DNA of 50,557 nt from Bdellovibrionales bacterium. GTDB taxonomy: Bacteria; Bdellovibrionota; Bdellovibrionia; Bdellovibrionales; JAGQZY01. The position numbers and the translations under genes are program-made. Location: NCBI GenBank assembly GCA_020435205.1, contig JAGQZY010000009.1, positions 1 to 50,557 of the forward strand. Reading direction: 5' to 3'. Below the pieces are notes generated by a model. The model had not been told where the DNA came from and searched no databases. It was given only the letters and a program-made list of their open reading frames with translations. Positions 1-50,557 of the stretch are shown here, one piece after another (positions within the stretch are counted from its first letter, which is position 1; every line of letters begins with the position of its first letter).

Positions 1-1961
1 ACCATTTCTGCTCTGGTGGCTTTTCTGAGAACAGAGCCAGAATCATCGTATATAAGGACGGTGTCTGCGTTATCAACGCCCGCACCCAGGGCTGTGGTGC
101 CGTCAATGTCTAAGCTTAGGCTTCTTGAGGCTGTGATATCACCACCGCCAGCAAGTCCCGAGTCCGCGGCGGTACCAATGGATACGCCAGAGTGATCAAT
201 ATGTTCATTGGCAACAAAATTACTTAAAGCATCGTGATCGATATTGGCTTCGACAACATCTAAAGTGACATCGTTGGCATTATTGGTCACTGAAAGCTTT
301 GTGCTTCCCGTCGCGATCGTTTTGAAGTTGAGAACTCCAGCCGTTTCGTCCCTAAAGATTTGCCCTGTTCCAGCACCAACGTTGGCTCCACCAGTCACAT
401 CACCACCTGCATCGGTCGCCCAGACTAGGTTGCCAGATCCATCAGTGGTGAGCATTTGACCAGCGGACCCGTCGCCATCAGGCAACACCCAAATTTGATC
501 ACCGCTGAGAGCTGCCGGCGAAACAAATCCCACATAATTAGAGTCATCGCCATCGGAAAAACGGATTTCATTGGCTCCACCCATAACTAAAGTTCCAGTC
601 ATGGTGTCGCCGCTTAAGTTTACCTTTTCGGTATCTAATTCATTAATAGCAGCCTGAACATCAGTGGCAACAATGTTACCAGCAGCCACGTTGTCGATTT
701 GAGCCGCGCTGTAATCACCAGCGCTGGCAGTCACGTCTCCACTGCGACCAAATACAGACCGAGCATTATTTTGCCAAGAAAGTTGGCTGCCGCCATCGGT
801 TTCCAGAACTTGGCCAGCTGAACCATCACCATCAGGTAAAATGAGAGTGGTGTCCGTTGTTACAGTGGCGGGAGCCGATAATCCCATAAAATTGGAGTTA
901 TCAGCATCACCTAAACGAAGTTCATTTTGATTTGTCAATTGGATGGGGCCACCAGAATTAATTCCCGTTCCCACGCCAATACCACCAGTCACTGAAATGC
1001 CAGCGCCAACAGTCAAATTATTATTCAAAGAAATATCATTGGCATTGGTGATATCGTGAGTCCCCATGTCAATGTTACCAGTCATGGTTCCACCAGCAAG
1101 AGGAAGTTTCGTTGCATCTCCGCTCGGAGCGGCTGCCGTCCACTGCCCGCTGGCTCCGTCCCAAACAAGAACATGGCCATTTTGTCCCGCTCCTAAAGCA
1201 GCGAGGGTGGCAGCATCTGTCGACTGTCCACCAATATTTTGGTCCGAATAGTTTTTATTAACAGCATCTGTTCCTGAAGAGGGAGTACCAATATTAACAA
1301 TCTGTTGGCCATTGAAATCCACAGAACTTGTGGGTGAGCTCACCATATACTGAGTGCTGGTTCCGCCAATCAAAGCCAGAAGTTCGGTATAGTTGGCGTT
1401 ATCAAAAATCGTTTCAAGATTATTTTGATCAAGAACAAAAGAACCACTGGTGTTCACTTGCAAAATATCAGCAGGCACTAATCCGCCAATCGAGGCTGCA
1501 GATAAGGCAAAGGGGGCAGATGAAACATTTTGTGTGGTGGCTAGAATAGGGCCTGAGCCATCATCGAAATACATTCTGAGTTTTCGGTCATCTGTCGCCG
1601 CTGGGTTGTATGTGGTTCCAATGGCACAGGTTGTAGCGGTGATAGAAGCTACGGTATTATCGAAAGCGTCAATTAAGGGGGCAGTATCTTCGTAATCTGC
1701 GCCAGAGCGAATCCCGTCACCTAAACGTAGACTAAAGATACCTTTGGAACCAACCATGTTCACCACGTGCTGTTCCTGATAAAGTAAACACTCTTCGGCA
1801 CCAGGAGAGTAGACCTCTAAGGTGAAAGTCACCATAGGGGCCTCTAATGCATGGCCGTTGGGTTGAATGATTTGTCCCTGAAATAGGGAGTTGTGCGGCG
1901 AAGCCCACGCAGATGCGCTTAGCACAAGAGTTGAAAAAAGGCTTATAAACCAACGAACCAA
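1..1961 (-). CDS. secreted fibre/adhesin-like protein, C-terminus outside window
   Basis: The gene runs leftward off the window, so 653 codons are visible and the C-terminus is missing. I place the start at a TTG (1959-1961) preceded by GAAGGGA at about 6 nt, because this frame then opens with a clean signal peptide (positively charged start, hydrophobic stretch, ASAWA at residues 16-20). The mature part is Gly/Ala/Thr/Asp rich with phage-tail-like phrases such as LAGGTMTGNIDMG. A unit of roughly 100 residues repeats imperfectly, each copy carrying LPDGDGSAGQ followed by TDG and a Trp. Such low-complexity beta-rich shafts occur in tail-fibre-like cell-surface proteins, including the chimeric trimeric fibres described in Bdellovibrio. 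The adhesive tip or any S74-type chaperone domain would lie outside the window. The surface-fibre role is inferred; the export signal and repeats are seen directly. Confidence 0.75.
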   Translation of the reverse strand, partial: MVRWFISLFSTLVLSASAWASPHNSLFQGQIIQPNGHALEAPMVTFTLEVYSPGAEECLLYQEQHVVNMVGSKGIFSLRLGDGIRSGADYEDTAPLIDAFDNTVASITATTCAIGTTYNPAATDDRKLRMYFDDGSGPILATTQNVSSAPFALSAASIGGLVPADILQVNTSGSFVLDQNNLETIFDNANYTELLALIGGTSTQYMVSSPTSSVDFNGQQIVNIGTPSSGTDAVNKNYSDQNIGGQSTDAATLAALGAGQNGHVLVWDGASGQWTAAAPSGDATKLPLAGGTMTGNIDMGTHDITNANDISLNNNLTVGAGISVTGGIGVGTGINSGGPIQLTNQNELRLGDADNSNFMGLSAPATVTTDTTLILPDGDGSAGQVLETDGGSQLSWQNNARSVFGRSGDVTASAGDYSAAQIDNVAAGNIVATDVQAAINELDTEKVNLSGDTMTGTLVMGGANEIRFSDGDDSNYVGFVSPAALSGDQIWVLPDGDGSAGQMLTTDGSGNLVWATDAGGDVTGGANVGAGTGQIFRDETAGVLNFKTIATGSTKLSVTNNANDVTLDVVEANIDHDALSNFVANEHIDHSGVSIGTAADSGLAGGGDITASRSLSLDIDGTTALGAGVDNADTVLIYDDSGSVLRKATRAEM

Positions 1962-2194
1962 AAACGTCCCTTCTAGTGATTTGGATATATAGAGAGCTTT
2001 TCGGAAAATGGCTTGGAAACTTAAGGATTTATTGTTTCAAAGTGGGTGAAAATTTTGATTTTTTGTCAAAGTTTTTCAAATCGAATGAAAGGGACGAAGG
2101 TCGTGCTTTTTTGATCCATCAATACCTTATTGAGACGAAAAAAAATCACTGAATGGTCTGGAGTTCAAAAACAGAGCGTATCGCTTTGAGACAT

Positions 2195-3064
2195 TTAGGC
2201 TAGAGAGCTGAGGAACTGTCTCGCCCCTCGACCAAGATCCTTTGGGCTTTGGTGATAAATTCTTGGCTCAAAAAAATGGCGGTTAGCAAATTCGGTATTC
2301 AATTTTTTTAACTGCCCTTTTTTAATTTCTTCTTCAATAAGATATTTTGGAAGCCATCCCACTCCAAGTCCCTTTGCGATCGCTAGTTTTTTGGTGTAAA
2401 AGTCATTCACTAAAATTTTAGATGGAAAGTCCATCCCTTCTGTGCTCAATCCTATTCCCGTGTTGGCTCCGCGTAGGCTGATCCAGCTTTGTTCCCGCAT
2501 ATCAGAAGGTTGAACTTTTTTCTTTTTCAAAACCAATGGATGATTTTTACTGGCAACCAACCAAGCTTCAATTTTAGGAAGGGGAGTGGAGGAAAGGCCC
2601 TTCATTTTTGGTGGGAGAATAGTTAACATAAAATCGGCTTTTAGGCTTTCAAAACGAGATTCCACTTCTGTTAAAAAAGCCGATTGTACTTGAATTTGAG
2701 TGGGAATATCTTGCTTTTCAAGCTGTGCGAGAGCGGCAGCAATCCAATCAAAGTTAATGATGCCATCGTAAACGAGGGAAAGTTTTGACTCCCAACCTTG
2801 GGTCAATTGCGTACAAGCTTTGATCAGTCTTTCTTCGGCATAGAGGAGATCTTTGCAAAAGCCTAAAACGATCTCCCCTTGTGGGCTCAGCTGGTTGCGA
2901 TAGCCACTGCGATCAAAAAGCTGGATGTTTAAGCTTTCCTCCATGGTTTTTAATAAATACATAACCGCAGAGTGCCCCTTGCCTAAGGATTGAGCGGCTT
3001 TAGTGAGAGACCCTTTTTCAACGGTAAAAACTAAAGCCCTGGCTTGATCGAGACTGATGTTCAT
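2195..3064 (-). CDS. LysR-family transcriptional regulator
   Basis: A 289-residue protein of normal LysR length. Residues 1-60 form the winged helix-turn-helix (DQARALVFTVEKGSLTKAAQ, then an S-A-V-x-x-x-L recognition helix). Residues from about 88 onward are the periplasmic-binding-protein-like effector domain. It is transcribed divergently from the phenylalanine/tyrosine catabolic operon with a 124-bp gap, the usual layout for a LysR activator of its neighbour, so an aromatic amino acid or a pathway intermediate is the likely effector (inference). A near-perfect palindrome sits just upstream of its start codon and may be its operator. No strong Shine-Dalgarno precedes the ATG. The middle of the effector domain diverges from well-known members, so the ligand cannot be read from sequence. 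Confidence 0.9.
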   Translation of the reverse strand: MNISLDQARALVFTVEKGSLTKAAQSLGKGHSAVMYLLKTMEESLNIQLFDRSGYRNQLSPQGEIVLGFCKDLLYAEERLIKACTQLTQGWESKLSLVYDGIINFDWIAAALAQLEKQDIPTQIQVQSAFLTEVESRFESLKADFMLTILPPKMKGLSSTPLPKIEAWLVASKNHPLVLKKKKVQPSDMREQSWISLRGANTGIGLSTEGMDFPSKILVNDFYTKKLAIAKGLGVGWLPKYLIEEEIKKGQLKKLNTEFANRHFFEPRIYHQSPKDLGRGARQFLSSLA

Positions 3065-3072
3065 AGATAACT

Positions 3073-3091
3073 ATGTTAAATAATTTTACAT
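3073..3091. promoter_or_regulatory. candidate LysR operator (19-bp palindrome)
   Basis: Arms ATGTTAAAT and ATTTTACAT around a single A are inverted repeats with one mismatched pair. The site contains a T-N11-A core as expected for LysR proteins, and lies 9 bp upstream of the regulator's start codon and about 100 bp upstream of the homogentisate dioxygenase start. Binding of one protein here could control both divergent units. Assignment rests on symmetry and position only. Confidence 0.4.
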
Positions 3092-3188
3092 AAAATGGCA
3101 AATAAATGATCTTTTTTTTAGCATATTTATCCCCTAATCTAAGGGCCTAGAATTGAGGGAGCCGCTAAGGCCCCATGGAGGAGAAGTT

Positions 3189-4298
3189 ATGGACATTCCT
3201 TACGTTCGCGGCAGAACACCCAAGCAGGCTCATGTGGATATTCCGGAGGGGACTTACGAAGAGGAAGTGGGGCGCAATGGTTTTTTTGGCAAGTATGCCC
3301 ATCTTTACCGTAGCCATCCTCCGGTGAATTGGACTCGCATTGAAGGGCCCTTAAAGCCCCAATTGTTTGATCTCAATCAACTTAAAAGTGAAGGGGATTA
3401 TTCGAGCACTCGCGACCCCATTTTATGGAATGATGATGTGGCTATTTATCAGTATCAAATGAATAAGGCCATGGAGTACTATTTTCGCAATGCGGATGCC
3501 GACGAGATATTGTTTGTGCACAAAGGTTACGGAAATTTAGAAACGGACTATGGCGTACTTAATTATAAGGTCGGAGACTATATTTTAATTCCACGAGGGA
3601 CCCTTTATCGTTTGGTTCCATCGGATATGAGCCAGTTTCTCATCGTCGAGTCTTTTAGTGAGGTTGAATTTCCTCACAAGGGAATGTTAGGACAGCATGC
3701 CTTATTTGATCCTGCCGTTCTCACTCGACCTGACCTTAATGATGGGCCCATCTCTAGCTTGCAGAGTAAAAATGGGGAATATGAAATTCGAGTGAAAAGA
3801 ACAGGAGAAATTACCAAAATCTTTTACCCCCATTGTCCTTTAGATGTGGTGGGCTGGAAGGGCACCCTTTCTCCTATCTTGTTGAATGTTGAAGACATCA
3901 GACCTGTTTTGTCAGATCGGTATCATTTACCCCCATCAGCTCATTCAACGTTTGTGGCGAACAATTTTGTGATTTGTACCTTTTTGCCCAGACCTTTAGA
4001 GATAGGTGACGAGGGAGCCATGAAAGTGCCCTTTTATCACTCAAATATTGATTTTGATGAAGTGCTTTTTTATCATGCCGGCGATTTTTTTAGCAGGGAT
4101 GGTATTTCAGAAGGGATGATGACTTTCCATCCGCAAGGGATCCATCATGGTCCACAAAAAAAGGCCATCGAACGTAGTAAAAATGCAACTAAAACCAATG
4201 AAATTGCGGTCATGATCGATACCAAGCGCCCTCTTAAAGTGGGAAGGGCGGGAGAGTCGGTCGAAAATAAAAATTATTGGAAAAGCTGGCAAGAATAG
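3189..4298 (+). CDS. hmgA: homogentisate 1,2-dioxygenase
   Basis: 369 residues from the ATG at 3189, chosen over an in-frame TTG 36 bp upstream because GGAGGAG lies 5 nt before it. The protein is a cupin-type iron dioxygenase that opens the ring of homogentisate to maleylacetoacetate in phenylalanine and tyrosine breakdown. The N-terminal half holds the cupin-like core (residues about 80-160, with FVHKGYG and IPRGTLYR). The C-terminal half carries the likely iron ligands: a His near 284, an acidic residue near 290-291, and His residues in HPQGIHHGP (314-322). It is shorter than the roughly 430-residue animal enzyme, as in some bacteria. It is the first gene of an operon, followed after 9 bp by the enzyme that makes its substrate, which strongly supports the call. 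No fumarylacetoacetase or isomerase gene is in the window. Confidence 0.9.
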   Translation: MDIPYVRGRTPKQAHVDIPEGTYEEEVGRNGFFGKYAHLYRSHPPVNWTRIEGPLKPQLFDLNQLKSEGDYSSTRDPILWNDDVAIYQYQMNKAMEYYFRNADADEILFVHKGYGNLETDYGVLNYKVGDYILIPRGTLYRLVPSDMSQFLIVESFSEVEFPHKGMLGQHALFDPAVLTRPDLNDGPISSLQSKNGEYEIRVKRTGEITKIFYPHCPLDVVGWKGTLSPILLNVEDIRPVLSDRYHLPPSAHSTFVANNFVICTFLPRPLEIGDEGAMKVPFYHSNIDFDEVLFYHAGDFFSRDGISEGMMTFHPQGIHHGPQKKAIERSKNATKTNEIAVMIDTKRPLKVGRAGESVENKNYWKSWQE

Positions 4299-4307
4299 GG
4301 AGGAACC

Positions 4308-5351
4308 ATGAGTATAAACCCATTAAAACTAAACGGAATCGAATTTGTTGAGTTTTCAGCGAGTGAGCCACAAAAGCTTCATCAGCTATTTTTAGATTTT
4401 GGATTTTCAAGATTAATGAAACATGAAACGAAAAATATTGATCTTTATCAGCAAAATGACATCGTTTTTTTATTAAATTATGAAAAAGGATCTTTTGGAG
4501 ATTCCTTTCAAAAACAGCATGGGCCTTCAATTTCATCCATGGGATGGCGGGTAGAAGATAGTGTTTTTGCAATGAATAAAGCTGTCGAAAATGGAGCGCG
4601 CCCTTGTGCTGATGGAGATTATCGCTTTCACGGACAAAGTGTGCCAGCAATTTTTGGGATTGGTGACAGTTTGATCTACTTTGTTGATAAAAAAGAGGAT
4701 GAGCCTGTTGACTATACTCAATATGGGTTTGTGGCTCTTCAGGATCCGAATAGAGTCGCTAACAAAGGCTTCTTAATGATCGATCATTTGACCAACAATG
4801 TTTATAAAGGAACGATGGCGGAATGGACTCGGTTTTATAAAGAAGTCTTTGGCTTCGAAGAAGTGAGAACTTTTGATATTAAAGGACAGAAAACAGGTTT
4901 GCAGTCCTATGCGCTCAGATCCCCCTGTGGAAAATTTTGCATTCCCATCAATGAGGCTGATGAAGCGAAATCCCAGATCAATGAATATTTAGATGAATAT
5001 AAGGGGCCTGGGGTTCAGCACTTAGCCTTTTTAACGACCGACATTCTCGAATCTCTAGATGGTCTGCAGGGAACCTCAATTAATATGCTCGATATTGATC
5101 CAAGTTATTATCAAACAGTTTTTGACAGAGTTCCGAATGTGACTGAGGATAAGAAAAAGATTGAGGACCTTAATGTTCTTGTTGATGGAGATGACGATGG
5201 TTATCTTCTGCAGATTTTTACTAAAAACTTAGTAGGACCCATCTTTATCGAGATCATTGAGCGTAACAACCACCTTTCTTTTGGGGAAGGAAATTTTCAA
5301 GCCCTATTTGATTCCATTGAACGGGATCAGATGAAGCGGGGAGTTCTCTAG
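4308..5351 (+). CDS. hppD: 4-hydroxyphenylpyruvate dioxygenase
   Basis: 347 residues, the usual bacterial length. It converts 4-hydroxyphenylpyruvate to homogentisate using Fe(II) and O2. Two vicinal-oxygen-chelate domains are visible: a degenerate N-terminal one (about 10-130) and a catalytic C-terminal one (about 155-325). The expected 2-His-1-carboxylate ligands can be placed at His160 (MIDHLTNN), His238 (GVQHLAF) and Glu315 (IFIEIIER). The ATG at 4308 follows a GGGAGGA sequence. It is the second gene of the operon, 9 bp after homogentisate dioxygenase and 10 bp before phenylalanine hydroxylase, so substrate and product enzymes are co-transcribed. Nothing appears truncated. Confidence 0.95.
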   Translation: MSINPLKLNGIEFVEFSASEPQKLHQLFLDFGFSRLMKHETKNIDLYQQNDIVFLLNYEKGSFGDSFQKQHGPSISSMGWRVEDSVFAMNKAVENGARPCADGDYRFHGQSVPAIFGIGDSLIYFVDKKEDEPVDYTQYGFVALQDPNRVANKGFLMIDHLTNNVYKGTMAEWTRFYKEVFGFEEVRTFDIKGQKTGLQSYALRSPCGKFCIPINEADEAKSQINEYLDEYKGPGVQHLAFLTTDILESLDGLQGTSINMLDIDPSYYQTVFDRVPNVTEDKKKIEDLNVLVDGDDDGYLLQIFTKNLVGPIFIEIIERNNHLSFGEGNFQALFDSIERDQMKRGVL

Positions 5352-5361
5352 GGAGGATCTT

Positions 5362-6081
5362 TTGCAACTTTCAACACAACGGGATTTTTCAGCGGAAGAG
5401 CAGTCCGTTTGGCAAGATATTGTTTGTCAGCATCGCAAAAAAAGAGGCGAGCAAATTGTTGATCTTTTTGAAAATGGTTTGGAGTTGTTGGGGATTGATG
5501 AATCGTCAATCCCCAATTTAGAAGTTATTAATAAAAAACTTAAAGACCTTACTGGTTGGCAAGGTGTTTATGTGCGAGGTCTTGAAGAAGGGGAGAGTTT
5601 TTACCCCATGCTGGCTGAAAAAAAGTTTCCCATTGGCAACTTTGTTAGAGATCGCAAGGACCTAAGTTACACTCCGGAACCCGATATTATCCACGATCTT
5701 TATGGCCATATCCCCTTCTATGCGAACAAAGAGTATGCAAAAGCATGCCACGAATTTGCACTCACGGCGTCTCGCTATAAAAGTAAAAAAGAGCAGTTCA
5801 TTCAATTTGAAAGAGTTTTTTGGTTTACTTACGAATTTGGCCTGATTGAAACTTCTAAAGGTTTACGCATATTCGGAGCGGGGATTGCCTCTTCAACAGG
5901 GGAATGTGAATATGCTCTCAGCAATGGACCAGAAAAAGTCCCTTTTTCTGTTGATGTTGTTCGTCGCCAAGATTTTCGTATCGATGAAATGCAAAAAAAG
6001 CTTTTTGTCTTGAAAAATAAAGAGCAACTCTACCAATGCCTACCCGAACTCGTTCGTCTGGTAGAAACATCACCCCTTTAA
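5362..6081 (+). CDS. phhA: phenylalanine 4-monooxygenase
   Basis: 239 residues starting at a TTG, with GGGAGG about 6 nt upstream; no in-frame ATG gives a better start. It hydroxylates phenylalanine to tyrosine with tetrahydropterin and O2. The single catalytic domain, without the regulatory ACT domain of animal enzymes, is typical of bacteria. The iron triad is visible: His111 and His116 in IHDLYGHIPF and Glu158 in WFTYEFGLI. As last gene of the operon it supplies tyrosine. The transaminase to 4-hydroxyphenylpyruvate must be elsewhere, and no pterin-recycling dehydratase (PhhB) is next to it. Transcription probably ends in the inverted repeat at 6104-6135. Confidence 0.95.
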   Translation: MQLSTQRDFSAEEQSVWQDIVCQHRKKRGEQIVDLFENGLELLGIDESSIPNLEVINKKLKDLTGWQGVYVRGLEEGESFYPMLAEKKFPIGNFVRDRKDLSYTPEPDIIHDLYGHIPFYANKEYAKACHEFALTASRYKSKKEQFIQFERVFWFTYEFGLIETSKGLRIFGAGIASSTGECEYALSNGPEKVPFSVDVVRRQDFRIDEMQKKLFVLKNKEQLYQCLPELVRLVETSPL

Positions 6082-6096
6082 ATGTCCCTCAAATAT

Positions 6097-6136
6097 AAAA
6101 AAAGGCCGATGGAACCACCATTAGCTCCACCGGCCC
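6097..6136 (-). terminator. rho-independent terminator of the efflux operon
   Basis: On the minus strand a stem of about nine base pairs with one mismatch (arms 6127-6135 and 6104-6112) is followed at once by seven U (6097-6103). It lies 17 bp past the stop codon of the outer-membrane channel gene. It also lies just after the phenylalanine hydroxylase gene, so the stem may serve both convergent units, although the U-tract fits only the minus direction. Confidence 0.75.
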
Positions 6137-6152
6137 CTAGGCTTAGAGAGGC

Positions 6153-7721
6153 CTATTCGGTTAATGTTTCATCCTTTGTCCATCCTCCGCCCAACGACTG
6201 GTAAAGGGTTACAAAAGAATCTAAGAGCTTGCGTTTAATTTCTACAAGCTCAATCTGCGACTCAAGGGCATCCCTTCGAGTCATTAAAACTTCAACATAG
6301 TCAGCCCGAGCCGCTTTAAAGAGAACATTGGAGATCTCAACGGAATCGTTCAAAGCCTCCACTTGTTTTAACTTCAAGCGATAGGATCGCTTATAGTTTT
6401 CAATTTTGGCCATCTGATTGGTGACTTCAGTAAAAGCACGAATCAAGGTTTGCTCATACTCAAATACGGCTTGGACCTGCTTGGCGTTGGCAGAAAGGTA
6501 ATCCGCCTTGATCGCTTGCCGATTGAGAAGGGGTGCAGTCAAATTGCCAGCTAAATTATAAAACACAGATTCCGGAGACATGAATAGATGCTTTGAATTA
6601 AAGGACTCATAACCCACCCCCGCCTCTATACTCAAAGAGGGGTAAAATCTCGCTTTAGCGACTTTAATGTCCAGGTTAGCCGCCTTTAGCCGATTTTGTG
6701 CCTGGCGAACGTCGGGACGTCTTTCAAGCAAGTTGGATGGAATGCTATCAGCCAAATTTTGTGGCATGATTTCCAAAAACATCTTGGCATTACGTTGGAC
6801 GGGTTGAGGATAGCGACCAGCCAACATATTAAGCTTGTTTTCCATTTGAATAATCTTCTGTCGCAGTTCAAATCGTCGACTTTGGTTTTTTAAAACCTCA
6901 GCCTCAAAACGTTTGACCGCAAGAGAAGTGACTCGCGCAGCTTGTTTTTGTAGTTTGACTAGCTTAAGCGCCTTTTCTTGGATTTCGAGGTTGGTATTGA
7001 CGATCTCGAGTTCGCTATCCAAGGCCAGAAGCTCATAATAGGTGCTTGCAATCTCGGCTACAAGGTTGGTCACCATAAAGTTTTTGCCGTCGATGGACGC
7101 CAAATAGCTATAAAGTGCGGACTTGGTGGCGTTGCGAAGTTTCTTCCAAATGTCAATTTCCCACGAGAAGGTGAGCCCGACCGAATAATTTTTTAAATCT
7201 TCGGGAACAAACTTTCCAGGTTCATACTCGGTTGTTGAATCGGTAGCCCCTCTATGGGTGTAGTGGCCGACTTTTTCAATACCGTTTTCACCCTTAAAGC
7301 CAAGTTTGGGCAAATATTCCCCTTGGCGAGCCATCATTTCATTTTTAGAGATATTGATCTCTTGACTGATGATGTTGAGTTCCTGGTTATTTTTTAAAGC
7401 TTCGGCCACTAAATTTTTTAAATTCACATCGGAAAAGAAATCCTCCCAAGGAGTGTCCGATGGTTTTTCCACGAGAGGTGCTTTAATTTTAGTCACCTGA
7501 CCATTATCCTCCTTGGGGATGGCGTTATCGTCAGGTTTGCTGTAATCGATGAGCTCCTCTTCGCCTTTGGACAAAGGGACCTTGTAGTCAGGGAATTGAT
7601 TAGGGAGCTCTCTTTGGATCTCTCCTTCCTCTCTGACCAGTTGAGTGTTGGGTACGCAGCCTGTAATAAAAAGCAAGGCAGCAACGAATAAAATCATTGA
7701 GTTTAGGTTCTTGGACTTCAT
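6153..7721 (-). CDS. TolC/NodT-type outer-membrane efflux lipoprotein
   Basis: 522 residues. A signal peptide ends in a lipobox FITGC, giving lipid-anchored Cys22. An extended linker of about 70 residues precedes two outer-membrane-efflux repeats (about 90-290 and 310-510) with long amphipathic helices and the phrase LLERRPDVRQAQNRLKAANL typical of NodT-type channels. It forms the trimeric outer-membrane exit duct for the RND pump encoded upstream. Its start codon overlaps the pump stop codon (ATGA), so translation is coupled. It is last in the adaptor-pump-channel operon. The linker before the first repeat (residues 23-85) is acidic and longer than usual. Substrate is unknown. Confidence 0.93.
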   Translation of the reverse strand: MKSKNLNSMILFVAALLFITGCVPNTQLVREEGEIQRELPNQFPDYKVPLSKGEEELIDYSKPDDNAIPKEDNGQVTKIKAPLVEKPSDTPWEDFFSDVNLKNLVAEALKNNQELNIISQEINISKNEMMARQGEYLPKLGFKGENGIEKVGHYTHRGATDSTTEYEPGKFVPEDLKNYSVGLTFSWEIDIWKKLRNATKSALYSYLASIDGKNFMVTNLVAEIASTYYELLALDSELEIVNTNLEIQEKALKLVKLQKQAARVTSLAVKRFEAEVLKNQSRRFELRQKIIQMENKLNMLAGRYPQPVQRNAKMFLEIMPQNLADSIPSNLLERRPDVRQAQNRLKAANLDIKVAKARFYPSLSIEAGVGYESFNSKHLFMSPESVFYNLAGNLTAPLLNRQAIKADYLSANAKQVQAVFEYEQTLIRAFTEVTNQMAKIENYKRSYRLKLKQVEALNDSVEISNVLFKAARADYVEVLMTRRDALESQIELVEIKRKLLDSFVTLYQSLGGGWTKDETLTE

Positions 7722-10700
7722 TGGTCCTTCCCTTCGGTGAGAGGTCTGAAATCCTCGCCTTGAATCATGGCTTTGCCGCGAGCAAGGTTTGCAAAAATAT
7801 AGTAAAGGCCAGGAACGATGATCACTCCAAAAACGGTTCCGAGCAACATACCCCCTAGGGCAGAAGCCCCAATGGTGCGGTTACCAATGGCCCCCGGACC
7901 CGTTGCCGCGACCAGAGGGAGTAGACCAGCAATAAAGGCAAATGAGGTCATCAAAATCGGTCGAAAACGAACTTTTGCACCTTCAATGGCAGCATTGAAA
8001 ATAGACATGCCCTGTTCTTGCTTTTGCCGGGCAAATTCCACTATCAGTACAGCGTTTTTACCCAACAGACCAACTAGCATGATGAGTCCCACCTGCGCAT
8101 AAATATCGTTGGCGAGACCCATCATTTTAATGAGGAAAATCGAACCAAAGATCCCCGGAGGAAGGGAGAACATCACCGCTAGAGGGATAATGAAGCTTTC
8201 ATACTGGGCGGATAGCACTAGGTAAACGAAAAGTAGAACCACTAAAAAAATCCAAAAGGCCTCATTGCCCCTGGCCGCTTCATCATAAGAAAGACCTTCC
8301 CAGGCAATATCATAGCCCCGGGGAAGGATTTCTTTAGCTACTTGGCGAACAGCCTCAATGGCGTCTCCTGTGGTGTAACCTTTGGCGGGAACAGCACGAA
8401 TGGCCGACGAGGTGTACAGATTGTAACGGGTGACTTCGTTAGGGCCCTGGGTTTTCTTCATGGTTACAAAAGATGAGTAAGGAACCATCTCACCTTTATC
8501 ATTTTTAGTATAAAACTTTAGGACATCACTGGGCAGCTTGCGGTATTCGGGTAGGGACTGGGTATAGACTTTAAAAAACTGACCAAATCGAATAAAACCC
8601 TGTTCGTAGGTACTACCGATAAGAATATTGAGATTCTCCATGGCCTCGCCGATAGAGACTCCCTTTTGCATAGCTAAATTGGTATTAAACTCTAGTTCAT
8701 ATTGAGGGAAGTTCGCTGCAAAAAAGGTAAAGAGACCGGTGAGCTCTTTGCGCTCACCTAGTTTTTTCATAAACTTTTTATTAAGCGCATCGAATTTTTG
8801 ATAATCAATGTTGGGGTTCTTATCAATCATCCTAAAAGCAATACCGCCAGCAGCACCATAGCCTGGGACGGCGGGAGGTTCAAAAAATTCAACCACCGCT
8901 CCGAGTTCTTCTGTCTTTTCCTCGAGCTCTTCAATAATTTCGTGTACAGACTCATGTCTTTGCGACCAATGCTTGAGGTTGATGAGGCAGGTTCCGGCAT
9001 TGGATCCACGGCCCTCAGTCAGGATTTCGTAACCCGCGAGAGATGAAACTGAATCAATTCCGGGAATTTCTTCAGCAATCTGCTGCAGTTTTCTCGAGAT
9101 CTCATTGGTGCGCTCTAAGGTCGACCCAGGAGGCGTTTGTACAATCGCATAAATCATGGCTTGGTCTTCGTTGGGAATGAATCCAGCTGGAACAATGCTA
9201 TTCAGAAAAACAATTCCCACGACAAAAGCCCCTAAAACACCAATAGTGAGAACCCAGCGGTTCACAATCGTTTTTAGAAACGTTACGTACTTGCCCGTCG
9301 TTTTTTCAAAGTAATGGTTAAAAATACCTAAGGCCCGTGTGATGGGATTCAACGATTTGTGTTCGGAGTGCTCATGAGAGTTTAAAATCATAGCACATAG
9401 AACAGGGGTCAAGGTTAGGGCGACGATCCCCGAAAGAATGATCGATGAAGCCATGGTGATGGAAAATTGCCGGTAAAAAATGCCCACGGGTCCTGTCATA
9501 AAGGCGACAGGAACAAACACGGCTGTCATCAATAGGGTGATCGCAATGACCGCGCCACTGATTTCACCGATCACTCTTTGCACTGCTTGAAAGGGACCAA
9601 CATGGTCTTCGGCCATTTTAGCGTGTACGGCCTCCACAACCACAATGGCATCATCCACCACAATACCAATCGCCAAAATAAGAGCGAAGAGGGTAATGAG
9701 ATTAATGGTGAGGCCAAAAGTTTGCATAAAAATAAAAGCACCAATCAGAGAAACGGGGACTGCAAGAGTGGGAATCAATGTTGAGCGCCAATCGCCAAGA
9801 AAGATAAACACCACCAAGGCCACTAAGATAAAGGCCTCAAAAAGGGTGTGCAGAACTTTATCAATAGATGCGTCAAGGAAGTTCGATACGTCGTAACTGA
9901 TTTTGTAATTCATGCCTGAAGGGAAAGCGTCAGCCTTAATCTCTTCGATCTTTTCTTTGACTTGGTCGATCACGGCACTGGCGTTACTACCATAGGTTTG
10001 CTTTAAAACAATAGCCGCCGATGGATGTCCATCCACATTAGAATAAATATCGAAAAACTCACTTCCCAATTCAACTTTGGCTACATCTTTTAGATAAAGA
10101 CTTTCCCCGTTGGGGTTAGCCCTCAGAATAATCTTTTCGTACTGCTCAGGCTTATTAAATCGCCCCTGGTAAATCAGCACATATTCCAAGGACTGTGACT
10201 TTTTACCCGAGCTTCGGCCGATCCTCCCGGGTCGGCCAATCACACTTTGTTCACTGACAGCTTCAATCACATCTTTGGTAGAAACTTTGTAAGCACGCAT
10301 GCGATCTGGGTCCAGCCAAATGCGCATGGCATATTGGCGAGAACCTAAGATAGTGGCCTGTCCGATCCCTTTGATTCGCTTAAGTTGCGGTAGTAAGTGA
10401 ATGTTAGCAAAGTTGTAGAGAAACTTCTCGTCAGCACTTTCATCGGTGCTAAATAGGTTAACGTACATCAGCATGCTAGGTTGCACCCTCTGTACAATAA
10501 CCCCTTCCAGCTGCACCAGTGGGGGCAGTCGGTTCAGCACCTGATCCACCCTATTTTTTACCTGAACCACAGCTTGGTTTGGGTCGGTGCCTAGGTCAAA
10601 AATGACTTGAATGGTGGCCTCACCGGCACTGGTCGCATCAGAAACTAAATAGCGCATCCCTTGCACACCATTGATAGCTTGCTCCAATGGGATCAGCGTG

Positions 10701-10879
10701 GAGCGCACGAGCACATCTGCACTGGACCCTGGGAAGAAGATAAACACAATCACTCGTGGAGGAGCGATGGGTGGGAATTGGGATACGGGAAGGTTTTTCA
10801 TGGAAAGAATTCCAAGAAAAACGATAACAAGGGATATAACAATAGCTAATACAGGTCGTTTAATAAAGTTCTTGAACAT
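7718..10879 (-). CDS. RND multidrug efflux pump subunit, HAE1 (AcrB) family
   Basis: 1053 residues, matching the AcrB/MexB/MexF length. It is a 12-helix inner-membrane proton antiporter with two large periplasmic loops that expels drugs or other hydrophobic compounds through the adaptor and channel. The N-terminus (FIKRPVLAIVISL, then PVSQFPPIAPP) is typical. The proton-relay Asp pair is present in TM4 (GIVVDDAIVVVEA) and the relay Lys in TM10 (LLGKNAVLIVEFARQKQ). This separates it from metal-exporting CzcA-type pumps, which have a different TM4 motif. It is the middle gene of the operon, 18 bp after the adaptor and overlapping the channel gene by 4 bp. No TetR or MarR regulator adjoins the operon. 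Confidence 0.96.
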   Translation of the reverse strand: MFKNFIKRPVLAIVISLVIVFLGILSMKNLPVSQFPPIAPPRVIVFIFFPGSSADVLVRSTLIPLEQAINGVQGMRYLVSDATSAGEATIQVIFDLGTDPNQAVVQVKNRVDQVLNRLPPLVQLEGVIVQRVQPSMLMYVNLFSTDESADEKFLYNFANIHLLPQLKRIKGIGQATILGSRQYAMRIWLDPDRMRAYKVSTKDVIEAVSEQSVIGRPGRIGRSSGKKSQSLEYVLIYQGRFNKPEQYEKIILRANPNGESLYLKDVAKVELGSEFFDIYSNVDGHPSAAIVLKQTYGSNASAVIDQVKEKIEEIKADAFPSGMNYKISYDVSNFLDASIDKVLHTLFEAFILVALVVFIFLGDWRSTLIPTLAVPVSLIGAFIFMQTFGLTINLITLFALILAIGIVVDDAIVVVEAVHAKMAEDHVGPFQAVQRVIGEISGAVIAITLLMTAVFVPVAFMTGPVGIFYRQFSITMASSIILSGIVALTLTPVLCAMILNSHEHSEHKSLNPITRALGIFNHYFEKTTGKYVTFLKTIVNRWVLTIGVLGAFVVGIVFLNSIVPAGFIPNEDQAMIYAIVQTPPGSTLERTNEISRKLQQIAEEIPGIDSVSSLAGYEILTEGRGSNAGTCLINLKHWSQRHESVHEIIEELEEKTEELGAVVEFFEPPAVPGYGAAGGIAFRMIDKNPNIDYQKFDALNKKFMKKLGERKELTGLFTFFAANFPQYELEFNTNLAMQKGVSIGEAMENLNILIGSTYEQGFIRFGQFFKVYTQSLPEYRKLPSDVLKFYTKNDKGEMVPYSSFVTMKKTQGPNEVTRYNLYTSSAIRAVPAKGYTTGDAIEAVRQVAKEILPRGYDIAWEGLSYDEAARGNEAFWIFLVVLLFVYLVLSAQYESFIIPLAVMFSLPPGIFGSIFLIKMMGLANDIYAQVGLIMLVGLLGKNAVLIVEFARQKQEQGMSIFNAAIEGAKVRFRPILMTSFAFIAGLLPLVAATGPGAIGNRTIGASALGGMLLGTVFGVIIVPGLYYIFANLARGKAMIQGEDFRPLTEGKDQ

Positions 10880-10897
10880 GATCTCGATCTCCCACGG

Positions 10898-12004
10898 TTA
10901 CTCTGTTGGTAGATCCAGATTAGCCAAGGCTTCATCTGGACTTTGAAAATCAATGGCAATTTTTTTGCCGATTTCAACTTTACCCAAACCGTCGAGAAGA
11001 ATTTTATCTGTCTCCTTGAGGCCCGAAGAGATAATGAAAATATTGGGAAGCTCTTCCTCAATTTTCACTTCGCGAGAGTGAACAATATTTTGCTCATCAA
11101 CGACATAAACAAATTTTTTGTCTAGAATTTCAAATGTGGCCTTTTGTGGGATAACGAGAGCGTCTTTCAGCGGAAAGGAGATTTGTATATTGCCCGTTTC
11201 CCCGTGGCGCAAAAGCCCATTGGGGTTAGGAAAACTAGCCCGAAAGGCAATATTGCCGGTTTCATTGTTGAAATCAGCTTCGATAGTGTCGATCACACCT
11301 TCTTGGTTGAACATTTTGCTATTCGCCATTTTCAAGCGGACCGGCAAGGCCTTGACTTCACTTTCGTGAGATTTGTAATCCAAGTAATCAGCTTCCGATA
11401 CATTAAAATAGGCCCAAATTTTGCTGTTGTCAGATAGGGTGGTCAGAAGTTCACCCTCTTCAACAAGGCTACCCAATCGCACCTGAAATCGGTCCATGAG
11501 GCCGTCGAAAGGAGCTTTGATTTCTGTTAGATCCAAATGAATTTTTGCTAAATCCAAGTCGGCAAGAGCCTTCTCGTACTTGGCTTTTGCGAGAGCCAAT
11601 TCGTTGGCAGACACCACATTTTGTTTTTTTAATTTTTTGGTGTTTTCATACTCAATTTTTGCCAGGTCCACTTCCGCTTTTGATTTGTTGTATTCTGCGC
11701 GATTGAGGGTTGGCATGATCTCAAACATTTTCTCATCTTTTTTGACGAGCTGACCTTCGTCGACAAAAATATTCTGCAAATACCCTCGTTCAAATGCTCT
11801 CAGCTCAATATGTTGTATGGCCTTCAATTGAGCCACATATTCGCGAGTGATGCTTTGATCCCTGCGCGCAGGACTCGTGACTTTAAATTTTTCTTCTTTG
11901 TGGCCGTGTTTGCCAGAATGGCAGCCCGTACCTATCGATAAAAGGACGAAAAGCAGCGCCCACTGGGTGATCCGAATAGTTTTACCAATCTCTAAGTTAT
12001 TCAT
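10898..12004 (-). CDS. RND efflux periplasmic adaptor lipoprotein
   Basis: 368 residues from the ATG at 12004, preceded by GAGAGAAG; a longer in-frame reading adds 24 unlikely residues. The signal peptide ends in a lipobox SIGTGC, so Cys28 is probably acylated. Then come the lipoyl/barrel-sandwich half (VEGQ-like VDEGQLVKKDEKMFEI), an alpha-helical hairpin (about 95-150), the second lipoyl half (IKAPFDGLMDRFQVRLGSLV) and beta-barrel domains. It bridges pump and outer-membrane channel. It is the first gene of the operon, and its 157-bp leader holds nested inverted repeats (12041-12134), so expression may be controlled there. Confidence 0.94.
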   Translation of the reverse strand: MNNLEIGKTIRITQWALLFVLLSIGTGCHSGKHGHKEEKFKVTSPARRDQSITREYVAQLKAIQHIELRAFERGYLQNIFVDEGQLVKKDEKMFEIMPTLNRAEYNKSKAEVDLAKIEYENTKKLKKQNVVSANELALAKAKYEKALADLDLAKIHLDLTEIKAPFDGLMDRFQVRLGSLVEEGELLTTLSDNSKIWAYFNVSEADYLDYKSHESEVKALPVRLKMANSKMFNQEGVIDTIEADFNNETGNIAFRASFPNPNGLLRHGETGNIQISFPLKDALVIPQKATFEILDKKFVYVVDEQNIVHSREVKIEEELPNIFIISSGLKETDKILLDGLGKVEIGKKIAIDFQSPDEALANLDLPTE

Positions 12005-12040
12005 TTTCTTCTCTCTTTCGAAATTGAAATTTTTTTGGAG

Positions 12041-12134
12041 GGATTGGTGACTCCGCGGATACATCGGTATCCACAAAGTGCTATGGTGCCTGGGCTAATA
12101 GGGGCCACAACATCTAAGTTGGAACCACCAATCC
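12041..12134 (-). promoter_or_regulatory. structured leader of the efflux operon
   Basis: Perfect 9-bp arms GGATTGGTG (12041-12049) and CACCAATCC (12126-12134) bracket 76 bp upstream of the adaptor gene. Inside lies a second perfect hairpin, GGATAC-ATCG-GTATCC (12057-12072), abutting the self-complementary CCGCGG. Such nesting suggests a folded 5' leader or paired operators. Only the symmetry is observed; the function is inferred. Confidence 0.4.
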
Positions 12135-12160
12135 ACTTTTAATAAAATGTAGTTTAAAAA

Positions 12161-12487
12161 TTAAGAAAGGCTGCCAGAAGGCGGTCCTCGCAAGGAGGGT
12201 CTTTCAATAAAATGATTAATGGAACCTAAAAGAACAATAGGCTTAATGGAGGAGAGGTTGTGAATAACAGGATTATCCGCCTTATCGTGGATGGCGAAAT
12301 AGTCCCATTGGCCGTCGCGCTCGTCGCTAAACTCCTTCTCATCGGCGCACTCTAGCTGGACAGGTTTATCCGCTTTAGCAACAGAGGAGCCAACATCTTT
12401 TAAATTAAAATTTGCAAAGGGAACTTTAAAGACCAAAAAGATGGAGAATATCAGCAAGGATATTTTGAGCTTAAACCGCGTCGGCAT
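12161..12487 (-). CDS. small exported protein of unknown function
   Basis: 108 residues that I do not recognise. The first 25 form a convincing signal peptide or anchor (basic MPTRFKLK, then a long hydrophobic run ending PFA). The mature part is charged, with DERDGQWDYF and one Cys, and ends in a Pro/Arg/Ser-rich tail (ERPSLRGPPSGSLS). It lies 156 bp upstream of the efflux adaptor in the same direction, so it may be co-transcribed with or sensed by that operon. A good SD (CCAAGGAG) precedes the ATG at about 5 nt. Function unknown; the envelope location is inferred from the signal. Confidence 0.65.
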   Translation of the reverse strand: MPTRFKLKISLLIFSIFLVFKVPFANFNLKDVGSSVAKADKPVQLECADEKEFSDERDGQWDYFAIHDKADNPVIHNLSSIKPIVLLGSINHFIERPSLRGPPSGSLS

Positions 12488-12750
12488 GGAGACTCCTTGG
12501 ATTTCAATTTACTCCTTTTTGCTCGATTGTCAATGTACCTACATATAGTTATGAGCAAACTCTCTGCTAAGGACCATCGATCCCCTCTCTCCCTATGCCC
12601 AGGAAACCATCAATGAGTCCGCAAATCACCGAAAATCTTTAAGATTCAAATCCAGAATTTTCCTGGCTGGTGGAACAGAAAAATCTCATTTGTTGTTCGA
12701 CAATGAGACTAAAATGGAATCTGAGGGGGAGTTTTTTCCTCCCCAGGCAA

Positions 12751-14412
12751 TTATTTCCAGGTGTCTCGTAAGGTCACTGAGCGATTGAATAAGGGTTGAT
12801 TGTCATGGGTGTCGGGATCCATGCAAAAGTATCCTAGGCGCTCAAATTGAAAAGACTCACCAACTTTTGCGTCTTTTAATGAGGGCTCCCCATAGCAAGC
12901 TTGTAAGACTTCGAGGGAGTTCGGATTTAAAAAATCAGTAAAGTCTTTGTCATCGTGGGCACTGGGGTTTTCATCGGTAAATAAGCGGTCGTAGAGACGA
13001 ACGGTCATAGGTATGGCCGTTTTAGCAGAGACCCAGTGAATGATTCCTTTTACTTTTCGACCTTCTGGGTTTTTACCCAAAGTTTGTAAGTCGGCTGTGC
13101 ATTTGAGCTCAATCACGTCGCCGTTTTCATTCTTGATGACCTCATTGCATTTAATCACATAGGAGTTACGCAGACGCACTTCTCCTCCGGGTTTCAGGCG
13201 AAAGTATTTTTTTGGAGCCTCTTCCATAAAATCATCTTGTTCAATCCAAAGAGTGTTGGTCATGGGAAGATCCCGCTCACCCATTTCAGGACGGGAAGGG
13301 TGGCTTGGGGCTTTTAAGACCTCTTCTTTATCGTAGTTGGTGATAGTCACTTTGAGGGGGCGTAGAACGGCCATGCGCCTGGCGGCATTGTCATTGAGGT
13401 CCTGGCGCAAGGACTCCTCAAGGAGGCTATAATCAATCACTGAATAAGCTTTAGAAACACCAATTTGTGAGCAAAAATTGCGGATAGAGGCTGGTGTATA
13501 GCCGCGTCGGCGAAAACCACGAATGGTTGGCATGCGAGGGTCGTCCCAGCCATTCACAATCTTTTCATCAACCATGCGCTTGAGATTTCTTTTAGACAAA
13601 ACTACAAAGTTTAAAAGTAGTTTACTAAATTCAATTTGTTGAGGGGGGTTTTTAATTTTTAAAACTTCAAGAAACCAGTCGTACAGAGGTCTGTGGTCTT
13701 CAAATTCCAAAGTGCAAATAGAATGGGTGATTCCCTCAATAGCATCTGACAACCCATGGGTAAAATCGTAGAGGGGATAGATGCACCACTTGTCCCCAGT
13801 GACGGGATGGTGGGCATGGCGAATTCTATAGATCAAGGGGTCGCGCAGATTCATGTTTCCAGAAGTCATATCAATTTTGGCGCGCAAGACATGCTCACCA
13901 TCTTTGAATTCACCAGCTTTCATGCGTTCAAATAAATCTAGATTTTCTTCAGCACTACGATCACGATAGGGGCTGTTTTTCCCTGGAATGGTGTGCGAGC
14001 CTCGGTACTCCCGCACCTCGTCGCCGGTGAGGCTATCCACATAGGCATGCCCCTCTTTGATCAACTGCACGGCGTATGCATAGAGTTGATCAAAGTAATG
14101 GGAGGCGTGACAAAGGTTGTCCCATGCAAAGCCGAGCCACTGAATGTCCTCTTCGATGGCTCGAATGAATTCTGGATCTTCAGTGACGGGGTTGGTGTCA
14201 TCAAAACGCAGGTTGCATTTTCCTTGGTACTTTTCTTTGATACCAAAATTCAGGCAGATTGATTTTGCGTGGCCAATGTGCAAATAACCATTGGGTTCCG
14301 GAGGAAAGCGGGTGTGGACGCGGCCCCCGTTTTTTCCCTTTTTGATGTCCTCATCAATGATATTGTGGATAAAGTTAGCTCCAGCCACCGGTGCTTTTTC
14401 ACTCTCTGCCAT
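12751..14412 (-). CDS. glnS: glutaminyl-tRNA synthetase
   Basis: 553 residues from the ATG at 14412 (AAGGAG about 6 nt upstream); the longer in-frame reading adds 40 residues overlapping the divergent gene. It charges tRNA-Gln with glutamine in the cytoplasm. The class I signatures are visible: HIGH at 45-48 in [12 protein letters not shown] and a KMSKS-type loop in [12 protein letters not shown]. The anticodon-binding beta-barrel occupies roughly residues 340-550. Length and order match the E. coli enzyme. Presence of GlnRS implies that this organism does not rely solely on GatCAB transamidation for Gln-tRNA. A GC-rich inverted repeat just beyond the stop (about 12724-12743) lacks a clear U-tract. 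Confidence 0.97.
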
Positions 14413-14488
14413 TTTGGACTCCTTGAGCCCATTTTTTAACACAAAAATGGCATTTTCTCTTGGAATTTTTGATGCTAGAACTCCCTCC

Positions 14489-15013
14489 ATGCAAGAAAAA
14501 CCAGTCATTGTCCTCACCACCGGAGGAACCATTGAAAAGAGCTATAGCGAATTCGATGGATCCCTTAAAAACCGCCAGTCTCGGCTCAAAAACCGCCTGC
14601 TTTCTAGGCTGAGGCTTCCTCATACCAAGGTGGATTTATTCGAGGTTATGGCCAAGGACTCCCTTTACATGAATGACCAGGATCGCGAGGAGATCTGGAG
14701 GGCTATCCATGAGCAATTCCCAAAAGAGGCTCCTATTGTGGTCCTCCACGGTACGGACACTATGGAACTCACCGCTGGGTACTGCTATAGCCACTGTCAA
14801 AACCCTCCGGTACCGGTGATTTTTACTGGGGCCATGAAGCCCATGGGTTTCGAAGACTCTGATGCTGCGCAAAACTTTATCGAGGCTTTGATGGCGGCCC
14901 ATCTGGTAATGCCCGGGTTTTACATTTCCTTCCACAACCATCTCTTTCAAGTTCCTCTGGTGAAAAAAAACCGTAAGCGCCGCACTTTTGTATCAAAAGA
15001 TGGCGATCAGTGA
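14489..15013 (+). CDS. asparaginase-like protein, N-terminal domain only
   Basis: 174 residues from the ATG at 14489; an in-frame ATG at 14447 is possible, and neither has a strong SD. It matches the N-terminal domain of L-asparaginases: the nucleophile loop [10 protein letters not shown] (residues 9-18), the catalytic Thr-Asp pair in [11 protein letters not shown], and [15 protein letters not shown]. The C-terminal domain of the normal roughly 330-residue enzyme, which completes each active site in the tetramer, is absent. The frame stops cleanly before the next gene, so this looks like a stand-alone half-length family rather than a broken gene. Asparaginase activity is therefore uncertain. 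It is divergent from glnS, with starts less than 80 bp apart. Confidence 0.8.
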
Positions 15014-15102
15014 ATCTTATTGAAAAACTTCGTTTCACAATGAGAACTTTCTAAACCTCCCCTCTATATATTCCGATAGTTTTTAGTATTCGCGAGGGAA
15101 GT

Positions 15103-17694
15103 ATGTCGAAAATAAGTCTCTATATTTTGTCCGTTTTTATTCTTATTTTTTCTGTATCCTGTACGGGAAAGCGTAACAATGCGGCCTTGAGTTTTAAGAT
15201 CAGCAAGCAATCCAAGGTACAAGCTCAATCCTTGGGGCTCACTTATGTAGCAGTGAATATCAGACAAGGAAGCAAAAGTAGTAAACCCATAGCAACATTT
15301 TCAGCGGACGCAGAAGATAGTGGTTGGTCAGCCACCGAAGATATTGAAATTAGTTTTGATGAGCTTCCTTCAGGAGCAACGTTTATTCAGTTTATGGGTG
15401 CTTATGAAATTGCCGGTGGAGGCATGGATTTTGCGTATGCTATGCAAGAGCTCGATCTTGAGCCCGGGGATAATGTAGCCAGTTTGGTGGCTCACTTTGT
15501 AGCCTCGTCGACCCGTCAGGCCACGATTGCCGGGCGCTACTTAACCGATGTGTCCTCAGGCCCTACTGGGACATTGGTGATGGAGTTTCAACCACCTAAT
15601 GATGATCCAGTTATGGAAATTCAAAAAAATGAAATTTTTAACGGGTGGTTTCGCATCTTTGCTCTGGAATCCTCGACGGCGGGGCTTCGATATCGAGTGG
15701 AAGAGTCTGGCGAAATTCTTTTTGGTGGCCCAGTGAACGTCAGTGATTTTGATAGCAAAGTTTCACAAAAGGTTGTGCACGCTCATAAGCCTTTGACCTA
15801 CAGCTCTTACGGTGATGAAGAACGGGAAGCTGAGGAAGTATTTTTAGGTTTTTTTGCCGCTGAAGGGGTGACTCTTCCTAGTCAATTTGCCTGTTATTCC
15901 TCCCTTGATGAAGGAATCCTTAACGTATTTGTGGATGCTGCCAAAACCCAACTGCTTGTGTTTGATGCTGATGCTGTGGCTCCCTCATTGGATGAAAAAC
16001 TTTATGTCTCTGGTGGAGGAGAGCTTTCCTCCTATTCTGACTACTATTTCAGTGCTAACTGCAATGATGCGCAGGTCTCTGCAGGCAATGCGATTCGACT
16101 TTATCATCACCAACTGAGCAGTGGCATTGAAGGAATGACTGGCATCCAAGGTCCTTTCCTTGCTGCTTACCCCCATCAGCCTTATGATCATTTCTCAAAA
16201 ACCAGTTATGATTCGGTCGGCAATAGCGTTTCTATTGAATGGACTTATTTGCCAGGTATCAATTCCACAATTATTGGCGGAGCGAGTCTCTACTACTCTT
16301 TTCATTCGGGGGACGACTTCCATGTGGACGATGAGGACGGAATTCCCTGCGATGAGGTTGCGGAAAGCGCGGGATTTACCTTCCTGGATGAAACCACGTC
16401 AAATTCACTGACGGGGTTATCGGTTCCAGACATGACTTCATCAAACATGCACAACGTTAAATTTTTGGTTTGTCCTTACAAAGAGGAAAACGGAGAGCGT
16501 CGTTACTACGCTTCGGGACTGGAAGTTCATGGGATCAATGATCGTGGAAGCGCCCTCGAGGATCAGCATTTTGGGTGGAGTGCCCAAGCGGCCACTTCCT
16601 TTGGGCAAAGCAATTTTACGGATGTACAAATGGGAGGGGATCATTTTGTGGTCGACGGGAAAACTGACTTAACGACCACAACAAAGCTCTCCCATCCTAG
16701 CCATGGCTTGGGTAAATTTAGCGATGGTGATGAGGTTTTAGTTGTTGTCATCTCAGAATATAATGACGGATGTGGAGTCGAGGTTGATCCTGGTAGCTAT
16801 TTATTTACTAGAATACTAAGGGTGTCTGGCGCAACGAATATCGATGTTGAGATTCCTAGGGGCACCTGGGTTGATAGCTTAATTCCAGCTAATCTTAACA
16901 ACTCTCACTCGCCTGGGAGCACCCACTGTGAAGTTCAAGTTGTCAAGGTTCCTCATTTTACTGACCTAACCATCAATTCTGCCGTAAACCATGTCCCCTA
17001 CGATAAGGTGGGTAATAATGGTGGTGGAATCATTGCTTTCCGAGTTAGCGGTACGCTGACCATGAATAATGATATTATTGCTAAAGGGTTTATGGGAACA
17101 GCCACAGCGGGAGATTACGGTGCCGGAAACCTTGGGAAGATTGGTTCTTCCACCACAGGCTCTGGAGGTTTGGCTGCCTTATCTGGCGGTGGCGGTGGTG
17201 GTGGTAGTTTAGGTGCCGGTGGTAGCGCATCGGTCGCTTCAGGTGGAGGAGCTGTTAACCTTCCCAACAACGCCAATTATCCTTTTCTTTTAGGCGGTGG
17301 TGGCGGTGGTGATGGAACCTACTCTGCCAATGGCGGCGGAGCTATTTTCATTGCGGCAAAGACTATTAATGCCACTGGGGTAAGGTATTTAAAAAGTACT
17401 GCTGACGTACCCACGGGCAATGCGGGTGGCGGCGGTGGTGGTAGCGTCCATGTTATTGCTCATGAACTCATCGGTAACAAACTGATTATTGCAGCTAATG
17501 GGACTAATGGTTCCGGTAGCGGTAGTGGTGGCGGCGGTGGTGGCCTTGTGAAACTCAACTACTGCACGAATTCGCTAACAGGGGCTTCTCCAGCTCTTAT
17601 GCCTCAGGCCTACGGTGGTGGGGCTGCGACTGGAGGCAGCAATGGGGCTGATGGGCAAGTCGATGAGAATTCGAACACTTATTTTTGCAACTAA
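15103..17694 (+). CDS. large lipoprotein with glycine-rich C-terminal domain
   Basis: 863 residues; no specific family recognised. The signal peptide ends IFSVSC, giving a lipobox Cys20. Residues about 25-170 look like a beta-sandwich domain. A middle region (about 180-500) has scattered Cys residues. Residues about 640-860 form a glycine-rich domain with runs of six to eight Gly alternating with beta-type segments (GGGIIAFRVSGTLTMNNDI, FIAAKTIN, VHVIAHEL), ending in two Cys. Similar Gly-rich beta domains occur in large bacterial surface proteins. GAGGGAAG lies close upstream of the ATG. The gene appears monocistronic. Probably an outer-membrane or surface protein; the role is unknown. Confidence 0.8.
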   Translation: MSKISLYILSVFILIFSVSCTGKRNNAALSFKISKQSKVQAQSLGLTYVAVNIRQGSKSSKPIATFSADAEDSGWSATEDIEISFDELPSGATFIQFMGAYEIAGGGMDFAYAMQELDLEPGDNVASLVAHFVASSTRQATIAGRYLTDVSSGPTGTLVMEFQPPNDDPVMEIQKNEIFNGWFRIFALESSTAGLRYRVEESGEILFGGPVNVSDFDSKVSQKVVHAHKPLTYSSYGDEEREAEEVFLGFFAAEGVTLPSQFACYSSLDEGILNVFVDAAKTQLLVFDADAVAPSLDEKLYVSGGGELSSYSDYYFSANCNDAQVSAGNAIRLYHHQLSSGIEGMTGIQGPFLAAYPHQPYDHFSKTSYDSVGNSVSIEWTYLPGINSTIIGGASLYYSFHSGDDFHVDDEDGIPCDEVAESAGFTFLDETTSNSLTGLSVPDMTSSNMHNVKFLVCPYKEENGERRYYASGLEVHGINDRGSALEDQHFGWSAQAATSFGQSNFTDVQMGGDHFVVDGKTDLTTTTKLSHPSHGLGKFSDGDEVLVVVISEYNDGCGVEVDPGSYLFTRILRVSGATNIDVEIPRGTWVDSLIPANLNNSHSPGSTHCEVQVVKVPHFTDLTINSAVNHVPYDKVGNNGGGIIAFRVSGTLTMNNDIIAKGFMGTATAGDYGAGNLGKIGSSTTGSGGLAALSGGGGGGGSLGAGGSASVASGGGAVNLPNNANYPFLLGGGGGGDGTYSANGGGAIFIAAKTINATGVRYLKSTADVPTGNAGGGGGGSVHVIAHELIGNKLIIAANGTNGSGSGSGGGGGGLVKLNYCTNSLTGASPALMPQAYGGGAATGGSNGADGQVDENSNTYFCN

Positions 17695-17740
17695 CCCCAG
17701 GCTTCAAAGCTTGCTTCAAGAATAAAAATCAACAACACTG

Positions 17741-17758
17741 GCCCTCACGAAAGAGGGC
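17741..17758 (+). promoter_or_regulatory. hairpin covering the ribosome binding site of the ABC-F gene
   Basis: GCCCTC (17741-17746) and GAGGGC (17753-17758) pair around ACGAAA. The 3' arm is also the Shine-Dalgarno (GAGGG, 7 nt before the GTG start at 17765). The stem is followed only by TTTA, so it is a poor terminator and a better candidate for RBS sequestration. ABC-F genes are often controlled in their leaders, but no leader peptide was identified here. Confidence 0.45.
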
Positions 17759-17764
17759 TTTACC

Positions 17765-19585
17765 GTGATTCAGGTTTCCAACCTAAAAAAATCCTATGGA
17801 GCCCGCGTTTTATTTGAAAACGTGAGCTTCTCTATTGACCGCAAGGAGATCGTGGGTCTTGTTGGCCGCAACGGCTGCGGCAAGTCCACTTTGTTTCGCA
17901 TTCTTTTAGGTCAAGAGTTGGCTGATGAAGGGGAGATTCACATCCCTAAGGGCTATCGCATTGGGGCTTTGGATCAGCACATCAAATTTAGTGAGAACGA
18001 AGTTTTAAAAGAGTGTGCCACCGCTTTGCTACCAGGACAGAAAGAGGATCTTTATAAGGCCGAAGCTCTGCTTTTTGGCTTGGGTTTTGAGGCCGAAGAT
18101 ATGGAGCGCAACCCTTCCGAGTTTTCGGGTGGCTATCAGTTGCGCATGAATTTGGTCAAAGCTCTTTTGCAGGAGCCAGATTTACTTTTATTGGATGAGC
18201 CAACCAACTATTTGGATATTTTAAGCTTGCAGTGGATGCGCCAGTTTTTAAAAAGCTTTTCTGGTGAAGTGATGATTATCACCCATGATCGCAAGTTTAT
18301 GGATTCAGTGACTTCGCACACTATGGGTATTCACAGAAGGCTTTTGCGCAAAATGAAGGGATCTACAGAAAAGTACTATGAGCAGTTGATGCTCGACGAG
18401 GAGATCCATGAAAAAACAAGGATCAATCAGGAAAAAAAGATCAAAGAGATGCAGCAGTTTGTGGACAGGTTTCGTGCTAAAAACACCAAGGCCAAACAAG
18501 CTCAAAGTAAATTAAAGCAAATCCAAAAGATGACCGTTCTTACCAAGCTCATGCAGGAGGCGCACTTAGGGTTTCAGTTTAATTTCCAAGACACTCCGGC
18601 GAAAACTTTGCTGACAGTGAACGAATTAAGTTTTGGCTTTGAGCCAGGCAAAACTCTTTTTCATAACTTGAACTTTGATGTGAAACCTGGAGATTGTGTG
18701 GCTGTGATCGGTAAAAACGGCTTTGGTAAAACCACTCTTCTTAACGTGCTGTCGGGTCAGCTCAATGCTAAGGGCTCTATGCAAGCTCATCCTGATTTGA
18801 AAATGGGATATTATCAGCAGACCAATAAAAAGAAGCTCGATGGGACTTGGACGGTGGAGCAAGAGATTGGCTCTGTGAATCCTCACCTCGGTACCAGCCA
18901 GGTGCGTGCCATTTGTGGAGCCATGATGTTCTCTGGCGAGGATGCCGAAAAAAAGATTGGGGTGCTCTCTGGCGGTGAACAAGGCCGCGTTCTTTTAGGT
19001 AAAGTCATAGCGGAGCCTTGCAATTTGTTATTGCTTGATGAGCCAACCAACCACTTGGACATGGAATCCATTCAGGTCATGAGTGAGGAGATTGCAGAGT
19101 TCCCTGGTGGGGTGATTTTTGTTAGCCATGATGAGGATCTTTTATCAAAGCTTGCTAACAAGATTATCGTGTTTAAAGATGGTAATGCTAGACTTTTCCT
19201 TGGCACTTATGATGAGTTTTTAGACAAAGAAGGTTGGGGCGATCCTTTACAAAAAAAAGAAAAGAAGTCTAAGGGCGATCGCAAAGAGATCAAACGCCAG
19301 CGTGCTGAAATTATTCAAAAGCGCGCTAAAGGTTTAAAGCCTTTAAAGTTGGAAAATGAAAAGCTAGAAAAGAACATCATGGAGGCGGAAGCGAGGCTCG
19401 ATGAGCTCAACGCTCAGGTGAGCGGCCTTGAAATTGGCTCAGATGAATCCAAGCAAATCTTTCAACAAATTGGCTCCTTGCAAATTAAAATTGCAGAACA
19501 TTATCAAAAACTTGATGAAGTTATCGATAAGATGGATCAAATCCACAACTACGCCGAAAATCTTTTAAAAGAACTGGAGCCCTGA
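17765..19585 (+). CDS. ABC-F family ATPase (ribosome-associated type)
   Basis: 606 residues from a GTG start. Two ABC cassettes lie in one chain without membrane segments, as in Uup/YheS/EttA proteins that act on the ribosome. Cassette 1 has Walker A GRNGCGKST, signature FSGGYQLRM, Walker B LLLLDEPTN and a THD switch. The interdomain linker (about 200-260) is helical and Lys/Gln rich. Cassette 2 has GKNGFGKTT, LSGGEQGRV, LLLLDEPTN and SHD. A C-terminal coiled coil (about 500-606) resembles the extension of Uup and YheS. Possible roles are translation quality control or resistance to ribosome-targeting antibiotics; sequence alone does not decide. The upstream hairpin overlaps its RBS. Confidence 0.93.
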   Translation: MIQVSNLKKSYGARVLFENVSFSIDRKEIVGLVGRNGCGKSTLFRILLGQELADEGEIHIPKGYRIGALDQHIKFSENEVLKECATALLPGQKEDLYKAEALLFGLGFEAEDMERNPSEFSGGYQLRMNLVKALLQEPDLLLLDEPTNYLDILSLQWMRQFLKSFSGEVMIITHDRKFMDSVTSHTMGIHRRLLRKMKGSTEKYYEQLMLDEEIHEKTRINQEKKIKEMQQFVDRFRAKNTKAKQAQSKLKQIQKMTVLTKLMQEAHLGFQFNFQDTPAKTLLTVNELSFGFEPGKTLFHNLNFDVKPGDCVAVIGKNGFGKTTLLNVLSGQLNAKGSMQAHPDLKMGYYQQTNKKKLDGTWTVEQEIGSVNPHLGTSQVRAICGAMMFSGEDAEKKIGVLSGGEQGRVLLGKVIAEPCNLLLLDEPTNHLDMESIQVMSEEIAEFPGGVIFVSHDEDLLSKLANKIIVFKDGNARLFLGTYDEFLDKEGWGDPLQKKEKKSKGDRKEIKRQRAEIIQKRAKGLKPLKLENEKLEKNIMEAEARLDELNAQVSGLEIGSDESKQIFQQIGSLQIKIAEHYQKLDEVIDKMDQIHNYAENLLKELEP

Positions 19586-19620
19586 AAGACGCCTCTGATA
19601 AAAACCTGAAGGTCTTAGGT

Positions 19621-20628
19621 TTAATGTTTTGGCTTCACCACAATATAAATAGGCAAATGATCCGAGCCAGCAAGAGGCCATACCCTTGCATAAGAGACAT
19701 AAAGGCCCTGGGTGAAGGCGTGATCAATAGAGGCTGACTTTAATGAAGTACCAGCATCGATGTAGGTGTTTTGTGAATCTAGAATTTGGCTAGGGCCAAA
19801 AGCCCCTTCCATCACAGAGTACCCGTAACCGCGCATGCCGAAAAACTTTTTTGGGGTGTTGAAATCGCCAATCAAGAGGAGAGGGGTTTCTGAAGCCAAC
19901 TCCTCGGTGAGCTGGAGAGCCTGGGCGGCGTTTACATTTTCTCTATCAAAAATCATACGCCGGCCGGCCATCACCGCACTTGTGCAAACATTTAAAATAG
20001 TCCAAGGGTTGGCTAAATGAGTGGGAGCTAAAGTGATTTCACCGTCCGGTGTTCTTACAGAGAGAATGGGAAGAGGTCTTTTCCAAAAACCTTTTTGGAA
20101 GGCTTTGGGGCGATCTTTTTTCACCTGACTTTGACAGCGGGTGAGATCAGAAGAATTCGTAAAATCGTTTTCATCGAGATCGACTTTCTCTAAAAGTTCC
20201 AGAGGGTAAAGACTAAAGACTCTTAAACCGTTTCGAATATCGTACTGAGGATTTGTCTTATCAATCTTATAGCGATGGGGATAGATCTTGTTTAATCGGC
20301 TGAGGGTTTTTTTATCAAAGTTTGATGGGCAAAACTCCCCGAGGATTAGAACATCAGGGCGTTGGGGTGAATCCATAAATTGCTTTAGGTTTTCCCACTG
20401 ATGATCAGCCAAAAAGTCATTTTTGTTCGCCAGCATCTGGGCATTGCGACTGAGCTTTCTGGAGCAACCAAGATTCCACCACAACACTCGCAAGCCATCT
20501 TCCGGAACACGAAAAAGGCTATGGGTGGGAAGATGGTCTTGGCGAAACACAAAAGCCTTTTCGGGTTGGGCTCCGCTCGTTGAAGCTAAAATGAAAAAAC
20601 TGAGAATCCACTTAAGCATGGGACTCAT
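19621..20628 (-). CDS. exported endonuclease/exonuclease/phosphatase-family protein
   Basis: 335 residues with a likely signal peptide (LKWILSFFILASTSGAQ). EEP-fold motifs appear in order: VLWWNLG (metal and Asn), VLILGEF (metal-binding Glu), THLANPW, LLIGDFNTP (Asp-x-Asn) and GSDHLPI (catalytic Asp-His). The fold covers nucleases, lipid phosphatases and sphingomyelinases, so the substrate is open. Export suggests a periplasmic or secreted phosphodiesterase, for example a nuclease acting on foreign DNA or a lipid hydrolase. Convergent with the ABC-F gene, 35 bp apart. No strong SD is seen at the first ATG; a second Met three codons on is an alternative start. Confidence 0.82.
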   Translation of the reverse strand: MSPMLKWILSFFILASTSGAQPEKAFVFRQDHLPTHSLFRVPEDGLRVLWWNLGCSRKLSRNAQMLANKNDFLADHQWENLKQFMDSPQRPDVLILGEFCPSNFDKKTLSRLNKIYPHRYKIDKTNPQYDIRNGLRVFSLYPLELLEKVDLDENDFTNSSDLTRCQSQVKKDRPKAFQKGFWKRPLPILSVRTPDGEITLAPTHLANPWTILNVCTSAVMAGRRMIFDRENVNAAQALQLTEELASETPLLLIGDFNTPKKFFGMRGYGYSVMEGAFGPSQILDSQNTYIDAGTSLKSASIDHAFTQGLYVSYARVWPLAGSDHLPIYIVVKPKH

Positions 20629-20861
20629 TTTATGGATTTTATGAGGAATTTCAGCCCAAAAGCCAAAAAGTGAAGTTATTTCAAGCTTGTCGGGCTTTTA
20701 GTGACCATGGTGTTTGCAGAGGCTTGTCATGGGATTTCCCTAATTTTATTGGGGGGATGGAGCTTAGCTGCCCAATCTTCGGGCGCTAGATTCTTTTCCA
20801 TGACCACCTTTGGTCCTGTGGTTAATACTTAAATATATTGGGCATTTACAGAGGGGGCGCC

Positions 20862-23369
20862 ATGAATTTCAGCATATTGGGTTTTATTTTTGTTATCCTT
20901 ATATCGAGTCTTTCTTGGGCCCAGGAGGAGGTCGCTCCTTCCACCCGAGGTGTTGAAAAGATTGAAGTCACAGGGTCTCGGATCAAACGCATCGATGTGG
21001 AAGGCCCATCTCCCATCTTAACCATCGATCAAGATGATCTTATTCGCAGTGGCTATAACTCAGTTTCCGACATTCTTCGTGACACCGGGGTTAACTCCTT
21101 TGGTTCGTTTAAAGAACACGGAGCCACCACGGGAGCTGGAACCGCAGCGGTTGACCTTCGTGGTCTTGGTCAAACGCGAACTCTGGTTTTGCTCAACGGA
21201 CAAAGATTGCCCACCGATGCCTCTGCGGGATCCGTCGATTTGAATGTGATTCCCATGGCTGCTGTGGAAAGGGTCGAGATTCTCAAAGATGGGGCTTCAG
21301 CCATTTATGGCTCTGATGCTTTGGCAGGGGTTGTGAACATCATCACCAAAAAGAATTTCGATGGTCACGAATTTGGAGCCAGTGGATCCATGACGGAAGC
21401 TGGGGGAGGGGAGAGGCGTGATCTCAGTTACACCTATGGTTATAACAGTGCAAAAGTGAATTGGCTCAACGTTCTTTTCTTTCGCCAGAACGCTCGCATT
21501 GAAGCCAAAGATCGCGAATGGTCCAAAGTGGGTTTGAGTACTTACGGCAGTCCTGGTAGTTACAATACGGGATCGGGATTTAAATTCGACCCGGCTCAGT
21601 GCCCCGCAGATAAGCAAATTGGAAACTATTGTCGCTACAATTTTGGAGAAGAGAATTGGGAGATGCCCGATGTTTTGCAGTCCAGTCTTCTTTCCGATCT
21701 CACCTACAAAATCAACGAAGAGCTGAGCGCCTTTGCCCGCTTAGGTTACACATACAAGAATACAGTGTGGACGTCATCACCTGCGGCCAATACCAATGCG
21801 GCTTTTGCCCAAGCATCCACGGCCGAAAATCCAGACTTTCCAGCCGCCATCACAGCGGTTCGATATCGTTTTAAAGAGCTGGGTAACCGCATGTCAAAAA
21901 CCAACACCCATGCAGGTAGTATCCTTACTGGCTTGCGCGGTTATATGGGTGAAACTTGGGATTGGGAAACTTCAATCAGTTATAATCGGATTGACCGTCA
22001 GGAGAGACGCTTTAAAGGGTATGCCCTCATCTCCGATATTCAAAATGCTATTGATACCAATCAATTCAATATGTGGGCCCCTGAAGGGCAAAGAGGAGAC
22101 CTGACGGGTCTGACCTATATTCCCCAACAGAACTCCATTTCTGAGAACACTTTTTTTGAGCTCAAAAGCCAAGGGGAGATTGGTAACTTTGCTGCGGGTC
22201 CAATTGGACTGGCTGTTGGCCTTCAAGGGCAAAGGGAGCTTTATCGTGATGGTGCCGACGATAGAACCTTGAATGGCGAAGTTTTGGGAATTGCTTCAAC
22301 CTCAGGTGGTGGTGCAAGAAATTCTTTTGCCGCCTTTTCTGAATTTGGTTTTCTGCTCATGCAGAATCTAGAATCCAATGTGGCTTTTCGCTTTGACCAC
22401 TATGATGACTTTGGTTCCACGGTCAATCCTAAGTTGTCTTTTCGTTACACTCCGGTGAAATCATTAATGATTCGCGCCTCTGCGGGCACAGGCTTTAAAG
22501 CACCACAAATGCAAAAGCTTTACGCGGCCCAGACCACGGGCTTTTCGACTTTTATTGACCAGGTATGGTGTAACCAATCGGGTTCAACAGATCCCGATGC
22601 TTGTAATCCTAAGCAACAGCCAGTTGTACAAGGAGGGAACCGCAACCTTCATGAAGAAAAATCATTTTCAGCCAATCTAGGAACGGTTTACCAAGCCACT
22701 GACGATCATAGTTTTGGTTTAGATCTTTGGTATTATGATTTATCAGGTCTCGTTGAAGACACGAATTATCATGCAGTGACAGTTGCTGAGGCCAATGGAA
22801 TTAGCATTGGTAATTATGGGGCTTCGGCGGATCGGGATCCCGTCACGGGTGAGCTACAGAATAAGGGTCTCTATGCTCCCTACTTGAATATTTCATCGAC
22901 GAAAACTCAAGGTCTTGATTTTTCTTATAGTGGACTTCAACGCACGAAAATTGGTGATTTTAAACTGCGGGTGGAGCACAGCTACATGTTCTACTATGAA
23001 ACCGAGCCCTTTCCGGGTATTGGTGTGACAGAGCAGTTGGGTCAGGTGCGAAAGCCTCGTTGGCGCAACAACTCCACCTTGTTTTATTTGCCCACACCCA
23101 ATCATGAGATCAGTTTATTAGCAAGATCCATTGGCGAGCACTCTAAGACCAATCCGGCTGCGGGGAAACATCCTATCTATACCGAGTATGATATTCGCTA
23201 CTCCTATGCCATTAACAGTTGGAATGGAAAACTCACGGTAGGGATTCATAACTTTTTGGGTTTGAAACGACCTGTGGATGATTCAAACCCCCTTGATCCT
23301 GACTTACAGTTTAGTATTTATGATGAAAGGGGCCGCGCCCTCTATGTGGGCTATCGTCAGTCCTTTTAA
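20862..23369 (+). CDS. TonB-dependent outer-membrane receptor
   Basis: 835 residues from the ATG at 20862, which follows GAGGGGG; an in-frame TTG 24 bp upstream lacks an SD. The signal peptide ends SLSWA (residues 16-20). The plug domain (about 28-155) shows IEVTGSRIKRID, the LRGLGQTRTLVLLNGQRLP segment and VERVEILKDGASAIYGSDALAGVVNIITKK, all hallmarks of the family. The rest is a beta-barrel ending in the aromatic C-terminus YVGYRQSF needed for barrel assembly. It imports a scarce large nutrient using TonB-ExbB energy. No ligand-specific partner, siderophore gene or Fur box was recognised nearby. The 3' end overlaps the convergent permease gene by 4 bp. Confidence 0.95.
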   Translation: MNFSILGFIFVILISSLSWAQEEVAPSTRGVEKIEVTGSRIKRIDVEGPSPILTIDQDDLIRSGYNSVSDILRDTGVNSFGSFKEHGATTGAGTAAVDLRGLGQTRTLVLLNGQRLPTDASAGSVDLNVIPMAAVERVEILKDGASAIYGSDALAGVVNIITKKNFDGHEFGASGSMTEAGGGERRDLSYTYGYNSAKVNWLNVLFFRQNARIEAKDREWSKVGLSTYGSPGSYNTGSGFKFDPAQCPADKQIGNYCRYNFGEENWEMPDVLQSSLLSDLTYKINEELSAFARLGYTYKNTVWTSSPAANTNAAFAQASTAENPDFPAAITAVRYRFKELGNRMSKTNTHAGSILTGLRGYMGETWDWETSISYNRIDRQERRFKGYALISDIQNAIDTNQFNMWAPEGQRGDLTGLTYIPQQNSISENTFFELKSQGEIGNFAAGPIGLAVGLQGQRELYRDGADDRTLNGEVLGIASTSGGGARNSFAAFSEFGFLLMQNLESNVAFRFDHYDDFGSTVNPKLSFRYTPVKSLMIRASAGTGFKAPQMQKLYAAQTTGFSTFIDQVWCNQSGSTDPDACNPKQQPVVQGGNRNLHEEKSFSANLGTVYQATDDHSFGLDLWYYDLSGLVEDTNYHAVTVAEANGISIGNYGASADRDPVTGELQNKGLYAPYLNISSTKTQGLDFSYSGLQRTKIGDFKLRVEHSYMFYYETEPFPGIGVTEQLGQVRKPRWRNNSTLFYLPTPNHEISLLARSIGEHSKTNPAAGKHPIYTEYDIRYSYAINSWNGKLTVGIHNFLGLKRPVDDSNPLDPDLQFSIYDERGRALYVGYRQSF

Positions 23370-24610
23370 TCTTTGTTCCATGGGGCGACCCAAGGAAGCA
23401 GGGCCATCCCTGGGATGGCTAAAGCCCCACAGAGGATAAAAAAGGAAGTGTAGCCCATGGCTTCAATGAGATATCCTGTGGTGGCATTTGCAAAGGTTCT
23501 AGGTAGGGCAATTAAGCTTGAGAAAAGGGCAAATTGAGTAGCGGTAAAATTCATATTGGTAGCCCGGGCCATGTAAGCGGTGAGCGCTGAAGCGCCAAGG
23601 CCCACGCCCAGGTATTCAAAGGCAATCACACAAGCCAACACCCAAATCACGGGACCGGCCTCACTGAGAATAGCAAAACCAAAGATAGAGGCCATTTGTA
23701 CCAACCCAAACAGCCAAAGAGATTTGTTAATGCCAATTTTAAAGATCACGGCTCCGCCAAGAAAGCTGCCTAAAATCATAGACCAAAAATTGACTAATTT
23801 TACAGTGGAGCCAATCACTGTTTTCGAAAAGCCAAGGTCTAAATAGAAAGGGGTCGATAAAGCTGTGGCCATGTTATCACCTAGCTTATATAAAAATAGG
23901 AAGCCAATAAAAAGGAGAGCGGGTTTTATCCCTTCTCTGGAAAAAAATTCTTTAAGAGGTTCCAGTACAGATTCTTTGAGAGTTTTTGGAGTTTTTGTTC
24001 CCTTATGTAGCTCTTTGATTAGCAGGGTTTGAAGGATTCCAATGAACATAAATAAACCAATAATTATGTGAACGAGTGACCAGGACACATAGTCAGCCAA
24101 AATCAAGCCAAGACCACCGGGGATAAAAACCATGGCACGATATCCATTCATATACATGGAATTCCCAAGCCCGAGTTCGCGGTCGGGCAAAAGTTCTCTG
24201 CGGTAGGCATCAAGGACAATGTCTTGGCTTGCCGAAAAAAAAGCTAAACAAGCCGCAGCCCATGCGACATGGGCAATGGATAGCTTGGGATCTAAAGTCG
24301 CCATAAAAAACATGGAGCCCATGCAACCTATTTGGGTGATGAGCATCCACCCTCGGCGTAACCCGAGAAAGGGAAGAGTGAAACGATCCATGATGGGCGA
24401 CCAAAGGAACTTCCAGTTGTAGGGGATGCCAACAAGAGCAAAAAGACCGATCGTCTTAAGATCCACACCCTCGTCACGAAGCCAGGCAGGGACTAAATGA
24501 TAGATATAATAGAGGGGAAGGCCCGCGGCTGCTCCGTTGAAAATACAAATGAGCATGCGGGTGTTCATGAGGGCCTGCCATATACTGGCTTTCTGATTTT
24601 TTTGCCCCAT
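23366..24610 (-). CDS. ampG: AmpG-type muropeptide permease (MFS)
   Basis: 414 residues; two adjacent ATG codons occur and I prefer the second, which is better spaced from AAGGGAGGA. About 12 membrane helices. AmpG hallmarks are GLPLYYIYHLVPAWLRDEGV, GIPYNWKFLWSPIMDRF, SASQDIVLDAYRREL and LYKLGDNMA. AmpG imports GlcNAc-anhydro-muramyl peptides from the periplasm for cell-wall recycling. In a predator it could also take up fragments from prey walls (inference). The upstream 179 bp separates it from a divergent lipoprotein gene, and no AmpR-type regulator is adjacent. Paralogous PAT-family transporters are a lesser possibility. Confidence 0.88.
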   Translation of the reverse strand: MGQKNQKASIWQALMNTRMLICIFNGAAAGLPLYYIYHLVPAWLRDEGVDLKTIGLFALVGIPYNWKFLWSPIMDRFTLPFLGLRRGWMLITQIGCMGSMFFMATLDPKLSIAHVAWAAACLAFFSASQDIVLDAYRRELLPDRELGLGNSMYMNGYRAMVFIPGGLGLILADYVSWSLVHIIIGLFMFIGILQTLLIKELHKGTKTPKTLKESVLEPLKEFFSREGIKPALLFIGFLFLYKLGDNMATALSTPFYLDLGFSKTVIGSTVKLVNFWSMILGSFLGGAVIFKIGINKSLWLFGLVQMASIFGFAILSEAGPVIWVLACVIAFEYLGVGLGASALTAYMARATNMNFTATQFALFSSLIALPRTFANATTGYLIEAMGYTSFFILCGALAIPGMALLPWVAPWNKD

Positions 24611-24789
24611 CATTCCTCCCTTTGGCTCGATTCATTTTAGGGTAGCATTTTCGCGGGCTTGGGCACAATCAGGCGCTTGGCGTCATGAGAGAGGTCTGCT
24701 CTGTAAAGCCCCCAAATGTCTTAAGAAAATTGCATACCCATAGGGAGGATGTTGTGCTAGCGTGAAAGGCAGTCAGGGAGGGGGAGTCC

Positions 24790-26019
24790 ATGATTTCTAA
24801 TATATTAAAATGGGTATTTTCTAGTGTCGTTTTCCTATTTCTAGCAGCCTGCTCATCAGGTTCCAACGGTGACCCGGGCTTGGGAGCCGAGGACCCTAAA
24901 GATAAAGGCGATGGTAATAATCCCATAGTGTTACAACCTAAGCCTTTCATGGAGCAAAACCAAGAGTACACCATGGTCATGATCGAGGCCATGTTGCAAG
25001 AAGCTCCTGATCAGCGTGAGCTTCAGCGTTTACAAGATGAAGCCAACAGCGCGGCGGATCGTTTAAATCAAGTGGAGTCCGAACTCAGCGATTCTCAGGC
25101 CCGCTTGGCAATCCTCCGCAAGCAGCTTAAAGATCTTGAGGACAAAAATGCCAACAAGAGTAGTGAGCTCAACCGTTTACAAAACGAAAAACGAGACAAT
25201 GAAGGGCAGATTTGGCGTTTAGATAATGACATCAATGAGCTGGATCGTCGCATTGATCAATTGGCAAGAGATATTGATGATCGTCGTCGCCAAGAAGACA
25301 ATGTGGTGCGAGAGCGAGATCAAATCGTTCGGCAAAAAAGTCGACTGGAAGATGAGCGCATCCAAGAGCAAAATAAAATTCAGAGACTCAACCGCCAAAT
25401 CCAGCAAAATCAAGATGAGATGGCTAGACTTCAGCAACGCAACCAAGATCTTAGACAAAAGAAGCAGAACACAACCGACCCCAATGAAAAGGCTCGCCTG
25501 CAAGCTAAGATTGATGAAAATCGTCAAAAAATAGATAATTTACGTCAGCAAAACCAAAATCATCGACAAAATATTCAAGTGGCGCAAAATCGAATCAATG
25601 ACATCAACTCAAGAATTGCCAACTTACAAAATCGGGTGGATCAAAAAGACCAAGAGATACGTGAAATTCGTCGTCAGATTGTCACTTTGGAAGATCGTCG
25701 TGATGATTTTCGTCGCGAGCGTTTGAGTAAAACCAATCGTCGCCAAGATTATGTGGCTAGAAATCGCCAAATTGATCGGGAAATCGCCTTTTTGGATAGC
25801 CTTGCTGATAAGATTGCCGACAAGAAAGCTGAGATTGCTAGGGAAGAGGATAATGAGCGTCGGCTCATTGCCGATCGCGATGCTGCTCGGGCTCATTATG
25901 CTCAAGTGAGCAAAGAGCATTCAGATTTTTCAGCGGATTTGATTCGTAAACAGCAAATCATTTGGGATGCTGAAGAGCTCAATGATCTAGCGCTCGAAGA
26001 GTTTTATAAAAACAGCTAG
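24790..26019 (+). CDS. coiled-coil lipoprotein of unknown function
   Basis: 409 residues. Lipobox LAAC gives Cys21. A Gly/Asp/Pro-rich linker (22-50) leads into an almost uninterrupted coiled coil (about 75-390) rich in Gln, Asn, Arg, Asp and Glu with heptad leucines. It resembles SMC or myosin rods, but no head or partner domain is present. A soluble rod tethered to a membrane by its N-terminus could act as a spacer or periplasmic ruler (inference). It appears monocistronic, with AGGGAGGGGG upstream of the ATG. It ends one base before the convergent neighbour. Homology searches with such composition will give spurious hits. Confidence 0.8.
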   Translation: MISNILKWVFSSVVFLFLAACSSGSNGDPGLGAEDPKDKGDGNNPIVLQPKPFMEQNQEYTMVMIEAMLQEAPDQRELQRLQDEANSAADRLNQVESELSDSQARLAILRKQLKDLEDKNANKSSELNRLQNEKRDNEGQIWRLDNDINELDRRIDQLARDIDDRRRQEDNVVRERDQIVRQKSRLEDERIQEQNKIQRLNRQIQQNQDEMARLQQRNQDLRQKKQNTTDPNEKARLQAKIDENRQKIDNLRQQNQNHRQNIQVAQNRINDINSRIANLQNRVDQKDQEIREIRRQIVTLEDRRDDFRRERLSKTNRRQDYVARNRQIDREIAFLDSLADKIADKKAEIAREEDNERRLIADRDAARAHYAQVSKEHSDFSADLIRKQQIIWDAEELNDLALEEFYKNS

Positions 26020-26020
26020 T

Positions 26021-26617
26021 CTATTGGCTATTGCTGTCGGGGCGAAAATGAGTTCCCATTTCTTGGGAGGCTACGCCTCGAATTTCCGACTTTCCACTAT
26101 AGCGCTCATAAAGAGCATGCATTTGCAAATTGTCGCGCCATGTGCGCTTGATAGTCTCATAACTGAGGGTTTGCTTACAACTTTCATTCAGATGCCCGAG
26201 CTCAATTAAAGCATCGCCAAGGCGATCATTAAAACGATCACACTCATCAGCATGCTCCGAGTACATATAAACGATGGCTTGATCGTAGCTAATGATGGGG
26301 TTCAGAGGTGGCTCTAATTTTCCATTTTTATTGCGTTTAGGTTCCTCGTGCTCATCATCCCACATTTTTTTAGAAAACTTTTTCCAACGGGCGATGCGTT
26401 TTAGAGCGAGCTTGGCTCTTGTGCTTTTTGCCTTATAGGCCTCGGGTCTACACACGGCATTGGCATCATTAACGAGGGCAAGGATTTTCTTTTTAATAAT
26501 GGCTGTGCAACTGGGTGGAGGATTTTGGTGGCTGCTGAAAACCATCTGCGCGAAGACTCCTGGGGAAGCCCCCAAAATCAGGCCAACGGCTATGATTTTA
26601 AGATATAAATCTTTCAA
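26021..26617 (-). CDS. exported protein of unknown function
   Basis: 198 residues from a TTG at 26615-26617, chosen because GGGGGAG lies about 7 nt before it; the upstream TTG at 26635 has no spaced SD. A signal peptide covers residues about 1-23 (LKIIAVGLILGASPGVFA). The mature protein is basic and helical, with four Cys residues at separated positions that could pair as disulfides, and a YMYSEHADECDRFNDRLGDALIELGHL segment in two helices. I do not recognise the family. It lies convergent to and directly abutting the coiled-coil lipoprotein gene. Confidence 0.7.
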   Translation of the reverse strand: MKDLYLKIIAVGLILGASPGVFAQMVFSSHQNPPPSCTAIIKKKILALVNDANAVCRPEAYKAKSTRAKLALKRIARWKKFSKKMWDDEHEEPKRNKNGKLEPPLNPIISYDQAIVYMYSEHADECDRFNDRLGDALIELGHLNESCKQTLSYETIKRTWRDNLQMHALYERYSGKSEIRGVASQEMGTHFRPDSNSQ

Positions 26618-26794
26618 GAATGAACTCCCCCGCAACCCTTATTTTACCAGCAAATAGCGGATTTCCCGACTTCCTATTATGATCCATCTCAAATTGAGAC
26701 ACCTTTGGGCCCTTTCTGTCCAATGAGTGGCTAAAATAGTTGAATTGAGGCCCCTGAAAATGCTAGTTTCACAGGCGTTTTGGGAGGTTGGAGC

Positions 26795-27757
26795 ATGTTT
26801 CAAGAACGATTTGTCAGAGGGCACGGTGGAAAAAAAATCCCCATTCCCTATTATCCCATCGATCAAGTGGGCGCCGATGAAAGAGCCCAGTTTTTTACAA
26901 AAAGAAGTATAAAAAAAGAAAGCAAGATTAATGCACTCTACACGATTATTAGCATGATCGATTTAACCACCCTGGAGGGAGCTGACACTCCTGGCAAGGT
27001 AAAACAAATGTGCGCAAAAGCGCGTTTTCCGGTCCCGCGTGGAGTTTATCAGGATATTGCAAACCACCCCAAAGCCAAAGCTCTTCCCAGTGTCGCAGCT
27101 GTTTGTGTTTATCCATCCATGGTGCCTCATGCCGCGGAAGCCTTAGAAGGAACGGACATTCAAGTGGCCTCAGTGGCCACAGCTTTCCCTTCGGGACAGC
27201 TTCCTATTGATTTAAAGGTGGCTGACGTCGAAAGAGCCGTGGAATTTGGTGCCACGGAAATTGATATGGTGATCAACCGGGGCGCTTTTTTAAGTGGAGA
27301 CTACCAAACTGTTTTTGATGAGATCATTCAAATTAAAGAGGCCTGCGGTGATGCGCACTTAAAAGTGATTTTAGAAACTGGGGAACTGGTGACCTATGAC
27401 CGGGTTCACTTTGCCTCACAACTATCTATGCTTGCTGGGGCCGACTTTATTAAAACTTCAACAGGTAAGGTTCAGCCCGCTGCGACCTTGCCGGTGACCT
27501 TGGTGATGTTAAATGCTATTAAAGATTACTATAAACACACGGGCGTGAAAGTAGGCATGAAGCCGGCCGGTGGAATTCGCACAGCCAAACAAGCCATTGC
27601 TTACCTTTGTATGGTTAATGAGGTTTTAGGGAGTGATTGGTTAACGCCCGATCTCTTTCGCTTTGGTGCAAGTACCTTACTTAACGATGTTCTTAAGCAA
27701 ATTTATAAACAAGTCACTGGTCGCTACTACTACGACAAAATCTTTTCATTGGATTGA
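26795..27757 (+). CDS. deoC: deoxyribose-phosphate aldolase, long (eukaryote-like) type
   Basis: 320 residues from the ATG at 26795 (TGGGAGGTTGGAG upstream). It splits 2-deoxyribose-5-phosphate into acetaldehyde and glyceraldehyde-3-phosphate. The class I aldolase residues are present: Asp157 (TEIDMVINR), Schiff-base Lys220 (FIKTSTGK) and Lys256 (VGMKPAGGIR). The N-terminal extension and phrases such as IDLTTLEGADT, AAVCVYP, PELFR-like PDLFRFGASTLL and VTGRYY match the roughly 320-residue animal-type enzyme better than the roughly 250-residue E. coli one. It heads a tight operon with two ALDH-family genes that can consume the acetaldehyde. In a predator this would recover carbon from prey DNA (inference). 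Confidence 0.95.
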   Translation: MFQERFVRGHGGKKIPIPYYPIDQVGADERAQFFTKRSIKKESKINALYTIISMIDLTTLEGADTPGKVKQMCAKARFPVPRGVYQDIANHPKAKALPSVAAVCVYPSMVPHAAEALEGTDIQVASVATAFPSGQLPIDLKVADVERAVEFGATEIDMVINRGAFLSGDYQTVFDEIIQIKEACGDAHLKVILETGELVTYDRVHFASQLSMLAGADFIKTSTGKVQPAATLPVTLVMLNAIKDYYKHTGVKVGMKPAGGIRTAKQAIAYLCMVNEVLGSDWLTPDLFRFGASTLLNDVLKQIYKQVTGRYYYDKIFSLD

Positions 27758-27765
27758 GGCAAAAA

Positions 27766-29292
27766 ATGCTAGACAAAGAAAAAGACAAAAAAAAGAAAAA
27801 ACATAGCAAAAGTGCAAACAAAACTGTGAAAGTCAAAACTCATAAAGCGCCTTTTGAATTCGAGTATTCAGATGCTCCAGAGTCCCGTGACATTGTAAAG
27901 ATTAAAGAAAGAAATCTTCTTTACATCAATGGTCAATGGCAAGAGCCTTCTGAGGGAAGCTTTTTTCCCACTCTCAATCCTGCTGATGGCGAGGTTCTTG
28001 CTGAAGTGGCCGAGGCCTCTGCGGCAGATGTTGATAAGGCCGTCCAGGCGGCGCGCAAGGCTTATGAAGGAACATGGTCCAAGATTCCCGCCCATGAGCG
28101 TGGAAAGTATATTTTTCGAATCGCGCGCATTTTACAAGAAAGGGCCCGCGAGTTTGCAGTCCTTGAAACTTTAGATAATGGGAAGCCGATTAAAGAATCC
28201 CGTGATGTGGACATTCCACTGGTGGCCTCCCATTTTTTTTATAATGCTGGGTGGGCCGATAAGTTAGATTATGCCTTTCCCGGTCATAAGGTGACACCCA
28301 TAGGGGTGGCTGCCCAGGTGATCCCCTGGAATTTTCCGCTACTGATGGCGGCTTGGAAAATTGCCCCGGCCTTAGCCACAGGCAATTGCGTTGTGCTTAA
28401 GCCTGCGGAAACCACGCCACTGACGGCGCTGTTGCTGGCTGAAGTGATTGAGCAAGCGGGTCTTCCCCCGGGGGTTGTGAACATTGTGACGGGTGCAGGT
28501 AAAACCGGAGCGGCCCTTGTCAATCACCCCGACGTGAATAAAGTGGCTTTCACTGGGTCCACCGAAGTGGGGCGAATCATTGCAAAAGCTGTGGCCAAAA
28601 CCAATAAGAAGCTCACCTTGGAGCTCGGTGGAAAGTCGGCTCATATCGTTTATGAAGATGCAGCTATTGATCAAGCGGTGGAAGGTGTGGTGAATGGAAT
28701 TTTCTTTAACCAAGGTCACGTCTGCTGTGCTGGCTCAAGGTTACTTGTTGAAGAGTCCATTGCTAAAGACTTCGTAGAAAAACTCAAAGAGCGCATGAGT
28801 CAAATTCGTGTGGGCGATCCTTTAGATAAAAACACGGATGTCGGTGCTATCAATTCCCACCGCGAGTTAGAAAAAATCCGTGGCTTTATTAATGAGGCTA
28901 AAGAAGAAGGTTGGGAGTACTTTAGTGCTTCGGCGACTGAGCTTCCAGGTAAAGGCTTTTTCCAAAAACCTTGCTTCTTTAACGATGTGGGTTCTGCTGC
29001 TAGTATTTTCCGCCAAGAGGTATTTGGACCTGTGCTTGCGATCTCGACTTTCCGCACGCCACAGGAAGCTATCTCAAAAGCCAATGACACTCCTTATGGC
29101 CTAGCAGCAGGAGTTTGGTCAGAAAAGGCTTCAAAAATCCAAAAGACAGCTTTGGGTCTTAAAGCCGGAGTCATTTGGGCCAATACCTACAATAAATTTG
29201 ATCCCTCTTCACCCTTTGGTGGTTATTACGAAAGTGGTTGGGGGCGTGAAGGCGGAAGACATGGGCTCTTCCCCTACGTGGAGGTGCAATAA
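27766..29292 (+). CDS. NAD(P)-dependent aldehyde dehydrogenase
   Basis: 508 residues from the ATG at 27766, 8 bp after deoC. It is a full ALDH: oxyanion Asn189 (VIPWNFP), general-base Glu286 (LELGGKSAH) and nucleophile Cys320 (NQGHVCCAGSR), with cofactor-binding VVLKPAE and FTGSTEVG. A Lys-rich, probably disordered tail (residues 3-27) precedes the domain. The C-terminus ESGWGREGGRHGL resembles ALDH16 and related enzymes. The expected substrate is acetaldehyde from the neighbouring aldolase, giving acetate, though other aldehydes are possible. Its stop overlaps the next start (TAATG), so it is probably made in step with the ALDH-like partner. Confidence 0.93.
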   Translation: MLDKEKDKKKKKHSKSANKTVKVKTHKAPFEFEYSDAPESRDIVKIKERNLLYINGQWQEPSEGSFFPTLNPADGEVLAEVAEASAADVDKAVQAARKAYEGTWSKIPAHERGKYIFRIARILQERAREFAVLETLDNGKPIKESRDVDIPLVASHFFYNAGWADKLDYAFPGHKVTPIGVAAQVIPWNFPLLMAAWKIAPALATGNCVVLKPAETTPLTALLLAEVIEQAGLPPGVVNIVTGAGKTGAALVNHPDVNKVAFTGSTEVGRIIAKAVAKTNKKLTLELGGKSAHIVYEDAAIDQAVEGVVNGIFFNQGHVCCAGSRLLVEESIAKDFVEKLKERMSQIRVGDPLDKNTDVGAINSHRELEKIRGFINEAKEEGWEYFSASATELPGKGFFQKPCFFNDVGSAASIFRQEVFGPVLAISTFRTPQEAISKANDTPYGLAAGVWSEKASKIQKTALGLKAGVIWANTYNKFDPSSPFGGYYESGWGREGGRHGLFPYVEVQ

Positions 29293-30143
29293 TGAGTGCA
29301 AAAGAACAACCCGTCATTAAAACGATTAAGCTTTTTATCAACGGTGAGTTCCCGCGTACGGAATCGGGAAGGTCTTTTGCAGTTCCCATCCATGGCAGTG
29401 AGCACATCTACGCCAATCTTTGCCAGGCTTCGCGTAAAGATCTACGTGCTGCTGTGGAAGCGGCCAAAGAAGGATTAAAATCATGGTCGGGGAAAACGGC
29501 CTTTAATCGCGCTCAAATTCTTTATCGCATGGCTGAAATGCTTGAGGGTAAAAAACAAGAAGCGGGTCAGATCTTAGAGGATGTGCAAGGTTTGTCAAAA
29601 AAGGATGCTGAAGTTGAAGTGACGACAGCCATTCAAGTTTTACTGTACTACGCAGGTTTTGCTGATAAGTTTTCACAAGTCATGGCATCAGTAAACCCTG
29701 TCAGTGGGCCATTTCACAATTTTACCACCCCAGAGCCTGTGGGCGTGGTGGGTTTTCTAGCTGATACGGGTTTTTCCTTTTGGCAGTGGATGGATCGTTT
29801 AGCTGCGATTCTTTGCTCTGGCAATTCAGTCGTAGCGGTGATAGGTGCGCCCGGTGCCGCCTTGATTTCATTGATCGGTGAGGTGATGGCCACTTCTGAC
29901 GTCCCTAAAGGTGTAGTGAATATTCTTTCTGGGGATATCAATGAGTTGTTTACTCCCATGGCGAGCCACATGGAAGTTCAATCCATTTGCTACTGGGGTG
30001 AGGACCAAACTAAGATTAGCCAGCTTCATGAGCAGGCCACTGAAAATATGAAACGTGTGGTCTATAAGTATAAGCCTCAATCCCTAGAATCGATTACGGC
30101 CTTTACGGAATTTAAAACCATCTGGCATCCCGTCGGTGTATAA
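29292..30143 (+). CDS. truncated, probably non-catalytic ALDH-family protein
   Basis: 283 residues. The N-terminal half resembles the NAD-binding part of an ALDH (KLFINGEFPRTESG, FNRAQILYRMAEMLE, TPEPVGVVGF, DVPKGVVNILSG). The PWNFP asparagine motif is replaced by ADTGFSFWQW. The frame ends after EFKTIWHPVG without the catalytic-Cys domain. There is no sign of frameshift decay, and the start is coupled to the active ALDH (TAATG), so it is likely a maintained non-catalytic subunit. The pair resembles ALDH16 proteins, in which an active and a degenerate ALDH module are fused. Role in oligomerisation or aldehyde channelling is inferred. Confidence 0.82.
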   Translation: MSAKEQPVIKTIKLFINGEFPRTESGRSFAVPIHGSEHIYANLCQASRKDLRAAVEAAKEGLKSWSGKTAFNRAQILYRMAEMLEGKKQEAGQILEDVQGLSKKDAEVEVTTAIQVLLYYAGFADKFSQVMASVNPVSGPFHNFTTPEPVGVVGFLADTGFSFWQWMDRLAAILCSGNSVVAVIGAPGAALISLIGEVMATSDVPKGVVNILSGDINELFTPMASHMEVQSICYWGEDQTKISQLHEQATENMKRVVYKYKPQSLESITAFTEFKTIWHPVGV

Positions 30144-30170
30144 AAAAAAGGCCAGGTATCACCTGGCCTT
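30142..30170 (-). terminator. strong terminator shared by convergent genes
   Basis: A perfect 8-bp stem GGCCAGGT/ACCTGGCC with a 3-nt loop. In the minus direction it is followed by eight U (30142-30149), ending the exported-protein gene at 30205. In the plus direction it follows the ALDH-like stop directly but has only a short U run, so it may also end the deoC operon. Confidence 0.85.
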
Positions 30171-30204
30171 CAACTATTCCCCTAGAGCTTCCGCACTTTT
30201 CCAG

Positions 30205-30636
30205 TTAGTGCTCAAAACTGTGGAAATTATAAATAGAATCTCCACTTGCAAATTTCGTAATATGATAATATCCGGTCTTTCCGTAAACGTAGGCATTGGA
30301 AAGTCCATTGTCGTGTTGATAAACGACCACTTTTTTATTGAATTCATCAAAATAAGAAGTGCGGGTTTCAATCCCATCCTTCATTCTGACCTCAAGAATT
30401 TTGCATTGAATATCTGAAGTTACAAAATCTTCTTTGCTCGAGTTTTTCCCAGAAGACACTTCGTAGGAAAATCCATTGGCACAACCTTTAAAGATAGCCT
30501 TTTCTCCTTGGAGAACCTGCTCTTTACAGATATCGCGAAGAAAGATTTTTTTATCGGTACATGTTTCTGTGCCATTTTGAGAAAAAGCACTGGTAGAAAC
30601 CATTAAGATAGATAAGCAGACTAGTAAACGTTCCAT
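30205..30636 (-). CDS. small exported protein of unknown function
   Basis: 143 residues. Signal peptide MERLLVCLSILMVSTSAFS is cleaved at about residue 19. The mature protein has Cys residues in ETCTDKK, DICKEQ, FKGCANG and DIQCKI, probably forming disulfides, and a Tyr-rich C-terminus (VVYQHDN, YVYGKTGYYHITKF). No family recognised. AGAGGGG stands about 7 nt upstream of the ATG. Expressed as its own unit between terminators at 30142-30170 and 30855-30885. Likely periplasmic or secreted. Confidence 0.75.
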   Translation of the reverse strand: MERLLVCLSILMVSTSAFSQNGTETCTDKKIFLRDICKEQVLQGEKAIFKGCANGFSYEVSSGKNSSKEDFVTSDIQCKILEVRMKDGIETRTSYFDEFNKKVVVYQHDNGLSNAYVYGKTGYYHITKFASGDSIYNFHSFEH

Positions 30637-30854
30637 ATTTTTGCCCCTCTGTTGTTCATAATACTAACAAGCAAACTCGGTGCCATCTCTTTGCAATGTA
30701 TTTTTGATCTTAGTGTCGAACTTTTTAAACTCGTATAGAAGTTCATCGTCGCTTTTTGAAATACTTAGTTTTTTTCGTTTCAATTTGATTTATTTTCTTG
30801 TGCTGAGCCTTTTCTGTAAAAATATAAATTCGCTCATTTTTTAATTCCAGTTCT

Positions 30855-30885
30855 AAAAAAAGGCGACTCTGGAGGTCGCCTTTTT
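30855..30885 (-). terminator. symmetric rho-independent terminator
   Basis: AGGCGAC/GTCGCCT stem with a 7-nt loop, flanked by A and T runs that extend the pairing, so U-tracts exist in both directions. It lies 25 bp beyond the stop of the minus-strand lipoprotein gene at 30911, which it most likely ends. Confidence 0.88.
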
Positions 30886-30910
30886 AAAAGATCTATGATG
30901 AGAGATCTCT

Positions 30911-32182
30911 TTAGTGCAAGTAAGGGGCTAATGGTAAATGGTAGATGCCAGAGGTCATATTGTCCTCATAACTCACCACTAAGCCGAGGGTTTGAGCTCC
31001 GCCTTGGGCAAGGATGATTTGGCTCATTTGAGCTCCACCTTGACCGTTGCGAATCACGATGCGCCCACTTTCAAGCTCAGCCTTTGAAATTTCAATTCCC
31101 TTATGAAGAATAGCATCTTTGTTGCCAATTTTGTAAAGGTTGACGTACATGCGTTCTTCGACTTGATCTTCTGTTCGCTTTGATTTTGCAAAATCAAATT
31201 CAATACTGATACTATTCTGACGAACTCGAATGTTCACATCTCGTCCGTATCGATTGCGAACGGGAAGGGCCTCGCCCAGGTTGTAGGCAACTTGACATTG
31301 ACCTAATTTATAGCTGCTTCGAGATCCACGATAAGCACAGTTAAACTCACCCATAAGCTCTTGACCTTCTTCCCAAAGTTCAATTTTTTGGGCAGGAGTG
31401 TTATGGTTGTGGCTATTCCCACGCTTGCAGATTTGTTGTTGAGAAACCAGTGCATTTTTGCGAGCTGGGTTTTCAAGCACGGAGTCTCGGCAATGAACAG
31501 TGTCCGGTGTTTTACGAATACCACAAAGGTGGGCGCTGCCAACTATAGGGGAGACTCCATGGCGTCCCACTTCAAGGACACGCATGGGGCCAGTAAGAAC
31601 CTCAAGCTTGTGACCATTCATAACTTGACCATTTTTTTCGACACTTTGACAAACAAAACCTGCATCTACGTTGCGTTCCACAGCTATGACTCGATATCTA
31701 TCCATTTTAGCTCGGAAGGAGTAATCGATTTTATTACAAAGGGCATCGTTAAGGATGACGGTACGGAAAGTGTACTTCCCTTCTGCAAGCATGATTTTGT
31801 TGCCAGCCTCAAGAACGGGAGTCTTTTCACCAGATGCGGACTCTACTTCAAAGCGGCGCCCGACACTTTTGCTTCCGTCTCTACATTCAGAAGGTGAGAT
31901 CTTTACGTAATCAATACTTAACTCGCTGGTTTTAAGGACCTGTAGGTCCCATTCACGAACTAAGCGTAAAGCTGGTTCGGAGGAGTTGTACTGAACAGAG
32001 TTAAGAGCACCACTAGAACCTTGATGAATCATGAGAAGTCCGCCAGATTTCAAGACGACTTCTTCTTTGACGGGTTCCTCAGTAGTTCCTTTGTTATTGT
32101 TTTTTACGCAGCCGACGACAAAAGATGTCATCCCTAGACAAAAAGCGGCACCTAAAAGCCCCTGATTTACCAACTTACGCAT
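30911..32182 (-). CDS. lipoprotein of unknown function
   Basis: 423 residues. The signal peptide ends SFVVGC (lipid Cys25), followed by an Asn/Lys/Glu-rich linker (26-45). The mature part looks all-beta with paired Cys residues (about 100, 149, 178, 219, 231, 250, 281, 294) suggesting several disulfides, and a C-terminal segment (about 310-420) of alternating strands rich in isoleucine, e.g. DVNIRVRQNSISIEF. No catalytic motif or known domain recognised. It is preceded by AAGGAGG close to the ATG and divergent from the VWA lipoprotein gene across 292 bp. Probably outer-membrane anchored. Confidence 0.78.
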   Translation of the reverse strand: MRKLVNQGLLGAAFCLGMTSFVVGCVKNNNKGTTEEPVKEEVVLKSGGLLMIHQGSSGALNSVQYNSSEPALRLVREWDLQVLKTSELSIDYVKISPSECRDGSKSVGRRFEVESASGEKTPVLEAGNKIMLAEGKYTFRTVILNDALCNKIDYSFRAKMDRYRVIAVERNVDAGFVCQSVEKNGQVMNGHKLEVLTGPMRVLEVGRHGVSPIVGSAHLCGIRKTPDTVHCRDSVLENPARKNALVSQQQICKRGNSHNHNTPAQKIELWEEGQELMGEFNCAYRGSRSSYKLGQCQVAYNLGEALPVRNRYGRDVNIRVRQNSISIEFDFAKSKRTEDQVEERMYVNLYKIGNKDAILHKGIEISKAELESGRIVIRNGQGGAQMSQIILAQGGAQTLGLVVSYEDNMTSGIYHLPLAPYLH

Positions 32183-32474
32183 AAAATCCTCCTTACGGGC
32201 TCCTTATCTGCAATCGGTGCACCAAAATGAGACGATGATCTTTGCGCTGACCCTCTCTATATATTTGAGGAAAAGGACTTAAGTAGGGATAAATCTTATT
32301 AACATAATTTGTTCATCTTTTGGCCAGTTCAAAAAAAAACGTTAATAATTTCTTATATTTGTCTCCTTGTGGAACAAAGGACGGCTTTTGGGGTCCAGTT
32401 CTTTGGGCTGGCCATCGAGACCTTGGTTTTAGCTCCGAATAATAGGTGTACGTAATTTTTTTTGGGGGGAAACC

Positions 32475-33860
32475 ATGTTTAGGTTAATCATCACCATGCT
32501 GACATTATCTTTAGTTGTAGGCTGTAAACAGCAGTCTGTGAGCTTCTCGCACGTCGAAGGCACGCCATTAAATGATGGCTTAGGTAATGATGGCGGAGGT
32601 AATAACAACAATGCCCAACCACCAGTCGTGCGTATTGTGCGCTCACCAGCCGACCAAATTCTTGGAGAGGATAACGAAGTGGTTTTTGAGGTCATCGTTG
32701 GAACTTACCCAGTGTCGGATGTAGAGTGCTTTGTCGATGACCAAGCAGTGGATTGTGATCCTAATGGTGGAGTTATTGAAATTGTCAGTCCAGAACTTGG
32801 TGACCATGATGTTCGTATTGTCGTAGTGGACGAGGAAGGCTTGCAAGGTCACACCCAAGATCAGTGGACGGTTCATAATCGCTACCTTCGCAAGGTTTCT
32901 AATGTGACTGTTGAGCCCGGAGAGAAGCTTTCAGATATTCTTTTTGTTATCGATAACTCTGGTTCCATGGCTGATGAGCAGGCGGGTATTGCCGATCGAA
33001 TTAATAAATTTCTTGAAAAGTTAACGGATCTTAACTGGCGAGTCGCTATTATAACGACTGACCCCTCTGGCTACGGATCTCCTTATGGAGCGCCAGCCAC
33101 AGACGGTCGTATGTTAGCCTTCCCAAATGGTAGCTACTTTATCTCTTCTGAGCTTTCTCTTGGAGAAGCAAAAAAGCAATTCTCCGCAACCATCACTCAA
33201 GGTATCGATGGGTCTGGTAATGAGAGAGGGATTTATAGTGTCTATCGCTCTATCGAGCGTGCTCTTGACCCAAAAGAGATTATTGATGGCAAACACCAAG
33301 AGTTTTTTCGTGAAAACGCAGCCTTGTCAGTAGTGATCATTTCTGATGAAACGGAAACCCTCAATAGTATTAGCGATGGCTCTGAGCTTCCAGATCTTTT
33401 TAAGAGTGATGGTGATAACCTAGTGAATTTCGTTAAGGATAGCTTTGGTGAGGATAAAATCTTCCAGTGGAACTCAATTATCACTCGTCCAGGAGATCGC
33501 AACTGTTTGACGCCTTCTTTGGGTGGACTCCCTGGGGGGACAGGAACTGGTTATGCCTATGGTGTGGCTTACGATGATCTTTCTCGAAAAACGGGTGGGA
33601 GCGTTGGTGATATTTGCAGTGCTGACTACAGCACCGAACTCAAAGCGATCGGTCAGGAAGTGGCAAGTCTGCAAACCACTTACGACCTTAGCTGTGTTCC
33701 GCAAGATCTGGATAAAGATGGTCAAGTAGACTTTCATGTGGAGTCTTTGGACGGCAAAACTGTTCCTGGCTACCAATTGCTTGGGGATAAGGTAAAGTTT
33801 AACTCACCACTAAAGAAGGGTGACTATAACTTTCAGTACTTTTGCCTGAATACTATTTAA
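32475..33860 (+). CDS. von Willebrand factor A-domain lipoprotein, paralogue 1
   Basis: 461 residues. Signal peptide ends LSLVVGC (lipid Cys17), then a Gly/Asn linker (34-48), an Ig/PKD-like beta domain (about 50-135) with one Cys pair (Cys85, Cys94), then a VWA domain from about 152. The metal-ion-dependent adhesion site begins at Asp160 (DNSGSM); further conserved segments are WRVAIITTDPSG and LSVVIISDE. The C-terminal part has Cys residues and FNSPLKKGDYNFQYFCLN. VWA domains bind protein partners or mediate adhesion through a metal ion. The next gene is a paralogue with the same architecture. GGGGGGA precedes the ATG. Confidence 0.87.
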   Translation: MFRLIITMLTLSLVVGCKQQSVSFSHVEGTPLNDGLGNDGGGNNNNAQPPVVRIVRSPADQILGEDNEVVFEVIVGTYPVSDVECFVDDQAVDCDPNGGVIEIVSPELGDHDVRIVVVDEEGLQGHTQDQWTVHNRYLRKVSNVTVEPGEKLSDILFVIDNSGSMADEQAGIADRINKFLEKLTDLNWRVAIITTDPSGYGSPYGAPATDGRMLAFPNGSYFISSELSLGEAKKQFSATITQGIDGSGNERGIYSVYRSIERALDPKEIIDGKHQEFFRENAALSVVIISDETETLNSISDGSELPDLFKSDGDNLVNFVKDSFGEDKIFQWNSIITRPGDRNCLTPSLGGLPGGTGTGYAYGVAYDDLSRKTGGSVGDICSADYSTELKAIGQEVASLQTTYDLSCVPQDLDKDGQVDFHVESLDGKTVPGYQLLGDKVKFNSPLKKGDYNFQYFCLNTI

Positions 33861-33901
33861 TTTCAATGTGAGACAGGCCTCATTTTGAGACTCTCGTGAT
33901 T

Positions 33902-33935
33902 CCGCAGGTTTAACCATAAACCTGCGGTTTTCTTT
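33902..33935 (+). terminator. strong rho-independent terminator
   Basis: A perfect 11-bp stem (33902-33912 with 33917-33927) around the loop ACCA is followed by TTTTCTTT. It ends the first VWA gene, so the second VWA gene is probably transcribed from its own promoter in the following 80 bp. Confidence 0.92.
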
Positions 33936-34013
33936 AAAAAATGGCTTCGCAACCTATCTAACTCAGGTCATAATGAAACTTCAACGTCTAAACATTTTTA
34001 TTTAGGGGGGAAT

Positions 34014-35453
34014 GTGAAGACAGCCTTTTTTAATTTCCGTAGGTATTTTTTCGCTCTGAGCTTTGGTTTTGGCTGCTTAGCAATGCTGCTAACCTATCAA
34101 AACTGTTCTAAAGAGGTTGCTTTTGAGTCTAGACCCAGTGTGGATCGGGGCACTTTCGATGGAAGCGGTAGCCCAGACGGCACCAACACGGTTGGTGGTA
34201 ACGCCAATGTGGTAATTAATCTCAATGAAACACCTGCCGACACAACTGTTGATCATGGGGATTCTGTGGTGGACTTTGAAGTGACCACGCCAGATGGAAC
34301 GATCACTGATGTTCGTTGTGAGCTCGATGGTCAACAAGTGGCTTGTAACCCAACGGATCGCATTCCTATTAATAACCCAGGGGTCGGCACTCACACTTTC
34401 ACGATCATCGGCACTAACTCTGGCGGTGAAACCGGCGTGGAAACTGTAACCTGGACTATTTACAATGAAATTTACGAAGTTGAGAAGAATATTGCCGTTA
34501 ATGTGATTGGTGACAAAGTCGACATTATTATCAACGTGGATAACTCGGGCTCTATGGAATATGAGCAGCAGTCCATGGCTGGTCGTATTGCTAGCTTTAT
34601 GGAAAAGTTTCAACATCTGGACTACCATATCGCGATTACAACAACATCGCCCATTGGAGGCGCTTGGCACTCAGGACTTGATTACGTGGATGGAAAATTT
34701 GTGACCCTCAGTGATGGAAGCCACTGTATTACCAAAGATAAAGACAGTCCTGCCCAAGCTCAGCAGCACCTTCGTGAAAATGTTGTGCGAGATATCTACC
34801 TTGAGGGCTCTAGTAGCATTCCTGAAGGAAATGGTTTTGAAAAGGGTATTTTTACCACCTATCGCGCCTTTGAAAGGTCAACAGCCAGTGGCTCTAATGC
34901 CAACTGTTTACGTGCTGGTGTTCCTAAGCATGTGATCCTTATTTCTGATGAGGATGAAACTATGCGTGAAGACGACGGAACGCTTATCAATTTTGGTTCT
35001 GACATTCTACACAGATCCAGTGGAGATAATTTGAGAGCCTATGTAGCCTCACTTTACCCAGATACCATTTTTACCTTTCACTCAATTATTGTAAATCCTG
35101 GAACTGAGGAAGGACGTCGCTGTTTAGATGTTAATCAAGGCGGTCACGGGCGCTTTGTTGGAACTCTTTATGCGGCTCTTAGTCGTGATACTGGTGGTAA
35201 AATCGGTAGTGTTTGCGCAGACGATTACTCAACTCAGTTGGGACAAATTGGTCAATTGATTTCCGATTCGGCTTTGACCTATCCCCTTGAATGTGTGGCC
35301 ATTGCTAATTCCAATGGCGATTGGGGTGGAGTGACCAATGATGCCAACGGCCAAGCTGTGAGTGTTGGTTTTCGCTTCAATGGAGATAAGATTGAGTTTG
35401 AAAATGAACTTTCTCAAGGTGATTACACTGTAAAACATTACTGCTATCGTTAA
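34014..35453 (+). CDS. von Willebrand factor A-domain surface protein, paralogue 2
   Basis: 479 residues from a GTG start following TTAGGGGGG. The N-terminus has a hydrophobic export segment ending LLTYQNCSK: Cys31 sits where a lipid-anchored Cys would, but the preceding residues do not fit the standard lipobox. An Ig-like domain (about 65-150, Cys102/Cys111) precedes a VWA domain with the metal site from Asp176 (DNSGSM). IAITTTSP and HVILISDEDE match the corresponding strands of the upstream paralogue, and the C-terminus (GDKIEFENELSQGDYTVKHYC) aligns with that of paralogue 1. Likely a surface-exposed, metal-dependent binding protein; the partner is unknown. Confidence 0.86.
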   Translation: MKTAFFNFRRYFFALSFGFGCLAMLLTYQNCSKEVAFESRPSVDRGTFDGSGSPDGTNTVGGNANVVINLNETPADTTVDHGDSVVDFEVTTPDGTITDVRCELDGQQVACNPTDRIPINNPGVGTHTFTIIGTNSGGETGVETVTWTIYNEIYEVEKNIAVNVIGDKVDIIINVDNSGSMEYEQQSMAGRIASFMEKFQHLDYHIAITTTSPIGGAWHSGLDYVDGKFVTLSDGSHCITKDKDSPAQAQQHLRENVVRDIYLEGSSSIPEGNGFEKGIFTTYRAFERSTASGSNANCLRAGVPKHVILISDEDETMREDDGTLINFGSDILHRSSGDNLRAYVASLYPDTIFTFHSIIVNPGTEEGRRCLDVNQGGHGRFVGTLYAALSRDTGGKIGSVCADDYSTQLGQIGQLISDSALTYPLECVAIANSNGDWGGVTNDANGQAVSVGFRFNGDKIEFENELSQGDYTVKHYCYR

Positions 35454-35475
35454 GTACAAAGAAAAAATTAGGGAG

Positions 35476-35505
35476 AAAAAAGGGGCATTCAATGTCCCTT
35501 TTTTT
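35476..35505 (+). terminator. bidirectional terminator after the VWA pair
   Basis: Stem GGGGCAT/ATGTCCC (one G-U pair) with a 3-nt loop, preceded by six A and followed by seven T. It lies 22 bp past the second VWA stop and touches the stop codon of the convergent hydrolase gene. Confidence 0.85.
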
Positions 35506-36376
35506 ATATCTCTAAGCCAGTGACTTCAAGGAGTTCTTGGCGAGTATGGAATTTCCCCTTTTCGTCTTTTTCTAGTGTTGCCATGGCTATCTTAGGATCA
35601 TGGGTAAAAAAGATTTGCCAGTTTGTTCCAGACATTTTTTCATAAAGAGCCTGTTTTTCTTCGATGAGCTTCTCAGGAAAGCGGTCATAGCCCATGGTGA
35701 TGGGCAGGTGAACCCAGGGGACTCCAGGGACAAGGTCTCCAGCAAAAACCACGGAGATCTTATCACCTTTAATTATCGCATGGATCTGACCTGGGGTGTG
35801 GCCAGAGGAAGAATAGAAGCTCAACCATGGAGGAAGTTCAGGATCCCGCTCTAAATTGTTTAAGATATGGAGGCGCCCGCTCTCTTCTAGTTTTTTATTT
35901 AACAAGGGGACAAAAGAGGCGCGGTCGCGAAAGTGGGGATGAAGCGCTCTTTGCCAGGCCTCTTTGCCCACCACGTATTTTGCATTGGGGAAGAGCAGTT
36001 GGTCTTCTCCCTGTTCCATCTCTGCAAAAGTGGGTAGCAAGCCGCCGGCGTGATCAAAATGAAGGTGGGATAAAACCACAAAGTTGATCTCGTTGGGGTC
36101 CACCCCAAGGGATTTTAGATTGTCTCGCAATTTATGGGTGCCCACATCCTGGACTCCAAAGCGTTCTGCCATTTTGGGTTCAAAAAAACTACCAATCCCT
36201 GTTTCAAAAAGGACCTTATTTTTGCCATCGTCGACGAGCAGGCAGCGACAGGCTAAGGGAATGCGTCCCTGATTGTCCACGTCGCTCCACCGCTCCCATA
36301 CGGCGCGAGGGGCGTTTCCAAACATTGAACCCCCATCAAGCCACTGTCGATTGCTTTCAATTGCCGTAATCTTCAT
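35504..36376 (-). CDS. metallo-beta-lactamase-fold hydrolase
   Basis: 290 residues from the ATG at 36376 (AGGAGA about 7 nt upstream). The zinc signature SHLHFDHAGG (about 104-113), a later His in SSSGHTPGQIH and an Asp in VFAGDLVPG define the fold, with a final THDPKIA His. The general layout resembles AHL-lactonase-like and related cytoplasmic hydrolases; there is no signal peptide, so it is not a secreted beta-lactamase. Substrate unknown: lactones, thioesters and phosphodiesters are all known in this superfamily. It is divergent from the ATP-grasp gene with 113 bp between starts. Confidence 0.88.
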   Translation of the reverse strand: MKITAIESNRQWLDGGSMFGNAPRAVWERWSDVDNQGRIPLACRCLLVDDGKNKVLFETGIGSFFEPKMAERFGVQDVGTHKLRDNLKSLGVDPNEINFVVLSHLHFDHAGGLLPTFAEMEQGEDQLLFPNAKYVVGKEAWQRALHPHFRDRASFVPLLNKKLEESGRLHILNNLERDPELPPWLSFYSSSGHTPGQIHAIIKGDKISVVFAGDLVPGVPWVHLPITMGYDRFPEKLIEEKQALYEKMSGTNWQIFFTHDPKIAMATLEKDEKGKFHTRQELLEVTGLEI

Positions 36377-36489
36377 AAAAGTTCTCCTGGATGTCATTTG
36401 GCCCTATCCAAGAATTGAGTAAAGGGACGGGGCATCGTCGGGCTCCCCAAGTGGGGTGAAAAAGGTGTATGAAGAGGGGGGAGGCTTTT

Positions 36490-37356
36490 ATGAAAAAGAG
36501 ATGTGCCCTTTTGACCTGTTCCCATCTTGATGGTTTCGTCACTGACGAAGAGTATTTACAAAAGGCTCTAGAGGATTCTGGGTGGACCTGGAGATGGGTG
36601 TCCTGGGATCAAGAGGACGTGAATTGGAGCGATTTTGATGTGGCCATTGTGCGCACAACTTGGGATTATATTCACAGGCCCCATGAATTTTTGCAAAGAT
36701 TGAGCGAAATTGAGCAAAGCTCCTGTCAGTTATTCAATCCCTACCCTTTGATGCAATGGAATTTGGATAAGTCCTATCTTTTTGATCTTGCTGAAACAGG
36801 AGTCGAAATTGTGCCTACCCGCTGGGAAGATCATTTTGACAAATCGCAATTAGAGCGTTGTTTTAAGCATTTTGAAACCAGTTGTTTAGTGGTGAAACCG
36901 ATTATAGGGGCAGGGGCCCATACAACCTATCGAATTTACGAAAAAGATTTTGAGGTTTACGAGCAAGCCCAGCAAAATCTTTTTGAACAGAGGGTTATGA
37001 TTCAGCCTTTTTTAGAAAGCGTGACCACAGAAGGAGAGTATTCTCTTCATTACTTTAATGGAGAATTCAGCCATGGCATCTGTAAAAAACCAAAGCCTGG
37101 GGATTTTCGCTCCCAAGAGGAGTTTGGTAGCCATATTCAAAAGATTGAATGTGATCCTGATTTAATTAAAAGTGGAGAAAGACTTTTAAAAAATCTCGAA
37201 GAGCTTCCTCTTTACGCAAGGGTTGATTGGGTGAGGTCAGATGCAGGCGAATTCCAGCTTATCGAGCTAGAGCTCATTGAACCTTCTTTATATTTCCGCA
37301 TGGACCCCTCTTCGGCCCGCACTATGGTGCAAGCCCTTGAGGAAAGATTTATTTAG
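36490..37356 (+). CDS. ATP-grasp family ligase-like protein
   Basis: 288 residues from the ATG at 36490 (GGGGGGAGG about 6 nt upstream), preferred over an in-frame ATG 21 bp earlier. The N-terminal domain has VAIVRTTWDYIHRP, followed by NP and WNLDKSYLFDLAE, a nucleotide-binding lysine segment (CLVVKPIIGAGAHTTYRI) and the metal-binding C-terminal part (RVDWV, FQLIELELIEPSLYF). This order matches glutathione-synthetase/RimK-like ATP-grasp enzymes such as the DcsG group, which join a carboxylate to an amine. No carrier or partner gene adjoins it, so the substrate is open. The gene overlaps the convergent hydrolase by 4 bp. Confidence 0.82.
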   Translation: MKKRCALLTCSHLDGFVTDEEYLQKALEDSGWTWRWVSWDQEDVNWSDFDVAIVRTTWDYIHRPHEFLQRLSEIEQSSCQLFNPYPLMQWNLDKSYLFDLAETGVEIVPTRWEDHFDKSQLERCFKHFETSCLVVKPIIGAGAHTTYRIYEKDFEVYEQAQQNLFEQRVMIQPFLESVTTEGEYSLHYFNGEFSHGICKKPKPGDFRSQEEFGSHIQKIECDPDLIKSGERLLKNLEELPLYARVDWVRSDAGEFQLIELELIEPSLYFRMDPSSARTMVQALEERFI

Positions 37357-38165
37357 TGACTCGAATGAGTCGCAAAAAACTCAACAATGAAGTTAGCCAT
37401 GCGATCTGGATCTTCTACATTTAGGCTGTGGCCTACGTCATCCAAAGCTAAGAAGGTGGCGTTAGGAAGATTTTCTGCTAAAAATTTAGAATCATCGATA
37501 TTGAGAACCGTGTCCTCTTTACCGTGAATCACTAAAGATGGGTGGCTAAGCTTTGAAAGCTCATTAGATAAATCAATTTTAGTTAATGCCTCAGGAATGC
37601 CTGCCCAGTTGGGTGCAGCCACGCCAAAAGCACCATCAACAACCACTTTCTGGAAAAAATCACCAGAGGTATTCACCTTATGAATGGTGGTGGCCATCAC
37701 AGCCTCTACAACCTTTCGATCTTCCCGCATTTGATCAAAAGCCGATAGCATCTCGGGTTCAAGAGCGACTCCTTTTGCGCCGACGCTATCTAAAAAGATG
37801 ACTTTACCAAAGCGCTGGGGTTGCATGACCATCATTTGTAAAGCGATTAAGCCGCCCGTGGAATGTCCCACCAGATCCACTTTTTCAAGACCCAAATGGT
37901 CAAGAAGTTTGAGCTGATCAGTCGCCAGGTTTTCAATGAGAAGTTCTTCTTTGTCTTGAGTGTCAGAGCTTTTCCCACAACCTCTCCAGTCGGCGGCGTA
38001 GACCTTACCAGCCCACTTGTTATCTTGGCGGCGGATGCTGTTGAATGTGGGCTTCCACCAGTCCAGGTGGGCCAAGTTGCCATGGATAAAAAGAGTGTTA
38101 TTAGGAAGCCTAATATCAGAGGCTTCATAGTACATATTATGAGTGTCTATAGATAGGTTTGCCAT
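37353..38165 (-). CDS. cytoplasmic alpha/beta-fold hydrolase
   Basis: 270 residues from the ATG at 38165 (GGAG about 8 nt upstream). Nucleophile elbow GHSTGG (Ser nucleophile), oxyanion HGN, a late Asp in GKEDTVLN and catalytic His in DVGHSLN form the triad. No signal peptide. It starts one nucleotide after the stop codon of the secreted hydrolase upstream, so the two are translationally coupled. Candidate activities are esterase, thioesterase or lactonase. The Ser nucleophile argues against the Asp-type OleB hydrolases despite the neighbouring KASIII, synthetase and SDR genes. Confidence 0.9.
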   Translation of the reverse strand: MANLSIDTHNMYYEASDIRLPNNTLFIHGNLAHLDWWKPTFNSIRRQDNKWAGKVYAADWRGCGKSSDTQDKEELLIENLATDQLKLLDHLGLEKVDLVGHSTGGLIALQMMVMQPQRFGKVIFLDSVGAKGVALEPEMLSAFDQMREDRKVVEAVMATTIHKVNTSGDFFQKVVVDGAFGVAAPNWAGIPEALTKIDLSNELSKLSHPSLVIHGKEDTVLNIDDSKFLAENLPNATFLALDDVGHSLNVEDPDRMANFIVEFFATHSSH

Positions 38166-38166
38166 T

Positions 38167-39138
38167 TTAATACTCCACTTCAACGGTGAGTTCCTGGCCA
38201 CCGGAAAGTTCAGGGTCATGAGTTAAAACTTTATTCACATATTCAGCAATCACCGAAGGTTTTTCTTCGGGAAGCTTGTGTCGAGAGTTGGTAAAAGTCA
38301 CAAAACTCATTTTTGCTTTTTGTGGAACTTTAGACCAAAAACCAAAAAATTCTTCTTGTTTGATGTACTCATCTTTGGCGCCAACAAAAAGGTGCACGGA
38401 ATTCTTTTTAAATCTTGCCGCCACATCAACAGCTTTGAACTGACGAACACCTGTGGTGAGGCGATAGGCCGCTTCCAGTTTATAAGGATTTTCCAATGTG
38501 ATGGGCTCGACCACCGGGAAAAAGGTGTAAACGTAGGTGCGTAGATAATACTCGTAAAGATCCTCGTCACTTAATGTGTTCAGGGGATTGAAAGGGTTAA
38601 GGCGAGTGAGTTCCATTTGTTTTTTGACCCACTCTTCAACAGCGCTGAGAGCCGAGGTGAAGGGAGCTAACAAAATCACGCTTTGGAATTTGTTAGGATA
38701 CTTTGCTAAGTAATTCATGGCGATAGCGCCGCCATAAGAGAGGCCAATCAAGTAAGTAGAGTCTGCCGGCAAGTGGAAGTGTTTAAAAAGCTCATTGAGA
38801 TTTTCCACTTGGTTTTTATAAGGGAGTGCATCCTGGTCGACAAAAACAGAGTTCGAAAAATTGTCTTTATACTCGAGTAAAGTTTCCCCCTGGCCCTGCA
38901 TATCGTAACGAAGAAGGCCCAAATCAGGGTTGATGGATTCCATTTGGTCAGTGAATTTGTCCCACTCGTGGGTTGAGTAGGTCAGGCCATTAAGCAGAAC
39001 AAGGGTGGGTTGGTGGTTCCTGGGTTTTTTGTACTGAACATAAACCTCGCGGTCCTTTTGAACGGGTACAAAACCCTCATATTGAAAGGGCTGGTGGGCA
39101 AAAGCAAAAAACGACTGCAGAATGAGTGCAAATAACAT
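38167..39138 (-). CDS. secreted alpha/beta-fold hydrolase
   Basis: 323 residues from the ATG at 39138; the TTG one codon earlier has equally good SD spacing. An N-terminal signal peptide (MLFALILQSFFAFA) directs export. The core has LLNGLTYSTHEW, DMQGQGETL, the nucleophile elbow GLSYGG, an acid in VGAKDEYI and His in NSRHKLPEE. The paralogue downstream is cytoplasmic, so the pair could process a related substrate on both sides of the inner membrane (inference). It lies 39 bp after the SDR gene in the same operon. Lipase, esterase or acyltransferase activity is possible. Confidence 0.87.
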   Translation of the reverse strand: MLFALILQSFFAFAHQPFQYEGFVPVQKDREVYVQYKKPRNHQPTLVLLNGLTYSTHEWDKFTDQMESINPDLGLLRYDMQGQGETLLEYKDNFSNSVFVDQDALPYKNQVENLNELFKHFHLPADSTYLIGLSYGGAIAMNYLAKYPNKFQSVILLAPFTSALSAVEEWVKKQMELTRLNPFNPLNTLSDEDLYEYYLRTYVYTFFPVVEPITLENPYKLEAAYRLTTGVRQFKAVDVAARFKKNSVHLFVGAKDEYIKQEEFFGFWSKVPQKAKMSFVTFTNSRHKLPEEKPSVIAEYVNKVLTHDPELSGGQELTVEVEY

Positions 39139-39177
39139 CAACGGAAATCCCCCCGGTTTGGTGTTGATTTTTAAAAT

Positions 39178-39924
39178 TTAAAGGACAATGCCACCATCGA
39201 CGCTGATGACAGTCCCATTGATATAGGAGGACTCATCGGCCGATAAAAATAAACAAGCATTGGCGATGTCTTCTGTTTTGCCAAGTCTTTGCACGGGCAC
39301 TTTTTTCTCCATGCCCTCAAGAACCTCAGTCGGCATGGCCTGCACCATCTTGGTTAAAGTGAAGCCAGGAGCCACTGCGTTACAAGTGAAGCCCTTGCGT
39401 CCCAACTCTTTGGCCCAGGTTTTAGTCATACCAACCACTCCGGCCTTTGCTGCGGCATAGTTGGTTTGGCCAAAATTTCCGTAAAGGGAGACGACGCTGG
39501 CCATATTGATAATACGCTTATTGTCAGAATCTGTAAATTTATCCAAAAGGGATTTCGTGACATTAAAAAGGCCGGTCAGGTTGGTTTGAATCACAGCATC
39601 CCACTCCTCGCCAGTCATCTTAGTAAAAGACTTATCGCGAGTGATTCCTGCGTTATTGACTAAAATATCCACTGACCAAGGAAGAGCTTGGGTGGCGGCC
39701 TCTACAGAGGTTCGGTCACCTACGTTAACCTGTTGCAAAGTCAGGCGATCACTGAACTCAGAGAGCTCTTTACCAGCCATGTCGAGGCCTTCTTGGCTGT
39801 AGTCCCAAATAGCAACTGTGGCACCTGAGGTTAAAAATTGACGGGCGATCTCAAAGCCAATGCCTTGGGCTCCACCGGTCACTACGGCTTTTTTTTCGTT
39901 GAATTTGTATTGGATATTTGTCAT
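39178..39924 (-). CDS. short-chain dehydrogenase/reductase, FabG-like
   Basis: 248 residues from the ATG at 39924, giving the usual FabG length; the longer frame starting at 39960 lacks an RBS. Motifs: cofactor loop TGGAQGIG (about 15-22), NNAG, catalytic Ser in NMASVVS, and Tyr-x-x-x-Lys in YAAAK, ending INGTVISVDGG. It probably reduces a 3-oxoacyl-ACP or 3-oxoacyl-CoA with NAD(P)H. It is divergent from a KASIII homologue with only 50 bp between starts, suggesting shared regulation and a common acyl substrate. Assignment to fatty-acid synthesis proper is not certain. Confidence 0.88.
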   Translation of the reverse strand: MTNIQYKFNEKKAVVTGGAQGIGFEIARQFLTSGATVAIWDYSQEGLDMAGKELSEFSDRLTLQQVNVGDRTSVEAATQALPWSVDILVNNAGITRDKSFTKMTGEEWDAVIQTNLTGLFNVTKSLLDKFTDSDNKRIINMASVVSLYGNFGQTNYAAAKAGVVGMTKTWAKELGRKGFTCNAVAPGFTLTKMVQAMPTEVLEGMEKKVPVQRLGKTEDIANACLFLSADESSYINGTVISVDGGIVL

Positions 39925-39974
39925 GAAACTGTGGCTATCCGATTGGGGGGATCCAGTCAATTAAAGGAGAAAAT

Positions 39975-40973
39975 ATGCGCACTGCAACCATCAAGGGGAC
40001 AGGCCTCTATGCACCTGCAAAAGTGGTGACGAACGATTATTTCGACGAACTCTATGGCCGTGATATGAGCACTTTTTTGGTGGAAAAGCGCAATATCAAA
40101 GAGCGCCATTATATGGCTGATAACCAAGCTACCTCGGATTTGATTGTGCCAGCCGCCCAAAAAGCTATGGAGCAGGCGGGGATTACGGCCTCTGATTTAG
40201 ACTTGATTATTGTGGCTACGGATACTCCTGACTATTTGTCACCGTCTACAGCCGCCGTTGTTCAGTACAAGTTAGGCGCTAAAAATGCCGGTTGTTTTGA
40301 TTTGAATAGTGCTTGTGCTGGATTTGTGAGTGCAATGGATGTCGCCAATAAATATATTGTGACTGAGCAACATTACAAAAACGTTCTGGTTGTTGGAGCT
40401 TATGGAATGAGCAAATACATCAATTGGGATGACTATAAAATCTCTTCTCTTTTTGCTGATGGTGCGGGCGCCGTCGTTTTACAGCCATCCAGCGATACAA
40501 AAGGCATTATGGCCTCTGAACTTTTTGCCGATGGTCAGTACCACGATTATATGGGCGTTTATGGCGGAGGAACCTTTCGTCCTATCACCCATGAGGTATT
40601 AGAAAATAAAGGCCACCTTCTTGATTTTGCAAAAAAAATTCCCATTGAAACCAATGGACGTGAGTGGCCAAGGCTCACCAATATTCTTCTTGATCGCATT
40701 CAAAAGAAAGCCTCTGACATTGATCACTTTTTCCTGACTCAAATTAACATTGGTAGCATTCACGAAGCTTTGGATAATTTGGGGTTACCCCATGAAAAAT
40801 CCCACAACGTTATGGATCGCTACGGATACACAGGCAGCGCTTGTATCCCCATGGCTATTGCCGATGCGGTTGAGCAAAATAAACTCAACAAAGGGGATTT
40901 GGTTTTCATGCTCGGTTCTGGTGGAGGTCTTTCTATGGCTGCATTAGCTATGGAATGGGGAGGTTTGGGCTAA
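39975..40973 (+). CDS. KASIII-like acyl synthase with altered catalytic site
   Basis: 332 residues, KASIII (FabH) length and fold order; AAAGGAG stands about 6 nt before the ATG. The acyl-accepting Cys114 is kept (LNSACAGF). The other two catalytic residues are replaced: the His of the PHQAN motif by Thr255 (FFLTQINIG) and the Asn of the HGNTS motif by Tyr285 (RYGYTGSACIP). The C-terminal GGG motif (GSGGGLSMAA) remains. It can probably form an acyl-enzyme, but normal decarboxylating condensation is doubtful, so an acyltransferase or non-decarboxylating condensing role is possible. The GYTGSACIP form recurs, from memory, in an uncharacterised KASIII subgroup. It is coupled to the next gene (TAATG). 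Confidence 0.87.
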   Translation: MRTATIKGTGLYAPAKVVTNDYFDELYGRDMSTFLVEKRNIKERHYMADNQATSDLIVPAAQKAMEQAGITASDLDLIIVATDTPDYLSPSTAAVVQYKLGAKNAGCFDLNSACAGFVSAMDVANKYIVTEQHYKNVLVVGAYGMSKYINWDDYKISSLFADGAGAVVLQPSSDTKGIMASELFADGQYHDYMGVYGGGTFRPITHEVLENKGHLLDFAKKIPIETNGREWPRLTNILLDRIQKKASDIDHFFLTQINIGSIHEALDNLGLPHEKSHNVMDRYGYTGSACIPMAIADAVEQNKLNKGDLVFMLGSGGGLSMAALAMEWGGLG

Positions 40974-42478
40974 TGGAATCCATTGAACTGGATTGGCTCA
41001 AACGTTGGAGTCTCTACTCACCGAATGCAGTGGCCTTGCAAGATTTAGATAGCCCTCGGCAATTCACCTATGCTCAGAGTTACCAGTGGGCCAATCAGCT
41101 GGCTTACTTTTTCCAGCAGGAATACGACATCCAAGCTGGGGATCGGGTGGCCTTTTTTTCGACCAATGAAATCGAAATGGTCCTTAGTTTTTTTGCTTTG
41201 CAAAGGCTTGGCGCGATTATGGTTCCCATTAACTTTCGTTTAATGGCGCCTGAGGTGGATTATATTGTTGGTGATTGCCAGCCAAAGCTTTTGATCTATC
41301 AAGAGCAGTTTGCAGGTGTTGTCAACCAACTGAGTAACCTTAAAACCGAGTCCCTAAGTTTTGACGGGGAAAGTGGACTCAAGACAATATTCTCTCAAGA
41401 AGATTTCTCTGGCGTGACGATTGACATGCGGGCTCAGTGGGAGGGACCTTGTCTTATCCTTTATACTTCTGGGACTACGGGATTTCCTAAAGGGGTGATG
41501 ATCACTCCAAAGATGCTTTTTTGGAATTCGGTAAACACCAGTTTGAGACTTAATATCAGTCAATCGGATGTGGTGATCAACTTTCTTCCCCTTTTTCATA
41601 CCGGAGGCTGGAACGTGCTGACCACGCCTGTACTTCATCGAGGTGGAAAGGTATTATTTCTTAAAAAATTCGAGCCCGAAAAAATCTTAGAAGTTTGTGA
41701 AAAAGAAAGGCTCACCATTCTTTTTGGGGTGCCGACCACTATGGATATGATGGTGCGAACGGAAGCGTTTAGTCATGTTGATCTATCTTCTGTTCGTTAT
41801 GCGATTGTGGGGGGCGAGCCCATGCCTGAACCCCTGATTCAAACTTGGGCGGAAAAAGGCATTCCTGTTCGTCAAGGTTATGGCTTGACGGAATTTGGAC
41901 CTAATGTGTTTTCTCTCAATGAAGAGCAAGCTCTTACCAAAAAAGGCTCTATAGGTTTTCCTAATTTTTACATCGACGTGAAGGTAGTAAATAACGAGGG
42001 GCTTGAAGTGGGCCCTGACCAGGTGGGTGAGCTGCTTCTTAAAGGTCCTATGGCGATGAAAGGCTACTGGCATAAACCAGAGGAAACTGCAAAAACCTTA
42101 AAAAATGGTTGGCTGCACACTGGGGATTTGGTTCGCAAAGATAAAGAGGGCTACTTTTATGTGGTCGGGCGCAAAAAAGACATGTTTATCAGTGGTGGTG
42201 AAAACGTTTACCCGGCAGAAGTGGAAAGACTTTTACACAGTCACCAGTCTGTACAAGAAGTGGCGGTGATTGGTGTTCCCGATGACAAGTGGGGCGAAGT
42301 GGGTAAAGCTTTTGTGGTCGCAAAAAAAGGGTTTGATGTAAAACCCCAGGAGCTACAAAGCTTTTGCCAAGGTAAAATTGCTAAATTTAAAATTCCCCAA
42401 CACTTTCAATTGATCGAAGAGCTCCCTAAGGGTGATAGTGGAAAAATCCTAAAAAGAGCTCTTTACAATCTCCAATAA
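40973..42478 (+). CDS. AMP-dependent acyl-CoA synthetase/ligase
   Basis: 501 residues from the ATG at 40973, which overlaps the KASIII stop. ANL-superfamily motifs are complete: P-loop YTSGTTGFPKG, GYGLTE, HTGDL, the hinge GRKKDMFISGGENVYPAEVE and the C-terminal catalytic Lys in GDSGKILKRAL. It activates a fatty or other carboxylic acid as acyl-AMP and most likely transfers it to CoA. Linkage to the KASIII-like protein suggests that it supplies the acyl primer or activates its product. The gene ends at the first copy of the tandem repeat (42478). Confidence 0.93.
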   Translation: MESIELDWLKRWSLYSPNAVALQDLDSPRQFTYAQSYQWANQLAYFFQQEYDIQAGDRVAFFSTNEIEMVLSFFALQRLGAIMVPINFRLMAPEVDYIVGDCQPKLLIYQEQFAGVVNQLSNLKTESLSFDGESGLKTIFSQEDFSGVTIDMRAQWEGPCLILYTSGTTGFPKGVMITPKMLFWNSVNTSLRLNISQSDVVINFLPLFHTGGWNVLTTPVLHRGGKVLFLKKFEPEKILEVCEKERLTILFGVPTTMDMMVRTEAFSHVDLSSVRYAIVGGEPMPEPLIQTWAEKGIPVRQGYGLTEFGPNVFSLNEEQALTKKGSIGFPNFYIDVKVVNNEGLEVGPDQVGELLLKGPMAMKGYWHKPEETAKTLKNGWLHTGDLVRKDKEGYFYVVGRKKDMFISGGENVYPAEVERLLHSHQSVQEVAVIGVPDDKWGEVGKAFVVAKKGFDVKPQELQSFCQGKIAKFKIPQHFQLIEELPKGDSGKILKRALYNLQ

Positions 42479-42579
42479 AAAATAAGGGGCCCTTGGGCCC
42501 TGTGAAGTTCACTTGTAAAAATAAGGGGCCCTTGGGCCCTGTGAAGTTCACTTGTAAAAATAAGGGGCCCTTGGGCCCC
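42478..42579. repeat. three tandem copies of a 39-bp terminator-like repeat
   Basis: Copies begin at 42478, 42517 and 42556. The first two are identical over 39 bp; the third is cut after about 23 bp and diverges. Each holds a GC-rich hairpin (GGGGCCC-TT-GGGCCC) with an A-rich left flank, which reads as a stem followed by a U-rich tract on the minus strand. Copies 1 and 2 also hold GTGAA-G-TTCAC. The array lies between a convergent synthetase and lipoprotein gene, so it probably acts as repeated terminators, mainly for the minus-strand gene. Confidence 0.85.
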
Positions 42580-42631
42580 GGTGAATCGCGATGTTCCTTA
42601 GACATCGAGTTAAATTTAAAGAGGTAGGTTT

Positions 42632-42670
42632 ATGGTAGAGGCCATGGACTCATCTCTCCATAGCCACCAT
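42632..42670 (-). terminator. 3' hairpin next to the EF-hand lipoprotein stop
   Basis: Outer arms ATGGT/ACCAT and inner arms GGCCATGGA/TCCATAGCC (one mismatch) form a long stem 8 bp past the stop codon. No U-tract follows directly, so it may protect the 3' end while termination happens in the 42478-42579 repeats. Confidence 0.4.
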
Positions 42671-42677
42671 AATTTAT

Positions 42678-44348
42678 TTATAAGCTATTGGTGTCGGTAC
42701 CGCCTGTGGCAGGAATATCAGTGCCATCGGTTGCCGTATCCACCGTACATTGATCAGAAGAGTCTGGTTCTAAATATTTGAACCAAAGATCAAAGATCAG
42801 GGTTTTCTTGCCATCATTAAAGTTAACAATCGATTTATAGGTTGTTTTGTTTCCGTATTGATCCACTTCAAAAAAGTTAGGGTCATACTTTAGGTCAATG
42901 GAGTTAACCTTCGCCGATTGAAGGCTTGTTAATTCGCCAGCATCAGAAATCCCATTGCCGTTGGCATCATGCCACAAGGCTAATTGGAAGAAGATGGGGT
43001 CGTCACCATCAATGGATCCATTGTGGTCTGAGTCGTATTTTGAAAGCGCCTCAAAACCATCGGTAGAGAATTTATTGTCAGGTCCAATGGTGTTATCGCC
43101 AAACATTTGATCCACACCAAGAACTTGTCCATTGGCATCAGGTTTGACTAAGAACTGGTAGCGTTGTTGTTGGGTCCAGCTGATTTGTTTTTTGTCATAG
43201 GGATTTGGCGAAGAGTTCAGACCGAGGATATCAAATAAGATCCCTTCAATCTGACTGCTGAGGCTAATTCCTTGGGCGTTGCCAATGTCGGCGCCAAGGT
43301 CCACAATCAATGGATCACATTCTCGCGCTGGTGGTCTATTGACATCAACACATGAGTTCCCTCTTTGCACAAAACCCTGATTACAGCTTTCGACATGGCA
43401 AAAGCCATAGGTTTTGAAAAAGGGAATCCATTTCTTCTTTCCTTTACCTCCGGCAATCGTACATTCTTTTTCTTTATCGATACATTTTTTGCCAGTCCAT
43501 ACCTGATCGTTATTACACTGGGATACGCAATGGTTTCCGTGCTTTTTGTAGCCACGGTCACAAGATACGGGTTCACAGTTGTCATAGACAAGGCTTTGTG
43601 GATTGTAGCGCTTCATACCCTTACCATTAGGCATTTTACAGTTTTTAGATGTGTGGCATTTGCCATAGCCAGCATCGAGCCAAACTTTAACACCTTCCAT
43701 GCCTTTTTTATCTTTACAGTCTTTGACCTTAGGCTCACATTGACCATTGGCATAGACATCATCCTCGGAACATTTGGCAATACATTGGCCATTGTTTAAC
43801 TCATAACCATCATCACAGGTCTTAGGGACACATTCTCCATAACTATTGGCCATCCAAGACTGTTCGCCGGAGCCGTTTTCGATGTCACAGGTGACAACTT
43901 TAGGGTAGCACTGGTCTTGTGCAAAGATTTCATCTTCTTTACATATGGATACACACTGATCCCCTTCGAGAGCAAAACCATCTGCGCAGGTGATCGGGTC
44001 TACGGGATCGATAGGGTCTACCGGATCAACAGGGTCCACTGGGTCGACGGGGTCAATAGGATCGACTGGATCGACGGGGTCCACTGGGTCAGCCGGATCG
44101 ATTGGATCTGTAGGGTCGGTTGGGCAGCTGGCCGCATCTTTTGCAAGAATGGGTCTATTGTTGCTATCAAATGAAGCCACTAGAGTTGGGTCTTGGTAAG
44201 ATGCGATGACTGTGCCACTAGCAAAGACGCTATTGCTTGCCAAAACTTCGGCTTTACTTTGTTCATTGCCAGATCCACTCGTACAGGCCGTAACAAATAT
44301 ATAGAGTGAAGCAACCAAAATTGTTTTGAGTTCATTTCTGATAAACAT
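42678..44348 (-). CDS. Asp-Pro repeat, Cys-rich, EF-hand lipoprotein
   Basis: 556 residues from the ATG at 44348 (TTGGAGG about 7 nt upstream); the longer frame adds 23 unlikely residues. Lipobox FVTAC gives Cys22. Residues about 76-120 are a rigid tripeptide-repeat stalk (mostly DPV/DPI). Residues about 120-350 are Cys-rich EGF-like repeats of the form DGY-x-x-x-x-x-Q-C. The C-terminal domain resembles Ca-binding modules of large surface proteins: FGDNTIGPD, then EF-hand loops DSDHNGSIDGDD (438-449) and DANGNGISDAGE (461-472). It looks like a calcium-binding protein held off the outer membrane by a stalk, possibly an adhesin. Partner unknown. Confidence 0.84.
   Translation of the reverse strand: MFIRNELKTILVASLYIFVTACTSGSGNEQSKAEVLASNSVFASGTVIASYQDPTLVASFDSNNRPILAKDAASCPTDPTDPIDPADPVDPVDPVDPIDPVDPVDPVDPVDPIDPVDPITCADGFALEGDQCVSICKEDEIFAQDQCYPKVVTCDIENGSGEQSWMANSYGECVPKTCDDGYELNNGQCIAKCSEDDVYANGQCEPKVKDCKDKKGMEGVKVWLDAGYGKCHTSKNCKMPNGKGMKRYNPQSLVYDNCEPVSCDRGYKKHGNHCVSQCNNDQVWTGKKCIDKEKECTIAGGKGKKKWIPFFKTYGFCHVESCNQGFVQRGNSCVDVNRPPARECDPLIVDLGADIGNAQGISLSSQIEGILFDILGLNSSPNPYDKKQISWTQQQRYQFLVKPDANGQVLGVDQMFGDNTIGPDNKFSTDGFEALSKYDSDHNGSIDGDDPIFFQLALWHDANGNGISDAGELTSLQSAKVNSIDLKYDPNFFEVDQYGNKTTYKSIVNFNDGKKTLIFDLWFKYLEPDSSDQCTVDTATDGTDIPATGGTDTNSL
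43996..44121 (-). repeat. 9-bp tandem repeat encoding the Asp-Pro stalk
   Basis: Fourteen consecutive 9-bp units (plus-strand form GG[GA]TCNNNN) encode Asp-Pro-Xaa tripeptides, mostly DPV and DPI. Third positions vary between units, so the array has been under selection or is old. Copy number could change by slippage and alter stalk length between strains. Confidence 0.85.
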
Positions 44349-44775
44349 AATAAAACCTCCAACCGTCACCCTATTAATGAGCAATGGTGGTGCCAGTCCA
44401 AATCCAATAGAGTGCACAAAGACCTGACCACAAAGTGTGCTTGCTTAGGTTTTTGACGAAAGATCGCAGAATTCAGAAGCTTTTGCCGTCTCAAAAGGGG
44501 TGGGGGAGGCCTAGACTCTCACTATTTTATTTACAGTTTCTACAAACTTCAAAATCTTCTCATTTTGAATGTCCCCCATTGATTCCAATTTCACGGGAAA
44601 GTGAAAAGACAATTCCTTATTTTGTAACAATAAGATAATCCCACACGGAATGAAGGTCCTTATCTCAGACTTGAAGCAATAATCGTAAATATATGTAAAT
44701 ACTTAAGAAAATTGGGGGTAGCTCAGGGGCAAGGGAGCTTGTCATCAATGTCGGAAAAAGCTAAGATTTGCCTTC
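44349..44775. other. 427-bp gene-free region between divergent genes
   Basis: No credible coding frame; a 67-residue frame lacks an RBS and any protein-like pattern. It must hold the promoters of the lipoprotein gene (minus) and of the DGDN cluster (plus). Three perfect short inverted repeats occur close together: 44549-44568 (7-bp arms), 44589-44606 (6-bp) and 44616-44634 (6-bp). A tRNA-like fragment at about 44714 was examined and rejected. Confidence 0.6.
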
Positions 44776-45690
44776 ATGGATAGCTTTTATATTTCATATG
44801 ATGAACCCAACAAAGAGGAAAACTGGCGCCAGATTCAGGGAAAGTGCCCTGGCGTGCAACGAGTGGATGGAGTTGAGGGGTTCAACAATGCCTATCAAGA
44901 GTGTGCTCGACGTTCAAAAACAGAACGCTTTTTTACCATCGATGGAGATAATGTTCTGCTTGATATCCGCCTTGGGGAAGGGCTCACTGATGAATTGTTG
45001 CAAACAGACTATATCTTTTCTTGGTCTGCGGAAAATAGCATCAATGGGTTGGCCTACGGCAATGGGGGTGTTAAAAACTGGCCCCGTTCCGTTGTGATAG
45101 CTATGAAAAGTCATGAGTCAGCAGGTGATGAGCGCTCTTCTGTAGATTTTTGCTTCAGCTACAAATACTTTCAAATGCCTCAGGTTTTGTCTCGTTCAGT
45201 GATTGATAAGTCTCCTTATCAAGCATTTCGTGCAGGCTTTCGCGAAGGTGTTAAGATGACTTTAGTACGAGGGGAGCGCTTACTCCTTGACCCAGACAAC
45301 TTATCCTCTGGCTTTCATGAGCTCGTCTCAGACTGTAATAAAGAAAGATTGAAAATATGGTGTAGCATTGGTCGCGATCGTCCTTTTGGTAAATGGGCGA
45401 TTTTAGGGGCTCGCCTTGGTTGCAGCAAAGTTTTACTTGAAGACTTCCCCATGGGAAAGATACGTGACTATCGATGGTTTGATCTTTACTGGAAAAATGA
45501 AATTGAGTCGGAATACCTAAGGGGACTGTTGCAAGAGGAGCAACTGGAACACGATCTAAAAAGACTCAAAGAAAACCTTAATGAAAATCTAGATTTAGGT
45601 TTGGTCGATTTCAGTGAAGAACAGTCCCTGTTTTTTAAATCGGTTTATTTCAATCGACCTCGATATGGATTGATGTTCGATGATCTATGA
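44776..45690 (+). CDS. DGDN-motif protein, phage-related type, paralogue 1
   Basis: 304 residues. The start MDSFYISYDEPNKEENW, followed by a RVDGVEGFNNAY segment and FFTIDGDNVLL (about 51-61), is the pattern of uncharacterised proteins that I recall from T4-like marine phages. The DGDN could be the metal-binding DxD of a GT-A-type glycosyltransferase (inference). A second conserved block is AFRAGFREGVK, then ERLKIWCSIGRDRPFGKWAILGARLG. No signal peptide or membrane segment, so cytoplasmic. No clear SD precedes the ATG. It is the first gene of a coupled trio with its paralogue (11-bp overlap) and a radical SAM gene. The C-terminal 60 residues are helical and absent from the paralogue. Confidence 0.8.
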   Translation: MDSFYISYDEPNKEENWRQIQGKCPGVQRVDGVEGFNNAYQECARRSKTERFFTIDGDNVLLDIRLGEGLTDELLQTDYIFSWSAENSINGLAYGNGGVKNWPRSVVIAMKSHESAGDERSSVDFCFSYKYFQMPQVLSRSVIDKSPYQAFRAGFREGVKMTLVRGERLLLDPDNLSSGFHELVSDCNKERLKIWCSIGRDRPFGKWAILGARLGCSKVLLEDFPMGKIRDYRWFDLYWKNEIESEYLRGLLQEEQLEHDLKRLKENLNENLDLGLVDFSEEQSLFFKSVYFNRPRYGLMFDDL

Positions 45691-46390
45691 TATATTTTTC
45701 TTGTCCTACCGAGAACCCTCCGCGGAGGCTAACTGGGAAAGGTTGATCGAATCCTTCCCATGGGCGCGTCGAATTGACAATATCGCCGGAATTCATAAAG
45801 CTCACCTCAAAGTTTTTGAATCTGCAGAGTCAGAGTTCTTTTTTATAGTTGATGGAGATAACTCGCTGTTGCCAGATTTTCATTTTGATGTTCATTTTAA
45901 GCCGGAGCCAGATACAGTTTACGTTTGGCGCTGTAAAAATCCAGTCAATGATTTAGTTTACGGCTATGGAGGAGTGAAACTCTATCATCGTTCAATGAAG
46001 CAAGCCTTGATAGATAAGCCTGCCATTGATATCGCGACCTCTTTAGGAGTTCATTATCGCCCTGTTCCGACAATAGCATCGATAACCAGTTTTAACACAT
46101 CCCCTTTTGATAGTTGGCGTTCGGCCTTTCGCGAAGCCGGAAAACTGCAAATCAATTTGTTAAAAAATTCTAAGGATTTGCACTCCGAGCAAAGACTGAA
46201 AATTTGGTGTGAAAAGGGGGAAGGTCGGCCATTTGGTCGTTGGTGCCTGCTGGGAGCCAGAGCTGGCAAAGCTTTTATCCTTAAAAATCAAAATCATCCA
46301 GAACACTGGTCTCACCTTAATGACTTTGAATGGTTGCGGGGTCTGTTCCCCCTGCAGACTGTCGAGTCTCCTCTCGAGGCTCCACTGTGA
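45680..46390 (+). CDS. DGDN-motif protein, phage-related type, paralogue 2
   Basis: 236 residues. Same architecture as the preceding gene: YDIFFLSYREPSAEANW, RRIDNIAGIHKAH, FFIVDGDNSLL, a YVWRCKNPVNDLVYGYGGVKL segment, WRSAFREAGK and ERLKIWC-like QRLKIWCEKGEGRPFGRWCLLGARAG. The two proteins are paralogues kept side by side, perhaps as a heteromer or acting on consecutive substrates. Possible glycosyltransferase through the DGD motif; unproven. It starts within the 3' end of paralogue 1 and its TGA overlaps the GTG of the radical SAM gene, so the three are co-translated. Confidence 0.82.
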   Translation: MIYDIFFLSYREPSAEANWERLIESFPWARRIDNIAGIHKAHLKVFESAESEFFFIVDGDNSLLPDFHFDVHFKPEPDTVYVWRCKNPVNDLVYGYGGVKLYHRSMKQALIDKPAIDIATSLGVHYRPVPTIASITSFNTSPFDSWRSAFREAGKLQINLLKNSKDLHSEQRLKIWCEKGEGRPFGRWCLLGARAGKAFILKNQNHPEHWSHLNDFEWLRGLFPLQTVESPLEAPL

Positions 46391-47745
46391 AAAAACCATT
46401 TTGTCCTCTGCCCTGGGTGATGCTTGCCACTCGTAATGACGGCAAGGTGCGCTTATGTGCTCAGTCTCATTCCAGTCCAGATAAGGGTGTCAACCGTGGT
46501 GATGACGGGAAGATCTTCACTATAAATCAATCCACTTTAGCGGAATTAAAAAACTCAAACTTTATGAAGTCAGTGCGCAAAGAGTTTTTGCAAGGACGAT
46601 TCCCTGAAAGTTGTGGCCGCTGTGCCAAAGAAGTTCAGGCCGGCCTTCGTTCTCGCCCCGATTATGAGTCGGCCAATTGGCAAAATTTTATTGACCTTGA
46701 AAAGGCGAGACAGTTGACCCGGAGTGATGGGCATATCGAATCGCCCATTCGTTTTTTAGATCTTCGTTTAGGAAACTTGTGTAACTTAAAATGTCGGACT
46801 TGTAACCCAACAGAATCCAGCTCCTGGTATGCCGATCATGTTTCCGTGTGGGGGAAGTCGTTTAAAGGGTTTCAAGGGCAAAAGTTGAGGTTGCACAAAG
46901 AGGGTTCTATTTGGCAGGTGCAGGGGGACTCTTTTTGCTGGGGGGAAAATGAAAAAATAGCCCCAGCCTTAAAAGAAGCCCTAGAAACCGTAGAGTTGAT
47001 TCACTTTTCTGGTGGCGAGCCTTTACTTCTTAAATCTCATTATAAAATTCTAGAGTTTCTCAAAGATATAGGGCGATCGGGTGAAGTGCGCCTTGAATAC
47101 ATAACGAATCTCACCGTTCTGCCCGAGAAAGCCCTCCAACTTTGGCAGGATTTTTTAGACGTGCGGATCGGGATCAGTATTGATGGCGTGGGCGCAGTGA
47201 ACGACTACGTTCGCTATCCCAGTCGCTGGAACCAAATAGAAAGTCATATGGCCATACTTGACCGGTGGCAAAGACCTGAGTCCATTTGGTATGCGCTGAC
47301 TTTACATGCTTACAATATTTTTTACCTTCCAGAGTTGATTGAGTGGAGGATTCACAGCCCCTTTCTCAATATTAATAACAGAGAGCCAGACCCATTATTT
47401 TCAGTTCACCCCTTACATAACCCCTCTTTTCTGAATATCCAGATGTTACCGAGTCAAGTGAAGAGCAAAGTATCTCAGCGCCTGCAATCTTACCTTGCTA
47501 AGGGGAGTCGGGACGGACGATTTGACCAAACACCTTATCCCTATATTACAACGGCAGCGGTAGAGGCTCTTGTGAGTGGTTATATTGATTTTATGAATCA
47601 ACAGGATCAATCATCATTTTTTACAAAATTCATTGATTATACAGATAGCCTCGACAAGGTTCGAAAGCAATCTATGGCTGAGGCTTTACCAGAGTTCAGT
47701 CAATGTTTAAGGCAGGGGTCGTCCTTCCTTGATAGTAGGCTTTAA
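46387..47745 (+). CDS. twitch-type radical SAM protein
   Basis: 452 residues from a GTG at 46387 that overlaps the upstream stop; the longer frame would extend 57 bp back into the previous gene. The radical SAM cluster is C132-x3-C136-x2-C139 (LGNLCNLKCRTCNP), with the SAM-binding FSGGEPLL motif later and GISIDGVG. The N-terminus FCPLPW, with Cys6, Cys24, Cys76 and Cys79 (SCGRC), matches the twitch/SPASM-like module that may hold an auxiliary Fe-S cluster. Such enzymes modify peptides, sugars or other small molecules by radical chemistry. Coupled to two DGDN genes. A paralogue is at the right edge. Confidence 0.9.
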   Translation: MKKPFCPLPWVMLATRNDGKVRLCAQSHSSPDKGVNRGDDGKIFTINQSTLAELKNSNFMKSVRKEFLQGRFPESCGRCAKEVQAGLRSRPDYESANWQNFIDLEKARQLTRSDGHIESPIRFLDLRLGNLCNLKCRTCNPTESSSWYADHVSVWGKSFKGFQGQKLRLHKEGSIWQVQGDSFCWGENEKIAPALKEALETVELIHFSGGEPLLLKSHYKILEFLKDIGRSGEVRLEYITNLTVLPEKALQLWQDFLDVRIGISIDGVGAVNDYVRYPSRWNQIESHMAILDRWQRPESIWYALTLHAYNIFYLPELIEWRIHSPFLNINNREPDPLFSVHPLHNPSFLNIQMLPSQVKSKVSQRLQSYLAKGSRDGRFDQTPYPYITTAAVEALVSGYIDFMNQQDQSSFFTKFIDYTDSLDKVRKQSMAEALPEFSQCLRQGSSFLDSRL

Positions 47746-48616
47746 CTCCGTTGCGGATACCAACTCGATTATACAAGCCGTCCACTTCAAAGGACTTCCA
47801 CTTCTGATCACCGAGAGCAATATGCATGACAGGTGTGGCCTGTAAAGAAAGATCTTTGCAGAAAGCCAGTTGCGAGCCTCGAAACTTTAGCGGAATGTGG
47901 TCTACTGAAAAGTGTTTCATCATATAAAGACCTATTTTGGCTGCACACAATACTGAGTGATTATACTGGTTTTGCTGAGAAATACTGCCCTGATTATCAA
48001 TGCGGCTATAGCGAATGCCTGATCGAATATCACCAAGACCCAGCCCCTTTGTTAAAGAAAAGCAAACGGAAAGGATAGCGGGATGGTCAGCATTAAAATC
48101 AATTTGCGCACAGGTGCCAATATAGGCGCAATCAAGAATGACGGGAACATTGAGTTTTAGAGCTTCATCAAGGGTGTGAGAGGTTTGGGGATGAACTTCC
48201 CCTGTGGAGCAAAAAGGAGCGCTGACGATGATAAAATCATCGGCTGCCAGCGGTTCATCTTCGATAAATTTCCAATGGGGAAAAACCCTGCGGTGGTAGG
48301 CATATTCACCTCGAAAAATTCGCAATCGCCGGCTTCGATACTCAAAGTAGGCCTCATCAAAACTTTGTGTGGTACCGTTGGTAAGATGACGGATGGGAAA
48401 AGCATCCAGGCCCCTGATTTTTTGTAAGGAGCTGGATTGTAGCCAGTGATGGTAGGTTTCCAAATACTCCTCGCGAATGCGAAAAGTTTCTGGAGTGTTG
48501 ATCCAATCCTGCCAAGGGATAGACTTTAAGGCCTTAATGAAGGCGAAGTCGTAGACGGCCGCTGTCTTTTGAGTGATCCAGCCTTGCTGGCTAGCCCATT
48601 CCACTGTGATTTCCAT
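47696..48616 (-). CDS. PLP-dependent aminotransferase-like protein
   Basis: 306 residues. A fold-type I PLP pattern can be read: LTNGTTQSFDEAYFEY (phosphate loop and aromatic stacking), VILDCAYIGTC (Asp that would contact the pyridine N), and CFSLTKGLGLGDIRSGIRY, where the Lys would bind PLP. The chain is shorter than the usual 380-450 residues, so the C-terminal small domain is reduced. I call it PLP-enzyme-like; the substrate is unknown. It is convergent with the radical SAM gene and overlaps it by 50 bp, with both reading frames intact. It may act in the same pathway by adding an amino group. Confidence 0.72.
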   Translation of the reverse strand: MEITVEWASQQGWITQKTAAVYDFAFIKALKSIPWQDWINTPETFRIREEYLETYHHWLQSSSLQKIRGLDAFPIRHLTNGTTQSFDEAYFEYRSRRLRIFRGEYAYHRRVFPHWKFIEDEPLAADDFIIVSAPFCSTGEVHPQTSHTLDEALKLNVPVILDCAYIGTCAQIDFNADHPAILSVCFSLTKGLGLGDIRSGIRYSRIDNQGSISQQNQYNHSVLCAAKIGLYMMKHFSVDHIPLKFRGSQLAFCKDLSLQATPVMHIALGDQKWKSFEVDGLYNRVGIRNGVKAYYQGRTTPALNID

Positions 48617-48706
48617 GGGCTCAGCTTAGAACTCCTGGGCGATAGGGGTCAACAGACTCTTGCCGGACCCATTGTCAATTATCTTGCGGAGTGCTAGAAA
48701 CTGATT

Positions 48707-49378
48707 ATGGATATTTTTGATTTCAAAGTTGGGTTGAATTTGCTCCAGTCCTGTTTGCGCGGGCAACGGGAGTCTGACTGGGATTGGAGTGATGCTTTCT
48801 CTTCGGGGCAGTTGCAAAGCAAACTCTGGCTTATTCGAGAGGCGGAAAGAGTTTTTCAGGGTCAGTCTTTCCATACAGCCTTTGTTCTCGCGGGATGGGT
48901 AGGACTGCTGCCGGCTCTTTGGCTTGAGCAGAAAACCTGTCCCATTCAGCAGTTTCGCTCCTTTGATTGGGATAGCAAGAGCACAGAAGTGGCCGAAGAG
49001 ATCAACCGCCCCTGGGTGAAGAAAGATTGGACCTTTAAGGCAACAACTCTTGATATCAAAGATTTGCATTTTCCCCTTAGTGAATATCAAACTTTGCGCA
49101 AAGATGGTTCGATTTGTTTGATGCACGAGAAGGCAGACTTAATTATTAATACTTCCTGTGAACACATCACTCAATTTCAGAATTGGTTGGAAACCCTTCC
49201 TGAAAACGTCCCATTAATTTTGCAGTCTAATAATTTTTCAGGGGGCGAGGGGCATGTCAATTGCTGTAGAGATCTTGCGCACTTTGAAGAGCAGTGTTCG
49301 TTTAAAAGAGTTTTGTATAAAGGCACTTTAGCCTTAGATCACTATGACCGCTTTATGATCATTGGAACCCGAGGATAG
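48707..49378 (+). CDS. class I SAM-dependent methyltransferase-like protein
   Basis: 223 residues. The order fits a Rossmann methyltransferase: FVLAGWVGLLPALW (a modified motif I), RSFDWDSKS (acidic residue for SAM ribose), WTFKATTLDI, and DLIINTSCEHI (motif IV region), then VPLILQSNNFSGGEGHVN. From memory, a similar NTSCEH family occurs in T4-like marine phages and alongside radical SAM genes. Methyl acceptor unknown. Weak SD before the ATG. Followed within 5 bp by a GNAT gene in the same direction. Confidence 0.7.
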   Translation: MDIFDFKVGLNLLQSCLRGQRESDWDWSDAFSSGQLQSKLWLIREAERVFQGQSFHTAFVLAGWVGLLPALWLEQKTCPIQQFRSFDWDSKSTEVAEEINRPWVKKDWTFKATTLDIKDLHFPLSEYQTLRKDGSICLMHEKADLIINTSCEHITQFQNWLETLPENVPLILQSNNFSGGEGHVNCCRDLAHFEEQCSFKRVLYKGTLALDHYDRFMIIGTRG

Positions 49379-49382
49379 GCTC

Positions 49383-49835
49383 TTGCAGGTCCTTCCCGCC
49401 ACCTTTTCTGAAATAGAACCCATTTGGAGAGAAAAGCTATGGCCTGGCCGACAGAGCCCGATTAGGACCCATAGCAGTATGAAGTTGCAAGGGAGCTATG
49501 ACATGGAGATTTACAAGAATCCTGTACACTTTTGGAAGATTCTTGACGGTGAGGGAAGAGTGATTGGGGTCAACAGTGGGTTTGTAAGTGGCAAGGATAG
49601 CTATCGCTCGCGAGGACTATTTGTTGAAACCGATTGGCGAGGACGGGGATTTGCAAAGCGGCTGCTCAAAGCGACTGAAGCTCAGGCTATAGTCTTTGAT
49701 AAAAAAATTCTTTGGAGTTTTGCCCGTGGCTCTGCCCTGAAAGTTTACCAGAGTGTTGGCTTTGAGGTGGTTGGAGAAGATGTCGGGCAAATCGGTGAAT
49801 TTGGTCCTAATTTTTATGTGGCTAAAAAGTTATAG
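49383..49835 (+). CDS. GNAT-family N-acetyltransferase
   Basis: 150 residues from a TTG at 49383, which has GAGGA 7 nt upstream; an earlier TTG at 49362 lacks an SD and overlaps the upstream gene. The acetyl-CoA-binding segment is RGLFVETDWRGRGFAKRLLKATEAQA (beta-4 to alpha-3 with a Gly-rich loop), and the C-terminal VYQSVGFEVVGED is typical. It would acetylate an amine of a small molecule or protein. It ends 6 bp inside the convergent radical SAM gene. Being joined to the methyltransferase gene, it probably acts on the same product. Confidence 0.85.
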   Translation: MQVLPATFSEIEPIWREKLWPGRQSPIRTHSSMKLQGSYDMEIYKNPVHFWKILDGEGRVIGVNSGFVSGKDSYRSRGLFVETDWRGRGFAKRLLKATEAQAIVFDKKILWSFARGSALKVYQSVGFEVVGEDVGQIGEFGPNFYVAKKL

Positions 49836-50557
49836 AATATTTTGATGAAGTCGAGGGATGGATTGTGACAGGCTTTGTCCGCGCATTTCGTCTAATTTTT
49901 CAGAAAAGTTTTTAAATTTCTCTAGATATTGGCTCTGATCTTTCTTCCACAAGTAGGTGCGGATGCCCTCGATCCCATTTATGGTTTTTTCGATGGATAC
50001 CTCACTCCAGCCTTGCTTTTTCCAATTTCGCAAAAGGTCTATACAATGCTCAAGATGGTGATCAGCTTCTTCTTTGCTTTTTTGGTCTAAAATCTGGATA
50101 TTCAAATAGTGAGGGCGGTGTAAAATATGGCTTGTAAATAGCGGGGCCCAAGCTCGTTGTTTAACAAATTGAAAATCACTATCCACAATCCATTGCAGCA
50201 ATAGGTCTAAATAAAAGATATTATAAATTTGGATCGTTGGGGCAATCCACATGTCCAAATTTTTTAGACCAAAACTATCAACCGCTTTGATGTTTTTTTC
50301 TAAATCTGAAAATTGGCTAGGGTAGCGGATGTAGTCGTTGACTGCACCAAAACCATCGAGACTCACTCCGAGACTCACTTTGCGAAAGGACTTCCATAAC
50401 TCTAAAATCTCGGAGTTGATAATCGTTAAATTGGTATTGTATTCAATGTTGATTTGTGGCGCCAGACCTTCATCAACGAGCCGTTTTAAAAAATGAAGAT
50501 GGGGTTCGATGAGTAGAGGCTCACCACCGACAAAATAAATGTACTCTAGGCCTTCCG
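49830..50557 (-). CDS. second twitch-type radical SAM protein, N-terminus outside window
   Basis: 242 codons of the C-terminal part are visible; the frame is open to the right edge. FVGGEPLLIEPH (SAM-binding), IEYNTNLT, VSLGVSLDGFGAVNDYIRYPSQ, IQIYNIFYLDLLLQW and LDEMRGQSLSQ align step by step with the gene at 46387-47745, so the two are paralogues. The CxxxCxxC cluster would lie beyond the edge. Identity between the two seems moderate, with different N-to-C spacing in places. Probably another enzyme of the same pathway. Confidence 0.88.
   Translation of the reverse strand, partial: EGLEYIYFVGGEPLLIEPHLHFLKRLVDEGLAPQINIEYNTNLTIINSEILELWKSFRKVSLGVSLDGFGAVNDYIRYPSQFSDLEKNIKAVDSFGLKNLDMWIAPTIQIYNIFYLDLLLQWIVDSDFQFVKQRAWAPLFTSHILHRPHYLNIQILDQKSKEEADHHLEHCIDLLRNWKKQGWSEVSIEKTINGIEGIRTYLWKKDQSQYLEKFKNFSEKLDEMRGQSLSQSIPRLHQNIL

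Follow-up and report, generated by a model that had tools for sequence, protein, structure and literature searches.

Two descriptions of T4-like phages come closest to the gene set considered here. In pelagimyophages, a host recognition cluster located in a hypervariable island carries tail fibers, GT8 enzymes and radical SAM cassettes, and modification of the host O-chain against coinfection has been suggested as its role (PMC7029224). The Campylobacter phages CP220 and CPt10 contain 11–12 radical SAM genes in exchangeable modules, each with a putative glycine amidinotransferase, and a metabolic function has been proposed for these genes (PMC2853527). Both systems resemble the viral form of our module, the former in its combination of fibers, GT8 enzymes and radical SAM genes in T4-like aquatic phages, and the latter in the clustering of radical SAM genes in T4-like phages. 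However, the accessible part of PMC7029224 describes the pelagimyophage cluster and mentions no DGDN or MT family, no twitch subfamily and no counterpart in bacteria, and the module described here is also found on chromosomes of Bdellovibrionota. The CP220 and CPt10 modules differ as well, in that none of the records in the cultured-phage collection holds a DGDN relative; neither DGDN nor MT is mentioned in the accessible part of PMC2853527. In the literature that we searched, composed mostly of papers open without subscription, we found no report of such a radical SAM set in Bdellovibrionota. An earlier note on this DNA had proposed an undescribed modification system. This holds for the DGDN and MT families, for which Pfam, NCBIfam and PHROGs gave no confident match, but the phage side had been described in part (PMC7029224). 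The module is real and conserved, its phage side was partly anticipated, its families are uncharacterized, and its bacterial counterpart had gone unrecognized.

The window, meaning the whole stretch of 50,557 nucleotides that was analyzed, is an entire contig of a 2.8 Mb genome, and its closest relatives in our search were Bdellovibrionia MAGs. Because the window spans the whole contig, the locus cannot be extended directly past the contig end. Contig C105 of the same genome is also cut within a radical SAM gene, but its end shows no overlap with that of the window, and we rejected a join between them as unproven. Seven genes make up the cluster at the right end of the window:

44776..45690, plus strand: DGDN1, a long-type (about 300 aa) GT-A-like putative glycosyltransferase (open reading frame, tree, DxD motif)
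45680..46390, plus strand: DGDN2, a short-type (about 225 aa) GT-A-like putative glycosyltransferase (AlphaFold2, Foldseek, VIA)
46387..47745, plus strand: TWI1, a radical SAM protein with an N-terminal twitch domain (NF033640, cysteines, GTGA overlap)
47696..48616, minus strand: a PLP-dependent aminotransferase-like protein of fold type I (weak NCBIfam aminotransferase matches, motifs)
48707..49378, plus strand: MT, a protein of predicted class I SAM-dependent methyltransferase fold (AlphaFold2 model, VIA)
49362..49835, plus strand: a GNAT acetyltransferase (Pfam Acetyltransf_7)
49830..50555, minus strand: TWI2, a second twitch radical SAM protein, its N-terminal part absent at the contig end (NF033640)

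The start-to-stop overlap of the two DGDN paralogs and the first radical SAM gene, claimed in the earlier note, was confirmed. DGDN1 and DGDN2 share 11 bases, and TWI1, whose reading frame is open from 46330, most likely starts at the GTG at 46387, which overlaps the DGDN2 stop as GTGA. These overlaps suggest that the three genes are probably translated together. The PLP-like, MT, GNAT and second radical SAM genes said to follow are all present, but not as a same-strand series. The PLP-like gene and TWI2 point leftward on either side of the rightward MT and GNAT genes, and the locus is therefore a gene cluster rather than a single operon, with these four genes in other transcription units than DGDN1, DGDN2 and TWI1. 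A promoter and terminator scan gave a result no better than that from shuffled sequences. The 44 kb flanking the cluster appears to consist of ordinary chromosomal genes, and G+C content is flat across the cluster with no shift relative to the flanks; on these grounds we rejected a prophage origin of this copy, which, unlike many of its viral relatives, adjoins chromosomal genes and not tail-fiber genes.

The grouping of these genes exceeds chance, as judged from their co-conservation in other genomes and in viruses. Among 60 genomes of the order Bdellovibrionales, twitch radical SAM genes above cut-off occurred in 20, MT in 17 and DGDN in 7, and the distributions were perfectly nested: every DGDN carrier had MT, and every MT carrier had a twitch radical SAM gene. 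Fisher p values for the co-occurrence of twitch, MT and DGDN genes were 2.9e-12, 2e-4 and 5e-5, to be read in light of the shared ancestry of the 60 genomes, which are not independent samples. All five genomes of the family contained two DGDN genes each. In G001, a genome from the same genus, twitch radical SAM, rSAM3, rSAM4, DGDN2, MT and PLP genes are clustered, rSAM3 and rSAM4 being our labels for two further radical SAM families. In genome G002, some twelve twitch radical SAM genes share an island of 35 kb with MT, PLP, rSAM3, rSAM4, UDP-glucose pyrophosphorylase and Asp/Asn hydroxylase genes, and a Bacteriovoracaceae locus (L267) combines twitch radical SAM, two PLP, rSAM3, rSAM4, DGDN, MT and GT2 genes. 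In G002 and G003, DGDN and MT lie far apart. With the exception of locus L207, the bacterial clusters contained no tail-fiber genes. The genome of the window itself has eight NF033640 genes above cut-off, two of which, on C105, adjoin GT2 glycosyltransferases, while one on contig C55 adjoins glycosyltransferase-like genes.

The resemblance to marine phage genes pointed out in the earlier note is borne out by relatives in aquatic phages, and DGDN and MT are encoded by hundreds of IMG/VR contigs. Viral relatives of DGDN2 were 39–45% identical to the window protein, and those of MT up to 47%. Twitch radical SAM genes occurred in 50 of 62 non-redundant viral loci, followed by rSAM4 (37), MT (36), GT8-like (24), rSAM3 (22) and UDP-sugar dehydrogenase (16) genes. 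In 83 of 86 cases, the gap between a viral DGDN gene and the next gene on the same strand was 20 bases or less. On 13 viral contigs longer than 100 kb, picked for their DGDN or MT content, 69 of 99 twitch genes and 15 of 17 MT genes were within 10 kb of DGDN; circular shifts, which allow for this choice of contigs because they keep the gene number per contig, predicted 19.2 and 3.5, respectively, and none of 20,000 shifts reached the observed values. The T4-type capsid protein Gp23 was present in 10 of 25 viral records. A recurring viral order was fiber-like, GT8-like, DGDN and twitch, the module often lying downstream of tail-fiber-like genes; one upstream gene product matches tail fiber and virion structural families in PHROGs. 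The GT8-like profile matched glycogenin at 2e-6, and the sugar genes near the module encode UDP-glucose pyrophosphorylase, UDP-sugar dehydrogenase, glycogenin-like GT8, nucleotidyltransferase and GDSL hydrolases. Cultured phages yielded a single distant MT, in Pelagibacter phage Mosig, where Asp/Asn hydroxylase genes accompany the cluster. Gene fusions recur, including DGDN1-DGDN2 fusions of about 530 aa in several phages, a DGDN1-DGDN2-MT fusion of 869 aa at two loci (L063 and L065), and a 1220 aa protein in which DGDN is fused to GT2 domains (G053). In the DGDN tree, phage and bacterial members were mixed in both subtypes with modest supports, which places the split between subtypes before at least part of the exchange; we claim no direction of transfer.

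The DGDN family consists of two subtypes, of 300 aa and 225 aa, and the window holds one of each. DGDN1 and DGDN2 are paralogs with 37% identity, and DGDN1 clusters with long-type proteins of phages and Bdellovibrionota. The letters that gave the family its name proved unsafe as a signature, since the sequence at this position differs among members (DGDN, DADA and others) and near-invariance is confined to D-x-D: D58 is kept in 87 of 89 members and D60 in all 89, at a predicted strand end, and the DxD is present in 39 of 39 long-type members. N90, Y94, K100, R151, E152, K155 and W176 are invariant across the 89 members. No PDB sequence matched the DGDN proteins of the window. The structure prediction proposed in the earlier note, carried out for DGDN2, gave a GT-A-like fold (AlphaFold2 pLDDT 93), with the GT-A glycosyltransferases TarP, SunS and WrtF as top Foldseek matches (E 1e-4 to 1e-3). 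DGDN shares its predicted fold and DxD position with these GT2-type enzymes, but has no significant sequence similarity to them and has an all-helical C-terminal half with conserved residues of its own (R151, E152, K155, W176). In VIA, residues 1–138 reached a Z of about 11, with IspD, MobA and B4GALNT1 tied, so that the fold alone cannot tell a glycosyltransferase from a nucleotidyltransferase. The two Pfam families matched by the most DGDN members were GT2 families, but these matches were weak (8 and 6 of 89 members; best E 0.02 and 0.0082), and a profile comparison of DGDN with GT2 was not significant. Genomic context supports a putative GT-A-type glycosyltransferase, together with the predicted fold and the DxD. 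DGDN genes in Photorhabdus, Streptomyces and Dyadobacter neighbor GT4 or GT2 enzymes, and many of those in Streptomyces sit in glycosyltransferase clusters that lack any radical SAM gene, so the presence of DGDN by itself is no mark of the module. The module thus draws on a glycosyltransferase-like family that extends beyond it.

Both radical SAM proteins of the window pass the NCBIfam model NF033640 ('twitch domain-containing radical SAM', curated cut-off 170 bits), TWI1 with 334 bits and the partial TWI2 with 197 bits over profile positions 173–396; the model defines a subfamily without a function or DGDN or MT partners. TWI1 has the CxxxCxxC motif (CNLKCRTC) at residue 132 and four N-terminal cysteines (6, 24, 76 and 79) that would fit an auxiliary cluster, whereas the corresponding region of TWI2 is missing because the gene runs off the contig end. 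SPASM/twitch radical SAM enzymes often act on peptides.

The AlphaFold2 model of MT (pLDDT 92.6) has a predicted class I methyltransferase fold. Its best VIA match was NodS, the N-methyltransferase of chitooligosaccharide Nod factors (Z 16.4 over 170 residues, 2.6 A), but the two share only 12% identity, many class I methyltransferases reached Z values of 14 to 16, and many of them tied with NodS within one Z unit. Nicotianamine synthase was also among the Foldseek matches, indicating that a SAM reaction other than methyl transfer is possible. The PLP-like protein matched NCBIfam aminotransferases weakly, and its ILDCAY and SLTKG motifs correspond to the pyridine-binding Asp and Schiff-base Lys of fold type I. 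Homologs were found in the G001 cluster, the G002 island, two copies in L267, and the viral loci L051 and L054; L190, L054 and the two copies in L267 retain the Asp and SxxK, while L051 ends before the motif region. A pattern scan found no viral relative of this protein and the profile search placed it in 2 of 62 non-redundant viral loci, too few for a core member. The GNAT protein matches Acetyltransf_7 above the cut-off (39.3 bits, cut-off 27), but none of the module loci examined, whether bacterial or viral, holds a relative of it; we rejected it as a member of the module, and it is probably a bystander. The survey of co-occurrence proposed in the earlier note found an association far beyond chance for DGDN, twitch and MT in both bacteria and phages, and the single set of families envisaged there is reduced to these three, with PLP as an occasional member and GNAT excluded.

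We consider it moderately probable that these genes form a conserved module for the assembly or modification of a surface glycan, common to aquatic T4-like phages and Bdellovibrionota. A surface glycan is proposed because the gene set adjoins tail-fiber genes in aquatic T4-like viruses, and the modified-sugar chemistry suspected in the earlier note fits such a product. We infer the substrates, order of steps, product and purpose as follows. DGDN1 and DGDN2 would act as a pair, transferring sugars from nucleotide-sugar donors, with the DxD holding a metal ion. The twitch radical SAM enzymes, joined in the relatives by two further radical SAM families, could remove a hydrogen from a carbon atom in the sugar or acceptor by means of a 5'-deoxyadenosyl radical, leading to deoxygenation, epimerization, dehydrogenation or C–C chemistry. 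The PLP enzyme may place an amine on a keto-sugar, and MT may methylate an oxygen or a nitrogen. We would expect the outcome to be a surface polysaccharide or glycoprotein of an unusual kind, which would alter the cell surface in the bacterium and, in aquatic T4-like phages with the module often beside tail-fiber-like genes, the surface of the host or else the fibers of the virion itself. It is conceivable, although doubtful in its full extent, that a new GT-A family builds the surface glycan, that twitch arrays act on its sugars, and that the set has been exchanged between T4-like aquatic phages and predatory-type Bdellovibrionota, in which it may mask or remodel the cell surface.

Several observations weigh against a glycan module, among them the tie of MobA and IspD for the best VIA Z, the non-significant DGDN-GT2 profile comparison, the lack of DGDN in the cultured-phage collection, the Streptomyces DGDN genes without radical SAM neighbors, and the fact that SPASM/twitch enzymes often act on peptides. 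The last of these would also favor a protein target, in which the radical SAM enzymes modify phage tail fibers or a bacterial surface protein and DGDN glycosylates the same protein. The frequent position of phage copies directly downstream of tail-fiber-like genes, and the Asp/Asn hydroxylase genes found with the G002 island and the Mosig cluster, point in the same direction. We nevertheless think this rather unlikely, as the recurrent neighbors are sugar-nucleotide and glycosyltransferase genes, the bacterial clusters other than L207 have no tail-fiber genes, and we noticed no conserved small precursor peptide beside the module, where the systematic search covered reading frames from about 90 aa upward.

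Synthesis of a diffusible small molecule, such as an aminosugar-like compound, would account for the mix of transfer, radical, amino and methyl chemistry, reminiscent of aminoglycoside or nucleoside pathways; among PDB sequences, TWI1 came closest to cytosylglucuronate decarboxylase, a match that was not significant (E 0.18). Such a compound seems improbable, since we saw neither a transporter gene nor an assembly-line gene among those of the module, and secretion is hard to reconcile with lytic T4-like phages that carry the set beside tail-fiber-like genes. Phages are also known to hypermodify nucleic acids by modifying a nucleobase and then glycosylating it, and the DGDN-GT2 fusion weakly matched the TET-associated glycosyltransferase (E 5.6e-5, below cut-off). 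That match lies in the GT2 domain and not in DGDN, the phage module adjoins tail-fiber-like rather than DNA-replication genes, and the bacterium gave no sign of a modified-DNA system, making this chemistry highly improbable here. That unrelated neighbors from separate pathways were grouped by chance is barely credible. The opposite strand of PLP and TWI2, the non-conserved GNAT gene, and the distance between DGDN and MT in G002 and G003 would agree with it, but for DGDN, twitch radical SAM and MT, though not for GNAT, it is contradicted by the nested co-occurrence, the clustering on viral contigs and the repeated fusions.

Reports of radical SAM genes in phage genomes go back to at least 2010, but no clear function has emerged for them. 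Several radical SAM families are now tied by co-occurrence and fusion to two uncharacterized families, and the same set is present on bacterial chromosomes, where its function might be tested. If the glycan system proposed here is correct, it would add radical enzymes to phage-driven change of the cell surface, and DGDN would represent a new glycosyltransferase family.

Radical SAM genes are interrupted both at the right end of the window and at the right end of locus L002, on contig C105 of the same genome (G000), and the clusters at these two ends are of the same kind. Because both contigs end in radical SAM genes of a like cluster, the assembly was probably broken inside a single radical SAM array; comparison of the two right ends revealed no overlap in common. 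The window also encodes a repeat protein:

42678-44417, minus strand, window: secreted-looking protein of 579 aa

It carries a long acidic-proline repeat (DPVDP) and cysteine-rich repeats, and a Pfam search with it returned no family above the cut-off.

Relatives of DGDN, the GT-A-like putative glycosyltransferase family, also occur outside the module. Around the actinomycete homologues (L216-L273; Streptomyces, Kitasatospora and others), the gene cluster is conserved; it includes GT-B glycosyltransferases but lacks radical SAM genes. A protein with a partial match to DGDN lies in a glycosyltransferase locus of the source genome:

L197 12299-13741 (G000:C55): protein of 480 aa

Its match to DGDN is confined to the C-terminal helical half, to which an unrelated N-terminal part is fused.

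Among bacterial loci, a related genome, G002, has a chromosomal island:

G002:C1, about 740-775 kb: island of 35 kb (L288-L290)

This island holds approximately 12 twitch radical SAM genes, together with UDP-glucose pyrophosphorylase, aminotransferase-like (PLP) and methyltransferase-fold genes and Asp/Asn hydroxylases. On a contig of the MAG Bdellovibrionales bacterium SI034_bin15 (L207), the module is accompanied by a tail-fibre-like gene, so the locus is either prophage-like or the contig itself is of phage origin. Nine loci (L242, L248, L249, L252, L257, L263, L269, L271 and L276) have the phage order of fibre-like, GT8-like and DGDN genes, mostly with twitch radical SAM next. Their contigs bear the names of bacterial or archaeal MAGs (Rickettsiales, Neomarinimicrobiota, Pelagibacter, Verrucomicrobia, Pacearchaeota and others) but probably come from phages and were placed in the bins of their hosts.
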